From NCBI GenBank assembly GCA_016618085.1, contig JABLTG010000024.1:87716-151715 (forward strand): a DNA stretch of 64,000 nucleotides, read 5' to 3'. This document shows, piece by piece, positions 1 to 64,000 of the stretch. Each line of letters opens with the position of its first letter. Position 1 is the stretch's first letter. The stretch is from Neovahlkampfia damariscottae. Its lineage: Eukaryota; Heterolobosea; Selenaionea; Neovahlkampfiida; Neovahlkampfiidae. The position numbers and the translations under genes were made by a program. The notes under the pieces were generated by a model. It ran no database searches and was not told the origin of the DNA. It saw nothing but the letters and a program-made list of their open reading frames with translations.

Positions 1-1621
1 TAAAGTGTAGATGCTCCTTCGTATCTTTGAATTTTATATTCTTCTGTTGTTGTTGTATATTGTGAATATGTATTTGACATTGTTGTCACTAACACCTTTG
101 CATCTTTAATAAAACCTTCTTTTTCAGCTGTTTTTTTTAATGCTTCTTCAACTCTTCTTCCAGACATCATTGAAAATTCACCAGGAACATTGGCAAATAA
201 TAAAGAACCAACTTTGAATAATTGAACTGGTAAAATAGTTGGTGTCCAAGCGTATGGTCTTTTTGTACCTACATCTAAAAATATTGGTTTTGGTGAATGA
301 CATTTAATTTGTTCTTCTGTTGGTTTACTGATAAAGTTCCTTAAAATATTCCAAAATGGATTGCTTGTTCTATTGTTTCCTTGCCAAAAATTGAAGCCAC
401 CAGGACCATCTGTAGTTCCAGCAGCAAATGAATAACCTAAAGCAGCTCTACATGTTTTTTCATTTTTTCCTGTATTTGAGTATTCTGCTTCTACTACTGT
501 ATTTTCCATATTTACAAAAACATGTCTGAAATCAACAGAACCAGAAATTTTTTTTTTAGCATCTGAATATACTTTTCTTGCTGATTCAAATTGATTGATT
601 CCAAGTATTTTAGCTGATTCAATATCATCTTTTCCAGGTCCTAAACCGTGACAAGTATTTGAGTTTCCATTACATGTTGAGTTTTTATCACAAGGTCTTC
701 CATTTGGACAAAAAGCACCTTTAGTATTTGGACTTATATCTCCTGAAGCTGGTTCTGGAAAAGCAGAAAGAAATTCACCTTTTCCAGCCGGTGTGTTAAT
801 TCCATTTTTAAATTTTTCAAAAAGTAAAGAAGCCCAACCTTTGTTATCAGCAGAAATTAAATAATTTGAATTTGCAACTGAAGTAGTATGCACTGAGAAA
901 TAATTAATGGATCCAAGTTCTTTTCCTTCAACATCTTCTAATCTTAAAACTGTCATGTTATCATTGGTATTTCCATCTGGATATCTATCACGTTCTTCTT
1001 TTGGATTTGCATCATAAGCAGTTGGTGAACGATTAATATTTGATCTTCTGAGTTTATCTTCTCCAATTTTGATGTATCCAGGTTTAATTGATTCATGAGC
1101 TTTTTTGATAGATTCTACAATACCTTTTACAATTTTATTGAGATTAGGTTTATAATGACCTAAAGACATGAGCTAAAAAAGAAATTTAATTTCTTAAAAA
1201 ACAAACATTATACAAAACGTAATGTGAATATCCACCAGCACCTGAATGAGTATGTTGTCCATTGATATTTACATTATCATGAGTATATAAATTACCATAG
1301 ATTTTTTTTAATTCTTTAACTACGTTTTGTTTGACACTATACATTGCTGCTTGAAGATCTGTGACCACATAAACAACTCTTTTTTTTTTGTCACCAAAAA
1401 TATAAGCTCTGGAGTATAATCTTTGAAAAATACCTTGAGTACGTTGTGAAAGTTGTGCATAACCCATCATTCCAATACCTTTTTTATTTGGTTAATGATT
1501 TTTGTTTATTTTTTTTACCTGCTGGACCTCCTGTGATATCACCTCTCCCAATTCCAATTTCATAGATCTCCTGTGAAAGGACTAGAACGAATAAAAGTGA
1601 AAAAATTGCGTAGAACTTCAT
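1..1621 (-). CDS. ASAH2: Neutral ceramidase, C-terminal part beyond window edge
   Basis: Hydrolyses ceramide to sphingosine and fatty acid; the family is secreted or on the cell surface. Three exons on the minus strand: 1621-1519, 1478-1207 and 1172-1, with introns of 40 and 34 nt. Both junctions restore the frame and the family sequence. The first exon encodes a short hydrophobic signal peptide after Met (MKFYAIFSLLF). Family motifs visible are NINGQHTHSG followed by GGYSHY, the nucleophile-serine block SGDISPN with a downstream Cys, and DGPGGFNF. About 515 residues are present; full-length neutral ceramidases are 650-780, so the C-terminal part lies outside. A CCAAT box is 31-37 bp upstream of the ATG. 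Identification is firm; the start is well supported by the signal peptide. Confidence 0.93.
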
Positions 1622-1962
1622 CAAATCTAATCCAATTGATTCCAATGAAATTGATTGGATGTATTTTGTCCAATTAAAAAAGAATAATTCTTCAAATTAC
1701 TCATTCAAGAAACGAAAGTGATTTTTATGTTTTGTACAACAAAATAAACATTGTAGTATTTAGTCCATAAAAATCGATTCCTGGAAATTTGCCTCGAAAT
1801 GAAGCTAAGGCACTCAAATTTGATATAAAATAAGTTGAAAATTCAAGAATTTGTTCAAATTCTTTGTGGAACTTTGACAAAACAAGGTTCGTTTTCAATT
1901 GGATGGAATTGATAAAAATGATTGGTCTATTTTCGTTGAATCAAAAAAACCGTTAATACAAA

Positions 1963-2673
1963 ATGGAAGAAAAGAAAGAAGACACAACTACCGAAAATGG
2001 AGGTACAATCAAAAGAAAAACACCAACTTCAAATGTTGTTTCCAAAAGACCAAAAATAGTTGCTTTCAGTTGTACAAGTTGCACAAAAGACTGTGGAGAG
2101 CGTCAAAGAACAAAAATTTGGAAAGGAATGTATGAAGAAGATGATAATGGAGCACCTGATCTTTGTATTGACTGTGGTGAACTTGATTTCTGGTGTCCTG
2201 ATGGATTAAGTTGTTCAAAATCAAGTGGTTGTTCTTGTGGACATCAACATTGCGAAAAATGTTTATATGGATGTGTTGGATGTCAAAAAGTAGTATGTCG
2301 TTCATGTGAAGGAGAACATTGCTCAGTATGTAAAGGTACAACTTGCAAAAAAGAAAAATGTAGAAAAGTAATTACAGAATGTTCTTCAGAAAATCATGAT
2401 GGAGATTTAGGTTTTTGTGATAATTGTGCAAAAGGAAATGATTGTTCATTTTGTGGTGCTTGGTATTGTTCAGCTTGTATGCAAGGAAAAGTATGTGAAA
2501 TGTGCACAGAAGATGAAGAAGTTGAAAGTGAAGAAGATTATAAAGAAGGTGAAGGTGAAGAAGAAGAAGAATATGATTCAGAAGCAGAAGAAAATGAAAA
2601 TGGTTCTGGTGAAGATTATGATGATGATGAACTTGATGAAGATGAATTTGATGATGATGAAATTGACGAATAA
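1963..2673 (+). CDS. Cysteine-rich protein with acidic C-terminal tail
   Basis: Single exon, 236 residues; I do not recognise the family. Residues 1-35 are polar and Lys/Thr-rich with a KRP-type basic stretch. Residues 36-185 hold about 30 Cys, mostly as CxxC pairs plus some His, in a pattern suited to several zinc-binding knuckles or a RING/PHD-like cross-brace array (for example CSCGHQHCEKC). The last 50 residues are almost all Asp and Glu. Zinc-binding adaptor or chromatin-type binding are guesses from composition only. A TGATTGG box lies 38-44 bp before the ATG. The next gene starts only 43 bp downstream. Confidence 0.8.
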   Translation: MEEKKEDTTTENGGTIKRKTPTSNVVSKRPKIVAFSCTSCTKDCGERQRTKIWKGMYEEDDNGAPDLCIDCGELDFWCPDGLSCSKSSGCSCGHQHCEKCLYGCVGCQKVVCRSCEGEHCSVCKGTTCKKEKCRKVITECSSENHDGDLGFCDNCAKGNDCSFCGAWYCSACMQGKVCEMCTEDEEVESEEDYKEGEGEEEEEYDSEAEENENGSGEDYDDDELDEDEFDDDEIDE

Positions 2674-2716
2674 AAAATAACCTTTGTTTTTTTTTGTTTT
2701 TTTTGTTTTTTTGGTG

Positions 2717-4106
2717 ATGTCAGTGGAAAGTAATTCAATCATGTATATAGAACCAAATTTCAATAAAGCTCCTTCTCTGTTGAGTAAAACAAATGAGAAA
2801 GAGTTTCAGGTTCAGTTTTTTTTGTTTTTTTAAAATTTTATTTAGAAATTAAAAGATGATGATTCAAACTCTGTTAATTTTTTAAAAACATTTAAATTCT
2901 CACCTGATGGTCTTTTTATTTTGTCAAATAGTGAAGACAACATGCATAGAATATTTAACATGTTTTTTTTTTTTTTATTATTAAAGTTTTGTTAATAGAA
3001 CTTCAAAACAAATTCAAGAGAAATTGCAATTGGAATCTACAATAAAAATAAACCCTTGTGGTAGAATTTATGATTTTGAATGGTTTCCATTTATGAATTA
3101 TAACGGTTTGAAAAAAATTATTTTTTAATTATCTTTTATTTAGATGTTTCAACTTGTCACTTTTTAACAGCTGTTTCTAAATCACCTATTCATTGTTTTG
3201 ATGCTCTTACTGGAAAATTAAAATCTTCATATTCCGTCTTCAACAAAACAAATGAAATTCAAAATATTTTTTCAGTGTCTTACAACAATACTGCTTCAAA
3301 GTTTTTTTTATTCTTTTCAATTAACTTATTTAAAGAATATTTTGTGGGTTAGACAAATCAATTCGAGTTTTTGATGTCAATAGACCAGGTAGTGATTCTG
3401 TTGAAATTAGTTTAAAACAAAATCAATTTAACGAACAAAAAAGTTTAATTTCATGCATTTCATTTAATCAATTGATTACTGGGATGTATGCAGCCGGATC
3501 TTATGATAAATCAATTGGAATATTTGATGAAAGACAACCAAAAGTTTTGAACGTTCTTCATGGACATAAAGGTGGTTTAACACAAATTCAATTTTCAAAA
3601 TCAGGATGGTATATGTTTAGTGGAGGAAGAAAAGATAATGAAATTCATTGTTGGGATTTAAGAAATCATCAAATTGTATTTTCTATGCAAAGAAATGTTG
3701 AAACAAATCAAAAAATTGAATTTGATTTGAATTCAAAATTTTTGATTTCTGGAAGTTCCAATGGTGAAATAATAGTTTATGAACTCGAAAAATTAGGGGA
3801 GGAAATATCAAGAATAAAAACAAATTCAAGTAATTTTCATCAATTTTTCTAACAATCTCATTAGATTCAATGATTAATTGTGTTAAGTTTCACAATAGTC
3901 TACCAATTTTCGGATCATCATCAGGTCAAAGAATATTCAAATATGATCAAAAAGAAGAAAATACACAAGAATATACACCTGATATCTCATTATGGGCAAT
4001 GAACTACGAAACAGTTCAGACATCTTCATTAACCAATCAAACACAAAATACAACAATTAGTGAAACGGAAATATCAATACAAGAAGAAATTATGAATGAA
4101 GAATAA
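2717..4106 (+). CDS. WRAP53: WD40 protein, TCAB1/WRAP53 homologue
   Basis: In animals this WD40 protein binds the CAB box of scaRNAs and telomerase RNA and directs them to Cajal bodies. Six exons: 2717-2809, 2846-2961, 2999-3105, 3144-3300, 3336-3829, 3865-4106. Introns are 35-38 nt, all frames close, 402 residues. Family signatures appear in order: an N-terminal SPDGLFILSNSEDN block, a KSPIHCFDALTG blade, FCGLDKSIRVFDVNRPG, GHKGGLTQIQFS, GGRKDNEIHCWDLR, NQKIEFDL, and a last blade ending SSSGQRIF. The Pro-rich N-terminus of animal proteins is nearly absent. I saw no CCAAT box in the 43 bp upstream gap. Confidence in the family is high; whether it serves telomerase here is inference. Confidence 0.9.
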
Positions 4107-4342
4107 AATTTAATCATAATATATTGCTTTCAATTTTTTAGATTTCAAAAATCCGATCAGACTTTCTTTCAAAAATATGAAAAATGAATTTGACAATAAA
4201 ATCTTCAAAATAAATATAAATCATCAATGAGTAAATAAAGATAGTAGTACTTATCCAAAACTGTCTTGAATCAAAAATAAAATATCCTCTTAAGATTCCA
4301 ATAAAAATCAAAGAGAAGAGTGAAATCTCATGTAATGTGTTA

Positions 4343-4510
4343 TCAGATTTCTTTGATAAGATTCTCCAGATGAGGTGAAAGATTTTTTTTTTTTTTCCAA
4401 TCCAGGTACTCTTTCATCACTTTTTCATCTTCAAGATCTTCTACTTTGTAATTTCCATTGTGTTCTTCAAAAAAATTTGTGAAATCTTCCTTCAGTTGGT
4501 TAAAGTTCAT
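4343..4510 (-). CDS. Possible small acidic/coiled-coil protein
   Basis: A 55-codon reading frame from ATG at 4510, rich in Glu, Lys and Asn with a Trp-Lys-Lys-Lys stretch, predicted helical. The frame stays open upstream to about 4546 without another ATG. Two other short ATG frames nearby (from about 4575 and about 4640) end just before it in a different phase, so the true 5' exon may be missing or frameshifted. The TGATTGG box at 4678-4684 could serve this gene as well as the divergent neighbour. No family recognised. Confidence 0.35.
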   Translation of the reverse strand: MNFNQLKEDFTNFFEEHNGNYKVEDLEDEKVMKEYLDWKKKKNLSPHLENLIKEI

Positions 4511-4712
4511 CTTCAAATTTTGGATCAGATCATTGTATTTCCGCAATCAATTGTTGCATTTCCATCCATTGAAGGTTTAATATATTTTATATGTCTTGAT
4601 TTGATCAAAACAAACAAAAAAAAAAAAGCAACAAAATTTTCATGCACTTTTTGAACTGATGAAAACAAAAAAAAATTTGATTGGATAAACAGTTTCTCAA
4701 CAAACTCCAAAT

Positions 4713-5216
4713 ATGAACTTTCAATTTGTGAATAAAAAACTAAATCAATTATTATTATTAACCAGTATATCACCTTTGATCACTGAAACTTTAAAAAACT
4801 TTCAAACTGATCCTCTGATATTGAATTTCATGGAACAACTAAAAACAAACAAACAACTTTTAAAAGTGACAGATTTAAATCCAAATTCACTTGAACTGAA
4901 AACTCACATTTCAAAAATATCAAGAAATTCGAATAAAGCCATTGCAGAAATCATTGTGTGCGATGATGAAGCATGTTCAAAAATTATATTTTCCGCAAAA
5001 AGACCTCACTATGTTTGGTTTTATGATGACATTGTTGTTGATTCAAATTTTTCAAATAGTAAATATTTTATTTCTAATCTCTAAATCACTAAATTAGTCA
5101 AATTGAATCATTATGATGATGAAGAACCTAAAATCAATTTTTTTGAAAAAATATTTAAAATACTGTCACCAATATCGATTGGTATATTGATGTTGAGATT
5201 CAAAAAATTTAAATAA
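4713..5216 (+). CDS. Small protein with C-terminal membrane segment
   Basis: Two exons, 4713-5058 and 5098-5216, with a 39-nt intron (GTAAAT...TTAG). Without splicing the frame stops after 123 residues; with splicing it gives 154 residues ending in a hydrophobic segment (ILSPISIGILML) followed by a basic tail. That looks like a single C-terminal membrane anchor. Residues 1-30 are also rather hydrophobic. I do not recognise the family. The stop codon lies inside the 3' end of the convergent receptor gene: the two coding regions share 8 bp (5209-5216). A TGATTGG box is 29-35 bp before the ATG. Confidence 0.65.
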
Positions 5217-7033
5217 ACTTCTCTTCTCTATAAAGTAAATCTTTTTCAATTTTGTAATTGTATTCAAATCTTTTATAATGGTTTTCTTCTTTTAATCTTG
5301 ATAATGTATCTAATAAATTTAATTGAAGTGCTATTTGAATTTCGTCAAATAAGGAAGAATCTATTTCCGAAAATTCAATTTTTTGAAAAACTTTATATCG
5401 AAGATCTTCATCAACATTTACTTCAAAATGAGAATTTACAGCTAAATATCTATCAAAAATAATATTTGCATATTCCAATTTCTGTTTTTTTGATGAAATT
5501 TTTTTGAATTTCAATAAATCTTCATAAATGAGAATATTCTCAAGGGACCATTCTTTTCTTGAGAAATTGATAAACATTTCTTTTAATTCTGGAATACTCA
5601 TAACCCATTCAATTTCATCTTCTGATATTGCACTTCTATTTCTTGAACAAAATAGTTTTGAAATTTTTTTCAAAACTGTTATGGTCAAAATGAAGAGTAT
5701 TTGAATCCAATAGAGCCAATACAATAAAACAGAATTCATATAAAAGTAAACTTCAGAGTATTCATAATAAAAATAAAAAATATTCAAACAGTAAAGAGGG
5801 ATAAAAAAATTAACAAATAATAACTCAGACCTAAATAAAAAAGGATCTTTTCTGATGAAGAAATCTAATAATTGACAACGTAACCATGTTTTAATATTTG
5901 CAATAATATCATAAAATTGAAGTAAAAAAATTGCTCCACCAATAGTAAAGTTTGAGGCGGTAAAAATCAACGAATTAGAAGTTAGTACCCTTTCAGTGCA
6001 TTTCCAGTTATCATTTGATGAAACCAAAACATAAATAATAATCATTATAAAAAAATAAAAAGTAATAAAAAATAATGAAGTTGAGGTTGAAGTAAAAAAA
6101 TCAAGTAATTTAAATATTTTTGAAACTTTGATTTCTTCATCTTTTCCTTGTTGTCTTTCATTGTAATAATGTTGTTTTTGTTTGTTCAAATTTACAATAA
6201 TTAGATATCTAAAAAAAGTCAATGGAATCAAAATATAAGAAGATTGTAATGCGCTGTAATTGATCATCATGATAAAACAAATAAAATAATTTCTCCACTC
6301 TAAACTTAAAAATTCTGGAAAATGAGTCATGTAATATATGAAATGAGCAATTATAGCAAATATTGGTAAAGTTCCTCTACTTTTTAATGGTTGTTCATTT
6401 TGTAATAAAAGGTATAAGATGAGCACAAAAAAATTAAAAACTAAAGAAGCAATATACACATATAAATTCATCGTTTCTGCAATACCAGGTCTTACCACAG
6501 CACAACTAGGAAATACTAAAAGTTAAAAAAAGCAAAAAAAAATTACCATTTTCTGATAGTTTTATCTTCAACGTCCTTTGATAATTATGTCGTGAAATGT
6601 TCTGTGGAGAAGTTGGAGTTATCAAATTATTAAAAGCAAAGAAGATATATTCATTATCAGGCATATTCCAACCATCCACTTCAAACTGAAAAAAAATAAA
6701 TTTTTGTGGTAAAAGTGAATCTAATTGTTTGAAATTTTTAAAATCAACTTCTGAAGGTTCTCTGACTTGGTAATGGTCATCAATTTGATTCATTATTAAT
6801 TTAGATTCATTTTGGTAGACTAGAAACATATGAGATTCTTTTGTTGAATTTTCTGAACTCCAACCAATTGCTGTCCAACCTGTAAATTTTGTTGGTGCTG
6901 CTATTTGAAAAACAAACACTTGTTCTTTTGTTATATTCCAGTGAAATAAAAAATCATCTCTGACAAGACAATTTGGTGGTACTGATAAACTTGTGGTCAG
7001 TGCAAACAGCAGTACCGCAACAATTCGAAACAT
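5209..7033 (-). CDS. DOMON-7TM-RGS receptor
   Basis: Two exons, 7033-6547 and 6515-5209, joined across a 31-nt intron; 597 residues. In order: signal peptide (MFRIVAVLLFALTT), a DOMON-type beta domain (residues about 22-160, with the GWTAIGWS core) that in other proteins binds heme or sugar, seven hydrophobic segments (about 180-450), then an RGS domain (about 470-585) of the kind that accelerates GTP hydrolysis by G-alpha. Receptor-RGS fusions are known, as in plant AtRGS1; the DOMON ectodomain is the unusual part. The start at 7033 is chosen over an upstream frame extension because the signal peptide begins there and a TGATTGG box sits 18-24 bp before it. The ligand is unknown. Confidence 0.82.
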
Positions 7034-7243
7034 TTTAATTGGAAGTTGTTTGATTGGTTGAAAAATAGCTAAACACTGAAAGAACAACTAAATACAGTTT
7101 GGTTTGCGAGTTTAATAAGAATTTGCCATGCATTTAATTTCAACCTCAAATGAAACAAGTTTTCTCCGCCGAATTAAATTTTAGTGAATTTCCATTTAAG
7201 TATTTTTGATCAAGCGCAGATCAAACCAATTATTTTAAACTCA

Positions 7244-9268
7244 ATGCTAAAACTGATCCAAACCCAAAATTTTTTTATAACAAAATTGTTTACTTCAGTA
7301 AAAAAATACAACACAGATACCAAAAAACAATTGTCTTTTCCATATGGAATTCAGAATTTTTCACAGCTCACTGAACCTGGAATTTTTGTAGTGGACAAAA
7401 CAATGTTTATTCCCAAATTAGAATCAACCAATTCTGATCTTTTTGTGTTGGTCAGACCAAGAAGATTTGGAAAAACAATATTCATTTCAATGCTTGATTA
7501 TTACTACAATATTTTACATAAAGATAAGTTTCAAGATATTTTTGGTCGTCTTGAAATTGGATCAAATCCAACGGATGAAAAAAATTCATATTTTGTCCTT
7601 TCATTATCGTTTGCAGGTATTGATTCAAAGAACTCGGAATCATTTACAAATTCTATAAATGATAGTATAAATAGTAGAATAGACCATTTCAAGGCTCAAT
7701 ATGCTCAATTCTTCCAAAAAAAAGAAACTGATGAAATTAGAATAAACACCAATGATGCTGTATGTTCAATGAGATCACTTGCAAATTTTATCAAAAGAAG
7801 ATCAAAAAAGGTAAAAATAATCCTTTTCTAATTCCACTAGTTGTTTATTATTATTGATAATCATGATGCTTTGGTTGACGTAGTTTTGAATGATTTATCC
7901 AGTCAATCCTACGGTGACAGAATCTATGCATCACCCCAACCTTTGTCATTATCATTAAAATACCAAAGACAATCCGGTACTATCGACAGAATATTTTCAA
8001 TAATCAAAGAAATGAGTGGACAAGGATTTCAAAAAGTTTTTATTACTGGAACAGTACCAATTGGTTTGGAAAAATATAATATATCATTTCACCCAGATTT
8101 TGAAAATATGATTGGAATAACTGAAAATGATATCAAAAAAGTGTTGGAATTGATAATTCCTGATGATAAATCATTGCAAGAAAAATCAATGATAATTTTG
8201 AAGGAAAATTTTGGAGGATTTAAATTCAATGACACACAAAAAAATGAAACATATAACATAGCTTTGGTGAATTATTTTTTTAACAATTTACAAGAGAAGA
8301 AGAAAATACCTGCCGAATTACTTGATCCAAATGTTGATCCATCAATTTTGAATGTTCTCAGGAAATTCCCAATACCAAGAGATTTTATGGATGAATTGTT
8401 TTTAAATGATTATGGAATTTATATACATGATGTTCCTGATGCAATGATTTCTATAAAAAATATGTTCCAATCATTGCAAACTGATTCATGGTATATTCTA
8501 TCATTCATGCATTATTTTGGAAATTTGACTATTGGAGAGTTGGAAAATGTGTCTACAAATAATAATCCACCCCAAACTCATTACAAAATCCCAAACAAAA
8601 TGATGAAACAACAGTTACAAGCAGCCATCAAGGAATCATTTCGTTTCAACAAATACGATGTGCAGGATGATATTAAAATAGCAGTTTCCGAATTATTTCA
8701 TGAGAAAGAAATTCGAAGACTTTGTGCTGTAATTACAGAGGATATGTTGAATCCAATGAAGGGAATAGAAATAGACCATCCACGTGAAAATTTGACAAAG
8801 ATTGTTTGTTCTTTGGCTTTTAGTTTACTCGATTATCCTTCGATGACCGAAATTGAAGTGAAGAAATTTGATCCAGAAAATTTCACGAGATTTGGTAATT
8901 TTTTATATAACCAAAAAGTTCATTTGGAATTTAAAAACATCGCTCCAAATAACATAATTCTACAAGATGGAAGATGCTATCAAAGGGGAGATGATATTGA
9001 GTCAGGAATTAAAATCAACAAAGAAATATATACTATGGACCCACTTGATGTATTGGAATTGAATTTGAAATTCAATATTGCCAAAGATTCAGATGAGAAT
9101 TATCTATCAAAAGATTTGGAAAATATTTCTGATGTTTTGGAAAATTTGAAAATTCAAACCAGAGAAAATAAGAAATGGATCGAAAACAAATTTAAACATT
9201 CCATTGATTCTTATTATATCCTCAGAATTGGATTGTACACTCTTAAGTTTGACAAAATAAATCTTTAA
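7244..9268 (+). CDS. AAA-ATPase_like / DUF1703-type protein
   Basis: Two exons, 7244-7810 and 7841-9268, with a 30-nt intron; 664 residues. After an N-terminal stretch that could be an organelle presequence, residues about 35-130 match the AAA-ATPase_like family (PF09820): FPYGIQNF, then VDKT, then the Walker A variant RPRRFGKT. The Walker B region reads FIIIDNHDALVD where the family usually has D-E-Y-D, so catalytic competence is uncertain. The middle and C-terminal parts are long and divergent, without the clear C-terminal PD-(D/E)XK nuclease signature of relatives. The family is abundant in bacteria and patchy in eukaryotes. A shorter relative lies at 42.2-43.0 kb. Function is unknown. Confidence 0.75.
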
Positions 9269-9421
9269 TTTCTTCTTATTAACTTTTCAAACCAATTTGC
9301 AAAGACAACAAAAAACCGCCTCTTACTAAACCTTTCAACAAAACAGATAAATGGCAAATTATCTTTTCTTTCAATGACAGATTTTAAGATCACATAATTT
9401 TTCAAATAAAGTAACAAAAAT

Positions 9422-9427
9422 AAAAAA
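9422..9427 (-). terminator. RNA polymerase III T-tract
   Basis: Six consecutive T on the minus strand, starting 8 nt after the discriminator base of the tRNA gene. This is a standard Pol III stop. Confidence 0.8.
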
Positions 9428-9434
9428 TTTCGGT

Positions 9435-9516
9435 CTCGAGTGCCGGGAATTGAACCCGGGTCGCAAGAGTTCTGCATTGTTGACAGTCTTGAATTCTACC
9501 ACTATACCACACCCGA
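9435..9516 (-). tRNA. tRNA-Asp(GUC) with 11-nt intron
   Basis: Read on the minus strand, the acceptor stem UCGGGUG pairs with CACUCGA (one G-U pair) and the discriminator is G73, as expected for Asp. The T arm CCGGG-TTCAATT-CCCGG is perfect and supplies the B box. The anticodon stem CAAGA/TCTTG encloses CT-GTC-A and then, one base 3' of the anticodon, an 11-nt insert (ACAATGCAGAA) before C38. Removing the insert gives a normal seven-base loop with anticodon GUC. The intron sits at the canonical 37/38 position. The gene lies between two protein genes. A TSEN15-type splicing-endonuclease subunit is encoded at 26.4 kb. Confidence 0.95.
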
Positions 9517-9638
9517 TTAGTTATTTATTTGAGTCAAATCATCTATTCCAATAACAAAAATATGTGACTAGCAATGTTGTTATTTTTAGAAATCCCGTTT
9601 TAAATTCCAATTGGACAAATCTTTTTTTCAATTTTGAA

Positions 9639-10274
9639 ATGAATACAGAAGAACAACCGTTGCTTGACGAAGTTGTCATATTTAAAATTATAGAAAAAAT
9701 AATACCTGAGATGTCAGATGATCTCGAGCAACTGTCATTCTTTTCATCAGAGATTCACCAAAACCTTGAAATTAGTTTAACTTCAAAAGACCACTTGAAC
9801 GGAATTATTGGAGAACACCTAGTTAATAATGGATTTTCAGAATCACTTGATAAATCCTTGGACTTGTGTGAAGACATTTTGGAGATGTTGAACAATCCAT
9901 CAGAAGAGGATGTAAAAGAGTTGGAAGAAGAGTTGGAAGATGGTAATTGTGTTTTATGTGGCAGGGACATGGCTCTGACATTTCACCATTTAATTCCTAG
10001 AATGACTCATAAAAAAATGTTGAAAAAAGGGTTTAACAAAACTGATTTGAATCGTGGAATTATGGTAATCTTTTATATTATATTCAATTTTTTTTTTTTT
10101 TAGATTTGCAGACCATGTCATAACGCAATTCATCGTTTAATTGACCATGAATCTATGGCTTTGGAATATTATACTTTAGACTTGATAATGACAAATGAAA
10201 AAGTTTTAAAATGGATCAAATATGCAGAAAAACAAAAATCAGTGAAACATGCAATGAGAAAATACAAAAAATAA
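9639..10274 (+). CDS. HNH-domain nuclease-like protein
   Basis: Two exons, 9639-10064 and 10104-10274, with a 39-nt intron; 198 residues. Residues about 104-190 form a treble-clef HNH domain: CVLCG, then TFHHLIPR (the HH of the motif), then across the intron ICRPCHNAIHR with the second Cys pair and final His. The same layout occurs in a conserved family of small HNH proteins in fungi and plants. Residues 1-100 are acidic and helical. The biological role of the family is unclear to me. An inverted-repeat CCAATTGG lies 25-32 bp before the ATG. Confidence 0.8.
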
Positions 10275-10321
10275 ATTATTCATTCTTCCAATCAAAAGTA
10301 ATTAGTCGGTTAGTGGACAAA

Positions 10322-11551
10322 ATGAAACAACAAAATTTGCTGTTCATTTTAATGTTAACACTCTCTTGTATTTATATCTCAAGTACTCAAACAATACCTT
10401 TTTGGTTAACTCAAGTCTCAAAAGAATTTGTAAATTATTCAACTCCAAATGTTCCATCTGAAACTGAAGTCACAATTATAGGAGGAGGAATTTCAGGTTT
10501 AAGTACAGCTTTTTGGTTGAGAAAATTAAACAAAAAAACAAAAATTTTACTTTTGGAAGAACGTGGTCTTTGCACAGGAGCCTCAGGAAGAAATGCTGGT
10601 TTTTTATCACCAACAGTATCAATAAACAAACCAAAAGAAATCATAGATTTAGAACATGAAACATATGAACTCATAAAATCAATATCAAAAAAATACAAAT
10701 TTGATGACGATATGAATTGCTTTGGACAAGGAAAATTTTCACAAACAAAAGAAGAGTTATTAGAGATTTTAAGATCACATAATTTTTCAGCACCAGGTAT
10801 TAAATTTTGGAAAAAGGAAAAGGTTCATCAAAATACAAAGTCAAAACTCTTCAATGGTGGCAGATTTTCAAAATTTTCATGCACTTATTCTCCAACCAAA
10901 TTTATGAAGGAAATTTTTGAATTTATCAAAAGTTCGATTAATACCCAAACTAAGACAAAAGTATTAAAGGTGGAAAACTTTGAAAACCATTCAATTATTC
11001 ATACAACGAAAGGAAAAATCAAAACAAAAAAAGTTATTTTTGCAACTAATGGATACACTTCAAAATTGATACCAGAATTGAAAGATTTCATATATCCAGT
11101 TAGAGGACAAATCATTGCATCTAAACCTTTGAAAACAATTTGGAAATTTGTCAATTCCGCAAATTATGGATCAGAATATTATGGACAACGATATGCAAAT
11201 GATAAAAGAATAATTTTAGGTGGTTTCAGATGGGTATCAAATTCAAGGGAAATTGGAACTTTTGATGATTCAGTTTTGAATTCAAATATTTCAATGACTG
11301 CGAGAAACTTTCTTAAAAATTTCAAAGGACTAGAAAACATTGAAATAGAATATGAATGGACTGGAATTATGGGGTGGTCTAAAGATGGGTATCCTTTAGT
11401 TGGAAATTTAAAACCAAAAAATAATTTCATCATTTCATGCTTCAATGGACATGGAATGCCAGTAATTTTCACAATGGCAAAGAAACTAGCAAATTATATC
11501 CAAAACAACATCAATAAAATTCCAAAGATTTTTAATCCAAAAAGATTTTAA
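10322..11551 (+). CDS. Secreted or ER FAD-dependent amino-acid-oxidase-type enzyme
   Basis: Single exon, 409 residues. The ATG at 10322 is followed by a hydrophobic signal peptide, then at about residue 42 the FAD-binding GGGISG Rossmann motif, with CTGASGRNAGF downstream and a C-terminal dinucleotide-cap block containing FNGHGMP. This is the DAO/glycine-oxidase-like superfamily (PF01266). Enzymes of this type oxidise amines, amino acids or sarcosine with O2; the substrate cannot be read from sequence. A CCAATCA box lies 28-34 bp before the chosen ATG, supporting this start over the longer upstream frame that overlaps the HNH gene. Confidence 0.85.
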   Translation: MKQQNLLFILMLTLSCIYISSTQTIPFWLTQVSKEFVNYSTPNVPSETEVTIIGGGISGLSTAFWLRKLNKKTKILLLEERGLCTGASGRNAGFLSPTVSINKPKEIIDLEHETYELIKSISKKYKFDDDMNCFGQGKFSQTKEELLEILRSHNFSAPGIKFWKKEKVHQNTKSKLFNGGRFSKFSCTYSPTKFMKEIFEFIKSSINTQTKTKVLKVENFENHSIIHTTKGKIKTKKVIFATNGYTSKLIPELKDFIYPVRGQIIASKPLKTIWKFVNSANYGSEYYGQRYANDKRIILGGFRWVSNSREIGTFDDSVLNSNISMTARNFLKNFKGLENIEIEYEWTGIMGWSKDGYPLVGNLKPKNNFIISCFNGHGMPVIFTMAKKLANYIQNNINKIPKIFNPKRF

Positions 11552-11638
11552 AAAAAATAAAAAAAAAAAAAATAAAAAAAAAATTTTACCGACCAATTAA
11601 CCAATCATTTTTTTTTACAAAAAAACGTTGAATAAAAA

Positions 11639-13267
<1,629 letters not shown>

Positions 13268-13337
13268 AAATTTGTTTTACACCTGTGTTTATTGGTGATA
13301 AAATCTGTATCCAAATAAGAACGTAGAAACCCACTTC

Positions 13338-15137
13338 TTATTTTTCAAATTTTCTCTTTTTATTTGGATTTTCAGTTTCTTGAATGAGTTGATCTACTAA
13401 ATCAACATTTGAAAACAAAGAATCTGATTTTGTCATCATCAAATCCAACACATTTTCTATGGAATAAAAATTCTTCATAATTTCAATTACTGCATCTTTT
13501 AGTTTCTCATTTTCTTGATTGAATGCGTATTCGAAAATATAAAACACGTTATTTTTGTTCACCATTGAAATTAATTTTTGATTCAAAAAATCATTCAATC
13601 CAGAAGACAATAAAAATTTTGAATTTTCTAGCAATTCACCAATTTCTTTTGGATCATTAGAATCAATATTTTTTGAATAAAAATATTGAACGATAATATT
13701 CAAATGTTCATCAGATATTTCTTCAATTGAAATTTCTGTAGAACTAGATTCTTTAAATCCACTTTCAAATAATGACTTGAAGTAATCTGATTCAAATGAC
13801 AAGATAAGTTTGTGACATTGAATTGAAATGTTTTCTCCTTTGAGTGTGATATCAAAATGATCTTTGGATTCTAAAATCTTTGAAAATACTTTATAATGTT
13901 CATTCAACCCTCCAATTTTTAAACCAAATTCTTTTTCAATTATTTTTGCTTCATCCTTTGAACAGTTGATAGTTCCATCATACATGTATTTAATGGATTT
14001 TTTGAACAATAATTCATCCATTTTAGTTAATATTTCATTTTTTTTCATATTTAAATTTGTGAATTTTGATAAGATAAATTTATGTAAAAAAAACTTTTTT
14101 CCATCATTCAATTGAATCGTGAAATCTGAATATTTTGGTGATTCAATGAGTTTGGACATTAAAACAGATTTTTTGACTTCTAGTTTGACCCTAAAATTTT
14201 GAACTTTTTTTGACATTGATCCTGTTAATTTGGAATTTATCAAAAACAGTGAATCGTCAGTCATAAACGTGGATGAAATCAAAACAGAACTTTTAGTGTA
14301 AAACTTCTGAATAAAATCAAATTCATCGGGATCCCAAACAAGAATTTCATTAGAAGGAACTCCATGAATGATCTCTCCACCAACGAAATAAATCAAATCA
14401 TTCCCACAACAAACACACGAATTCTTGTGAAGCATAACAATCTCTTTCAATCCTAAATCCTCAAGAAAATAATAATAAGTCTCATTAAAAATAAATTTCA
14501 CAATAAAAATATCTTTAACCTTCAAAAGTTTTTCAATTGGATCTTTCATGATTGGATGTTCAATAATGAATTCTCTTTGTGTTTTTTTTTTAAAATTGTA
14601 TTCAAAAACTGAATTTCCAACATAAACAGATAGATTCTCATTTTTTTTGCAACATATTTCAACTCTCTTGTGTTGAATGGTTTCATCTATTTTTAGTGTA
14701 TCAATTTTTTCTGTTATTTTTTTTTCAAAATTCAACAAAAAAATGGTATTTCCTGATAAGAAATAGTATTTTTCATCTTGAGCAAAAAAAACCATCAGTC
14801 CAGATTCTCTGGTGTCTTCATATTCAGCAGTGAAACTTATTTCAGTTTTTTTTTCTGTTTTGAAATTGAAAGAATGTAATATTTGATTTAATCCATCAAA
14901 ACTTGATTTTATGTTAAGTATTTCGTCGTTTTCTACGATTGAATTTTCTTCAAATGGGATCATTGGAGCCTCTTCAAGTGTCACAACTTTACCATGTTTA
15001 CTAAAGAAAGAAACTTCATCAAAATCTGCCAGGAGTTGTATTAATTGTTTTTTATTTATTTTTTTATCATATGGAATGCTGAAGTGTTCACAAATTTTGA
15101 GCAATGATGTTTCGTCGAGCGATGAAGTCACTTTCAT
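13338..15137 (-). CDS. Double-BTB protein with N-terminal repeat domain
   Basis: Single exon, 599 residues. Residues about 8-45 form a small helical domain (LLKICEHFSI...KKQLIQLL, SAP-like). Residues about 80-330 are a beta-rich, WD/Kelch-like region without clear motifs. Two BTB/POZ domains follow at about 334-410 (YSDFTIQL, FILSKFT) and about 424-500 (FDITLKG, CHKLILSF), then a BACK-like helical tail and a terminal KKRKFEK basic stretch that could be a nuclear signal. BTB proteins often recruit substrates to Cullin-3. Two paralogues lie at 32.2-36.6 kb. A TGATTGG box is only 9-15 bp upstream of the ATG. Confidence 0.8.
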   Translation of the reverse strand: MKVTSSLDETSLLKICEHFSIPYDKKINKKQLIQLLADFDEVSFFSKHGKVVTLEEAPMIPFEENSIVENDEILNIKSSFDGLNQILHSFNFKTEKKTEISFTAEYEDTRESGLMVFFAQDEKYYFLSGNTIFLLNFEKKITEKIDTLKIDETIQHKRVEICCKKNENLSVYVGNSVFEYNFKKKTQREFIIEHPIMKDPIEKLLKVKDIFIVKFIFNETYYYFLEDLGLKEIVMLHKNSCVCCGNDLIYFVGGEIIHGVPSNEILVWDPDEFDFIQKFYTKSSVLISSTFMTDDSLFLINSKLTGSMSKKVQNFRVKLEVKKSVLMSKLIESPKYSDFTIQLNDGKKFFLHKFILSKFTNLNMKKNEILTKMDELLFKKSIKYMYDGTINCSKDEAKIIEKEFGLKIGGLNEHYKVFSKILESKDHFDITLKGENISIQCHKLILSFESDYFKSLFESGFKESSSTEISIEEISDEHLNIIVQYFYSKNIDSNDPKEIGELLENSKFLLSSGLNDFLNQKLISMVNKNNVFYIFEYAFNQENEKLKDAVIEIMKNFYSIENVLDLMMTKSDSLFSNVDLVDQLIQETENPNKKRKFEK

Positions 15138-15184
15138 TTGGAATGTGATTGGTCAAAGAAAATCGAACAAATATCGAATTGATT

Positions 15185-15726
15185 TTATTTTTGTTCAGCT
15201 TTTTTATTATGCTCATCAATATCAAGAGCGTCCCAAGGAAATACAACCCATAAATCATCAATTTCTTCTCCTGCAATATATTCACATTTTCCTAATTCTT
15301 TTGCTCTTTTTTCTTTCTTTTTATTCAATAAAACAAAAACCATAATATCAGAAACTCCACATTTCCATAATTCATCAACACAATACTTCAATGTTGTTCT
15401 TGTATCATCAATTTCATCAACCAATAAAATTCTTTTTCCTTTGATCTTTTCCAAGTTTTTTTCATCAAACCATTGAGATTTTTTGATTTCTGAGTTCAAT
15501 TCATCTTTTTCATTGTATAATTGAACACCAATTCCTAATAATGGTTTCTTGATGAATGTACGAGTTATTCTAGAGGGAATTAACCCTTGAAAAAAAATCA
15601 AATTGAAGAACACTGCTTACCTCCTCCAGCAATTCCAATGATCAGATCTGGGTTAAATTCTTGTATTTCGTTTGATTTATTTGCAATTATTTGATGTACT
15701 TTGTCGTAAGTGATGTATGTTTTCAT
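15185..15726 (-). CDS. Xanthine/guanine-type phosphoribosyltransferase
   Basis: Transfers phosphoribose from PRPP to a purine base (salvage). Two exons, 15726-15621 and 15585-15185, with a 35-nt intron; 168 residues. The PRPP-binding motif is ILLVDEIDDTRTTL (residues about 85-98), with the two adjacent acidic residues of the family. Upstream is LIIGIAGGGLIPSR, interrupted by the intron after the third Gly, and downstream VVFPWDALDIDEH. The closest known type is the yeast XPT1-like enzyme with its C-terminal PWD...DEH block. Substrate preference is inferred. Confidence 0.88.
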
Positions 15727-15900
15727 TTTGAATTCTATTTGATTATAGAATACCGAAAATGACCAATTAAAAAATATTTTCCCTTCAATTCGAATTGAAT
15801 ACCCAAATCAAAAAACAAAGAAATTTAGATTTTAATTTTTGACATGTTGGTTGTATTAAAAAACTTTTTGATTGGACAAAAATCCAAAAACTAAACCTTG

Positions 15901-16554
15901 ATGCATGAACAAGAACAAGTTGAGACAATTAAAGTTCTTTGTTATAATTTAGAAAAGAGAGAATTAGTTTCAAAAATGTTGTTAAAGTATATACCTGATA
16001 TTGCACTTTTTCAAGAATGGGTTTTGGCATTCAACCAAGAAAGTATAAACTTATCATGGTCTATGAAATACACACAAAGTTTTGAAAAGAAAAAAAAACC
16101 TTGTGGAACAAGTATTTACTCATTAAAAGAACCACAATCTGTCGTTCATCATTTAAGCGAACATTCTGAATTTGTAATTGGTGTTCAAAAATCATCTTGT
16201 GCTGTTAAAATAGATGATATTTGGTTTATTTCTATACATGCTTATAATGGATTTCCTTTTAAAAGTGTTGATAAATTACAAAACCATATTGAATCAACAT
16301 TGAAATCTTTAGGAAGTGAAAATAAACATCCAATCGTTTTTGCAGGTGATTTTAATACTTGGACAGATGTACATTTAGATGCTATAAAATCAACTTGTGA
16401 GAAGTTTGGATTATCACATAATTTTGCAATACCATATGACGAAAAAAAAACATTGGATCATTGTTTTAGTCGAGGAGTTAATGTGAAACTTTTGAAATCT
16501 GATCATGATGATTCTGATCACCCATTTTTTTTGTTTGAAGTGAAAAAAAAATAA
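15901..16554 (+). CDS. Endonuclease/exonuclease/phosphatase-fold protein
   Basis: Single exon, 217 residues. The EEP metal-dependent phosphoesterase fold is shown by YNLEKR near the N-terminus, FQEW (metal Glu), FISIHAYNG, FAGDFNTW (catalytic Asp-x-Asn) at about 150, and a terminal SDHP-type block (SDHDDSDHPFF). The length is minimal for the fold, with no targeting signal. It could act on nucleic acid or on a phosphoester such as an inositol phosphate; the sequence does not decide. A TGATTGG box is 26-32 bp upstream. Confidence 0.8.
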   Translation: MHEQEQVETIKVLCYNLEKRELVSKMLLKYIPDIALFQEWVLAFNQESINLSWSMKYTQSFEKKKKPCGTSIYSLKEPQSVVHHLSEHSEFVIGVQKSSCAVKIDDIWFISIHAYNGFPFKSVDKLQNHIESTLKSLGSENKHPIVFAGDFNTWTDVHLDAIKSTCEKFGLSHNFAIPYDEKKTLDHCFSRGVNVKLLKSDHDDSDHPFFLFEVKKK

Positions 16555-16857
16555 AGGAAATTTGACACTGTTTTTAGTATTCAAAATTTCAGACTTTAGA
16601 GAAGATAAAACAATTTCACAATAAAATGGAAACAGTTATTTTTTATTTGCTCAACTGAAAAGAATATAAAAAATTCAGGAATAAGATTAGAAGTTAAGAT
16701 TTTGGTATCATTACATATCAAATATTGGAGCTTGTTTTTCATCATCTAATCTAAAATCAATCCAAATACAATCATCTACCAAATAAATATCCAATAAAAA
16801 ATATTTTGGGATTGCCAAATATCATATTGACAAGAGAATTTTTTATTGGAGTTTTTT
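16555..16857. other. Intergenic, with an open minus-strand stretch
   Basis: No complete gene. On the minus strand, an in-frame stretch of about 39 codons (about 16825 down to 16709) ends in TAA and reads like protein (LLDIYLVDDCIWIDF, then LDDEKQAPIFDM). I found no ATG or credible splice acceptor before it, and it does not join to the minus-strand gene ending at 16858. Confidence 0.4.
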
Positions 16858-17400
16858 TTAAAAGAATCTTTCATGAATAACGTTGACATTATTCATTTTT
16901 TTATGAGTTTTCTTTTTTAAATTGTAAAAAGGGGTATAACCATCTTCCCAATTTTCATTTTTCAAAAAATGAGTTTTTGAAACAAACACTTTATCCAACA
17001 TGAAATACGCATTATCTGCACCAACAGCAACTGGATAAGGAACATCACTATTCCCTACGATTGAATAATATTCCAAAATTTCTTCTTTTGTTTCAAACTC
17101 ATAAATCGTGTGTCCAACAAAGGCATAAAGGTTTTCATATAGTTTAAACAAAATTGAGTTTCCTGCGAATAATGGTTCACTAGAATCACATCCAATGAAT
17201 GGTTTATCAATTTTTTCATATTGTTTGACTAAAACTGGAGGTTTTTTGTATGCACAACGAAAAACATTTGCTGTTTTATTTTCATGTGAAATAAACACTA
17301 AAAATGGTCTTCCTCCATTGTCATGGGTGAAATATGGTGTTGCTTGTTTTTTAAAATCATCATGCACTAATTCTATAAATTCCAATTCTTCTTTGTCCAT
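16858..17400 (-). CDS. Uncharacterised beta-rich protein
   Basis: Single exon, 180 residues; no family recognised. The sequence is a series of short hydrophobic strands separated by acidic turns, resembling the beta-rich middle region of the neighbouring BTB proteins (FVGHTIYEF, YFMLDKVF), but it has no BTB domain. It may be a truncated relative. It is divergent from the LRR gene, with 40 bp between the two ATGs and a single CCAATCA box (17432-17438) in the gap. Confidence 0.6.
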   Translation of the reverse strand: MDKEELEFIELVHDDFKKQATPYFTHDNGGRPFLVFISHENKTANVFRCAYKKPPVLVKQYEKIDKPFIGCDSSEPLFAGNSILFKLYENLYAFVGHTIYEFETKEEILEYYSIVGNSDVPYPVAVGADNAYFMLDKVFVSKTHFLKNENWEDGYTPFYNLKKKTHKKMNNVNVIHERFF

Positions 17401-17431
17401 TTATATTCTGATGCTCAATTGAACCCAAAAA

Positions 17432-17438
17432 CCAATCA
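17432..17438 (+). promoter_or_regulatory. CCAAT box in a 40-bp divergent promoter
   Basis: CCAATCA lies 3-9 bp before the LRR gene ATG (17441) and about 32 bp from the divergent ATG at 17400. It is the only such motif in the gap, so both genes may share it. Confidence 0.55.
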
Positions 17439-17440
17439 AA

Positions 17441-19238
17441 ATGAACCTTGAACCTCTTCGTGCTGACATAATCACAAGAGTGGCAGAACAGTTTCCAGAA
17501 ATTGAAACCATAGTTTTCAAAGAATATCCATTCAAAATTGAAAAAAAACATGAAGAAGCGTTAAAATCTTTTTATTGTTTGAAAATATTTTCTTTTCCTT
17601 TTGTTGACCCTTTTGAAAAGTCAACAAAAATATTTCAAGAAATTATAAACAATAATCCAAACCTGGAATATGTCCAAATTCAAGAAACTCCAAAAGTACA
17701 GAATTATACTTGGGATTTTGAAAAGGTGATAGATTGGATTCCTGACTCCGTTTTTGAATCATTAAAATCTTTATTTTTATTAACTAAACTTGATATAAAA
17801 TGTAAGTTATTCCATTGTACTGAATAGATTCAAAAGATGAATTGTCAAAGTCCAATGAAAAATTGGTTGGGGAATTGATTGAATCAAACAGACTACAAGA
17901 AATTTCAATCAATATAAACTTTAAGTATAGCCCTTTTTTCAGTGCTTTATTAAAGAATACCTCATTAGAATCGATTTCTTTCACTGATTATCATAGCTGT
18001 AAAGATTTGAAATGTCTGGAGTTTCTTGAAGTCAATAAATCATTAAAACGTTTGAGCATAAAAAAAATTGAATTCAAAGATGATTTTGATAATTATTTTA
18101 ACGAAAAAATGGCTAAAAATGTTAGCATTGAAGAACTGACTTCAGGATCTCATTCTTTTGATTTCTTGAAGACAAACAAGGTTTTACATTTATTAACTGT
18201 ATCAAATGGGATAAATTCATTAACAAGCAACATTTCTAAAAATTCAACTTTGAAAACATTAATTGTGGACACTGATAATTTTGATGGTGAATTTTTGGAC
18301 GTTTTGAAAACACATCATTCAATCGTGTCTCTTGATTTTCGTGAGTGAATTATTTATTAAATATCAATAGGGTTTCCAGAAGATTCTGAAGAGTTGATTG
18401 ATTTTCTTGAAAAAAATAAAACAATACAAAAATTGAGATTTTGTGAATTATATCAAGAAATCGAACCTGTTCATCCAGATTCTAATTTGAATGATTTGTC
18501 AATTTCATTTGATTATTTAGACATGTCTGTCTTCAAAGACATCAAATTTCAATCTCTTGAAGTTATGGATAGCAATATTGTTGAAGATTCATTTTCATGT
18601 TTGAATTTTGAGTATTTAAGAAAGTTAGATATTTCGAGAACAGATGTAGGAAATAAAGGATTAAAGAATATTGCCAATGCTCCAATGTTGGAAGATTTAT
18701 CTATTGATGGTATACTGCAATCATATTATTAATTTTCCTAGATTTTTCATTATTTGATACCAAGGCAGCATTACTTTTTTTTGAATCATTGGAAATATTA
18801 TCAACATTGAAGAAACTTCGTCTTAGAGATATGAATAACGAAATAATGGACGAAGTATTCCATTGGTTGGAAACAAACAATAGTGTTGAATATTTTGATT
18901 GTTCTAGTAATTTCTATTTTTAAACTAAAAAAGAAGGAGGGAATGAAAATCCAAATTTCGTCAAAGGATTATCCACTTTATTATCAATCAACAATACAAT
19001 AACAGAGATTAGAATAGATGATTATAATTTTCCTAATTATTTTGATCAAATTGATTTTAGCATGATAGAAAATGGATTAGAGCAAAATACTTCAATTTTT
19101 AAGTGTCATATTGGTGGAATGGAATCAATGGGATCAAGGAGAATCATGAAAATTTTGCAAAGAAACAAGAAATTTCTGGCATCTCAAAAATCTATCAATC
19201 TGTTGAAATTTGATGATTTGAATTTTAAATTTGAATAA
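17441..19238 (+). CDS. Leucine-rich repeat protein
   Basis: Five exons: 17441-17801, 17828 (or 17837)-18340, 18371-18709, 18742-18906, 18934 (or 18937)-19238; about 556-560 residues. Repeats of the ribonuclease-inhibitor type run through most of the protein (patterns such as LEYVQIQ, LKRLSIKK, LRKLDISRTDVGNKGLKNIA). No membrane segment, signal peptide or catalytic domain is visible. Two introns have two in-frame acceptors, 9 nt and 3 nt apart. The shorter choices would make introns of 26 and 27 nt, the longer ones 35 and 30 nt. Likely a protein-binding scaffold. Confidence 0.78.
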
Positions 19239-19371
19239 AATCAAAGATCAAAAATTTCAAAATTCGAATTTTGAGAACAAATCGAACTTCTAAAAAACCA
19301 AAGGGTTGTTTTCTTGTTTTCATTGGACGTTTTTTTTCCACCAATTATTTCATTGTTGTTTTGCGGAAAAA

Positions 19372-22009
19372 ATGTCCAAAAAACAAAGCATTCAACAAGA
19401 CTTAAAAAAAAGACTTGAACTTCACAATACTTCCAGAATGACGCATAACTCCATTCTAAAAGAAACTCCTTCAACAGATTCACGTCCTAGCATTCCGTTA
19501 ACAGGAATTGGTGGTTCAGTTTTTTCTTTCAAAAAGCATTTAAAACTATACCAAGATAACAACTCATTTTCATTACCAAACTCACCAAGAGAAGAAGATT
19601 TGCAAGTTATAGGAGAAGACAGAAGAGACTCCAAATCCTTACCACAAAGTCCAACAGAAGAAGAAAATATTTTGCAACCACAAAGAAGTTTTGAAGAAAA
19701 CTTAATAGATGTGAACAACATCACTCAAAAAAACCACACCCAAATTTTGAATTTAGAAATTTTTTCACAAGATGAAAAATCCATACAAGCCTTTAAACAG
19801 TTTACCATTGAAAGTTTAGTAGCGGAACAATTTGAATACTATGAAAGATATCAAAGATATATGAATGAAAAAAATGAAGAAAGAAAAAAACAAATGGAAG
19901 ATGTTCTTTTTGAAAAATTTATCAATCCAAAAAGTGGAAGTAGTGTATTATTTTCACAAAAATCGACACAAAGAATATTAAAATATTATGAAAAAAGAAA
20001 TCCAATGGCACTTCAAATTTGTTATGTTAACGCATATCAACAATTAGAACGTTGTTATGAAAATTACAAAAAGAAAGGAAGTTTTCTATACAAAAAAAAA
20101 GTTGGAGTGCTTCCAACAAATTTTGATGAATTAGTAGAATCTAAGAAAGGTTTTAAACTCTTTTCAAATTTTGTTTCAGCAAATTTTGGAACGAATTTCA
20201 TTCAATGTTTCACAGACTTGATGGAACATAAAGATAGTAAAAAAGAAGCAGCTGACCATATTATTCAATTATACTGTAAAAAAGAAGCTGTTAAAAGTTG
20301 TATATATAACCCAGAAGTTCGAACAAAAATTGTAAACGAAAAAGGAAAAATTCAAGATGGTTGGTATGACACTTTGTACAATCATTTATACAAAATTCTA
20401 TCTCATGAATACTGTCCAAGATTTATTAACTCAAATATTTGGAGAGATTACATTACAGTCAATTTTATCAAAGAAGAAACTTTAAAATTTAATGATTTGT
20501 ATACTATAAAATCAGTTGATCGAAGAAGGTCTTTTTTTTCTGAAAAATATGAAATTCTTTCTGTTGCAAATTTATTGACATCTGATATTTTCAAAGCAAA
20601 GAGAATTATGTCAACAAAATCAACTATCGAAGTTCAATCAATCAAAGTAATTTTAGTTTTTCATTTTTCTCATTAATTTATCATTAGTTATTGGATAGTC
20701 AACTTAAACATGATAATGTCATTCAATTGATTGAATTATTCAAAGAAGATGCTGAAGTCTATGATACACAAACTCTATCAATTGTTACAACTCATTTTGG
20801 TGATTCATTGGATGAATACATTGAAAAGTTAAAAAATCCATTGACCGATTTGGAGTTGGTTGATTTCATGAGACAAATTTTATTAGCATTGCAATGTTTC
20901 CACAAACAAAAGAGATATTTTGAAATTGGCCAATTGAAAGAAACAAATATTTATCTATCTTCATTAATGAACACATTGTACATTGATCCTGGATTCTTTT
21001 ATAATAATGAAACCGATGAAGAAGATGACTGGTTATATGGATACTTAAAATCACCTGAAAAAGTTTCATCACCAAAGAGTGACATTTACTCTGCTGGTTT
21101 TATTTTTTTCAGATTGGCTTCTGGGCATTCGTCACTTGAAATTCAAGAAATTTGTGAAAAGAAAGAAAAGAAAAAAGGATGGTTAAAAAACTTTGCAGAG
21201 TATATTTCTAGTCCTGCATCCACTTCTGAATTCGATTCTGTTGATGAATTTGAAAATGGGTTTTCAACAGACCCTCGTGGCATTGATTCATTCTCAATAC
21301 AAAAAGGTGTAACTCCAGATTATATTATCAATATGAAAGAAGAATTTTTATTCCTCAAAGTAAAGAATTTCAAATTTTTTTTAATGAAAAATTATCTAAT
21401 TAGGATAGATATGATGTTAGAATTTTAAATGTAATGATTCAAATGATAGATGAGAATCCATATAGAAGACCAAAAATTGATGATATTTTGAAAGAGTTAA
21501 CATTTATTTATAGAGAAATCAGAAGAGGAACTGTCAGAAAAATGAGTAACAAATTTGGCTCCTTGACAGAATTCCAAAAGATTGTACTTTCTGATGACCT
21601 TTATCGTCAATATTTTAAAGAGTTCTTAAGAACTGAATTTGCATCAGAAACCCTTTTATTTTTTGAAGATGTGAAACAATTTCAAAATTTAACAACTGAT
21701 CAACAGAGATTATTAAAAGCGAACGAAATTTGTCAAAGCTACTTGAAGATAACATCAAATTTAGAAATAAATGTCAGTGGATCATTGAAAAAGAATGTTT
21801 CTCAAGATTTAAAAGAAGCATTTGAAACTGGAAAAATTGGTATGGATATTTTTGATGACATGGCAAAACATGTTTCAGATACAATTTTATTGGACTCTTT
21901 CAACCGATTTGAGCAATCATCCATCAGAAATGAATTGAAAGAAAAATTGACCTTCGATAGAAAATCAAAAATGTCTTCAAAATCAACTGTAAAAATAGTG
22001 TTAAAATAA
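19372..22009 (+). CDS. RGS-RGS-pseudokinase-RGS protein A
   Basis: Three exons, 19372-20646, 20688-21359 and 21404-22009 (introns 41 and 44 nt); 850 residues. In order: a Ser/Pro-rich tail (1-120), a degenerate RGS (131-225), a second RGS (251-360), a kinase-like domain (about 372-690) and a clear RGS (about 745-830, YRQYFKEFLRTEF...ETLLFFEDV). The kinase-like part keeps the beta-3 Lys (AKRI), the alpha-C Glu region, a DPG version of DFG, the SPE and SDIYSAGF blocks and NPYRRP. It has no Gly-rich loop, and the HRD Asp position is Gln (GQLKETNIYL), so catalysis is unlikely. Paralogues lie directly downstream and at 50.6 kb. It resembles G-protein-coupled receptor kinases only in combining RGS and kinase folds. 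Confidence 0.82.
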
Positions 22010-22074
22010 AATTGTTGGAAGAATTTCTAAAACAATTTTATTGGTGGAATTTTTCATTCAATCAATTTCTATTC

Positions 22075-24275
22075 ATGGAAGAGCAATTTGTTTTAACACC
22101 TCTAACTGAAATTGAAGAATTAAAAATAGATGAAGAATATAAATCCGCTTTTTGCAAACATGCACAAAAGAAATTTGTTTCTGAACAATTTCTTTTTTTT
22201 GAAATGTATCAAAATTATTTAGAAAAATTTGAAATTGATGAAGAAAAAGAAAGTTTAGAAGAAGAATTATATGAAAAATTTATAAACCAAAATTCAAAAA
22301 CAGCGTTGACTTTAAGTACAAAAATTTTAAAAAAAGTGAAAAATTTGTATAAAGAGAAAGCATCAAAACCATTTCAAATAGTTTATCAAGAAGTAAGATT
22401 TTAGTTTACATAATAATAGGTGAATACTAATTTGTCACCAATTTACAGAGAATTCCTGAAAAACAATAATGAAATGTTGATAAAGAAAGAATCAATTTTT
22501 AGACATCCTTCACACATACCAAAGAATTTTGAAGAAATCATTGATCACGAAGAATTATATCAAATCTTTTGTAATTACGTTTGTGATCATTATGGCAGGA
22601 ACTACATGGTTTGTTTTGAAGATTTAAGAGAATATCAAAGAAATCCAATAGAGAAAGCAAAAAATAGAATATACGAAAATTATTTTGTTTATTCATCACG
22701 TTTTTGTTGCATTTTTAATCCTCAAATCAGATCAACAATTTTTATCAACAAAAATACAACCACTGAAAATTGGGAAGAAAATTTGGAGAATTTTCTTAAA
22801 AATATTTTGCAAAACGAGTTTTTTGTAAGATTTATACATTCTCCTCTTTGGAAAGATTTTATTAGTTCAAACTTTCAAAAAGAAAAAGATACAACTTTTG
22901 ATGATTTATACACTGTTAAAAAAGTTGTGAAAAAAACCACATCTTTTTCAGAGGAAGTTGAACATTTGATTGTTGTGAATAAGTTGACAACTGAACCTTT
23001 CAATGCTAAAAGAATTACATCAACCAAAACTCTTTCCAAAATAGAGACTTTTAATGTATGAAAAAAAAAAAACTGATCTATTAAGTCAATGAATCAAAGA
23101 GTTCATGATAATGTGATTCAATTTGTCGAATTATTCAAAGAAGATTTGAAGGAATATAATAAAAATTGTGTCACAATCATCACAACTGAAATCAATGAAC
23201 GACTAGATACCTTTTTGAATAATAAAGGAAATATTATCAAAGAATATGTAAGAAATCAAAAAAACTCATTTTTCAGGAAATTATCGGATACTTTATGCAA
23301 ATTCTATCTGCGTTGGCTCATTTACATGATCAAAAACGTTATTTTGATTTTGGAACTTTGTGTGAAAATAATATTTACATGTCTGCTTTGTATAGTACAA
23401 TATTTATTGATCCTGGGTATTACTTTGATGAAGAGAATGATGAATACCCAGATTACTATGATGCACCTGAAAATGTCACTTCTGCCAAAGGTGATATCTA
23501 CAGTGCAGGTTTTATTTTTTTCAGATTTCTTACCAGATTATCTCCCGAAGAAATTGAAACGATTTATAAAAAAAAACCAAATTTGAATTTAGTTGGTAAA
23601 ATAAAGAGTTTTAGAAGATCACCTTTTAATGGTGTTGAACCAACGTATTACAATAACATCAAAGAAACTCTTTCGAAAGTCAAAGTAAGTTCATTGAATT
23701 GTAATTCATAAAATCAGTTATTTGATTCAAAAATTAAAGATTTAGTATTGCAAATGATTCATCCAGATCACAAAAAAAGACCTTCAGCATTAGAAGCTCA
23801 TAAAACATTGAAAGCAATTCAAAAAGGAAAAAACTATAAAATGATTAAAACAAAATCAATGGTTTATGAAAATTTCGAAGAAGAACATCTACTCACAAAA
23901 AATATATATCGTAGATTTTTCAAAGAATTTGTGAGAACCGAATTTTCAACTGAAACAGTTTTGTTCTTTGAAGATGTTGAATTATTTCAAAATTTCTCAA
24001 CAGATCAAGAGAGATTATTGAAAACCAAAGAAATTTTTCAATCTTATTTGAGTTCATCATCACCTTTAGAAATCAATGTAAGTGGAAGATTAAAAAAAAA
24101 ATTAGAAGAAGAGATTCAAGAAGCCAATGAAACTGGAGATATAACATTTGACATTTTTGATGAAATTCAAAAACATGTTGTAGATACAATATTTTTAGAT
24201 GTAATGATGAGATTTAAAGACTCCGAAATAAAAAAAGAATTGGATCACTATATGGAAAAATATGAAAAAAAATGA
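22075..24275 (+). CDS. RGS-RGS-pseudokinase-RGS protein B
   Basis: Tandem paralogue of A, starting 65 bp after its stop. Five exons: 22075-22392, 22420-23055, 23086-23247, 23277-23684, 23718-24275; introns of 27-33 nt; 693 residues. It lacks the Ser/Pro-rich N-terminus and starts directly in the first RGS (about 16-106). The second RGS is at about 140-245, the kinase-like domain about 260-530 and the final RGS about 560-670. The catalytic-loop Asp is again lost (FGTLCENNIYM) while IDPG, APE, GDIYSAGF and the RP block remain. Two of its introns correspond in position to those of A; the others are extra. It ends 12 bp from the convergent RPC4 gene. Confidence 0.82.
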
Positions 24276-24287
24276 TTGGATAAAACT

Positions 24288-25233
24288 TTATTTCGGGTTT
24301 AAGCATGCTTCAAGATCAGGAACACAAGAAATTCTTTTTGAAACATCTCCTAAAACATATACTTTTTTTGAATCTGATGAAATACAAGCAACATTTTCAG
24401 CCATTTCTGATTCAGTTCCAGAAACAACATCAAACAAAACATTACCTAATTTCAATTTCCTCTTTCCTGATTTATAAACTAACATTTCACCAATATATCC
24501 TTTTGGTATATTGGTCAAAGTATTTTGAAAATCTGTCATCCAAATTTCATCATATTCAGCACCATGTTCTTGTTGTTTTTTTTCAACTTTTTTTTGTGAG
24601 GTTATTGGTAATGAAGATGGTAATTGAATAAAAAATAACTCATCTTCTTTGATCATACTTGAATCCTTTGATTGTTCCCAAACTGTTTTTTTTTCTACCA
24701 ATGATGGAAGACTTGTTGGTGGTATTTTTACATCTTTGAAGAAATCATTTTCTAAATAATCAGAATTTGTCATTTTCTTTTCATCATTTGAAGATTGAGG
24801 ACGATAAGATTCATATGAATCTGTAAAACTTGGTGTTTGATAACCTTGACCACCAAATGAAAATGAATCATCTCTTTGATCTAAACTTGATAATTTCTTT
24901 GGTTTTTTGGTTGTATTTGGTAAAAATTTAACTTTTTTTTCTTGTGGTTTTGAAGGCTAAAAAAAAATTTAATTTTTTTTTTTTTTTACTTTGAATAAAT
25001 CTGACACTTCAGATTTCATTTTTCCTTGATTAATTCTATAGTTTTAAAAAAAATTACTCGTTTTTTTACCCAATTGCTCTTCTTTGTACATTTGTTGGTG
25101 TAAATGTTTTTTTAGAAGAAAGTGATGATTGACTGGTAGATTTTAAGTTTCCTAATCTATTATTTTCAACAGCTAATTGAATTGAGTTTTTTATTTTTCC
25201 TGCATCTTTTTTCTCTTCTTTTTTATCACTCAT
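24288..25233 (-). CDS. POLR3D: RNA polymerase III subunit RPC4
   Basis: A subunit of Pol III (yeast Rpc53), part of the Rpc4/Rpc5 initiation-termination subcomplex. Three exons, 25233-25070, 25035-24990 and 24956-24288 (introns 34 and 33 nt); 292 residues. The C-terminal RPC4 domain is clear: LVYKSGKRKLKLGNVLFDV, then YVLGDVSKR and a terminal PDLE. The N-terminus is basic and low-complexity, as in other family members. Its ATG is 15 bp (or 39 bp, depending on the start chosen) from the divergent MDR gene. Confidence 0.9.
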
Positions 25234-25248
25234 CTGTTTTTTGTATGG

Positions 25249-26382
25249 ATGAAAAAAAATAATCCAATTAAAATGCGTGGTGTTTTCATTGAAGCATATG
25301 GAGGAATTGATGTTTTACAATTTTCAAAGGATCTACCAAAACCAACATTAAAAACAGACACTGATGTTTTGCTCGAAATCCATGCTGCTTCATTAAATCC
25401 TATTGATTATAAACTCCGAGACGGATTATTACGAATAGTCAAACTCTATGAATTTCCGTTAATTATGGGTCATGATATGAGTGGTATTGTTTTAGAAGTA
25501 GGTGATAAAGTAACAAATTTCAAAAAAGGAGACGAAGTTTTTTTAAATTTTATATAACAATTAAAAAGGTGTTCGCAAGAGTCCAAGGAAATAGAATTGG
25601 AACTTTAGCTGAGTATATTGTTTCAGATCAAAAATTTATAGCAAAAAAACCTGAGAATATAACTCACATTGAAGCTGCTTCTATTCCTTTAGTTGGAATG
25701 ACAACACTTCAAGTAATGAAATTTTTTTTTTTTAAAAGAATAAAAAGGCTTTTGAAAAAGCTAATTTAAAACCAAAATCAAAAGTATTAATTTTAGGAGG
25801 TAGTGGTGGAACAGGTACTTTTGCAATTCAATTGGCAAAACATGTTTTGGATTTGTATGTTATTGTGACTTGTAGTTCTAAAAATGAAGAATTTTGCAAA
25901 TCACTTGGAGCTGATGAAACCATTGATTATAAAAAAGAAGATTTCACAAAAAAACTTTCGAAAGTGGATTTCGTCTTTGGTAAATAACAACAAAAGTTAA
26001 TTCTTCAAAAATAGATACCACAGGGGAAGCTGAGAAATCTTTTGAAGTTTTGAAGAAATATGGAAAGTGTTATACCATAGCTGCAATGCCTGATTCATCT
26101 ATAACTCAATCTCAAGAAACAGATGCTTATTTTTTTGTTCCTACTCTTTTGGATGTTCTTTCTGCTAAAACTAGATTTTTAGCGTACATGAATTCAATTG
26201 ATTATCAATACATCTCATTAGTACCAAATGGAAATGATTTAGAAAAAATTGGAAAATATATAAATGAAGGTAAAATTAAACCAGTTGTTGATTCAGTTTT
26301 TGATTTGGAAAATTCAAAAGAGGCATTTCAAAAAATTGAATCAGGTAGGACTAAAGGTAAAAACTGTATAAAAATAAAATAA
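25249..26382 (+). CDS. Zinc-less MDR oxidoreductase, quinone-reductase-like
   Basis: Four exons: 25249-25536, 25569-25712, 25748-25979, 26015-26382 (introns 32, 35, 35 nt); 343 residues. Medium-chain dehydrogenase fold: an N-terminal GroES-like domain with [15 protein letters not shown] and GHDMSGIV, then a Rossmann domain with the NADPH loop LGGSGGTG. The zinc ligands of alcohol dehydrogenases are absent, so an NADPH-dependent quinone or enone reductase is likely. The ATG may instead be at 25273 ([11 protein letters not shown]), which lies 3 bp after a CCAATTA motif and matches the family start better. Confidence 0.87.
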
Positions 26383-26387
26383 CTTTT

Positions 26388-26711
26388 TTATTTTAAAATG
26401 TCATAATAAACAATAGTCATGTCTGAATCAACTATAGCAAGTGTAATTTCTTTTTGATTCGAGGATGTGTGAATTTTTTTTAATTTTAAAAATGACATTT
26501 TTTCATTTGATGATATAGGTACAATATACATTTTTTTGTTTTCATTTCTTTTTTTTATTGCTTGAAAACAATATCTTTGTAAAAAATCATTTTCGATAAT
26601 TGTTATTTCGTGTGAGTTTAACAATTCAAAATAAACATTAAAGGATATTTTGGTAATTTTTGATTCATATTTTGAATGTTTTTCAAAAAATTTAGCAAAG
26701 GTTTCCTCCAT
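26388..26711 (-). CDS. TSEN15: tRNA-splicing endonuclease subunit Sen15
   Basis: A structural subunit of the heterotetrameric endonuclease that excises tRNA introns. Single exon, 107 residues, short but full for this small protein. The diagnostic C-terminal half is present: a VYFELL strand, MYIVPISS, then LTLAIVDSD-like residues (here ITLAIVDSD) followed by TIVYYDIL. A CCAATCA box lies 32-38 bp upstream. The stop is 5 bp from the convergent MDR gene. The window also carries an intron-containing tRNA-Asp, a natural substrate. Confidence 0.85.
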   Translation of the reverse strand: MEETFAKFFEKHSKYESKITKISFNVYFELLNSHEITIIENDFLQRYCFQAIKKRNENKKMYIVPISSNEKMSFLKLKKIHTSSNQKEITLAIVDSDMTIVYYDILK

Positions 26712-26992
26712 TTCATGTGTTTAAACAAATTGAAACAATTATCCAATCATTTTTTTTTTGAAAAATCGTTAAAAAACAAATTAAAATTATTTTTGTAAAA
26801 TGTAATTTTTATTTAGAAAATGAACAAAAAATCTATTGCGCTTTTTTTAGCGAATCATTGTGTTGAAAAACCAGCCAATCATTCTCATCAACTCAATAAT
26901 CGACCAATTAGATCGATTTATATTAAAGTTTGTCTGAGCACAAAAAACCCACAAAGCGCCCTAGTCTCCTTCAGAAAATTGTAAACACAGTT

Positions 26993-27950
26993 ATGAGCAA
27001 GAAAGACGAGGAAAAAAAAGAAGAAGAAAAAAAAGCTGGATTTTTAACTCAGGTGAATGAAAGTGAAAGTCATAAAAGAAAATCACTTGACAAAGGTAAA
27101 AAAAAAAAAAAAAAATGACTCAAATAAAGGAAAATTAAACAAATTATTTGAAGAAGAAATAATTTCAGTAAATGAAGAAGAAGATATTTACTACTATAAT
27201 TATATTGAAATGTTTGAAGATGAGGATTTTGACCCGTAAGTGAACAAAAGTGATTTTTAAAAAAAATGAATAGATTTTCTTTCATTGCATCACTTCCACC
27301 TTTAGATGACCCATATATCAAAAAACCGCCAAGAGCTAAATTTGAACAGAAAGATAAAACTAAAATGACACTTGTATTAGATTTAGATGAAACTCTTGTT
27401 CATTGTAGTACAGAACCTTTGAGTGGATCTGATTTAGTATTTCCTGTTGTTTTTAATGGTGTGGAATATAAAGTTTTTGTACGTAAAAGACCGGGTTTTG
27501 AAGATTTTTTAAAAGAGGTTTCAAAGATTTTCGAAGTCATTGTATTTACTGCTTCACAACAAGTTTATGCTGACAAACTTTTGAATATACTCGACCCAAA
27601 AAAAGAATGGATTCAGTACCGAATTTTTAGAGACTCTTGTGTTGATGTAGATGGAAATTACTTAAAAGATTTACATGTTCTTGATAGAGATCTTAAACGA
27701 ACTGTTATTGTTGATAATTCTCCACAAGCTTTTGGTTTTCAGGTTAGCAGAAAAAAAAAAAAAAAATTTAATATTCAATTAGTATGATAATGGTATACCT
27801 ATTGAAAGTTGGTTTGAAGATAAAACTGACCGAGAGTTGTACAAGTTAATTCCATTTTTGAAAAAATTGAAAGATGTAGATGATGTTAGACCATTGATAC
27901 GAGATCGTTTTTCACTTCATTCAATCATTGAAAGATTCCAAGGATTGTAG
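26993..27950 (+). CDS. CTDSPL2: CTD-small-phosphatase-like protein (FCP/SCP family)
   Basis: Protein Ser/Thr phosphatase of the HAD superfamily. Four exons: 26993-27095, 27130-27235, 27274-27742, 27783-27950 (introns 34, 38, 40 nt); 281 residues. The catalytic [10 protein letters not shown] motif (DxDxT/V) is at about residue 95. [29 protein letters not shown] and GIPIESWF follow, and the end RDRFSLHSI matches CTDSPL2 closely; the [13 protein letters not shown] lead-in also matches. Its stop is TAG, unlike nearly every other gene here. The reading frame is open and protein-like for about 20 codons before the ATG but has no upstream ATG; the CCAATCA box at 26875-26881 is unusually far away. 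The true 5' end is therefore uncertain. Confidence 0.87.
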
Positions 27951-28020
27951 AATAAAAAAAAGTTTTTATCACCTTTTTTTATTGGTTTATTTTTTTTATC
28001 GTTTTGGTTAACAGTTGTTG

Positions 28021-28269
28021 ATGTCTTTTCTTGCTGAAATATTTGTTACTGTTCCAATTGTTGTTACACTTTCTTATTTAGGTTTAACTCAAACAAGATT
28101 TTATTATAATGTTTTAAATGAAACTAAAAAATTAAAAGTTGAAAAAGAAAAACTTTTTAATGAAGGTGATATTATGGAAGATGAAGAATTAGAATTTGAA
28201 AAATTTATGGAAAGAAAAAAGTACTTGAAAATTACAAATGAAAAGCAAACAAAGAATATCAAGTTTTAG
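28021..28269 (+). CDS. Small single-pass membrane protein
   Basis: Single exon, 82 residues. Residues 1-28 form one hydrophobic segment; the rest is a charged Lys/Glu-rich helix with coiled-coil potential. No family recognised. An ATTGG motif 36-40 bp before the ATG fits the promoter pattern of this genome and argues that the gene is real. Confidence 0.5.
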   Translation: MSFLAEIFVTVPIVVTLSYLGLTQTRFYYNVLNETKKLKVEKEKLFNEGDIMEDEELEFEKFMERKKYLKITNEKQTKNIKF

Positions 28270-28713
28270 TCACTGATTTAATAGAAGAGATTTGTGAAAA
28301 ATAGAATGGATTTGATTAGAAAATGTTCTTTGATCTACCTATCATTTCAGTTTCATCAAAATGAACAAACTTTAAATTGATGATCTGATGAAAAGAATCT
28401 CAAGAAAGACTTGAAAAAGGAGGAAAAAAAATGTTGATTTTCATCAATTCAATCTGATTCGGAAATGAAGTGATGTTCAGTTATTTTTAAAATGTGCTCA
28501 TTTTCTTGATTGGAGATAAATTATCAATTTAAATTATTATTAGAACTGCTCACATTTTTATGATTTGTTCACTGATTTCCATTGTCGGACATCAATCGTT
28601 GGAAGATTTATTTTTCACCAACTTCGTCATTGGAATGTCCATAAAAAGGAAAATGACATTGATTGGTTAATTTATTTATAGAGAAGTCATTCAATTCCAA
28701 CGTTTATCAAATC
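28270..28713. other. Intergenic, promoter of next gene
   Basis: No gene recognised in 444 bp. A TGATTGG box at 28660-28666 lies about 48 bp before the next ATG; an ATTGG also occurs at about 28630. The rest is AT-rich without repeats. Confidence 0.5.
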
Positions 28714-30258
28714 ATGGAAGAACTGATATCAGCTCCTTCTGTTAGTCAAGTGCATTTATCACCCAAAATGACTAAAAAAGAATTAAAAACTTACAAAACT
28801 ACCAAAGGATACACTGTAGAAGAGCTCAACCAAAAAAAACAAACAGTTTTATGTAAGAACAACTTTTGTTTTCATTTTTTTTCAAAGGTTTTTTAAAACC
28901 TCTAACTTATCCAACAAACCGTTCAGCTGTCAATGAACTTTTAGTTTTGTCACTTGAGCTGTCAAGTCTTCAACAAATAAGTTTGGTTTTCATTTTTAGT
29001 GAAAGGGCTAATACAGTCTTGATGATACTACAGAAATACAATTTAGCTGAGAAGATAAACTTTATTGCTGACCCTAATTTAAAAATGCATGATGCCTTCC
29101 AAGTGACAAAAAAATTCAATAAATTCACTGAAAGTAATGAAAGGAATACCCATGTCTATTATTTAAAATCAAATGAAATTAAGAATCACATACAGTTTGG
29201 AAGAGAACTACCGTAAGTTTTTTTTTATTTAAAAATTTCCAAAGAATTGATGAAATAAAAAGTTTCATAACTTTAGACACCAGTACAAAAAAAAGAAGAA
29301 AAAGAACAACAAAAGAAGTGGATTTTATTCAAAATTCTCATTATCCATACCTGAATTTAGCACCAAAGTCACCTTCTGCTTTTACAGCTATCAAAAGTTT
29401 ATTTTGCTCTCCAAGAAGAAGTTCATCAACAAATTCATCTTTTGGAGCTTTGTCAAGTGAAATGTTTGATATGGATGATATCAGTGACAGTTCAACAAAT
29501 ACATCAAGAAACTCAATGTCCTTTATAAAAAAACCTTTCAAAACTCATTTGAGTGATTCAAAACAATCAAGCGAACGAAGTCCATTCAATTGGAAACGGA
29601 AAAATTCAGGTTCTGTTGATTTGGGTATCACACGACCAAATTCACAAAAAAGTTTGACATCACCAAGAGACTTTCAAAATAATCGAGCAAATTCTATTGT
29701 AGATTCACTTTTTAGTTCTCCAAAATCACCTTTAAAATGGGGTTCTTCAGATGAAAGAAGAAATTCAAATTTTTTCAAGCTTTCAAAAACATCTTTTAAA
29801 ACAAAAGAAACTTCAGAAAGTACCACAAAACTAGTTACACTTTTAGATGTCCTTGAAAATGATAAATTTAGAATCTATTTCAAACAATTTGCTGAAAGTG
29901 AATATTCCAAAGAAAATGTGCTCTTTTGGGAAGATGCACAAGAATTTAAAAAAATTGAAGACCTTGCAGAAAGAATGGGTGAAGCACATCGAATTTTCAA
30001 AAGTTATTTAACAATAGATTCAGAATATGAAATTAACGTTTCTTCAAAATTAGGTATGTTTCTCTTCTTTTTTAAATTTTTTTTTCAAAAGAAAGTTCTG
30101 TGAAAGAAAATTTATTTTTAAATTTGTTGAATGATGAATGTCCAAATGACCTTTTTGATTCAATTATATTTGAATTAGAAATGACAAATTTGAATGATAC
30201 ATTTTCAAGATTCAAGTTCACTACTTTGTATCATGAAAATGTAAAAGATCAATTGTAA
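28714..30258 (+). CDS. Thioredoxin-like-RGS fusion protein, copy 1
   Basis: Four exons: 28714-28852, 28888-29212, 29245-30053, 30092-30258 (introns 35, 32, 38 nt); 479 residues. Residues about 40-150 fold-match the peroxiredoxin-like AhpC-TSA_2 group (VLCFLKPLTYP, LVFIFSE, INFIADPNLK), but the CPxxC active-site cysteines are replaced (YPTNRS), so it is probably redox-dead. A long Ser/Pro-rich, phosphorylatable linker (about 180-350) precedes a C-terminal RGS domain (about 355-470: FRIYFKQFAESEYSKENVLFWED). The tandem copy downstream has the same exon structure. G-alpha GAP activity is likely from the RGS; the role of the N-terminal fold is unknown. Confidence 0.78.
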
Positions 30259-30352
30259 ATAATGTTGTAAATATTTGTATATTATCCATTTTTCTTATTT
30301 TTGAAATGACATTTCTTAATTTGATATACAACCAATCATATTTCTTTATTTC

Positions 30353-32044
30353 ATGGAGGAGTTGATTTTGAACAGTCAAGCAATAACAAATTTAAAAACC
30401 ATAGATAAAAGTTGGTTGATGAATATGGAAACTATACATCATGAAAATTTAGAAGAAATTAATAGAAAGACTTTTACTTTATTATGTAATTTATTTTTTT
30501 ATTCATTTTTTGAAGGTTTCATGAAACCATTACTTTTTCCAACAAGAATATCAGCTATAAATGAATTACAAAAACTTGTTTTAGAACTTGGAAATTTAGA
30601 ACGAATTAAATTAATCTTTGTTTTCAGTGAACGAACATTCAATTTGTATCAGTTACTTGTAAAGTGTAATTTAGAAAATAAAATAACATATATATGCGAT
30701 TCAAAATTAAAATATTTTGATAAATTTCAAGTACCAAATTTATACAATAATTGCTGTACAAGCAATCAACGAAATACTCATATATTTTTTTTAAAATCAA
30801 ATTCGCTCATTAAAACAATAGAATATGGTAGAATTATACCGTAAGAATAGTTTTACTTAAATTTTTAATAGTATGGATGAGATTCGGAGTTTTTTACCTC
30901 TACCAAAAAAATCAAAAAAAATTAACCAACGAAATGAGATTGTTTTTATTGAAAAAACTACAGCTCTTTTGGCCACAAAAAAGAACAAAAAACATCATAT
31001 TCGAAGAAAAAGTTTGTATGAAACTTTGACTTCTTTCAAGTCAAAACCGAAAGAAATTGCAACAACAGAGAAAATTTCATCTTTTGGGCCAAAATCACCA
31101 TCAGTATCACAAGAAAACTCACCAACTATAGAAACGATTGATTTCTTTTCACCAAGATCTCAAGATTCTCATGGTGATGATATTTCAGTTGGAAGTGAGA
31201 ATTCAGCAAAATCATCATCATTGTTTGGAAGCTTTAAGAATTTATTTCATGGTTGCAGCTTCGATGATGAAGATGATCCTGTTGAGTTGAGAGCTGATGA
31301 TACTGCACCTGATTTTAAAGTCAGGAAAAGAAGAAAATCATTGGATAATGCAATGTCCAAAAAAGATTCTGATTTGTCTTTGTCATTCGCTGGATTGACT
31401 TTTAAAGCAAAATTCAAGAGAAAGGGTTCAATGTCACATGGTTTGGATGATAAATCACCGAGATCTCCAAGACTTATTTCACCAAGATTGGCCGGTACAC
31501 CTGTTGGTCGAAAAGGATCAGCACATGCTCCTAACATCAATTTAAACTTCAGCCCTTCAAGTGACTCACCTAAGAAATCTCCTGCGACTAAAAAAGATTT
31601 AAGGACAACCAAAACAGTATCTCTTTCAATGTTAGATATTTTACAAGACGAACAAAAAAGAAAGGTATTCAAAAAATTTTCCAAATCAGAATACTCATCT
31701 GAAAATATTGAATTTTGGGAAAGAGTCCAAGAATTTAAAAAAATTAAGGATAAAAATGAGAGATTGGATGAAGCAGAAATGATTTATTATCACTTTTTGA
31801 CACCTGAATCGGATGATGAAATTAATGTTTCTTCAAAACTATGTATTTTGTAAAAATTATATTAAATTACTTTTCAGTGAAAAGAGTGAAAATTGAATTG
31901 TTTGAAGCTTTGGAAACCAATGAATGTCCTATTGAGATTTTTGATGCAATTGTATTTGAATTGGAATTTGGAGCTCTATCTGATACCTTAACCAGATTTA
32001 AATTTACATCTGATTATTTCACCATAAACAAAGTCAAGAAATAA
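30353..32044 (+). CDS. Thioredoxin-like-RGS fusion protein, copy 2
   Basis: Tandem paralogue, 95 bp after copy 1. Four exons: 30353-30485, 30516-30840, 30872-31842, 31878-32044 (introns 30, 31, 35 nt); 531 residues. Intron positions and phases match copy 1 exactly. The N-terminal fold (LLCFMKPLLFP, LIFVFSE, ITYICDSKLK) again lacks the active-site pair (FPTRIS). The linker is longer and full of Ser-Pro sites, with several basic patches. RGS at about 415-525 (VFKKFSKSEYSSENIEFWE). The last exon, completing the RGS domain, requires the 35-nt intron. A CCAATCA box lies 15-21 bp before the ATG. Confidence 0.78.
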
Positions 32045-32240
32045 TTTTAACTTTTAGAAGATGAAACTATAATATTTAATATCTGAGAATCAGAAAAATT
32101 TAGATTTTACAATCATCAGAGGTTTGAATATCAAGAAAAATAAAAGCTGATTGCATATTTGGAAAAATGAGAACAAATGGCTTTTTCAAGTCTTCCAGAT
32201 TTTGGAATTTATTGACCAATCATCCTTTAATTCCAAAAAC

Positions 32241-34034
32241 ATGAAACGTGAAGCTCTTCGTTTGAAACCTGTGCACATTTTGATTAAATTATGCGAATAT
32301 CTTGGTATAGATCATAAAGGAAATAAAAATAAACAAGATTTAGAAAAATTGTTGGAGGATTTTGACGAAGAATCTTTCTTTACAGATAAACACAAAGTTA
32401 ACATTATCCAAACTCACAAAGTTGAAACTGACTTCGTAGATTTATTTTGTATTGGAAAAAAAACATGTACTTTGGACGTTGTGGAGGTAGTAACATTCAC
32501 TTGACCACCATAGAAAAGAATTCAAATTTTAAAAATTTAAACACAGAATATTACAAGTTTCAACGAGAATCATATTACAATTATACATCAAAAAAAGCTT
32601 ATATCTTTGAAAAAAATGAACTTTATTTTTTTTTATTGGCAGAAATTTTTTCACTTTGGATCATGAACTCCATCAGATTAATACTTTTCAAAAATTGGGT
32701 GAATTAGATTTATATGATAAAAAAGAACAATTTAAGCTTATAAAATCGACTGATGAAGATTTGGTATGGCTCATTTCTGACTGTAACAGATTATATACGT
32801 TCAATATTGAAACAAAGGAATTTGAATGGATCATGGACGCAGATGAGGGTCTTTTTGAACTTGAACATCATATGAAAGTTGATAATAAAATATATGCGAC
32901 TTGGATTCGAGCTGAAATATTTGATTTAGAGACAAACAAGATGTCTGTAATTCCAGAGATTACAAGTGTAAATAGATGCCAAACTTTTATTGTTGATAAA
33001 AAATATACTTTGCACTGGGAGATAAATTTGACATAAGTTCATATGAAGTTCCTGTTTATGATTCTGAATTAGGGATCTGCAAGAAATTCTATCTTAGACC
33101 ACCAGATTTGGCAAATTTATTTTTTATTGAAGATGATTTCATTTTTATATTGGATTTCTACTCTCAGATTATTTATCAAGGAAAATTCAAAGAAATTGAA
33201 AGTTTTTCATCCATTGTCAAAAAACCACAGTTTTCTGATGTAGAAATTATTTTAAATGGAATGAAGAAATTTTATTCACACAAGTTCATTTTGTCAAAAT
33301 TTACGAATTTAGATATGTCAAAGGAGAAAATATATATTGATATGAATGGGAATATATTCATGAAATTCATTGAATATGCTTATACAGGCTGCACGGAACT
33401 TAACAAAAAAGAAATAGATGAAATTTCGAAACAGTTTGGATTGGAAATTCAAAATTTTGTACAATTTCAAAAAATATATTCAAAAATTTATGATGATCAA
33501 GAATATACTGATTTTATTATCAAATCAGAAAATGGTAAAGAAATCAAATGTCACAAAATTTTACTGGGTTTTCAATCTGAGTATTTAAAGTCTATAGTTG
33601 AAGAAAAATCTGAAATTGAACTTAAACGAATTCCATATGACGCTTTAAGTGCTATTATCAAAATTTTTTACACTAAAAAAATTGAAACTCAATCTGCAGA
33701 GGAAGTCATTGATTTGTTCAAATATTCCAGAATTTTGAAGAATTCTTCAATGAAAACTTTATTCATATCAACCTTGTTCTCATTACTAAATTTAAAGAAT
33801 GTTTTTGCAATTCACAAATTTGCCATTGAAGAAAATATTTCCTCATTGAAAAAGAAAACAATTGAATTATTAAAGAAGAAATATTCCTTGAAGGAGATTT
33901 GTGAATTATTTTTATCATTTTCAGATGATTTATTTTCATTTCGACTCTTTGAAAAACTTGAAGAAAAACATGATGACTTCAAAACGGACATTGAAATTGA
34001 TGAAGAACCAAAATCAAAAAAGAGAAAAATGTAA
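32241..34034 (+). pseudogene. Double-BTB gene with three single-base frameshifts
   Basis: Paralogue of the BTB genes at 13.3-15.1 and 34.9-36.6 kb: N-terminal LIKLCEYLGI helix pair, beta-rich middle, BTB at about 33220-33410 (FSDVEIIL, KFILSKFT), second BTB at about 33500-33700, and a terminal SKKRKM. The frame breaks at 32456-32463 (eight A), 32626-32634 (nine T) and 32998-33003 (six A). At each point adding one base to the run restores the family frame. Everything after 33005 is open. This is either a young pseudogene or homopolymer under-calling; three identical errors in one gene and none in neighbours of equal A/T richness leaves both possible. A CCAATCA box lies 19-25 bp before the ATG. 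Confidence 0.65.
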
Positions 34035-34227
34035 ATTTCAACTTTTGATTTCAAAATAAATTAATATAAAGATATAAAGTCTTTGTGTCAAAAATTTGGA
34101 TTTTTTTCATCAACCATTTTCTTTCTAGTTCAGTCATTGTTAAAATACGAAGAACAGGTATGAATACTCTACCTTCAGGATTCAGATTGTCAAAAACTAC
34201 ACCGCTCATCCATCGTTCAGCAAACAG

Positions 34228-34689
34228 TCAGGTGTACCAAGGAAAATTTAACGGATTATTTTCATCAATATTATTTTCACTTGAAAAAGTAAAGTTAAAC
34301 ATAATATTATATGCAGAAATTTCTCTGATGAATTTGAAATATTGTTTTGATTTCCGTTCAATTTCTTTATCATTTTGTAATTCCTCAGATGCATATTTAA
34401 GTGAATAACCATCAAGTTTCACTGCTTCCAAAATGAATTGTTTATCCTCTTTTAATTCTTTGGATGCACATTCAAGTGAATAACCATCCTGTTTAACTGC
34501 TTCCAAAACTACTTCTTTATTGTTTCTTAATTCCTTGGATGCATATTTAAGAACTTCACCATCCTCTTTTACTGCTTCCGAAACTATTTCTTTATCATTT
34601 TTTACTTCCTCTGATGCATGTTTAAAATAATAACCACCATATTGTATTACTTTTTCGATAACTTCTTGTTTTTCTTCTTTTGAAACCAT
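34228..34689 (-). CDS. DUF4116 repeat protein, copy 1
   Basis: Single exon, 153 residues, built from about four 25-residue helical repeats with core EVVLEAVKQDGYSL then (E/K)YASKEL (DUF4116), followed by a shared C-terminal segment (KSKQYFKFIREISAYN, NFTFSSENN). Function of the family is unknown. The last 115 bp of the gene are nearly identical to the end of the gene at 59.8 kb, so the two are recent duplicates. It lies between two BTB genes. Confidence 0.75.
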   Translation of the reverse strand: MVSKEEKQEVIEKVIQYGGYYFKHASEEVKNDKEIVSEAVKEDGEVLKYASKELRNNKEVVLEAVKQDGYSLECASKELKEDKQFILEAVKLDGYSLKYASEELQNDKEIERKSKQYFKFIREISAYNIMFNFTFSSENNIDENNPLNFPWYT

Positions 34690-34867
34690 TGTTATTGGAT
34701 AAAAATGAAAAATTCTTACAACACTGAACCCAACAAGTCCACTTTTTTTCTAAAAATCCAAGGATTTGATTGGATAACCGAAAAATTAAAAAAAAAATTT
34801 GACAGAATTTGAAGTTTTCCTGAAAGAGAAAGAGAGTTCTAGGGTATTTGCAAAACGAAAAATTTGA

Positions 34868-34874
34868 CCAATCA
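34868..34874 (+). promoter_or_regulatory. CCAAT box of third BTB gene
   Basis: CCAATCA 8-14 bp before the ATG at 34882. Confidence 0.5.
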
Positions 34875-34881
34875 ATTGTGA

Positions 34882-36609
34882 ATGAAGTTTGGTTCAACAG
34901 AAAATTTGGAAGTGTGTTCATTGCTTCAAATATGTGAATATTTTCAACTAAGTCATACAGAGAATCTCAGTAAACAAGAATTAATCAAAAAACTTAAAGA
35001 ATTTGATGAGCAGAGTTTTTTCAATAAAAGAAATTCTGTGTTCATCCAAGAAGAAATTCAAATTAAAACAGAAGTGACCAAAAAGGAATTTTATTACATT
35101 GGAAAAAATTATATTTATATTGGCGGTATGAATTCAGTGAATTTTGAATTGACAAGGATAAACTTAGAAAATTGTTATTGTGAAAATTATCAATTTAAAG
35201 TTCAAGTTATGGATCCTGGAACGAGTCAAACTGTTTTACAAATACCAGAATCAATATTTGAGTACGATGATGAACTTTATTATTTGTCCAATAATTCAAT
35301 TTTTCATTTTCAAATTCAAGAACATCCTTGGGTAAATTTGTTCTATGATTTATGTGATTGTGGTTCATCAAATTTTGAAAAATTATATATGATAGAATCT
35401 TCAGTTAATAAAGATGAAATTTGGTTGATTTCATCAAAAAAAATTTCAACATTCAATATGCAGACCAAAAAATTTTCGAAGAAACAACAACATCGATTGG
35501 GGGCACATCTAAACAAAAAAATGGTCAGAATAGATCAGAGAATATATATTATACATAAAGAAATTCTTATTTATGATTATATTCAAAAAACATTTACAAT
35601 TCCAGAGTTATCTCACCTCACAGATTTTGTTTTTGTTCACAAAGAGAAGAAACTTTATTTTTTCATTCAAAATTCATTCAATATTGAAATTGATTGTTCA
35701 GAAGTTAGAATATATGATACTGACACACATTTAATCAAAAGATACTTTCTCAAGAAATTAATCATTTCTGAGGCTTTATTTATTTCAAATTGTAATTTTT
35801 TTATTTTGATGAACGAAATTATTTTAAAAACAAAGCTATATGATATAAATAAGTTTTCTTCAATCATAAGAACACCAAAATATTTTGATTTCACAATACA
35901 ATTGACTCCAAACAAATCATTTTATTTTGATAAATTTGTACTTTCGAAATTCACCACATTGAACCTCACAAAGAAAAAATTGAAAATTAAAATGAATGAA
36001 AATATATTAGAAAAAGCAGCAAAGTTCATGTATGATGGATATATAGAACTCAATGAACATGAATTACAAGAAATTCAATGTTTTCTTGGGATTCTATTTG
36101 TTGATTCAAAACAACATTCCACTATTTGGAAATCAATATTTGAATCTGGTGAATTCTCGGATTTTACAATCATATGCAATGATAATAAACAGATAAAATG
36201 CCATAAAACAGTTTTAGCTTTCAACAGTTTATTTTTTGATGAAAATATTTCAAACAAAGAAAATCGAATGATTCTTCAAGAAGTACCATTTGAAGTAATG
36301 TATTTAATCATTAAATACTTTTATTTGAAATCAATAGAATCCGAAGATATCCGAATGGTGATTCGAATATTTCATTTTTCAAAGTTTTTGGTCATACCAA
36401 ACTTTGAATTTATTCTATTGGAAAAAATGATCAATTTGATGAATCCTAAAAATTCCTTTGCACTATTAAAATTTGGAAAAGATGAAAAAATTACAATACT
36501 GCAGAAGAAAGCTGAGACGATGATCAAACAGAATTATTCAATGAAAGAAATATGTGAATTATTCTTATCATTAAATTCAGAGTTATTTAGCTTTGATTCA
36601 ATTGAATAA
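34882..36609 (+). CDS. Double-BTB protein, third paralogue
   Basis: Single intact exon, 575 residues. Same order as the 13.3 kb gene: N-terminal SAP-like helix pair (LLQICEYFQL, KQELIKKL), beta-rich middle with many Tyr/Phe strands, a first BTB at about 330-400 (FDFTIQLT, KFVLSKFT), a second at about 415-490 (FSDFTIICND, CHKTVLAF) and a BACK-like tail. Unlike its relatives it lacks the terminal KKRK stretch. Introns are absent from all three family members although most neighbours have them. Confidence 0.8.
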   Translation: MKFGSTENLEVCSLLQICEYFQLSHTENLSKQELIKKLKEFDEQSFFNKRNSVFIQEEIQIKTEVTKKEFYYIGKNYIYIGGMNSVNFELTRINLENCYCENYQFKVQVMDPGTSQTVLQIPESIFEYDDELYYLSNNSIFHFQIQEHPWVNLFYDLCDCGSSNFEKLYMIESSVNKDEIWLISSKKISTFNMQTKKFSKKQQHRLGAHLNKKMVRIDQRIYIIHKEILIYDYIQKTFTIPELSHLTDFVFVHKEKKLYFFIQNSFNIEIDCSEVRIYDTDTHLIKRYFLKKLIISEALFISNCNFFILMNEIILKTKLYDINKFSSIIRTPKYFDFTIQLTPNKSFYFDKFVLSKFTTLNLTKKKLKIKMNENILEKAAKFMYDGYIELNEHELQEIQCFLGILFVDSKQHSTIWKSIFESGEFSDFTIICNDNKQIKCHKTVLAFNSLFFDENISNKENRMILQEVPFEVMYLIIKYFYLKSIESEDIRMVIRIFHFSKFLVIPNFEFILLEKMINLMNPKNSFALLKFGKDEKITILQKKAETMIKQNYSMKEICELFLSLNSELFSFDSIE

Positions 36610-36747
36610 CAAGAGCACTGATAGATTGCTCTTTTTTGCAGACTCACCATTAAATTTCGGAAAAATGGATTCCAAAATATGATTGGAAGAGAATTTATAA
36701 ATAGAGCAGTCTTTGATTGGTTCAACGTCGTCCAATTGCTCTCAAGA

Positions 36748-37047
36748 ATGGTCAAAACATTTGCTTACGTTCAAAACGAAGTCTCTCAAGGTGTCAACAG
36801 TGTTCGGGTTTTCATCAACAAAAACTCCTATACTCTTACAGAAGGTATTGGTTATTTTAGATTGATCAGCTTTACTTTAAATACACTTCAAGGATCAGTT
36901 GTTCACACTGAAAAAACCCCAGGAAAAGTTTCTCAACACAAAAATGTTCAAACTCATTATACTGAATACATGCATTTAGTTGATATTCCTGCTGACGAAA
37001 AGACAGTAGTTGATTCAATCCTTCAAGCTGGTTTTAAAAAAGTTTAA
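36748..37047 (+). CDS. Small uncharacterised protein
   Basis: Single exon, 99 residues, mixed alpha/beta with no membrane segment; no family recognised. The ATG at 36748 (MVKTFAYVQN) is preferred because a TGATTGG box lies 28-34 bp upstream; the frame stays open to 36679. Confidence 0.6.
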   Translation: MVKTFAYVQNEVSQGVNSVRVFINKNSYTLTEGIGYFRLISFTLNTLQGSVVHTEKTPGKVSQHKNVQTHYTEYMHLVDIPADEKTVVDSILQAGFKKV

Positions 37048-37332
37048 ATAAAAATTAAATTAATATTGGCACTCAAATCATATGTTACTGATCATTGTCC
37101 AAGAACGTTCTCAAGAATTGGATACTTTTCAGATCCATAAAAGGAAATTTTTCTTTCTTGTTTTAAATGTTGAATGTTGAAATCAAATTTGAATTTTCTC
37201 TCAGAAAATATAGAAAAAATAAAAGAACGAATCATTTTTTACAGCGGAAATGGAAATAAATGATTGGCCAAAAAACATAAGCGAAATCCATATCATTGGT
37301 CTGTTTTCTTCCAACGGGTCATCTCTTCAATC

Positions 37333-39658
37333 ATGTCGATAATCCAAAGAATCAACCAAGAAAATGAAAGTGTTTGGATACAAATGGGTAATACCAAATA
37401 ATTTCCATTAAAAAAAAAAGGAAAACTTTGTGAACAGATGAACGACGTTGATAAAGCTTTGTATGCTTATGAACATGTTTTGAAATATAATCATTTCAAC
37501 ATTCAAGCTTTAAGTCAAATAGCTTCTATCCATAGATCTAAAGACCAATTTCAAAAAGCAGTTGAATTTTATCAAAAAGCTTTAGCAGTTGAAAGTTCAA
37601 ATTATGAAGTGTGGTGTGCTTTAGGTTTGAAAAACTTTTTTTTTAATTAATTTTTTTAAAGGTCATTGTTTTCTTATGATGGATGATTTGAATAAAGCTT
37701 ATACAGCATATCATCAAGCTTTACATAGTGCAAAAATGAATAATAACATGAAGGTAATTTTTTTTTTTTTTTTTGATTTTTTTTTAAATAGCAAGACCCA
37801 CATCTTTGGTATGGTATTGGTATTTTATATGAAAGATATGGTTCATTGGAAAATGCTGAAGAAGCATTTACTTCTGTGCTCAAAAAAGATCCAAGGTAAG
37901 AATTATCACTTAAAAATTAACTTTTTTTGAAGTTTTGAAAAAGGAAATGAAATATACTTTAGACTTGGAATTGTTTATAAACAGCAACAAAAATATGATA
38001 AAAGTTTAGAAGTAACAAAAAACAAAGTTAAAATTTATTTTTTTTTAAAGTGCTTTAAATACATATTACAAAATCCTCCGAAACCTTTAAGTAAAGGAGA
38101 TATTTGGTTTCAAATTGGTCATGTACATGAATTGAAAAAAGACGTAAAAAAAAAAAAATTTAAATTCACATTCAAAAAGTATAATGAAGCTAAAAATTCT
38201 TATGAAAATGTTTTACAATTTAACCCAAATCATGGTAAAGTACTTCAACAATTAGGTTGGTTATATCATCAAAATTCACAATTTCAATCAACTGACCAAG
38301 CAATTGTTTACTTACAAAAATCTGTGGACACTGGTAAGTTTCTATTCAACAAAAAATTAATTTTTTTTTTAGATCCAGCAGATGGTCAGTCATGGTATCT
38401 TCTTGGTAGATGTTACATGAGGTTTGTAAATAAAAAGTTTAACAAAGTTTTGAAAAGTCTTCAAAAATATAAATTAGCTTATGATGCTTACCAACAAGCA
38501 GTTTTTCGTGATGCTAGAAATCCAACATTTTGGTGTTCCATTGGTGTTTTATATTATCAAATTAATCAATACAGAGATGCTTTAGATGCTTATAGTCGTG
38601 CTATTAGATTAGACCCATATCTCTCTGAAGTGTGGTATGATTTAGGAACACTTTATGAATCATGTAGTCAAGTATCAGATGCATTAGATGCATATCAAAG
38701 AGCTGCTGAACTTGATTCAAAAAATCAACATATTCAACACAGATTAGCAATGTTAAAGAGTCAAGCAGGTTCAATTAAAAAACCAGAGACACAAACTTTA
38801 CAACCAATCAGTTTAAGTGTTCCTCAAGAACAATTACAAAGACCGCTTCAACAACAACAACAACAACAACAACAGCAACAGCAACAACCTCAACTTGGTC
38901 AATTCGGACAAGGTGGTAATTTTCATGTTCCAATTCAACCAAAAGCTGGAATGAGTTTACCATTTCAACAACAAGTTAAAATGAATCCAGGATTTGGTCA
39001 ACAACCAAGAATGCAACAAAATCCAATGCAACAAAATATGAATAGAAGACCTCAAGGATTTCAAATGAATCAACCTCCAACATCATATAACTCTGGTTAT
39101 TCACAAAATTTTAATAGTTCTTATATTCAACCAAGTTTTCAAAAACCAAAGTTAATGTCAACATTTCAACCAAATCAAATGTCAAATTCATCACCAATTG
39201 GTTATTCATCAAATCATTCAAATAGTTATAATCCAACCAATAATTCATCTCAAAGTCCAATGATGTCATCTCCTCAAAGTTATCCAACTTTTAATCAACT
39301 TCAAGCACAACAAAATCAAATATCAAATCAATCAACTTCATCACAACAAAATCAAATTCCAAATCAATCAACAAATCAAAGTGGTGGTAGTGGAGGTTCA
39401 TTTGGTTCTTCATCAAATGAAGAAAATTCAAAAAAAAGAACTTTACCAACTGATTCACCAATTCCATCATCTATTGAAAAAAAACAAAAACAAGATCCAG
39501 TTATTGAAACTATTCCTGAAGAAGATGAAATTCCTGAAGAAGAAGAAGAAGAAGAACAAATTCAATTGCCTCCTTTGACTATTACTGAAAATAAAGAAAC
39601 AAATGTCGAAGAAAAAAAAAGTGAAGAAACTAAATTACCACCAATTCAAGATGAATAA
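37333..39658 (+). CDS. CYC8: CYC8/SSN6-type TPR corepressor
   Basis: TPR subunit of a Tup1-Cyc8-type transcriptional corepressor. Nine exons: 37333-37387, 37421-37624, 37662-37753, 37792-37895, 37933-38011, 38051-38143, 38180-38333, 38373-38421, 38458-39658; eight introns of 33-39 nt; 676 residues. About ten TPRs, with near-universal blocks such as GDIWFQIGHV, KVLQQLGWLYHQ, PTFWCSIGVLYYQINQYRDA and SEVWYDLGTLYESC. After residue 400 the protein is Gln/Asn/Ser-rich with a 13-Gln run, then an acidic tail. All splice junctions restore TPR register. No Tup1 gene is visible in this window. CCAAT-type boxes lie at 37261-37267 and about 37296. Confidence 0.93.
38849..38887 (+). repeat. CAA/CAG tract encoding 13 Gln
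   Basis: Thirteen consecutive Gln codons, mostly CAA with CAG interruptions near the 3' end, in the disordered half of the CYC8 gene. Length variation between strains is likely. Confidence 0.95.
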
Positions 39659-39689
39659 ATTTTTCTTTTTCCTTTTCCTTTTTTTTTAT

Positions 39690-39696
39690 CCAATCA
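39690..39696 (+). promoter_or_regulatory. CCAAT box of RAE1
   Basis: CCAATCA 31-37 bp before the ATG, in a 68-bp intergenic gap otherwise made of T-rich runs. Confidence 0.5.
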
Positions 39697-39726
39697 TTTT
39701 TTTTTACTCCTGCAGTCATTGGAAAA

Positions 39727-40806
39727 ATGTCATCAACTCAGGCTTCTTTAAGTTCTGCTATAACTTGTGTTACTTGGTGTCCAAATGAAGATAGTCATTT
39801 GTACTATGGTTCATGGAACAAAACAGTAATATTGTTTTTTCTTAAACTTTCAGATTGGACTTGTTGACATAGAAAAAGAAGTTGAATCTTCAACTTTTGG
39901 ATCACCTACAAATTCGTCTACAGTTGCTCAAAATCAATTTTCTTTCCCAGTTCTCGATGTTTCAGCAAAAGATGTAAAAAAAAAAAATTAATTTTTAGAA
40001 AAGCAGTGTTTTTGTCGGAACTTGTGGAAATAAAATATACTGTTGGAACCCAGAAAAAAATTATAAAGATGAAGTTGGAACTCATAATTCAGGTGTAAAA
40101 TGTGTTAAATGGCTTCATACTGCAGATGCTTTATTAACAGGAAGTTGGGATCAAAGCTGTAAAATTTGGGACTTCAAACAACAAGATACATCAACAAATA
40201 TTGATGTTGGAGGAAAAGTTTATTCTCTTGATTCCAAAGGAGATTTATTTGTTGTTGCAACATCAGAAAACAAAATCAAAACTTTTGATTTGAGAAAAAC
40301 AGATGCTCCAATGAAAGTTGAAGATTCACCTTTAAGAATGCAATTGAGATGCATTAGTATTTTTTCAGATTTAAAAGGTTATGTTGTTGGTTCTATTGAA
40401 GGAAGATGTGGTATTCAATATTTTGATGATACTACAAAGAATTTCTGTTTCAAATGTCATAGAGTGAATGAAAATGTTTATCCAGTTAATTCAATAGATT
40501 TTCATCCAACATTAAACACATTTGTTACTTGTGGAGGTGGTAAGACGTTCTTTTTTTTTAATTGATTTTTCAAAAGATTTCATGTACGCCAATTGGGATA
40601 AAGATGCAAAAAAAAGACTATTTCATCAAGATTTAGGATTTGGTTATGGTTATACTACAGCAAAATTCAATGAAAATGGAGATAAAATGGCAATTGCTTC
40701 TTCCTATGATTTTTCTCAGGGTTACACTCCTCAAGTGAATCGTAAATCAACTTTATTGACAGTGAATGTTCAATTGAAGAATGTGACACCTTGGAAGCTC
40801 AAATAA
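39727..40806 (+). CDS. RAE1: mRNA export factor RAE1/GLE2
   Basis: WD40 nuclear-pore-associated mRNA export factor. Four exons: 39727-39825, 39854-39973, 39999-40539, 40577-40806; introns 28, 25 and 37 nt; 329 residues. Family hallmarks: SSAITCVTWCP start, GTHNSGVKCVKW, LLTGSWDQSCKIWD, GSIEGRCGIQYF, FKCHR, FHPTLNTFVTCGG, WDKDAKKRL and ASSYDFSQG. The second intron, placed by both reading frame and homology, is only 25 nt; no other acceptor keeps the frame. Confidence 0.92.
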
Positions 40807-41018
40807 TAAATTTTTATTCATTCAAAATTGAAAAAATTATTTTCAAAAAGAGAAGAAATTCATAAATTTAGAAAAATATTTCCTTCTGTAATTGGTGAAA
40901 TTCAAGAATTTTCCATTTTTGGTGAAATTTTTTTTACCCAAATTTGAATCTAAAATCTGCAATAAAAGAGGAAAATCAGAGAGAAATCACATCCAAAACA
41001 TAAAAAAAAACACATCAA

Positions 41019-41982
41019 ATGTCCTCTAAAGTCTCCAAAAACCCTTTATCAAACGCTCTTCAATCATTAACAATTGATGATTTGACACAAGAAATTGACC
41101 CAAGAATTGCTTACTTTGTCACATCAGATAAAACAGTTGAAGACTGTATTCAAGTAAAAATATAACAAAAAAACTAATTTTAAGTATCTGACTGATAAAA
41201 AAATCCTTGCATGTCCTGCTGTTGATGACAAAAAAAAAGTAGTTGGGATGGTTGATGTCTTTGATATTTTATCGACACTCATTGAACTCATGCCTGAAGA
41301 AAAAGATTTAAAAGATGAAGATGCATTAGAAAGATCATATCGTGCAGTGAATTTGAAAAAAATCACAGAAGTACTCAATAAATCAGGAAAAAACCCATGT
41401 GAACCAATGTATCACAATACACCTGCTCTTGAAATGATTTCAATGTTTGCTGATGGATTACACAGAGTACCAGTATTAGATGATAAAGAAGATTTGATCG
41501 TTACAGTTTCACAAAGTTTAGTTGTTAAATATTTGACAAAAGAAATGAAATCAAAAGATGAAATGATTGAATTTGGAAAGAAATCACTTTCAGAATTATT
41601 TTTAGGAAAAGTACAAGTTAAAGCATTAAAATCATCAGATTCAGTTTTAAAAGCATTCAAAATCATGAACAAACACGGTTTTTCATCAATCCCAATTGTT
41701 GGAGATGATGATCAAATTGTTGGAAATTTCAGCAATTCAGATGTCAAAGGATTTTGTAAAGAATCAATTCCTTCATTTTTTCAAACAATCGGATTTTATT
41801 TAGAAAAACAATCAGAACAAGCATTAAAACCTGTTACTTGCAAAGCTGATGATTCACTTGTTTCTGTAATGGAAAAATTATCTTCAGGTCCACATAGAGT
41901 ATGGGTTGTAGATGAAAAGAATCGTCCAGTTAGTGTTGTTTCAATGACTGATATTTTTAAACTTTTAAGAGATCATCAATAA
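41019..41982 (+). CDS. Four-CBS protein, AMPK-gamma/SNF4-like
   Basis: Two exons, 41019-41153 and 41185-41982 (31-nt intron); 310 residues. Four CBS motifs are arranged as two Bateman pairs: ILACPAVDDKKKVVGMVDVFDI, then HRVPVLDD, GFSSIPIVGDDDQIVGNFSNSD and HRVWVVDEKNRPVSVVSMTDI. This is the layout of AMPK-gamma, which senses adenine nucleotides, and of related plant proteins. Nucleotide-binding residues cannot be confirmed by eye. No kinase subunit is nearby. Confidence 0.82.
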
Positions 41983-42207
41983 ATTTTGATTTTAAATTAC
42001 TTTGAAATTTTGTTGTTAAAAATCTACAAACACCTGTTGGATCTGATAGTGAAACTGTTTATACCAAAAAACAAATTCAAAAGAAATTTAAAATAACTTT
42101 GTTTCTCAGTTTTGGTTTTAAAATAAACGTTTGAACGTTGAATATGTTGTTTGAACCCAATCATTGATTGACAGATCCAAAAATGATGAAGTTCAGGATT
42201 TTGAGAT

Positions 42208-43029
42208 TCAATATCTTAATATTTCAAAGAATTTATATTTTATTTGTAAATTCAATCTTTTCGCTTGTTTACCTTTGAATGCTAATCCTAATTTTATTAC
42301 ACTTTTTATTTGTTCATACTGACGAATTTCAGTTGAATACAAATTATCATCAATTTGTTTGATTGCATTTTTTGATAAATTTTCTGATTCATCATATCTT
42401 CCAAGTCCACTTTTTCTATAGGAATGAATAATGTGAGTATCATTTAAACTTGCAATAAGTCCAAGGAAAAATAAATGATAACTCTTTTCTTTCTCTTGAT
42501 TTCCAAAATCATGATAACTTGATGTAAAAATTAAATAATCTGTTAATTCTTTTGTAAATTTTTCAATATCTTCATCTAATAAACTTTGAATGAAAGAATG
42601 ATATTTTTGTTCACCCATTTCATCATTGAACCATTCTTTAATCATCTTTTTAAAAAATGCATTCACCTCTTTATTTGGAATGATGAGATATTTTCCTTGA
42701 TGTTCTTTCAAATATTTTCCATTTTCAATTTTTGAAATTTTACAATCTTCAAATATTCCTTTTGTTTCTTTGTTTAGAACAGAAGAAGAAAAGAAATTTT
42801 GAATCATGGACATATTAAGTGTCTTTCCCCATCTTCTTGGATGTGTAATTATAACTACTTTTGATAAATCATCTTTTAATTCTTTAATCATCAAAGTTTT
42901 GTCAACATAAAGCATATCTTTGTCTTCAACAATTTTTCTGAAATCATCAACACCAATTGGTGGTATTTTTTTGGAATAAAAATTAAATTTTTTGAAATGC
43001 AACAACTTGTTGAACTTATTCAAAAACAT
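42208..43029 (-). CDS. AAA-ATPase_like/DUF1703 protein with internal deletions
   Basis: Single exon, 273 residues, where relatives have about 500-570. The N-terminal domain begins as expected (DDFRKIVEDKDMLYVDKT, Walker A variant HPRRWGKT), but soon after EDCKISK it jumps to IPNKEVNAFFKKMI, which belongs to the end of the ATPase module. The nuclease module then begins (SYHLFFLGL) and reads SGLGRYD, after which relatives have an (I/V)xEFK catalytic strand; here it is missing and the sequence resumes in the C-terminal helix. Two in-frame deletions thus remove Walker B and the nuclease centre. The frame is open, so it may be expressed but should be inactive. A TGATTGG box is 13-19 bp before the ATG. 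Confidence 0.7.
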   Translation of the reverse strand: MFLNKFNKLLHFKKFNFYSKKIPPIGVDDFRKIVEDKDMLYVDKTLMIKELKDDLSKVVIITHPRRWGKTLNMSMIQNFFSSSVLNKETKGIFEDCKISKIENGKYLKEHQGKYLIIPNKEVNAFFKKMIKEWFNDEMGEQKYHSFIQSLLDEDIEKFTKELTDYLIFTSSYHDFGNQEKEKSYHLFFLGLIASLNDTHIIHSYRKSGLGRYDESENLSKNAIKQIDDNLYSTEIRQYEQIKSVIKLGLAFKGKQAKRLNLQIKYKFFEILRY

Positions 43030-43633
43030 GATCAATGAAAATGATTGGTTACAAAAATAATTTTACTTTTTTGTAAATCGTCCTAGAATTATTTCTTTTC
43101 TTTTAAATTAAAATCAATTCAAACCTTTTAGTTTTCATTTGGAATTGTAGAACCCTCAAATTTCCAAAAAAATAATTCAAGAAAAATTACTTATTTTTTC
43201 AGTTCCTTCTGAATGGTCTTGTAAAAAAGTAATTTTAAATAAATTACATCCACTAACCTAATTAAAATTATCTTGAATCAACTCTTTATAATCCTCATAA
43301 AATCTTTCCTTTTATTTTTCAATTCCAATGAATTTTGCTTAGATATACAATCAGAATATGTGAATTCAAATTTGATTTAATTTTATAATACTCACAAAAT
43401 TTTTTTATATTTTTTAGCCTTGTGTTCTCCAACAATAGCTCAAAACCACAAATGTGATTGGATGGCCAGCCAAATCAAAATTTAGCAGAAAGTAATCTAA
43501 AAATAAACTGCTTACGTCATTGGAGAAGGTTCAAAATGACAAAGGTTGAATCATCCTTCAAATTTACAGAAGAACGGAAAGAATAGCATTTGTACCTGAA
43601 ATTGTTAAAACAATGAAAAGCATTTAAAAAAAT
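43030..43633. other. Intergenic region, no gene recognised
   Basis: The longest gene-free stretch in the window, 604 bp. It holds the TGATTGG box of the upstream gene (43042-43048), another TGATTGG at about 43456-43462 not followed by a convincing reading frame, and T-rich runs. A 16-codon frame (MTKVESSF...) at about 43535 is too short to call. No RNA gene recognised. Confidence 0.5.
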
Positions 43634-44753
43634 TTAATTAACAACTTGCATTTCTTTATCATCAGCTTCATATCTGCTGTCACCTTCTACATTTCCAGAG
43701 TTTTTTAAAGCTGCAACTAAAACATGAACAGCACGGAAAAACCAATTCCAATGCAATAACCACAATCCAATAAGCAACCCGTATGCAACGTGGCCAATTG
43801 AAAAGCAATTTTCACCAATACAAACATATTGACCGATTGTAAAGAATGGTTCAGCTGTATCTCTCACGATATAAAATGCCTTTGTGATGATAGGTTCACT
43901 AAAATTAAAAATATTAAAGATCGAAAAATATTCCGCACCTGAAAGCGGGAGTAATAAAAAATCTTGCCAAAACATACAATCTAACATAAGCTAATGAAAG
44001 AACAAAACTGAAGAAATTTACATTTGCTCCTAATTGCCAATCTGCATCATCTAAAGAATTTGTTAAAAATACATGAAAAGTTCATCATACGACAAGTTTT
44101 CGCCCAGTATAAAAATATATCTACAAAGTCATGTAAAAGTATGATATTAGCTCCTGAACGATGAAATCTAATGAATGTTGATAAAAAATTCATTGCTTAC
44201 ATTCCAACGTATGAAAATGCAATCAAACATTTAGTAATGATGTGGTGAGTTAACATTTCATAAAAATCATTTAATTTTTCATCTATAAATACTAGAGTAA
44301 CTAATAATTGCAAATAATATCCAAATTGAACTAAATATAACAATCTCAACATTGGACTGATAAAATTAATTTTTTTTTTAAAACTTACATGCTATCTTCA
44401 ATATGAGGATGAGGATAAAGGCCATAACCTTTAACTGATAAATATGGATTCCAGAACCATTCTTTATCTTGTAAAATTAAAAACATTGATAGTGTAGACA
44501 TTGGATAAAAAATTGAGTACCAGATATCTTCAACGAATCTTCCATGTTTTGAGTTCTTTTGCATATTTGTTCTACTTTTGTCAAGTTTCAAATAATCAGC
44601 TAGTGGTACAAAGGCAATATAATTTAACACTTTTCTGAGCAAGAAAAAAGCAATACAAGAAGCAAGGACAATGAAAGGATCATCAGCATGTAATCTAATG
44701 CTATTCACTTTATCAAGTCCTGGAAAGTATGAAGAGTATGTATCGTAATTCAT
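43634..44753 (-). CDS. Ceramide synthase (LAG1/TLC domain)
   Basis: N-acylates sphingoid bases in the ER. Five exons on the minus strand: 44753-44389, 44356-44201, 44167-44094, 44050-43939, 43898-43634; introns 32, 33, 43 and 40 nt; 323 residues. The Lag1 motif spans two junctions: NDFYEMLTHHIITKCLIAFSY then HRSGANIILLHDFVDIFLYWAK, with the paired His and the HD of the active site. Several hydrophobic segments give the TLC topology, and there is no homeobox-like domain. The C-terminus is acidic. The identity is certain only after splicing; unspliced frames break it into pieces. A CCAATCA box lies about 63-69 bp upstream. Confidence 0.92.
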
Positions 44754-45077
44754 CTTTTCGCTTAACTTCGGGTAAATTATTTATTTCTAATTCGGCTAAT
44801 TTATTTCGCAGTTGACCAATCAATTCCCAGATAATTTCAACGTTGACTTCGAAAATCGGGTAAATTATAATTGGAAAATGCCAGAGAATCTCTAATTTTG
44901 GAATAAAAACCATCATCAAGTTTCCTGACTTTTCTGCTTCTAATGATTTCATCCTAATTTTCTGGTTCCAAAATTTTTTTGTCTATTTGAATATCTATCC
45001 AAAGATTATTTCTTTCATGTTCAGTGACCTTTGAACATGACAATTCATAAATTGGAAAATGAACGTTTCAAATATAC

Positions 45078-46223
45078 TCATTTATTCATTTGATTATTTT
45101 GCAAACAATTTGCGATTTTTTGTTGCAATTCAAAATTGATAACATGTACATTATTCTCCAAGCTTAAAGCTACTAAAGTTTTGTTTTGATTTAATCCTTC
45201 CAACATCAATTCCAAACCATCTTCTTTGAAAGTATTTTCAGATAAATTTAAATTTGTTAAATTTCGATTGTTCAATAAACAATGCTTACAATATTTTCCA
45301 GCTTCAATTGAACCTATAAAATTTCCAGAAAGGTTTAAAATCTTCAAGCATTTGTTCTTTTCAATTGAATTGATTAGATAACCTGCTCCTTCATCTTTCA
45401 TCGAGTTATATGAAATATCCAGTTCTTCTAGTGTCTCATTACTTTCTAAAGATTTTCCTAAAAATTTTGATCCTTCCTCCGAAACGTTATTCATTGATAA
45501 AAATAATTTTTTCAAACTTTTGTTATTTTCCAAAGCTTCAGCAAGTAATTTCGTTTCTTCAAAAGAAATATTGTTTTTTGTCAAGTGAATTGTTTCAATT
45601 GTATTGTTGGTTCCTAAAAAATTTGATAAAAAAGCGAGGTTTGAACCCAAGTAATTTTCATTCAAATTTAAAGTTTTGACTGATCGGTTCTTTGATAAAA
45701 ATACACATACACATTTCATACTATCATCATTAAATCCATTTTTTGATAAATCTAATTCTTTTAAACTTTCGGTTTTTTCAAAAGAAGGACAGAGAAATTT
45801 CAGTCCATCTTTTTCCAGTTTTGTATTTGATAAATTTAGTTGAACTAAACTTTTGTTCAGTGATATACAAGAAGATAGTGAAGCTAAGGCTGTTGAACCC
45901 ATGGTTGAATTATCTGTTAGGTTCAAAATTTTTAAACTTTGATTTTTGTTGAAAGCAAGACAGAAGGCTATATGACGAAATCCTTCATCTTCAATTGTAT
46001 TCTCACCTATTTTTAATTCTGTTATCTGTTCATTTTGTCTTAACCACTCTGCTATGATTTTTCCTTGATTAACATCAAATTTTGTATTATCAAAAGAAAC
46101 ATGTTTAGCATTTCGTTTTTCATGAAGATAATTTTTCAATCTGAGTGTTTTGCTACTTTCAGGAGCATCTGTTTCAGTGGATCCAAATCCTTCTTCTGAT
46201 TGAAAAGCTGTTGTTTGTCCCAT
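45078..46223 (-). CDS. Leucine-rich repeat protein, RI/RanGAP type
   Basis: Single exon, 381 residues, with about ten 28-residue repeats of the ribonuclease-inhibitor class (LxxLxLSxNxFxDDSxxxL, as in LKELDLSKNGFND and LEELDISYNSMKDEG). The N-terminus starts MGQTTA, which could be N-myristoylated, but the position-6 residue is not ideal. RanGAP function is not indicated: the catalytic Arg region and acidic tail are absent. A protein-binding scaffold is likely. A CCAATCA box lies 31-37 bp upstream. Confidence 0.82.
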   Translation of the reverse strand: MGQTTAFQSEEGFGSTETDAPESSKTLRLKNYLHEKRNAKHVSFDNTKFDVNQGKIIAEWLRQNEQITELKIGENTIEDEGFRHIAFCLAFNKNQSLKILNLTDNSTMGSTALASLSSCISLNKSLVQLNLSNTKLEKDGLKFLCPSFEKTESLKELDLSKNGFNDDSMKCVCVFLSKNRSVKTLNLNENYLGSNLAFLSNFLGTNNTIETIHLTKNNISFEETKLLAEALENNKSLKKLFLSMNNVSEEGSKFLGKSLESNETLEELDISYNSMKDEGAGYLINSIEKNKCLKILNLSGNFIGSIEAGKYCKHCLLNNRNLTNLNLSENTFKEDGLELMLEGLNQNKTLVALSLENNVHVINFELQQKIANCLQNNQMNK

Positions 46224-46253
46224 CTTCTAAACTAACTTCCACTGAAATATAAA

Positions 46254-46260
46254 CCAATCA
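46254..46260 (-). promoter_or_regulatory. CCAAT box of LRR gene
   Basis: CCAATCA on the plus strand (TGATTGG toward the gene), 31-37 bp before the minus-strand ATG at 46223. Confidence 0.5.
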
Positions 46261-46463
46261 CGGAGTTCTTATTTCAAATTGATTTTTGTTCATCCAAAAC
46301 AACTACAGACTGAAAGGAAATTTAACCAAATTTATCAAATTGATGGGTTTAAATGTTTCCTTCAACCTCTAAAATCATAAAAAAAATGGAAAGAATTTTT
46401 TTGTCTCAATTTGGTTGAAAAGATATTCATTGGTCCGCTGTTTCCAAAACAATTTGAACAAAC

Positions 46464-48149
46464 ATGAAACATTCAACTTCTGTTTCAACTATTATACTAT
46501 TGTTTATCACATTCACAGAAACTCTTGGACAACAAAACATCTATCAAGATAAGAGAACAAAATTTCAAACAACTTGGGACATTTTCTTGGTTATTGTTTC
46601 ATACTTTATAGCTCTAGTTGGTAGCTTCACAACTCTTCAGTTAATACATCAACTCAAATTTTCTGTTTCAAAAATGTCAAGATTATTTTGGATTTTTCTT
46701 GCATCATTTGTTTTAGGAGGTGTAGCAATTTGGTCCATGCATTTTATAGGAATGGCTTCTGTTAAAGTATTGTATGCTACAAAAATACTCAAAATGTCTT
46801 ACGACTTTAAACTCACACTCTTCAGTTTATTCATTGGAATTTTTTCTTGTTTTGTTGGTTTGTTTATTGCTGATGTACATCACTTTTCAAGCACCATAAG
46901 AAATTTTTTATTACCTTTCAGAGATGAAAATTATCAAAAAAATGATGAAAACTCCGAAAATGAAAACAACATCCAACAAAAAATTAAAAATTGGATTTTA
47001 AAGTTGTTAGATTCTCACAATGATCCTGACAAACCACATATATTTCAAATTTTACTTGGTGGTACTTTAACAGCAACTGGTGTTGTTACGATGCATTATT
47101 CTGGAATGGAGGCTTTAGTTATACAAGCTAAATTCAAATACTCACCATTTTTATTCATTTTGTCTTTAGTTATTGCATTAATTGCTGCTGTTGCCGCTCT
47201 CACAATTGTATTTGCTTCTAAAACTATTTTAGAGCATTTCATAGCTGCTGTGGTTATGGGTGTAGCTGTAAGTGGAATGCATTACACTGGAATGGCTTCT
47301 GTTGTTTATTATGAATATATAGATTCAGTAGCTGTTATAGGTTTACGAATGGAACATTTAATTCTTGCTGTGATTGTGATGAGTCTTGTTACTTGCATGT
47401 TGATGGTTTTTGTTGTTTCGATTCAAAATTCATCAAGAAATGAAAGACTTGATCGCTTAGTTGAATCAAAAACTTATCAATTAACAGAAGAAAGGAATAG
47501 ATCTGAAGAACTTTTATTGAACATCTTGCCTCCTCGTATTGCAATAAAGATGAAACAAGGACAAACAGATATTTATGAAGAATATTTAAATGCAACTATT
47601 CTATTCTCTGATATTGTTGGATTTACAAAAATGTCAAACACAATGACTTCAAAACAACTTGTTGTTATTTTAAATGATCTAGTTTCAAAATTCGATGATT
47701 TGGTTATATCTCATCAGATTGAAAAAATCAAAACGATTGGAGATGCATATATGGTTGTTGGTGGAATTCCTGAAGATCCATTTGGATTTCAAGCTAATCA
47801 AGTAATGAAATTTGCAATTGAAATGATCAATACTGTTGGATTGTTCAATAAATCAACAAATTTGAAATACGACATAAAAATTAGAGTTGGTATGAATACT
47901 GGAAGAGTTGTTGGTGGTGTAATTGGAACAGTTAAGTTTTCTTTCGATGTTTGGGGTGAAGCTGTAAATTATGCAAGTAGAATGGAGAGCAGTGGAATTG
48001 AAAATCAAATTCAAGTTTCTGCCTCAACAGCAAAGTTAATTAGAAACAAATTTCAATTAAAATTAAGAGAAAATGTTGAAATTAAATCACTTGGAAAAGT
48101 GAATACATATTTGTATAATCCAGAAGATTTCTTAAAAAAAAATGTGTAA
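46464..48149 (+). CDS. MHYT-domain adenylyl cyclase
   Basis: Single exon, 561 residues. After a hydrophobic leader come seven membrane segments carrying three MHYT motifs: MHFIGM (92), MHYSGM (210) and MHYTGM (272). MHYT is a bacterial integral-membrane sensor proposed to bind copper and sense O2, CO or NO. A short helical linker (ERNRSEELLLNILPP, 340-358) joins it to a class III cyclase domain (about 375-535). Metal-binding Asp383 and Asp427 are present. The purine-specifying residues are Lys423 (KIKTIGDAYM) and Asp495 (FDVWG), the adenylyl rather than guanylyl pattern; Asn502 and Arg506 are in place. It should work as a homodimer making cAMP in response to a gas or redox ligand; that last part is inference. 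Confidence 0.88.
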   Translation: MKHSTSVSTIILLFITFTETLGQQNIYQDKRTKFQTTWDIFLVIVSYFIALVGSFTTLQLIHQLKFSVSKMSRLFWIFLASFVLGGVAIWSMHFIGMASVKVLYATKILKMSYDFKLTLFSLFIGIFSCFVGLFIADVHHFSSTIRNFLLPFRDENYQKNDENSENENNIQQKIKNWILKLLDSHNDPDKPHIFQILLGGTLTATGVVTMHYSGMEALVIQAKFKYSPFLFILSLVIALIAAVAALTIVFASKTILEHFIAAVVMGVAVSGMHYTGMASVVYYEYIDSVAVIGLRMEHLILAVIVMSLVTCMLMVFVVSIQNSSRNERLDRLVESKTYQLTEERNRSEELLLNILPPRIAIKMKQGQTDIYEEYLNATILFSDIVGFTKMSNTMTSKQLVVILNDLVSKFDDLVISHQIEKIKTIGDAYMVVGGIPEDPFGFQANQVMKFAIEMINTVGLFNKSTNLKYDIKIRVGMNTGRVVGGVIGTVKFSFDVWGEAVNYASRMESSGIENQIQVSASTAKLIRNKFQLKLRENVEIKSLGKVNTYLYNPEDFLKKNV

Positions 48150-48291
48150 ATGAAGTTTATGTGATTGTTTCATTCATATTCGTCGAAAATTGTAATTGCA
48201 ATGAATCTTTGGATTCACAATAAAGATTTATTATTATTGACTCCGAAATGCACCTGAATGAACAGTAGAAGGTTCAAACTGACTTTTCAAA

Positions 48292-49656
48292 TCAAAAATA
48301 AGAATTGATGAAATTTGGTTCACCATTACTGTACAATTCTTTCAACATCAATGTATTTGATATTATCAGCAGAAGTTCTTCGTTTACGGAAATAAAATCA
48401 ATTTCTTCAATCTTCACGAGGATCTTATGATCACAGAATGAATTGATTATTGGAGCTATTGAAGAATCAACTGTATTTGATATTTGTTGTTGTTTCTTTG
48501 ACTCATATTTCTTCTCAATTTGCTCTTGTTGTTTTCTAATTTGATTCAAATCCCTTGGTTTCAAATTTTCTTCTGTCAACATTAAATCTTTAGGATTTGG
48601 TAAAAATGGTACTTCTTCAAACAATTCTAAATCTTTGTTGTTTTCTCCTTCTTTGAATAATTTTTTTGAGTTTTCAAAACGTTCTTCAAATATAAATAAA
48701 ATTTCATCATTTGTTTCAATCGATTTTTCATCAAAAGAATTAACTTTTTTGAAAATAAAATGATCAACAAAATGAACTAAAAGGGCATCTGCTGTATGAA
48801 TATTTTTCTTTTTATAAGTTTTGTTATTGGTTGTTGGGATTAATTTTACAACATCCTCCAAATTGACTTTTTCTTTTTTAACATTAAAAAGGTTCTCTGT
48901 TGTTTGTATTTGATTAAATAAAATATTTGAAAATTCTAATTCTCTTTCAAAAGATCCTTGGTTTTGTTCAAAAGCAAAAACAAATTCTGAACAACTTGGA
49001 AATGGATTTTCTTCATTAACTTTCATTTTTGGAAAAAGTAATGAATCATTTTTTAAGTATCGCAAAGAAATAAACAGATGATCATCGAATCTTGAAAATG
49101 GAATTTGAATTGCTTCAAAAGCCTTTGGAGAAATAATTTTCCAACCATTTCCTTTTGGAGATTTGAATTCTTCTTGTTTTGGTGATTTAAGAGTAGGAGG
49201 TGATTTCATATTTGGTGATTTAAAACCTTTCTCATCTGCGGAGTTATTTGGAACTCCAGTCAAATCTAAAATTAGACCTAAAGTACCAGACCTCTTTTTT
49301 TTATGGTGAACGCTTTCTGTTTCATTTTCTATTTCTTGAAAATGATTCTCCATGAAACCAAGAGAACCTGATGTTTTTCTTATTGCCTCCAGTGGATCTT
49401 TAGATTTTTCTTCTTTTTTTGTTCCTAAACCAAATATTGTTGATGCTGACCTTGGTTTTCGTTTTGGTAAATCATTTTCTTCTTCATAAATTGGTGTTGT
49501 CTGAAGAAAGCTGAAAAACGTTTTTTTTCTTTTTCCAGATTGTGAATCTGTTCCTCCTGGCAGAGATGCGCTTCTTTTTTGAACAGAAGGGTCTTCTAAA
49601 GGTTCCAGTATTTCATCGTTGTTTTCTTTTGTTTTCTTTTTTCCAAACAAACTCAT
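48292..49656 (-). CDS. Uncharacterised Ser/Lys-rich protein
   Basis: Single exon, 454 residues. Residues 1-165 are disordered and basic with repeated short S-x-S/T and SPK/SPN sites (KSPNMKSPPTLKSPK). From about 170 a folded acidic region with many Phe, Leu and Glu follows, with no recognised domain; a Gln/Lys-rich coiled stretch lies at about 380-405. It resembles the linkers of the RGS proteins in composition only. ATG at 49656 is used; an ATTGGTC motif lies about 40 bp upstream. Confidence 0.65.
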   Translation of the reverse strand: MSLFGKKKTKENNDEILEPLEDPSVQKRSASLPGGTDSQSGKRKKTFFSFLQTTPIYEEENDLPKRKPRSASTIFGLGTKKEEKSKDPLEAIRKTSGSLGFMENHFQEIENETESVHHKKKRSGTLGLILDLTGVPNNSADEKGFKSPNMKSPPTLKSPKQEEFKSPKGNGWKIISPKAFEAIQIPFSRFDDHLFISLRYLKNDSLLFPKMKVNEENPFPSCSEFVFAFEQNQGSFERELEFSNILFNQIQTTENLFNVKKEKVNLEDVVKLIPTTNNKTYKKKNIHTADALLVHFVDHFIFKKVNSFDEKSIETNDEILFIFEERFENSKKLFKEGENNKDLELFEEVPFLPNPKDLMLTEENLKPRDLNQIRKQQEQIEKKYESKKQQQISNTVDSSIAPIINSFCDHKILVKIEEIDFISVNEELLLIISNTLMLKELYSNGEPNFINSYF

Positions 49657-49873
49657 CAAGTACTTTCTTTGTCAAAACAAAAGAGAAAGTGAACATCATT
49701 GGTCAATTCATTTCTTGATATTTTTGAGGAACCATTTGGAAGATTTCTCAAAGCTAAAGTAACTTGATTTATTGTTTCGTTGATTTGAAGAAATTATCCA
49801 ATGGAAACAAACATGGTTTTCAAATTTCTCAATTAAAAAAAGATCTCTCAGACACAAAAATTTTAATTTATCT

Positions 49874-50605
49874 TTAATAATCCATCATTTCATCGTTTGC
49901 TTTTTTATAATTTGTTGCGAATGTCATATTCCAAAATCCATGAAATGTTCTTTTAAATTCTGAATGTTTAACTTCAACATTATATCTTTTCAACATTTTA
50001 ACATATTCATGACCTTCATCTCTCAATGGATCAATATCAACAGTCAACAAATATACAGGTGGTAAATTGACCAATCCATTTTTGTTCTTCAAAGGATTCA
50101 ATAATGGTGAATTGTACATTTCATCTGGATTATTGTTTCCAACTACTGATTTTGTAAAAATTTCATTATTGAAGGTGATAAAAGGTATCTTTTATCAGTT
50201 CTATTGTATGAAGGGAGGGTTGGTCTAATCCAAAGAGATGGATAAATTAAAACTTGACAAGAAACTTCCAATTTGATATTTTCATCTCTTATTAATGTAC
50301 GAAGTACAGCTGTTAAATTGCTAAATCACCACCAATACAAAGTTTTTTAAAATTCGCTCTATCAAGTAAATGTGTTTTTGGATTTTCCAACCATTTCGCA
50401 ACTGAATAACAATCATTTATTTGAGCTGGAAATTCATTTTCTGGAGCTACTCTATAAATAATTGCAACTAACAATCATTCCATCTTTGGCAATTTTTCTA
50501 CAGGGTTGTTCATAATTAAAACTAAAATCTAGAACATAACCTCCACCATGAATATATAAAAAAACAGGTTTTTTTTCACTTGTATTTGTCAAATCTTCGA
50601 AAATT
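49874..50605 (-). pseudogene. HSL-type alpha/beta-hydrolase (esterase) pseudogene
   Basis: Remains of a hormone-sensitive-lipase-type esterase. In order on the minus strand: the oxyanion block YIHGGGY (about 50556), a frameshift by an inserted A just before the YRVAPENEFPAQ block, then GGD followed by a deletion of about 8 bp that removes the GDSAGGN nucleophile serine, a one-base loss in a T run near 50148, and finally an intact C-terminal end with the catalytic Asp (VDIDPLRDEG) and His (FHGFW). About 100 N-terminal residues are missing; the divergent gene C starts there. The non-homopolymer lesions argue for a true pseudogene. Confidence 0.82.
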
Positions 50606-50634
50606 CTAATTGGTCAAGGTCAAGAACAGCAAAG

Positions 50635-53600
50635 ATGCAATTGTTCAAAACAAAATCAACCAAAGATAAAGAAGATGTGAAAAAGCTAATAACTGAATTA
50701 AAAACATCAATTGATAACAAAATTGAGTTTTCTGATTGTTTATTCCAACAAACAAAAAAAAATGCTTGGAAAAAATTTTATTTTTTTTTAACTTCAGAAC
50801 CAAACTTGTACATAATAGAAGAAACCGTAAACCAATTTTTTTTTAAAAATATTCTAAGAAAACATCATATGAACTTGTCAAACTTGACCAAGAAAATATG
50901 GAATTTGAACAAATTTTTTTAGAAGTTTCTCAGATTCCTTATCACATCAATTTAGGAAAAAATATGATTTTAGGCTTTGAGAGTCATGTTACATTTCATA
51001 ATTTTGTGAAATGTTTGAAAAAATTTAACTTGTCAGAAATAAAACCTGAATTTCATAAATTCACGACACATTTGGATAAATTACGTACTGAAGCTTTTTT
51101 TTTTAAATATTTTTATAGCTGTCAAAGATTGGAAAATTCATGATTCAATTCGTTGGCTTGGTACAATGTACTTCAAAAACGAACCTCTTTCATTGAAATA
51201 TGAAAACATGATTAAAGGAATGAATGGACTTGAGCTGATAAAATTGACAAAAGAAGATTTTTTAAAGCATTATAACTCAAATGATTCCGCTATTATTTTA
51301 CACAATGAAATTCAAAAGTTGAAAGAAAATTCAAGTAACAACAATAATATTTCTAATTTTTCACACAGTTTTTTCAACTAATAAAATGAGATTTAGAATG
51401 AAAATAGATGCTTTGAATCATAAAAAAGATGAAGAAGTTGCTAAATACATGGATGAACATGAGTATTTTCTGTTTTCATTATGTGATGAAGATGAATTGT
51501 TGAAGACATATTTAAACGTGCACATCAACGAAAAAATTCATGAAAATTCTGAAAAATTTGTAAAATCACCAGAAGGGGTTGAAATTCGTTTAATACTATC
51601 TGAATTCACTCACAATAATCAAATGTTAAGCATACCTGAATCTTTCAGTGGTACCATCAATTCAATGCCGAAATTTGATTGGAGTGAAAAATTTGGACAT
51701 TTTAAATGTGCATTGTTAATAGGACCTTATTATTTAGAATTCACAGACAGCTCGATTTGTGTTCCAAAACGATTAAACTCCGATTTTGGAGAAATATTTC
51801 GACAAATTAAACCAATAAGAACTTTAAAAAAATTCAACTTGTCCTATGTCACAAAAAAGATTTCCAACATTATTGTCAAATGGAATACAAGATTTTTATA
51901 CAAAGCTGCAAATCCTGATCTAAAAAGTAAAGAATCAAATGGGTTTCATTTCATAAATGAATTATTGCATCAATTTGATGATGAATTTGATTTTGAATTT
52001 TTAGGTTCTCTAGTTTCATTGATGGATGAAATCCAGGTGTTCGGAGATTGTGGTGCTTCAATTTTACCAGGCAAACATCAAGAAATTCTCCGAGAAAAAT
52101 TTAACTTTTCATCAATACAAGAATGCAAATCACATGCTGAACTTGATAATGAACTTCTCAATATTTTGGAAGAAGATAAAATGTTCAAAATTGAATTTCT
52201 TCAAGACTACATCTGTTTTCAATTGATAGATCTTGCATTTTGGTTTAGATCAATGATACATCAAAAAGAAGAGTATGTTCAGTGTTATGATGGTAATGAA
52301 CCTTGTTGTCCTTGCTTCAGTCGAGGTTTTTTTCTGAATATATTTCAAAATTATTTGTTAAATGTTCCTGAAGAAAAAATGCCAACATCGGAAATGTTTA
52401 TGAGGATAAAAAAAGAGAGAGAAGTCATTGTTTCAGAATCACCAAAGAAAGAAACGAAATTTCATTATTTAATGAAAAATGTGGCTCAAAAGTTTCAAGC
52501 ATCCCCAAAATCTCCACAAACAGAAAAATCAGAAGATGATTTTTATTATTCTTCTGATGAAGAAAAATCAAAAAAACTTTCTTTGTCTTACAGTGTCTCA
52601 AGGAAAAGAGCACTAAAAAAATCACCTTCAAAAGATGCAATGTTGCATCAAATGAAAGGAAGAAAACAACGATCCAGGAGAAAATCATCACACATCAGTG
52701 TTTCAATGATATTCACAGAAAATGGAAAACCATCAACACCAACATCACGAAGAACTCCATCAAAACAATATATTGTCAGTATCAATTCAAGTAATGAGAA
52801 TAGTCCAATGAAAAATCATCACAATCAATCATTCATCAAATTATATCCTATAATTAAAACAAAACCTGAAATTAAAAAGTTGGAAATTTTTGATGATCCT
52901 ATTGAAGTAGAAATTTTTAAACAATTTTCAATTGAACACTCAGCATATGAAGAATTTCTTTATTATGAAATTTATCAAAAATGGCATTTTGAGGAAAGTG
53001 AAATAGAAAGAAATATCCTTTTACATCATTTATTTGATCGTTTCATTCATGAAAAAGGATCAGATTCAATTACATTTACCTTTAGAAAATTGAAAAATTT
53101 AAAGAGAATTTTCTCAGATGAACCCAAGAAAGCAATTGAAATTGTTTACAATCAAGTAATTTCTTTTCATCAAATTAACATTTTTAATGAAGATTTTTGA
53201 TCGATTGAATGCATTACACTCCCAATATGTTGAATCTGAATATTGGAGATCTGAAGAATTAAAAACTGATTGTCCAGATACATTCAATGAAATTATTGAC
53301 AACCAAGAAGCATTTAAATTATTTTCCAATTTTGTCTCAAATACAGTTTTTGGAAGTCAATATATTGATTGTTGGAATGATTTAAAAGATTATGAAAAAA
53401 ATAACTCAAAAAGAAAAATTTTGAAAATCTTGGGGTATGTCAAAGAAAATTCATCACATAATTTCCTTCATAACCCTGAGATTCGGAAAAGAATTGTAAT
53501 AAATGACAAATTACAACCTGGAGGTTTTGAAGCCTTCTTAGATTATGTTCATGATATTTTAGCCTATGAATATTATCCGAGATTCAAATACACCAAAATT

Positions 53601-55075
53601 TGGAAGAATTATCATAATGCAAAAGCACCTAAAAATTTAGACTTGAAATTTAAAGACATGTATACAGTGATTCAAATTGACAAAGAAATTTCAAGTTTTG
53701 ATTGTAAAATTCAACATATGATTGTGCAACATAAAGTTACTGCAGAAATGTTCAAAGCAAAAAAAATAATTTCATTGGATAAAAAATTCATCAAAAAGAA
53801 ATCAATTGAAGTAATAATTTTGTTATTTCTGACATTGTAATATAGTATTTAGATAATGTTCCACATCGAAATCTCATAAATGTTATTGATTCTTTCACAG
53901 AATCAGATACAAATGAGTACAACCTAATTCTCATAACTACATTAGTTGTTGATTCCTTAGCCAAAGATGTGCATCATAAAATTGATGTTGTCAAAGAATC
54001 AGTACGTAAATCATTGATTGACATTTCATCAAGTTAATTTTAAGATTCATGATTCAAATTCTAAGAGTGATGAATTTATTTCATCAAAATGGAAAATTTG
54101 GAAGATTGAATGAAGCTTCAGTGTATCTCTCTTCCTCATATATTACAGTTTATATTGATCCTGGGTTTTATATTGAAGATGATATTCAAAATCCTGACTA
54201 TTTAAGAGCTCCAGAAATTCATCAACAATCACCAAGACCAAATGAAAAATCTGATATTTATTGTGCTGGTTTTGTTTTGATTAAATTTTTGACGCAAAGA
54301 AACTCGAAAGAAATGCAACAAATTTTTGATCTGAAAATTTCATCTCCAAAGAGTTCTTCTTTGCTTAGTGCAATACCAAGAAAGATTTCATTAACACCAA
54401 AATATGAAAAACCTCATCCATATTTTAATAATTTTCAAAAAGAAATTGGAAAATTCAAAGTAAGTTCACTTTAAAAATTGAAATATATTTTTATAGGATT
54501 CTCTTTCAATTGACCCAAAAATTTTAGATTTGATGATGCACATGATTCAACCAGATCCAAAAAATCGTCCAACTGTTTCAGAGTTACTTAACTCTGTTCA
54601 TGGAATAAAAGAAAAAAAGAAAAATTCAAAACTTCAAAAACCAATCAAAAAAACTCGTTTTGATGGTTTGACTAAAAATCAAAAACAATTGATTCAAAAT
54701 GATACTTATCGTCAATATTTCAAAGAATACTTGAGAACTGAAATGTCTGTTGAATCTATTTTATTTTTTGAAGATGTTCAATTGTTCAATGAATTTAGAA
54801 CATGTCAAGAACGAATTATCAAAGCAAATGAAATTATTCAAGCTTATTTAACGGATGAATCGGAGTTGGAAGTTAATGTAAGTGGAAAATTAAGAAGAAC
54901 ATTAGAAATTCAAGTTGAAGATGCTGAGGAATCTGGAGAGCTTGGAACTGATATATGGGATGATATTGCTATTCACATCATTGAAACTACTTTATTGAAT
55001 TCATACCAACGTTTTGAAAACTCTCCAATGGCAAAATCGTTGATGAAAAAGATCAAATCAAAATCTAAGAAATAA
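50635..55075 (+). CDS. PH-SAM-RGS-RGS-pseudokinase-RGS protein C
   Basis: Eight exons: 50635-50826, 50859-51084, 51119-51334, 51369-53155, 53193-53810, 53846-54001, 54034-54459, 54497-55075; introns 32-37 nt, all phases close; 1,399 residues. Order: PH-like domain (about 45-125, WKKFYFFLTSEPNLYI), SAM domain (about 140-205, IRWLGTMYF...LTKEDFLKHY), a 400-residue region of unknown fold with GFHFINELLHQFDDEF, a Ser/Pro linker (about 590-700), RGS (about 715-805), RGS (about 835-945), pseudokinase (about 960-1240) and RGS (about 1268-1375). The catalytic loop is the most degraded of the three (GRLNEASVYL). The shared architecture shows common descent with A and B. Confidence 0.8.
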
Positions 55076-55104
55076 TGAACAGGTTGATCATCAACTAATT
55101 TAAG

Positions 55105-55111
55105 CCAATCA
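55105..55111 (+). promoter_or_regulatory. CCAAT box of two-CBS gene
   Basis: CCAATCA 37-43 bp before the ATG at 55148, in the 72-bp gap after gene C. Confidence 0.5.
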
Positions 55112-55147
55112 ATTCACTTTGATCTTAAATCAGTTGAAAATACAAAA

Positions 55148-55594
55148 ATGGTACTCGTTACTGCTGTTATGGTTCCTTGGGAAAAGGTAGTTTGCTGTTT
55201 GGACAAAGAAGAACTTGAAGGTGTTGCAAGCTTAATCTTAAATCACAAAATTAGTTCAGTGGTGGTTGTGAATCCAGAAAAATCTAAAGTGTTAGGAATT
55301 ATGACAAAAACAGATTTAATCAATGCATTTTTAATGAGAATATCACCAAATAAATCTGTTGGAAAATTAATGTCTTCAACTGTTGTTTATGCTCACGAAA
55401 AAGATGGTCGAGATAAAGTTGGTCAAATGATGCTTGATAACGAAGTTCATCAAATCATAATTCAAAATGATAAAAAAGAACCTGTTGGACTTGTTACAAG
55501 CATGGATATTGTGAGAAATTTAGTTGAAGAATCAAAAATGGAATTAGGAAGATTATTAATGTCCATACCAAAATCGAAACCTGTCACACAATAA
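55148..55594 (+). CDS. Two-CBS-domain protein
   Basis: Single exon, 148 residues: one Bateman module. CBS1 is at about 20-70 (SSVVVVNPEKSKVLGIMTKTDLI) and CBS2 at about 85-135 (EVHQIIIQNDKKEPVGLVTSMDIV). Similar stand-alone CBS pairs bind adenosyl ligands and regulate partner enzymes. The partner is unknown. Confidence 0.82.
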   Translation: MVLVTAVMVPWEKVVCCLDKEELEGVASLILNHKISSVVVVNPEKSKVLGIMTKTDLINAFLMRISPNKSVGKLMSSTVVYAHEKDGRDKVGQMMLDNEVHQIIIQNDKKEPVGLVTSMDIVRNLVEESKMELGRLLMSIPKSKPVTQ

Positions 55595-55689
55595 AATTGT
55601 TCATTTTTGGCAAAAATTAAAGTTGATTTGTAAAAGAGTTGGTCAATGATTCGCCTTTTTTAACCAATAACCTTCCAAAATTATCCGCA

Positions 55690-55696
55690 CCAATCA
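55690..55696 (+). promoter_or_regulatory. CCAAT box abutting a start codon
   Basis: CCAATCA only 3-9 bp before the ATG at 55699. The transcript leader must be almost absent, start inside the box, or the box acts from within the leader. Confidence 0.5.
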
Positions 55697-55698
55697 AA

Positions 55699-56864
55699 AT
55701 GGGTAACCAAGCTCTAACATCATTCACAACAACTTTCGTTTACGTTTCAAAACTTACAGGAATCACCAAAGACTACAAGAATTGTATCCTTGAAGTTCAT
55801 GCTGCTGACCAACAAGGAAGACTTGTTGGACCAAAACCAAACTTCCAAATTCCTTTATTAACAAGTGCTCAAGGTTTAGTTCTCCAACAAGAACAACCTT
55901 TCAACATTATCAAAGATTCCACAGCGACTCATGTAAAAGTAGTTTTATCAGCAAAAGGAACTTTTTCCAACACAGAAATTGGAAGTGCTTTCTTTTCAAT
56001 TGGAGGGTTTAAACAAGATGTTATGTCTCCTTTTGACTTGAACTTAATGTCAAAACAAAATCAAGTTGTTGGTAAAATTTCCATGAAAATGTATATTCCT
56101 GGTGAACTTTATGAAAAGAAACTTCTTTACAAACATGCTGTTTATTATCAAAAAAATTTATGTCAAATTCACTTCACCAAAAGATCAACAATTACTTTAA
56201 GATTCGGTTTTGATACTCAAATATTTTATAATGATATGTTATCACTTATTTTCAAAGTGATTGAATTTGTCAATGACAAAAGAAAGATATTTGAAGCTTA
56301 TGATGTTTCAAGTTTATTTTCAGAAGATACTCCAATGATGACTATTACAATTCGTTTCACAGATGAATTTATAAAGGAAGCTCAAGATAATATTGATCCA
56401 AATGAAGTTGATAACAACAAACCATTGGAAAAATTAGTGATTCCTTGTACTATTTCACATCAAAACTTTCCTACACAAATTGATCCAACAGGTTTACAAG
56501 CAAAATTCTTCTATCAAAGAAATAATACTCAAGTATATTCCAATATCAGTTATAATTTGGATTTTCATTCACAAAATGAATTGAATGCTTTAAAGTAAGT
56601 CTTTATATAATTTATTCATTTTTCTTAAGTTTTATTGACCAAAATAAGGATTCAATTGATTTAATCTCAAAAGATAAAGGTATGAGATTTGTTACTAGTA
56701 ACAACTCATCATCTCTTTATCCATTTGTTTCTTGTTATATTGTTTGGTATCATTTGAAAGACAACTCAAAACAATTGGATAATTACCAAATTGGAGAACA
56801 ACCTCAACAACAACAACAACAACAGCAACAGCAAACACAAACACAACAAGGAGTAAAATTATAA
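55699..56864 (+). CDS. Uncharacterised beta-rich protein, tandem copy 1
   Basis: Two exons, 55699-56594 and 56630-56864 (35-nt intron); 376 residues. Residues 1-150 are strand-rich and could be C2-like (KDSTATHVKVVLSAKG, then IGSAFFSIGGF), but I cannot assign a family. Shared blocks with the next gene include DSTATH, LCQIHFTK and a final VSC(Y/F)IVWY. N-terminus MGNQ is a possible myristoylation site. A C-terminal poly-Gln run of about 12 is absent from copy 2. Confidence 0.7.
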
Positions 56865-56940
56865 TTTATTATTTCTTCAAATTGAAGTTTCTTCTAAAAA
56901 TTTATTATCCAATCAATTTCATTTCTAAAACCTGTCAGAC

Positions 56941-58090
56941 ATGATTGTAGCTTTAGCTTTAGCCACTTCTCAAATCAAACAACCTTTAACCACTTTCACC
57001 ACAAACTTTTTGTATTTTACTAAAATAACAAATATTCAAGGACAATACAAAGATTGTGTTTTAAAAGTTAATTCATCAGATTCAAAAGGAAAACCCATCG
57101 GTCAACAATTGTCAGTTCCAATTTCATATATGGATCAAAGAGGAATTATTCTTCAAAATGAGTTGGAATTTAAACTTGTCAAAGACTCTACAGCGACACA
57201 TATAAAAATCGCATTATATCAAAAAGGTTCATTAACAGACCAAGAAATAGCAAGTGCTTTCTTTGGTGTATCTAGCTTCTCAGAAGATACTTTAATACCG
57301 TTTGACCTCAATTTACTTCAAAATAATTTCGCTATTGGTAAAATCAGTTTAAAAATTTATATACCTGGAAAACAATTTGAAAACAAAAGTACAAGGAGAT
57401 ATGCTGCAAAATGTAAAACAAATTTGTGTCAAATTCATTTCACTAAAGGATCAGCAATAAATACAAGATATAATTTTGACGTAATTAAATTCAACAATGA
57501 CATCTCTTCAATTATCAACAAAGTTATGGATTTTGTGGATGACAATCAACAAAATTTAACTTTATATCAAATTACCTCTATTTTCAATGGTGATTTTCCA
57601 ATGGTTTCAATTACAATTCAATTCAAAGATTCATTTGTTCAGGAAGCATTGTCTGATGAAGAGTTATTAAAAACTCCGGTTCAAGAATTATTCATCATTC
57701 CTTCAACTGTTCCTCATTTTGGTTATGTTTCAAAACTTGGAGATAAAGGTTTACAATCAAAATTATTTATGGATTCTGCAAACACCAGTTTGAACACTTT
57801 TGGTCATCCATTATCTTTTCATGTTCAAAATGAGATAAAAGCAACACAGTAACGAACTTTTTTTTTCTTAATTTTTTTATAGTTTTGTTGAAATTAATAA
57901 AGAAAATATGAATGTGGTTTCAGTTGATAAGGAGATTGTTTTCAATATCAATAATTTTTATGCAAAGACACCATATGTTTCTTGTTTTATTGTTTGGTAT
58001 TATTTGAAAAAAAATGAAAAAGTCGAAGTTGTAGAAGGAAGGGTATTAAGAGGTGTTCAACAAATCAATGATATTGAAATAAAAAAGTAA
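56941..58090 (+). CDS. Uncharacterised beta-rich protein, tandem copy 2
   Basis: Two exons, 56941-57848 and 57883-58090 (34-nt intron); 371 residues. Paralogue of the previous gene with the intron at the same place and phase. N-terminus differs (MIVALALATSQ, somewhat hydrophobic) and there is no poly-Gln. Conserved pairs: KDSTATHIK, ASAFFGVSSF, KTNLCQIHFTKGSA. A CCAATCA box lies about 27-33 bp upstream. Confidence 0.7.
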
Positions 58091-58443
58091 AAAATTTAGA
58101 ACAAATCTGTTGTTTGAGATGTATTCAAATAGAATTGAAATCACAACAACCAAAATCTTTCATCTTCAAATTGTTGTGACTTTCTTTATTTAGCTTCTAC
58201 AGAAAGATCTTCTACCATTCCCAATTTGTTTGATCAGGTGGAGCAGAACAAGAACAACTATTTTTTTTGAAAATTTTGGATATCAGAATAGTTTCAAAAA
58301 ATGATTGTTTTTCCCCTGAAAACCATGAAGAAAGAAGATTTATTGTTGTGGGTATTCATCCAATAAAATCAGTCCAAATCAACCAATCAATGCTGAAAAC
58401 AATTGTCAAAAAAACTGTTACACTAGTACGTTACTTTAACAAA
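58091..58443. other. Intergenic, promoter of opine-dehydrogenase-like gene
   Basis: No gene in 353 bp, though the frame of the next gene is open backward and includes an alternative ATG at 58390. A CCAATCA box at 58383-58389 lies 55-61 bp before the preferred ATG, so the alternative, which abuts it, is less likely. Confidence 0.5.
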
Positions 58444-59682
58444 ATGTCTTCTTTACCAACAATTTGCGTTTGTGGTGGTGGTAGTGGTTCACATGTTACT
58501 GCTGGTAAAAAAACAAAAAATTTAACACAACAATAAAAAGGATACCTTGGAAATAAAGGATATAAAGTGAATGTTCTCACAAGACAACCTGAAAAATGGA
58601 ATGAAGGAATTCAAAAAAATGGAGGTATGATTGTTCATACAAGAAAAAATGGAGAAACAGAAATGTCCAAAGTTGTCGGAAAAATAAACAAAGTTTCTTC
58701 TGATGCAAAAGAAGTTGCACCTGAAGCAGATGTCTTTTTATTAGGTGGACCTGCACACGCGAATCCAGATTTACTTGCTAAAATTGCACCTTATGTTAAG
58801 AAAGGAGCTTTTGTTGGAGCTTTATACGGACAAGGAGGATTTGACTGGGCAGCAAGAGCTTTACTCAAAGAAAAATACTCAGATGTTGTTGTTTTCGCAT
58901 TACAACACATTCCATGGATTTGTACAAAAATAGTTTATGGACAAGAAGTCAGAATGATTGGACCAAAAAAAAAATTATCAGTTTCTTGTATTCCAATTAG
59001 CAAAGGAGAAGAAGTAGCTAAATTATGTACAGATTTATTTGACATTAACACAGTTACAATTCCAAATTTTCTTTGTTTGACTTTAACACCTTCAAATCAA
59101 ATCATTCATCCTGCTAGATACTATGGAATCTTTAAAGATTGGGATGGAAAGAAAACCTATGATCCAAAGAGTATTCCAATGCTTTATGAAGGTATGGATG
59201 ATTTTTCATCAGACAGACTTCAATTATTGAATGATGAACTTCAAGCAATCAAAAAAGCTTTTGAAAAGAGATATCCAAAACTTGATTTATCAGAAGTAAA
59301 AGAAATTGGAGAAAGAATTATTGAACAATATGGTTCAGATGTCTCAGATACTTCTTCTTTAAAAATGATTTTTCAATCAAACAAAGGTTATCAAACAGTT
59401 AAAACTCCGGTAAAAGTAGTTGAAGGTGGTGTTATTCCAGTTGTTGATTCACGTTTTTTTGTTGAAGATTTACCTTTTGGACTTTGCATTTTAAGAGATT
59501 TAGCAGATATGTTGGATGTTAAAGTACCAATTGTTTCAGAATCAATTGAATGGTTTCAACAATTTATGAATAAGGAATATTTAAAGAATGGTGAATTAAA
59601 TCAAGAACTTATTGGTGAAACTGGTACTCCAAGAAAATATGGTTTTACAGATTTGGATGATTTAGTTAAAGACTATTTTTAA
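58444..59682 (+). CDS. Opine/octopine dehydrogenase-like enzyme
   Basis: Two exons, 58444-58504 and 58541-59682 (36-nt intron); 400 residues. Rossmann NAD(P) loop at the start (CVCGGGSGSH), then GGPAHANPDLLAKIAPYV and GALYGQGGFDW in the first domain, and in the second the TPSNQIIHPARYYG block with the catalytic His of the NAD/NADP octopine/nopaline dehydrogenase family (PF02317). These enzymes reductively couple an amino acid to a 2-oxo acid, often to regenerate NAD+ under low oxygen. The substrate pair is not predictable. Confidence 0.85.
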
Positions 59683-59807
59683 ATTTTGAATAAATTTTGA
59701 TTATCTTTCTTTTGTTTCAAAGTTAACATGGTTCACGATGTTCGAATGGACCATTATACAACAAAATTTTATTAACAAAATTTAATTTGAAAAAAATTGG
59801 GAATTCT

Positions 59808-60875
59808 TTAGATACCCGGATTATTTTCATCAATATTATTTTCACTTGAAAAAGTAAAGTTAAACATAACATTATATGCAGAAATTTCTCTGATGAATTT
59901 GAAATATTGTTTTGATTTCCATTCAATTTCTTTGTCCTCTTTTAATTCTTTGGATGCATATTCAAATGAAGTGGCATTCTGTTTTACTGCCTCTAAAACT
60001 ATTTTTTTAACATTTTGTAATTCCTCTGATGCATATTCAAGTGAATAACCATCAAGTTTCACTGCTTTCAAAATGAATTGTTTATCCTTTTTTAATTCTT
60101 TGGATGCATATTGAAGTGAATAACCATCCTGTTTAACTGCTTCCAAAACTATTTCTTTATCATTTGTTAATCCTTTGACCACATATTGAAGTGAACAACC
60201 ATCCTGTTTAACTGCTTCCAAAACTATTTCTTTATCATATTGTAATTCCTCTGATGCCCATGCAATTGCAGAACCACGTTGTTTTACAGCTTCCAAAATG
60301 AATTGTTTATCCTTTTTTAATTCAGATGATGCATATTTTAGTGAAGTACCATCAAATTCCTGTTTTACTGCCTCCAAAACTACTTCTTTTTCATTTTGTA
60401 ATTCCTTGGATGCATATTCAAGCAAATCACCATTTTGTTTTATTGCTTCCAAAACTACTTCTTTATCATTTTGTAATTCTTTGGACACATATTGAAACGA
60501 ACAATCGCCCAGTTTACGCCGTTTTAAGATTTCCAAAACAAATTTTCTATCATTTTTTAATTGCTGGGAAGCATATTGAAATGAAATATATGCTATTTTT
60601 ACTGCTTCCAAAACTACTTCTTTATCATTTTGTAATTCCTCGGATGCATATTTAAGCAAATCACCATTTTGTTTTATTGCTTCCAAAACTACTTCTTTAT
60701 CATTTTGTAATTCTTTGGATGCAAATTCAAATGAAGAACAATCCTGTTTAACTGCTTCCAAAACCACTTCTTTATCATTTTGTAACTTCTTGGGTAAATA
60801 TCGAAGTGAATAACCATCATGTTTTACTGTTCTCAAAGCCTGTTGTTTTCTGGCAGCTTCTTTTTTTGTAACCAT
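59808..60875 (-). CDS. DUF4116 repeat protein, copy 2
   Basis: Single exon, 355 residues: about 12 tandem 25-residue repeats of the form NDKEVVLEAVKQxGxxLxYASxELQ (DUF4116), then the family C-terminal segment (KQYFKFIREISAYN...). At DNA level the period is about 75 nt and individual repeats are closely alike, so unequal crossing-over is likely. A CCAATCA box at 60920-60926 lies 45-51 bp upstream. Family function unknown. Confidence 0.78.
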   Translation of the reverse strand: MVTKKEAARKQQALRTVKHDGYSLRYLPKKLQNDKEVVLEAVKQDCSSFEFASKELQNDKEVVLEAIKQNGDLLKYASEELQNDKEVVLEAVKIAYISFQYASQQLKNDRKFVLEILKRRKLGDCSFQYVSKELQNDKEVVLEAIKQNGDLLEYASKELQNEKEVVLEAVKQEFDGTSLKYASSELKKDKQFILEAVKQRGSAIAWASEELQYDKEIVLEAVKQDGCSLQYVVKGLTNDKEIVLEAVKQDGYSLQYASKELKKDKQFILKAVKLDGYSLEYASEELQNVKKIVLEAVKQNATSFEYASKELKEDKEIEWKSKQYFKFIREISAYNVMFNFTFSSENNIDENNPGI

Positions 60876-60959
60876 GTTAAATGGAAAACGCTTAAATCTG
60901 AATGGTTAAAATCAACTGTCCAATCATTAGAATTAATTTTGAACAAAGGAGAAAAACTT

Positions 60960-61710
60960 TTATTCTTTAACTTCACTGTGAACAATATCATCAATATTGT
61001 TTTCATTTGAATTGTAAAGTTAAACATAACGTCACATGCAGAAATTTCTCTGATGAATTTAAAATATTTTTTTGATTTCCATTCAATTTCTTTATCCTCT
61101 TTTAATTCTTCAGATGCAAATGCAAGTGCAACACAATGTTGATTTACTGCTTCCAATACTATATCTTTATCATTTTGTAATTCCTCCGATGCATATTCAA
61201 GTGAAAGACCGTTTTGTTTCACTGCTTTCAAAATGAATTGATCATCTTCTTTTATTTCTTCGGGTGCGTATTCAAGTGAATAAACATTTTGTTTAACTGC
61301 TTCCAAAACTACCTCTGTGTCATTTCTTAATTCCTCAGACGCAAATCGAAGAAAATAACCATTCTGTTTTACTGCTACTAAAACTACTTCTTTATCATTT
61401 TTTAATTCCTCTGATGCATATTCAAAAAAATCAACACTATATTTTACTGCTTCCAAAATGAATCGTTTATCCTCTTTTAATTCTTTGGATACATATTCAA
61501 ATGAATAACCATCCTGTTTTACTGCTTCCAAAACTATTTCTTCGTCGTTTATTAATTTATTGGATGCAAATTGAAGTGAATATCCATCCTATTTTACTGC
61601 TTTCAAAACGACTTCTTTGTCGTTTGTAATTCCTTGGAGACATATTTGAGTGAAGCACCATTTTGTGTGACTTTTTCCAAAGCAAGTTGTTTTTCTTCTT
61701 TTGAAACCAT
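60960..61710 (-). pseudogene. DUF4116 repeat gene, copy 3, broken
   Basis: Same structure as copy 2 with the same start (MVSKEEKQ as in copy 1). Three lesions, read on the minus strand: loss of one A (T run at about 61622-61626) in the first repeat, an in-frame TAG where other repeats have CAG (61589-61591), and a one-base loss near 61015 that shifts the last codons of the shared C-terminal segment. Between the lesions about eight intact repeats remain. Directly upstream of the live copy 2, with about 85 bp between them. Confidence 0.75.
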
Positions 61711-61995
61711 TGCAGACCAATGAATGAAATAGAAGGTAAAATACATCCAAATTCTCAAAATCTTGAAAATAACTTCTTATTTTATCTCTGATTTTATCTG
61801 GTAATACCTGGTTTTTTTTCAACTTCGAAATGAGACGAAGCTTTATTTGTTGTAGGCAGCTGAACTGAATCCAATAAAATGAAGGAAATTGGAGTATTTT
61901 GGTTTCATGTGGAAAATTCGTTCAACAAAAGAATGAACAGCAAAATTAGAGGAGGAGCTGAATTTGAATATTTACAAAATTTATTTAAATTACAC

Positions 61996-63346
61996 TTAAA
62001 ACATTAATTTTCTATAAACTGGATTATCTGTCACTGAAGCATCTAATGAAATGCAATCTTCAAATCCAACTTTTGATAAATTTTTACAATCCAAAATTGG
62101 TGATTGTAACTTTTGAGATCCTTGAAATTCAACTTCAGCCAAGGTGGCAGATTCAATTAAAGGACTAACTAACTCATCACAAATTTTCATTTCTAAACTA
62201 TTCAATTCAGGACAACCTGAAACAATTCTTCTAACTGTTGCGTCTGTGACTTGAGTCCAATTCAAAATTAATGATTTCAATTTTGGTGAACGAATATGAG
62301 GTTCTTGAATATTCCATGATCCATGAAAGTTTAAATTTTCTAAAGAATCAGAATAAATCCTTGGATATTCCAAATTAATACATTTTTGAACGTTAATCGA
62401 TTTTAAAGCTGAATTGCATTCTAGAATCTTTGTAAATGTAATATCTGTAATTCTAGTGAAAGAAAGACCTAAATCTGTTAATTTCCCACATTTTAATTTC
62501 AAGTTTTCTAAATTCTTTGAGTGATCTAATAAAACTAATTGTAACTCTTCATGTTCAATTTTTGGATTTTTTAACTCGTGACAACCTGATCAAAAAAAAA
62601 ATTAAAAAAAGTGATCAAGTTAATATACCTTTTAATCTTAAAACTTTCAATTGTTTTGCTGAAAATAAAATTTCTTCTAAATCTTGATCTGTAATTTTTG
62701 TAAAACTTAAATCTAAAAATGTTAACAAAGGACATGAGAGTTTTAATGAAGTTAAATTCTTTGAATTATTTAAGTTTAGATATTCTATTGACTTTGATTC
62801 TAATGATAAACTTTTTAATTGTATCATTTGACAGAGATTGATTGCTTTTAATTTTTGATTATCCTTTACAATTTTTTGAATCAATTTTTCATTAAACCCA
62901 GATGAGTTTGTAAAATTGATATTCTTTAAATGATTACAATCGATTATTGGTTTTAAAAGTTGTTGACAATGAGTCATTGATAAATCTTCTAATTTTCTAA
63001 ATGAAATAGTTGGATTGTTCAACATTGAACAACTTGCAACTGTCAATGTTTTCAAACCTAAAGAGTTAGTTGAATTAAAAAAGGTTTCATCATTCATATG
63101 TTTTGAAAGGATTTTCAAGTGTTCAAGGTTTTTTTTACTGTGGAAGTTTAGACTTGTTTTTGTTTACTTTTTGAGGATTTTTTCGAAAGAATAGTTACCT
63201 ACAAATGATAGTGATAAAATAGAGTTATATGCTGCATTGGACCAGAGGGAATTTACAGAGGTCATAGTTTGTAAGGTTTCTTCGGTGGTGAGATAGTTAA
63301 AAACGTGTTGTAGCACTTCATCTGGAATTGTTTGAGATGAATTCAT
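61996..63346 (-). CDS. F-box/LRR protein
   Basis: Three exons, 63346-63168, 63137-62629 and 62585-61996 (introns 30 and 43 nt); 425 residues. An N-terminal F-box (TIPDEVLQHVFNYLTTEETL, VNSLWSNAAYNS) should bind Skp1 in an SCF ubiquitin ligase. About 12 LRRs of the cysteine-containing Fbxl class follow (LKTLTVASCSMLNNP, LTFLDLSFTKITDQDL). The ATG at 63346 is chosen because it leads straight into the F-box; the frame is open further upstream but has no ATG. The family supplies substrate adaptors; the target is unknown. Confidence 0.85.
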
Positions 63347-63663
63347 GAGCGATGTTGATCTGTTTTTTTTTGTTGAAAAACCGTTAGGAAAATTGAAGTG
63401 AGTATTTAACGTTTTTTTGGTGTTCAATAATTGGAGGATTTTTTCACCAATCAATTCCCCCAGAAACGAGCCAATCACCGAGTGAATTTTCACAGAAGAA
63501 AAAAAAGAAACGGCCAATGAATTGATGGTTATTGTGATAAAAGTGGCCAATTCGATTTAATTTTGCCAGTTATTTTTAGAATTTTTATTTGAAGTTGTTC
63601 AAGTTGAACAAAAAAGACCTTTTGTTCAACTAGAAAATACTGAAAAAGATCTCAAGTATTTAA
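63347..63663. other. Divergent intergenic region
   Basis: 317 bp between the F-box gene and the PIP-box gene. It contains CCAATCA at 63447-63453 and 63471-63477 and further CCAAT matches near 63512 and 63544, a small cluster. No gene seen. Confidence 0.5.
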
Positions 63664-64000
63664 AATGTCCAAACAGCTCAAATTGGATTCATTTTGGAAA
63701 GAAAAAAATGTTACTTCAACATCAACAACAGAAGTGATAAAAAAGAGAAAACTTGAAGAAACAAAAGAAACAAGAAATATGAAATCAACATATAAACAAG
63801 GAAAAGATTCGTATCCTTTTTGGTGGACTAAAGAAAAAGAAGACATGCTACAAGTGAAAAGTATACCTTCAAGTTCTTCTTCAGTTGACAAGAATATTTG
63901 TTGGACAAAAAAGTTGGTAGAACAATCTTCATTAACAGAAGGTGTTTTATTTTCATCAAAAGATGTTCCAAAAGAAAACAAACAAGTTGTACACAAAACA
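63664..64000 (+). CDS. PIP-box protein, 5' part only
   Basis: Open from ATG 63664 to the window end, at least 112 residues. The first residues contain QLKLDSFW, which fits the PCNA-interacting PIP box (Q-x-x-L-x-x-F-W). The rest so far is Lys/Ser/Thr-rich and disordered, with a KKRK-type basic run at about 26-29 that could be a nuclear signal. This start is typical of replication or repair proteins such as DNA ligase I, uracil-DNA glycosylase or polymerase delta subunits; the catalytic part lies beyond the window, so no name is given. Confidence 0.6.

Follow-up and report, generated by a model that had tools for sequence, protein, structure and literature searches.

Three paralogous genes of Neovahlkampfia damariscottae combine three RGS domains with a predicted pseudokinase

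In a stretch of 64,000 nucleotides from the Neovahlkampfia damariscottae contig JABLTG010000024.1 (the window), we identified three genes, A, B and C, whose predicted proteins share one domain order. Two divergent RGS domains (RGS1 and RGS2, named by position) are followed by a kinase domain without the usual catalytic residues, which is classified here as a pseudokinase, and by a third, canonical RGS domain (RGS3). A and B are located in tandem, while C is distant. Judged from the sequences, this is a real and coherent architecture kept in three paralogs, for which we infer a mechanism below.

Gene models and domain order

The window is AT-rich and dense in genes, with a GC content of 25-31% measured in 2-kb steps, and contains six RGS genes and one cyclase. 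We constructed the gene models manually, joining open frames across GT-AG introns. In addition, a small dicodon Viterbi gene finder was used, which was trained on the long ORFs of the window and accepts only introns of <75 nt. The models and their domains are as follows.

19372-22009, + strand: gene A, 3 exons (19372-20646, 20688-21359, 21404-22009), 850 aa
19768-20052, + strand: RGS1 of A, degenerate; PF00615 22.5 bits, just below the cut-off of 23.9
20119-20448, + strand: RGS2 of A; PF00615 44.5 bits, profile 1-116 of 117, AlphaFold helices
20500-21526, + strand: predicted pseudokinase of A, two introns inside; PF00069 46.4 bits, first strands from AlphaFold
21578-21925, + strand: RGS3 of A, canonical; best RGS stretch (708-823), profile 4-113 of 117
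22075-24275, + strand: gene B, 5 exons (22075-22392, 22420-23055, 23086-23247, 23277-23684, 23718-24275), 693 aa, hand-built model
22114-22461, + strand: RGS1 of B, one intron inside; PF00615 25.9 bits
22525-22860, + strand: RGS2 of B; PF00615 24.6 bits, profile 1-117
22909-23801, + strand: predicted pseudokinase of B; PF00069 54.2 bits and residue table
23883-24230, + strand: RGS3 of B; RGS stretch 564-679
50635-55075 (long model) or from 51386, + strand: gene C, at most 8 exons (long model: 50635-50826, 50859-51084, 51119-51334, 51369-53155, 53193-53810, 53846-54001, 54034-54459, 54497-55075)
51119-51334, + strand: SAM-like domain upstream in gene C, tentatively part of the same gene
52883-53210, + strand: RGS1 of C, degenerate; PF00615 17.0 bits, below the cut-off
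53283-53609, + strand: RGS2 of C; PF00615 35.4 bits
53661-54595, + strand: predicted pseudokinase of C; PF00069 48.5 bits in two stretches and residue table
54683-55030, + strand: RGS3 of C; RGS stretch 1053-1168

The hand-built models of A, B and C are intact once ten GT-AG introns of 27-44 nt, all in phase 0, are removed. The two introns of gene A (41 and 44 nt) leave the frame open, and the gene finder returned an identical model. Gene B was split in two by the gene finder, and the hand model was used. For gene C, the gene finder agrees with a short model of 5 exons, which starts at the ATG at 51386 and encodes 1182 aa. Further upstream we infer exons which are open if three introns of 32-34 nt are assumed; one alternative acceptor likewise leaves the frame open. 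At its N-terminus, the product of gene C probably has an additional region that includes a SAM-like domain, as SAM_PNT reached 27.6 bits on the separate piece (cut-off 24) and 23.0 bits, below the cut-off, in the longer model. Perhaps this region also contains a PH domain, which was matched tentatively with an E-value of 0.0049 using one hand-made splice; with the later model of gene C it was absent from the matches at E-values up to 1. In the alignment, as inspected by eye, A, B and C have intron positions in common in the alphaC region and ahead of the last kinase helices, and B and C share two more.

The first-pass annotation had proposed two tandem genes with the order RGS-RGS-kinase-RGS, the first two RGS domains being divergent and the last one well conserved, and had suggested an HMM search with PF00615 and PF00069. 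The region 19372-24275 indeed holds A and B, 65 nt apart, and spliced models and Pfam profiles together give the order RGS1-RGS2-kinase-RGS3 in all three genes. Both families score above their cut-offs in each of the full-length proteins: PF00615 reached 110.8, 86.8 and 77.6 bits for A, B and C, with three stretches each (cut-off 23.9), and PF00069 reached 41.9, 47.9 and 43.9 bits (cut-off 31.7), which bears out the kinase homology. As separate pieces, the kinase domains exceed the PF00069 cut-off and the RGS2 domains the PF00615 cut-off in 3/3 cases, whereas the RGS1 domains do so in one of three, in line with the divergence claimed for RGS1. RGS3 is the best RGS stretch of the full-length scan in every gene. 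RGS2 covers the profile almost completely ahead of the kinase (1-116, 1-117 and 2-116 of 117), and so does RGS3 after it (from 3 or 4 to 113 of 117). The Pfam kinase match in A and B begins only at about alphaC (profile 40-47), and the best kinase stretch in C is the end part of the profile (164-260 of 263). Among the six-frame ORFs of at least 25 aa in the window, no further match to the pseudokinase profile was found below an E-value of 0.3.

The kinase domain

The kinase columns were chosen via alignments to Nek7 (HMMER) and to a p38 sequence. The annotation had noted that the catalytic Asp of HRD and the Gly-rich loop are missing. Both are lost in 3/3 proteins, and the loss at HRD goes further than the Asp: H, R and D are all gone, being replaced by IGQ, FGT and FGR in A, B and C. 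The position of the catalytic base is thus occupied by Q, T and R. The Lys position of the catalytic loop reads K, C and N, and the Asn position N, N and S. No glycine is present between beta1 and beta3 in any of the three, and no conserved alphaC Glu was seen across the alignment by eye. DFG reads DPG throughout, with the Asp retained. The APE Glu, the alphaF Asp and the late Arg are likewise retained in 3/3, and the blocks IDPG, PE, DIY.AGF and RP are invariant, which confirms the retention of IDPG pointed out before. Since the HRD Asp and the Gly-rich loop, by which an active kinase would be recognized, are absent from all three proteins, the domain is, as read from its residues, a pseudokinase. 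As the beta3 Lys we propose K410 of A, because it is invariant in 3/3 and located within the third modelled strand. MAFFT placed VAVKK of p38 over VANLL, VVNKL and VQHKV and not over FKAKR, which makes this assignment insecure.

Structure prediction, also suggested in the annotation, was carried out with AlphaFold for residues 115-425 of A (RGS1-RGS2-N-lobe), together with partial rows of B and C. The model (mean pLDDT 74.0, pTM 0.41) shows two sets of helices and then three strands joined by short turns (model residues 263-273, 277-286 and 292-301; pLDDT of the block 73-82), as would be expected for the start of a kinase N-lobe. K410 sits in the third of them. Exon 2 of A, which encodes most of the C-lobe, was modelled from an alignment of five short rows with a pLDDT of 36.7, which is too low to be informative about the fold. 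The assignment of the C-lobe is based on sequence profiles, and that of the first kinase strands on one AlphaFold model. In a search of PDB sequences with the kinase profile, Nek7 ranked first (E-value 1e-11), followed by CDKL3, a calcium-dependent kinase and p38 (best 60 of 252 matches).

RGS domains and descent of the architecture

The RGS3 profile matched RGS12, RGS17 and RGS10 structures in the PDB, with RGS12 at the top (E-value 4e-10, 34 rows), and the profile of the RGS2 domain matched the RGS17 and RGS2 proteins (RGS17 at the top, E-value 2.4e-7; 31 rows at E-values up to 1). The profile of the RGS1 domain gave weak matches (14 rows), with an unrelated deacylase at the top (E-value 0.0093) and RGS18 as the first RGS match (E-value 0.073). 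In a Foldseek search with the modelled residues 115-425 of A, RGS7 and RGS9 complexes and the RGS2 protein rank first, and single RGS chains reach TM values of 0.65-0.82 by target (best 50 of 815 matches). Contact residues for G-alpha were read from the printed HMMER alignments at E87, N88, N128 and R167, which we take to be the relevant positions of the RGS4-Gi structure in RGS4 numbering. RGS3 keeps the counterparts of E87, N128 and R167 (three of four) and has T, T and S at the position of N88. RGS2 keeps N128 and R167 (two of four), and RGS1 keeps only E87 (one of four). No G-alpha gene was found among ten further genes scanned in the window, for which 38 genes are predicted.

A tree of the RGS positions, which the annotation had likewise proposed, was calculated from the nine RGS domains of A, B and C and three single RGS domains from the genes g4, g19 and g20. 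The domains group by position and not by gene, with ultrafast bootstrap/SH-aLRT values of 92/91 for RGS1, 100/99 for RGS2 and 83/90 for RGS3; support for the RGS1 and RGS3 clades is only moderate, and the tree tool warned that the long branches of RGS1 and RGS2 meet. The four-domain order is therefore most likely older than the split between A, B and C. Amino acid identity among the paralogs is 43-55% for RGS3, 36-42% for the kinase domain, 29-34% for RGS2 and 24-30% for RGS1, so that the kinase domain is more similar than both of the first two RGS domains (36-42% versus 24-34%). In all 12 domain comparisons, made between three sequences from a single window, the second codon position is the one that differs least, which fits coding sequence under constraint.

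Proposed function and comparison with known systems

The sequences themselves show the domain architecture, how old it is in relation to the gene duplications, and that catalytic residues have been lost. As to function, we consider it moderately likely that A, B and C represent a family of multi-RGS scaffolds with one GAP-competent domain, two degenerate RGS docks and a pseudokinase that acts as a switch or dock. RGS3 is the sole canonical copy and would, most likely, bind G-alpha in its active state and accelerate the hydrolysis of GTP. For the degenerate RGS1 and RGS2, docking of G-alpha or of other partners is probable, with GAP activity being weak or absent. This division into one probable GAP and two probable docks is suggested by the number of contact residues kept (three in RGS3, two in RGS2, one in RGS1). 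GRK2 and axin are known examples of such docking, for which they use RGS-homology domains that have little GAP activity or none. The kinase fold that lies between RGS2 and RGS3 lacks its usual catalytic base and would most likely have a non-catalytic role, either as a switch or as a platform for docking. It would determine how far apart or how exposed the RGS domains on either side are, and is possibly gated by a nucleotide or a bound partner. For the nucleotide binding that the first-pass annotation considered possible, the DFG Asp and the candidate beta3 Lys remain as potential ligands, but the Gly-rich loop has disappeared, the Asn position reads N, N and S, and the alphaC Glu is not conserved. 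A bolder and rather doubtful reading would see in A, B and C a new family of G-protein regulators. Their pseudokinase would be a hinge which senses nucleotide or a partner and so controls GAP activity in the adjacent RGS domain, with the two other RGS domains gathering several G-alpha subunits. If so, it would allow receptor-independent timing of self-activating G proteins.

There are other explanations. Some kinases with altered motifs are active, and the kinase domain of A, B and C might use another residue as base and phosphorylate receptors or G proteins like a GRK. The DFG Asp and the candidate beta3 Lys are retained in 3/3, as this would demand; however, HRD is wholly lost, with Q, T or R at the base and no glycine between beta1 and beta3 in any protein, and we regard this as highly improbable. 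The domain could also be a decaying relic without a role, with the RGS domains alone being of importance. Its divergence and the variable positions of the catalytic base, Lys and Asn would fit such decay, but the domain is kept in three paralogs with intact frames and 36-42% identity, invariant IDPG, PE, DIY.AGF and RP blocks and second codon positions that change least, which makes a relic quite improbable. Slightly less improbable, but still unlikely, is that A and B form one transcript for a single eight-domain protein. The genes are just 65 nt apart, and a fused frame would stay open with any of three enumerated GT-AG introns (26, 86 and 95 nt). Yet B starts with an ATG of its own, other predicted genes of the window lie 12 and 40 nt apart, the ten hand-modelled introns measure 27-44 nt, and gene C has a single domain set. 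The longest intron of the gene finder (72 nt among 43 introns) is no argument here, because its limit was 74 nt.

It might further be supposed that the kinase of an ancestral GRK died and that its RGS domains were duplicated. RGS2 leads straight into the kinase, as in GRKs, and GRK2/3 account for 6 of the 14 rows of the weak RGS1-domain profile (E-values 0.58-0.78). GRK1, GRK2 and GRK5 chains are also found among the best 50 of 815 Foldseek matches, with alignments that are longer than one RGS domain (mostly 169-178 columns, one 231). These have rmsd values of 12.3-14.9 Å, however, and rank behind the RGS7/RGS9 and RGS2 chains; they perhaps reflect similar units in another arrangement. No GRK or AGC kinase occurs among the best 60 of 252 PDB matches of the kinase profile, which are Nek, CDKL3, calcium-dependent kinase, PKR/Nek and MAPK chains, nor among the best 60 of 154 matches of the A kinase alone, and no GRK was found in the 31 matches of the RGS2 profile. 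A GRK origin was rejected, as near-complete RGS2 precedes and RGS3 follows the kinase and neither is split; we give a degenerate GRK very little credence.

GRK1-7 nevertheless resemble A, B and C in carrying an RGS-homology domain and a kinase on one chain, with RGS directly before the kinase. The GRK kinase is active. A, B and C differ from them by three RGS domains and by whole RGS domains which flank a kinase without HRD. GRKs are reported to have originated when an S6-kinase-like domain was inserted into a loop of the RGS domain (PMC3307776). The kinase of A, B and C does not lie inside a single RGS domain, as near-complete RGS profile matches were obtained on both sides; the distinction from GRKs drawn in the first-pass annotation is thereby upheld.

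GRKs are not the only precedent. In the Dictyostelium kinome paper, Rck1 and ARCK-1 are listed as two kinases that carry RGS domains and are classed as TKL kinases (PMC1420674), so that the fusion of RGS and kinase was already known in protists. Like A, B and C, these proteins join RGS and kinase in an amoeboid protist, a comparison made by description only; the passages used here ascribe to them neither three RGS domains nor an inactive kinase (PMC1420674). The suggestion that the architecture is undescribed stands in so far as no description of a pseudokinase between RGS domains was found in open-access full texts, a body of literature outside which most subscription papers lie. Profile scans of viral and prokaryotic contigs gave no relatives of A, B and C, a blank which says little because of the viral and prokaryotic nature of these collections.

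Naegleria fowleri has a very large RGS set, with 28 7TM-RGS proteins, 79 other RGS proteins, one RGS-RhoGEF and 80 cyclases in the section of the paper at hand (PMC9283941), and is similar in this to the window with its RGS genes and cyclase. Together with the low GC content and the short introns, this gene content may be reminiscent of Naegleria-like Heterolobosea. An RGS-kinase protein is not mentioned in that section, but the 79 other RGS proteins might include the RGS-RGS-pseudokinase-RGS architecture. As far as the same section goes, Naegleria and similar protists combine many RGS proteins with self-activating G-alpha subunits (PMC9283941). In such protists, the speed of signalling may therefore depend on RGS proteins.

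A kinase fold without catalytic residues in a multidomain protein is also a point of likeness to other regulators. HER3 and the JH2 domain of JAK are regulatory pseudokinases, in which a kinase fold without normal catalysis is part of a multidomain regulator; to our knowledge, they are not linked to RGS domains. RGS-pseudokinase proteins would be a test case for the regulation of a GAP by a dead kinase, and a pseudokinase between RGS domains would represent a joining of RGS and kinase distinct from that of the GRKs.

Cyclase, ATPase-like and repeat genes and a tRNA

Features of the window identified by domain and RNA family scores
7244-9268, + strand: AAA-ATPase-like gene (PF09820, 123 bits)
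9435-9516, - strand: tRNA (Rfam, 47.6 bits)
46464-48149, + strand: MHYT repeats and a cyclase catalytic domain in one fused protein (domain scores)
59808-60875, - strand: DUF4116 repeats, nine stretches (domain scan)

The MHYT repeats of the fused protein match PF03707 ("bacterial signalling protein N terminal repeat") with 111 bits, and its cyclase catalytic domain scores 180 bits. By eye, 42208-43029 (-) is a second gene of similar look to the AAA-ATPase-like gene, and 34228-34689 and 60960-61710 (-) look similar to the DUF4116-repeat gene. The tRNA was missed by an ARAGORN run with the bacterial code and may contain a small intron.

N-terminal region of gene C

In gene C, one of the three RGS1-RGS2-pseudokinase-RGS3 genes (A, B and C), no Pfam match over the cut-off was found for the N-terminal region (51386-52400, +, about 330 aa), which by eye recalls a papain/NlpC-like fold minus its Cys.

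Other RGS genes

Genes with one C-terminal RGS domain each
5209-7033, - strand: predicted protein (g4; RGS 36.0 bits)
29085-30258 and 30353-32044, + strand: two adjoining genes (RGS tree)

Together with A, B and C, these make six RGS genes in the window with 12 RGS domains, a count that takes in two copies of the degenerate first domain, RGS1, which as pieces lie under the Pfam cut-off. In the tree of these domains, those of the two adjoining genes are sisters (97/97, ultrafast bootstrap/SH-aLRT). The predicted protein of 5209-7033, which appears multi-pass membrane-like by eye and has a DOMON match of 24.5 bits (under the cut-off of 32.7), resembles 7TM-RGS proteins.
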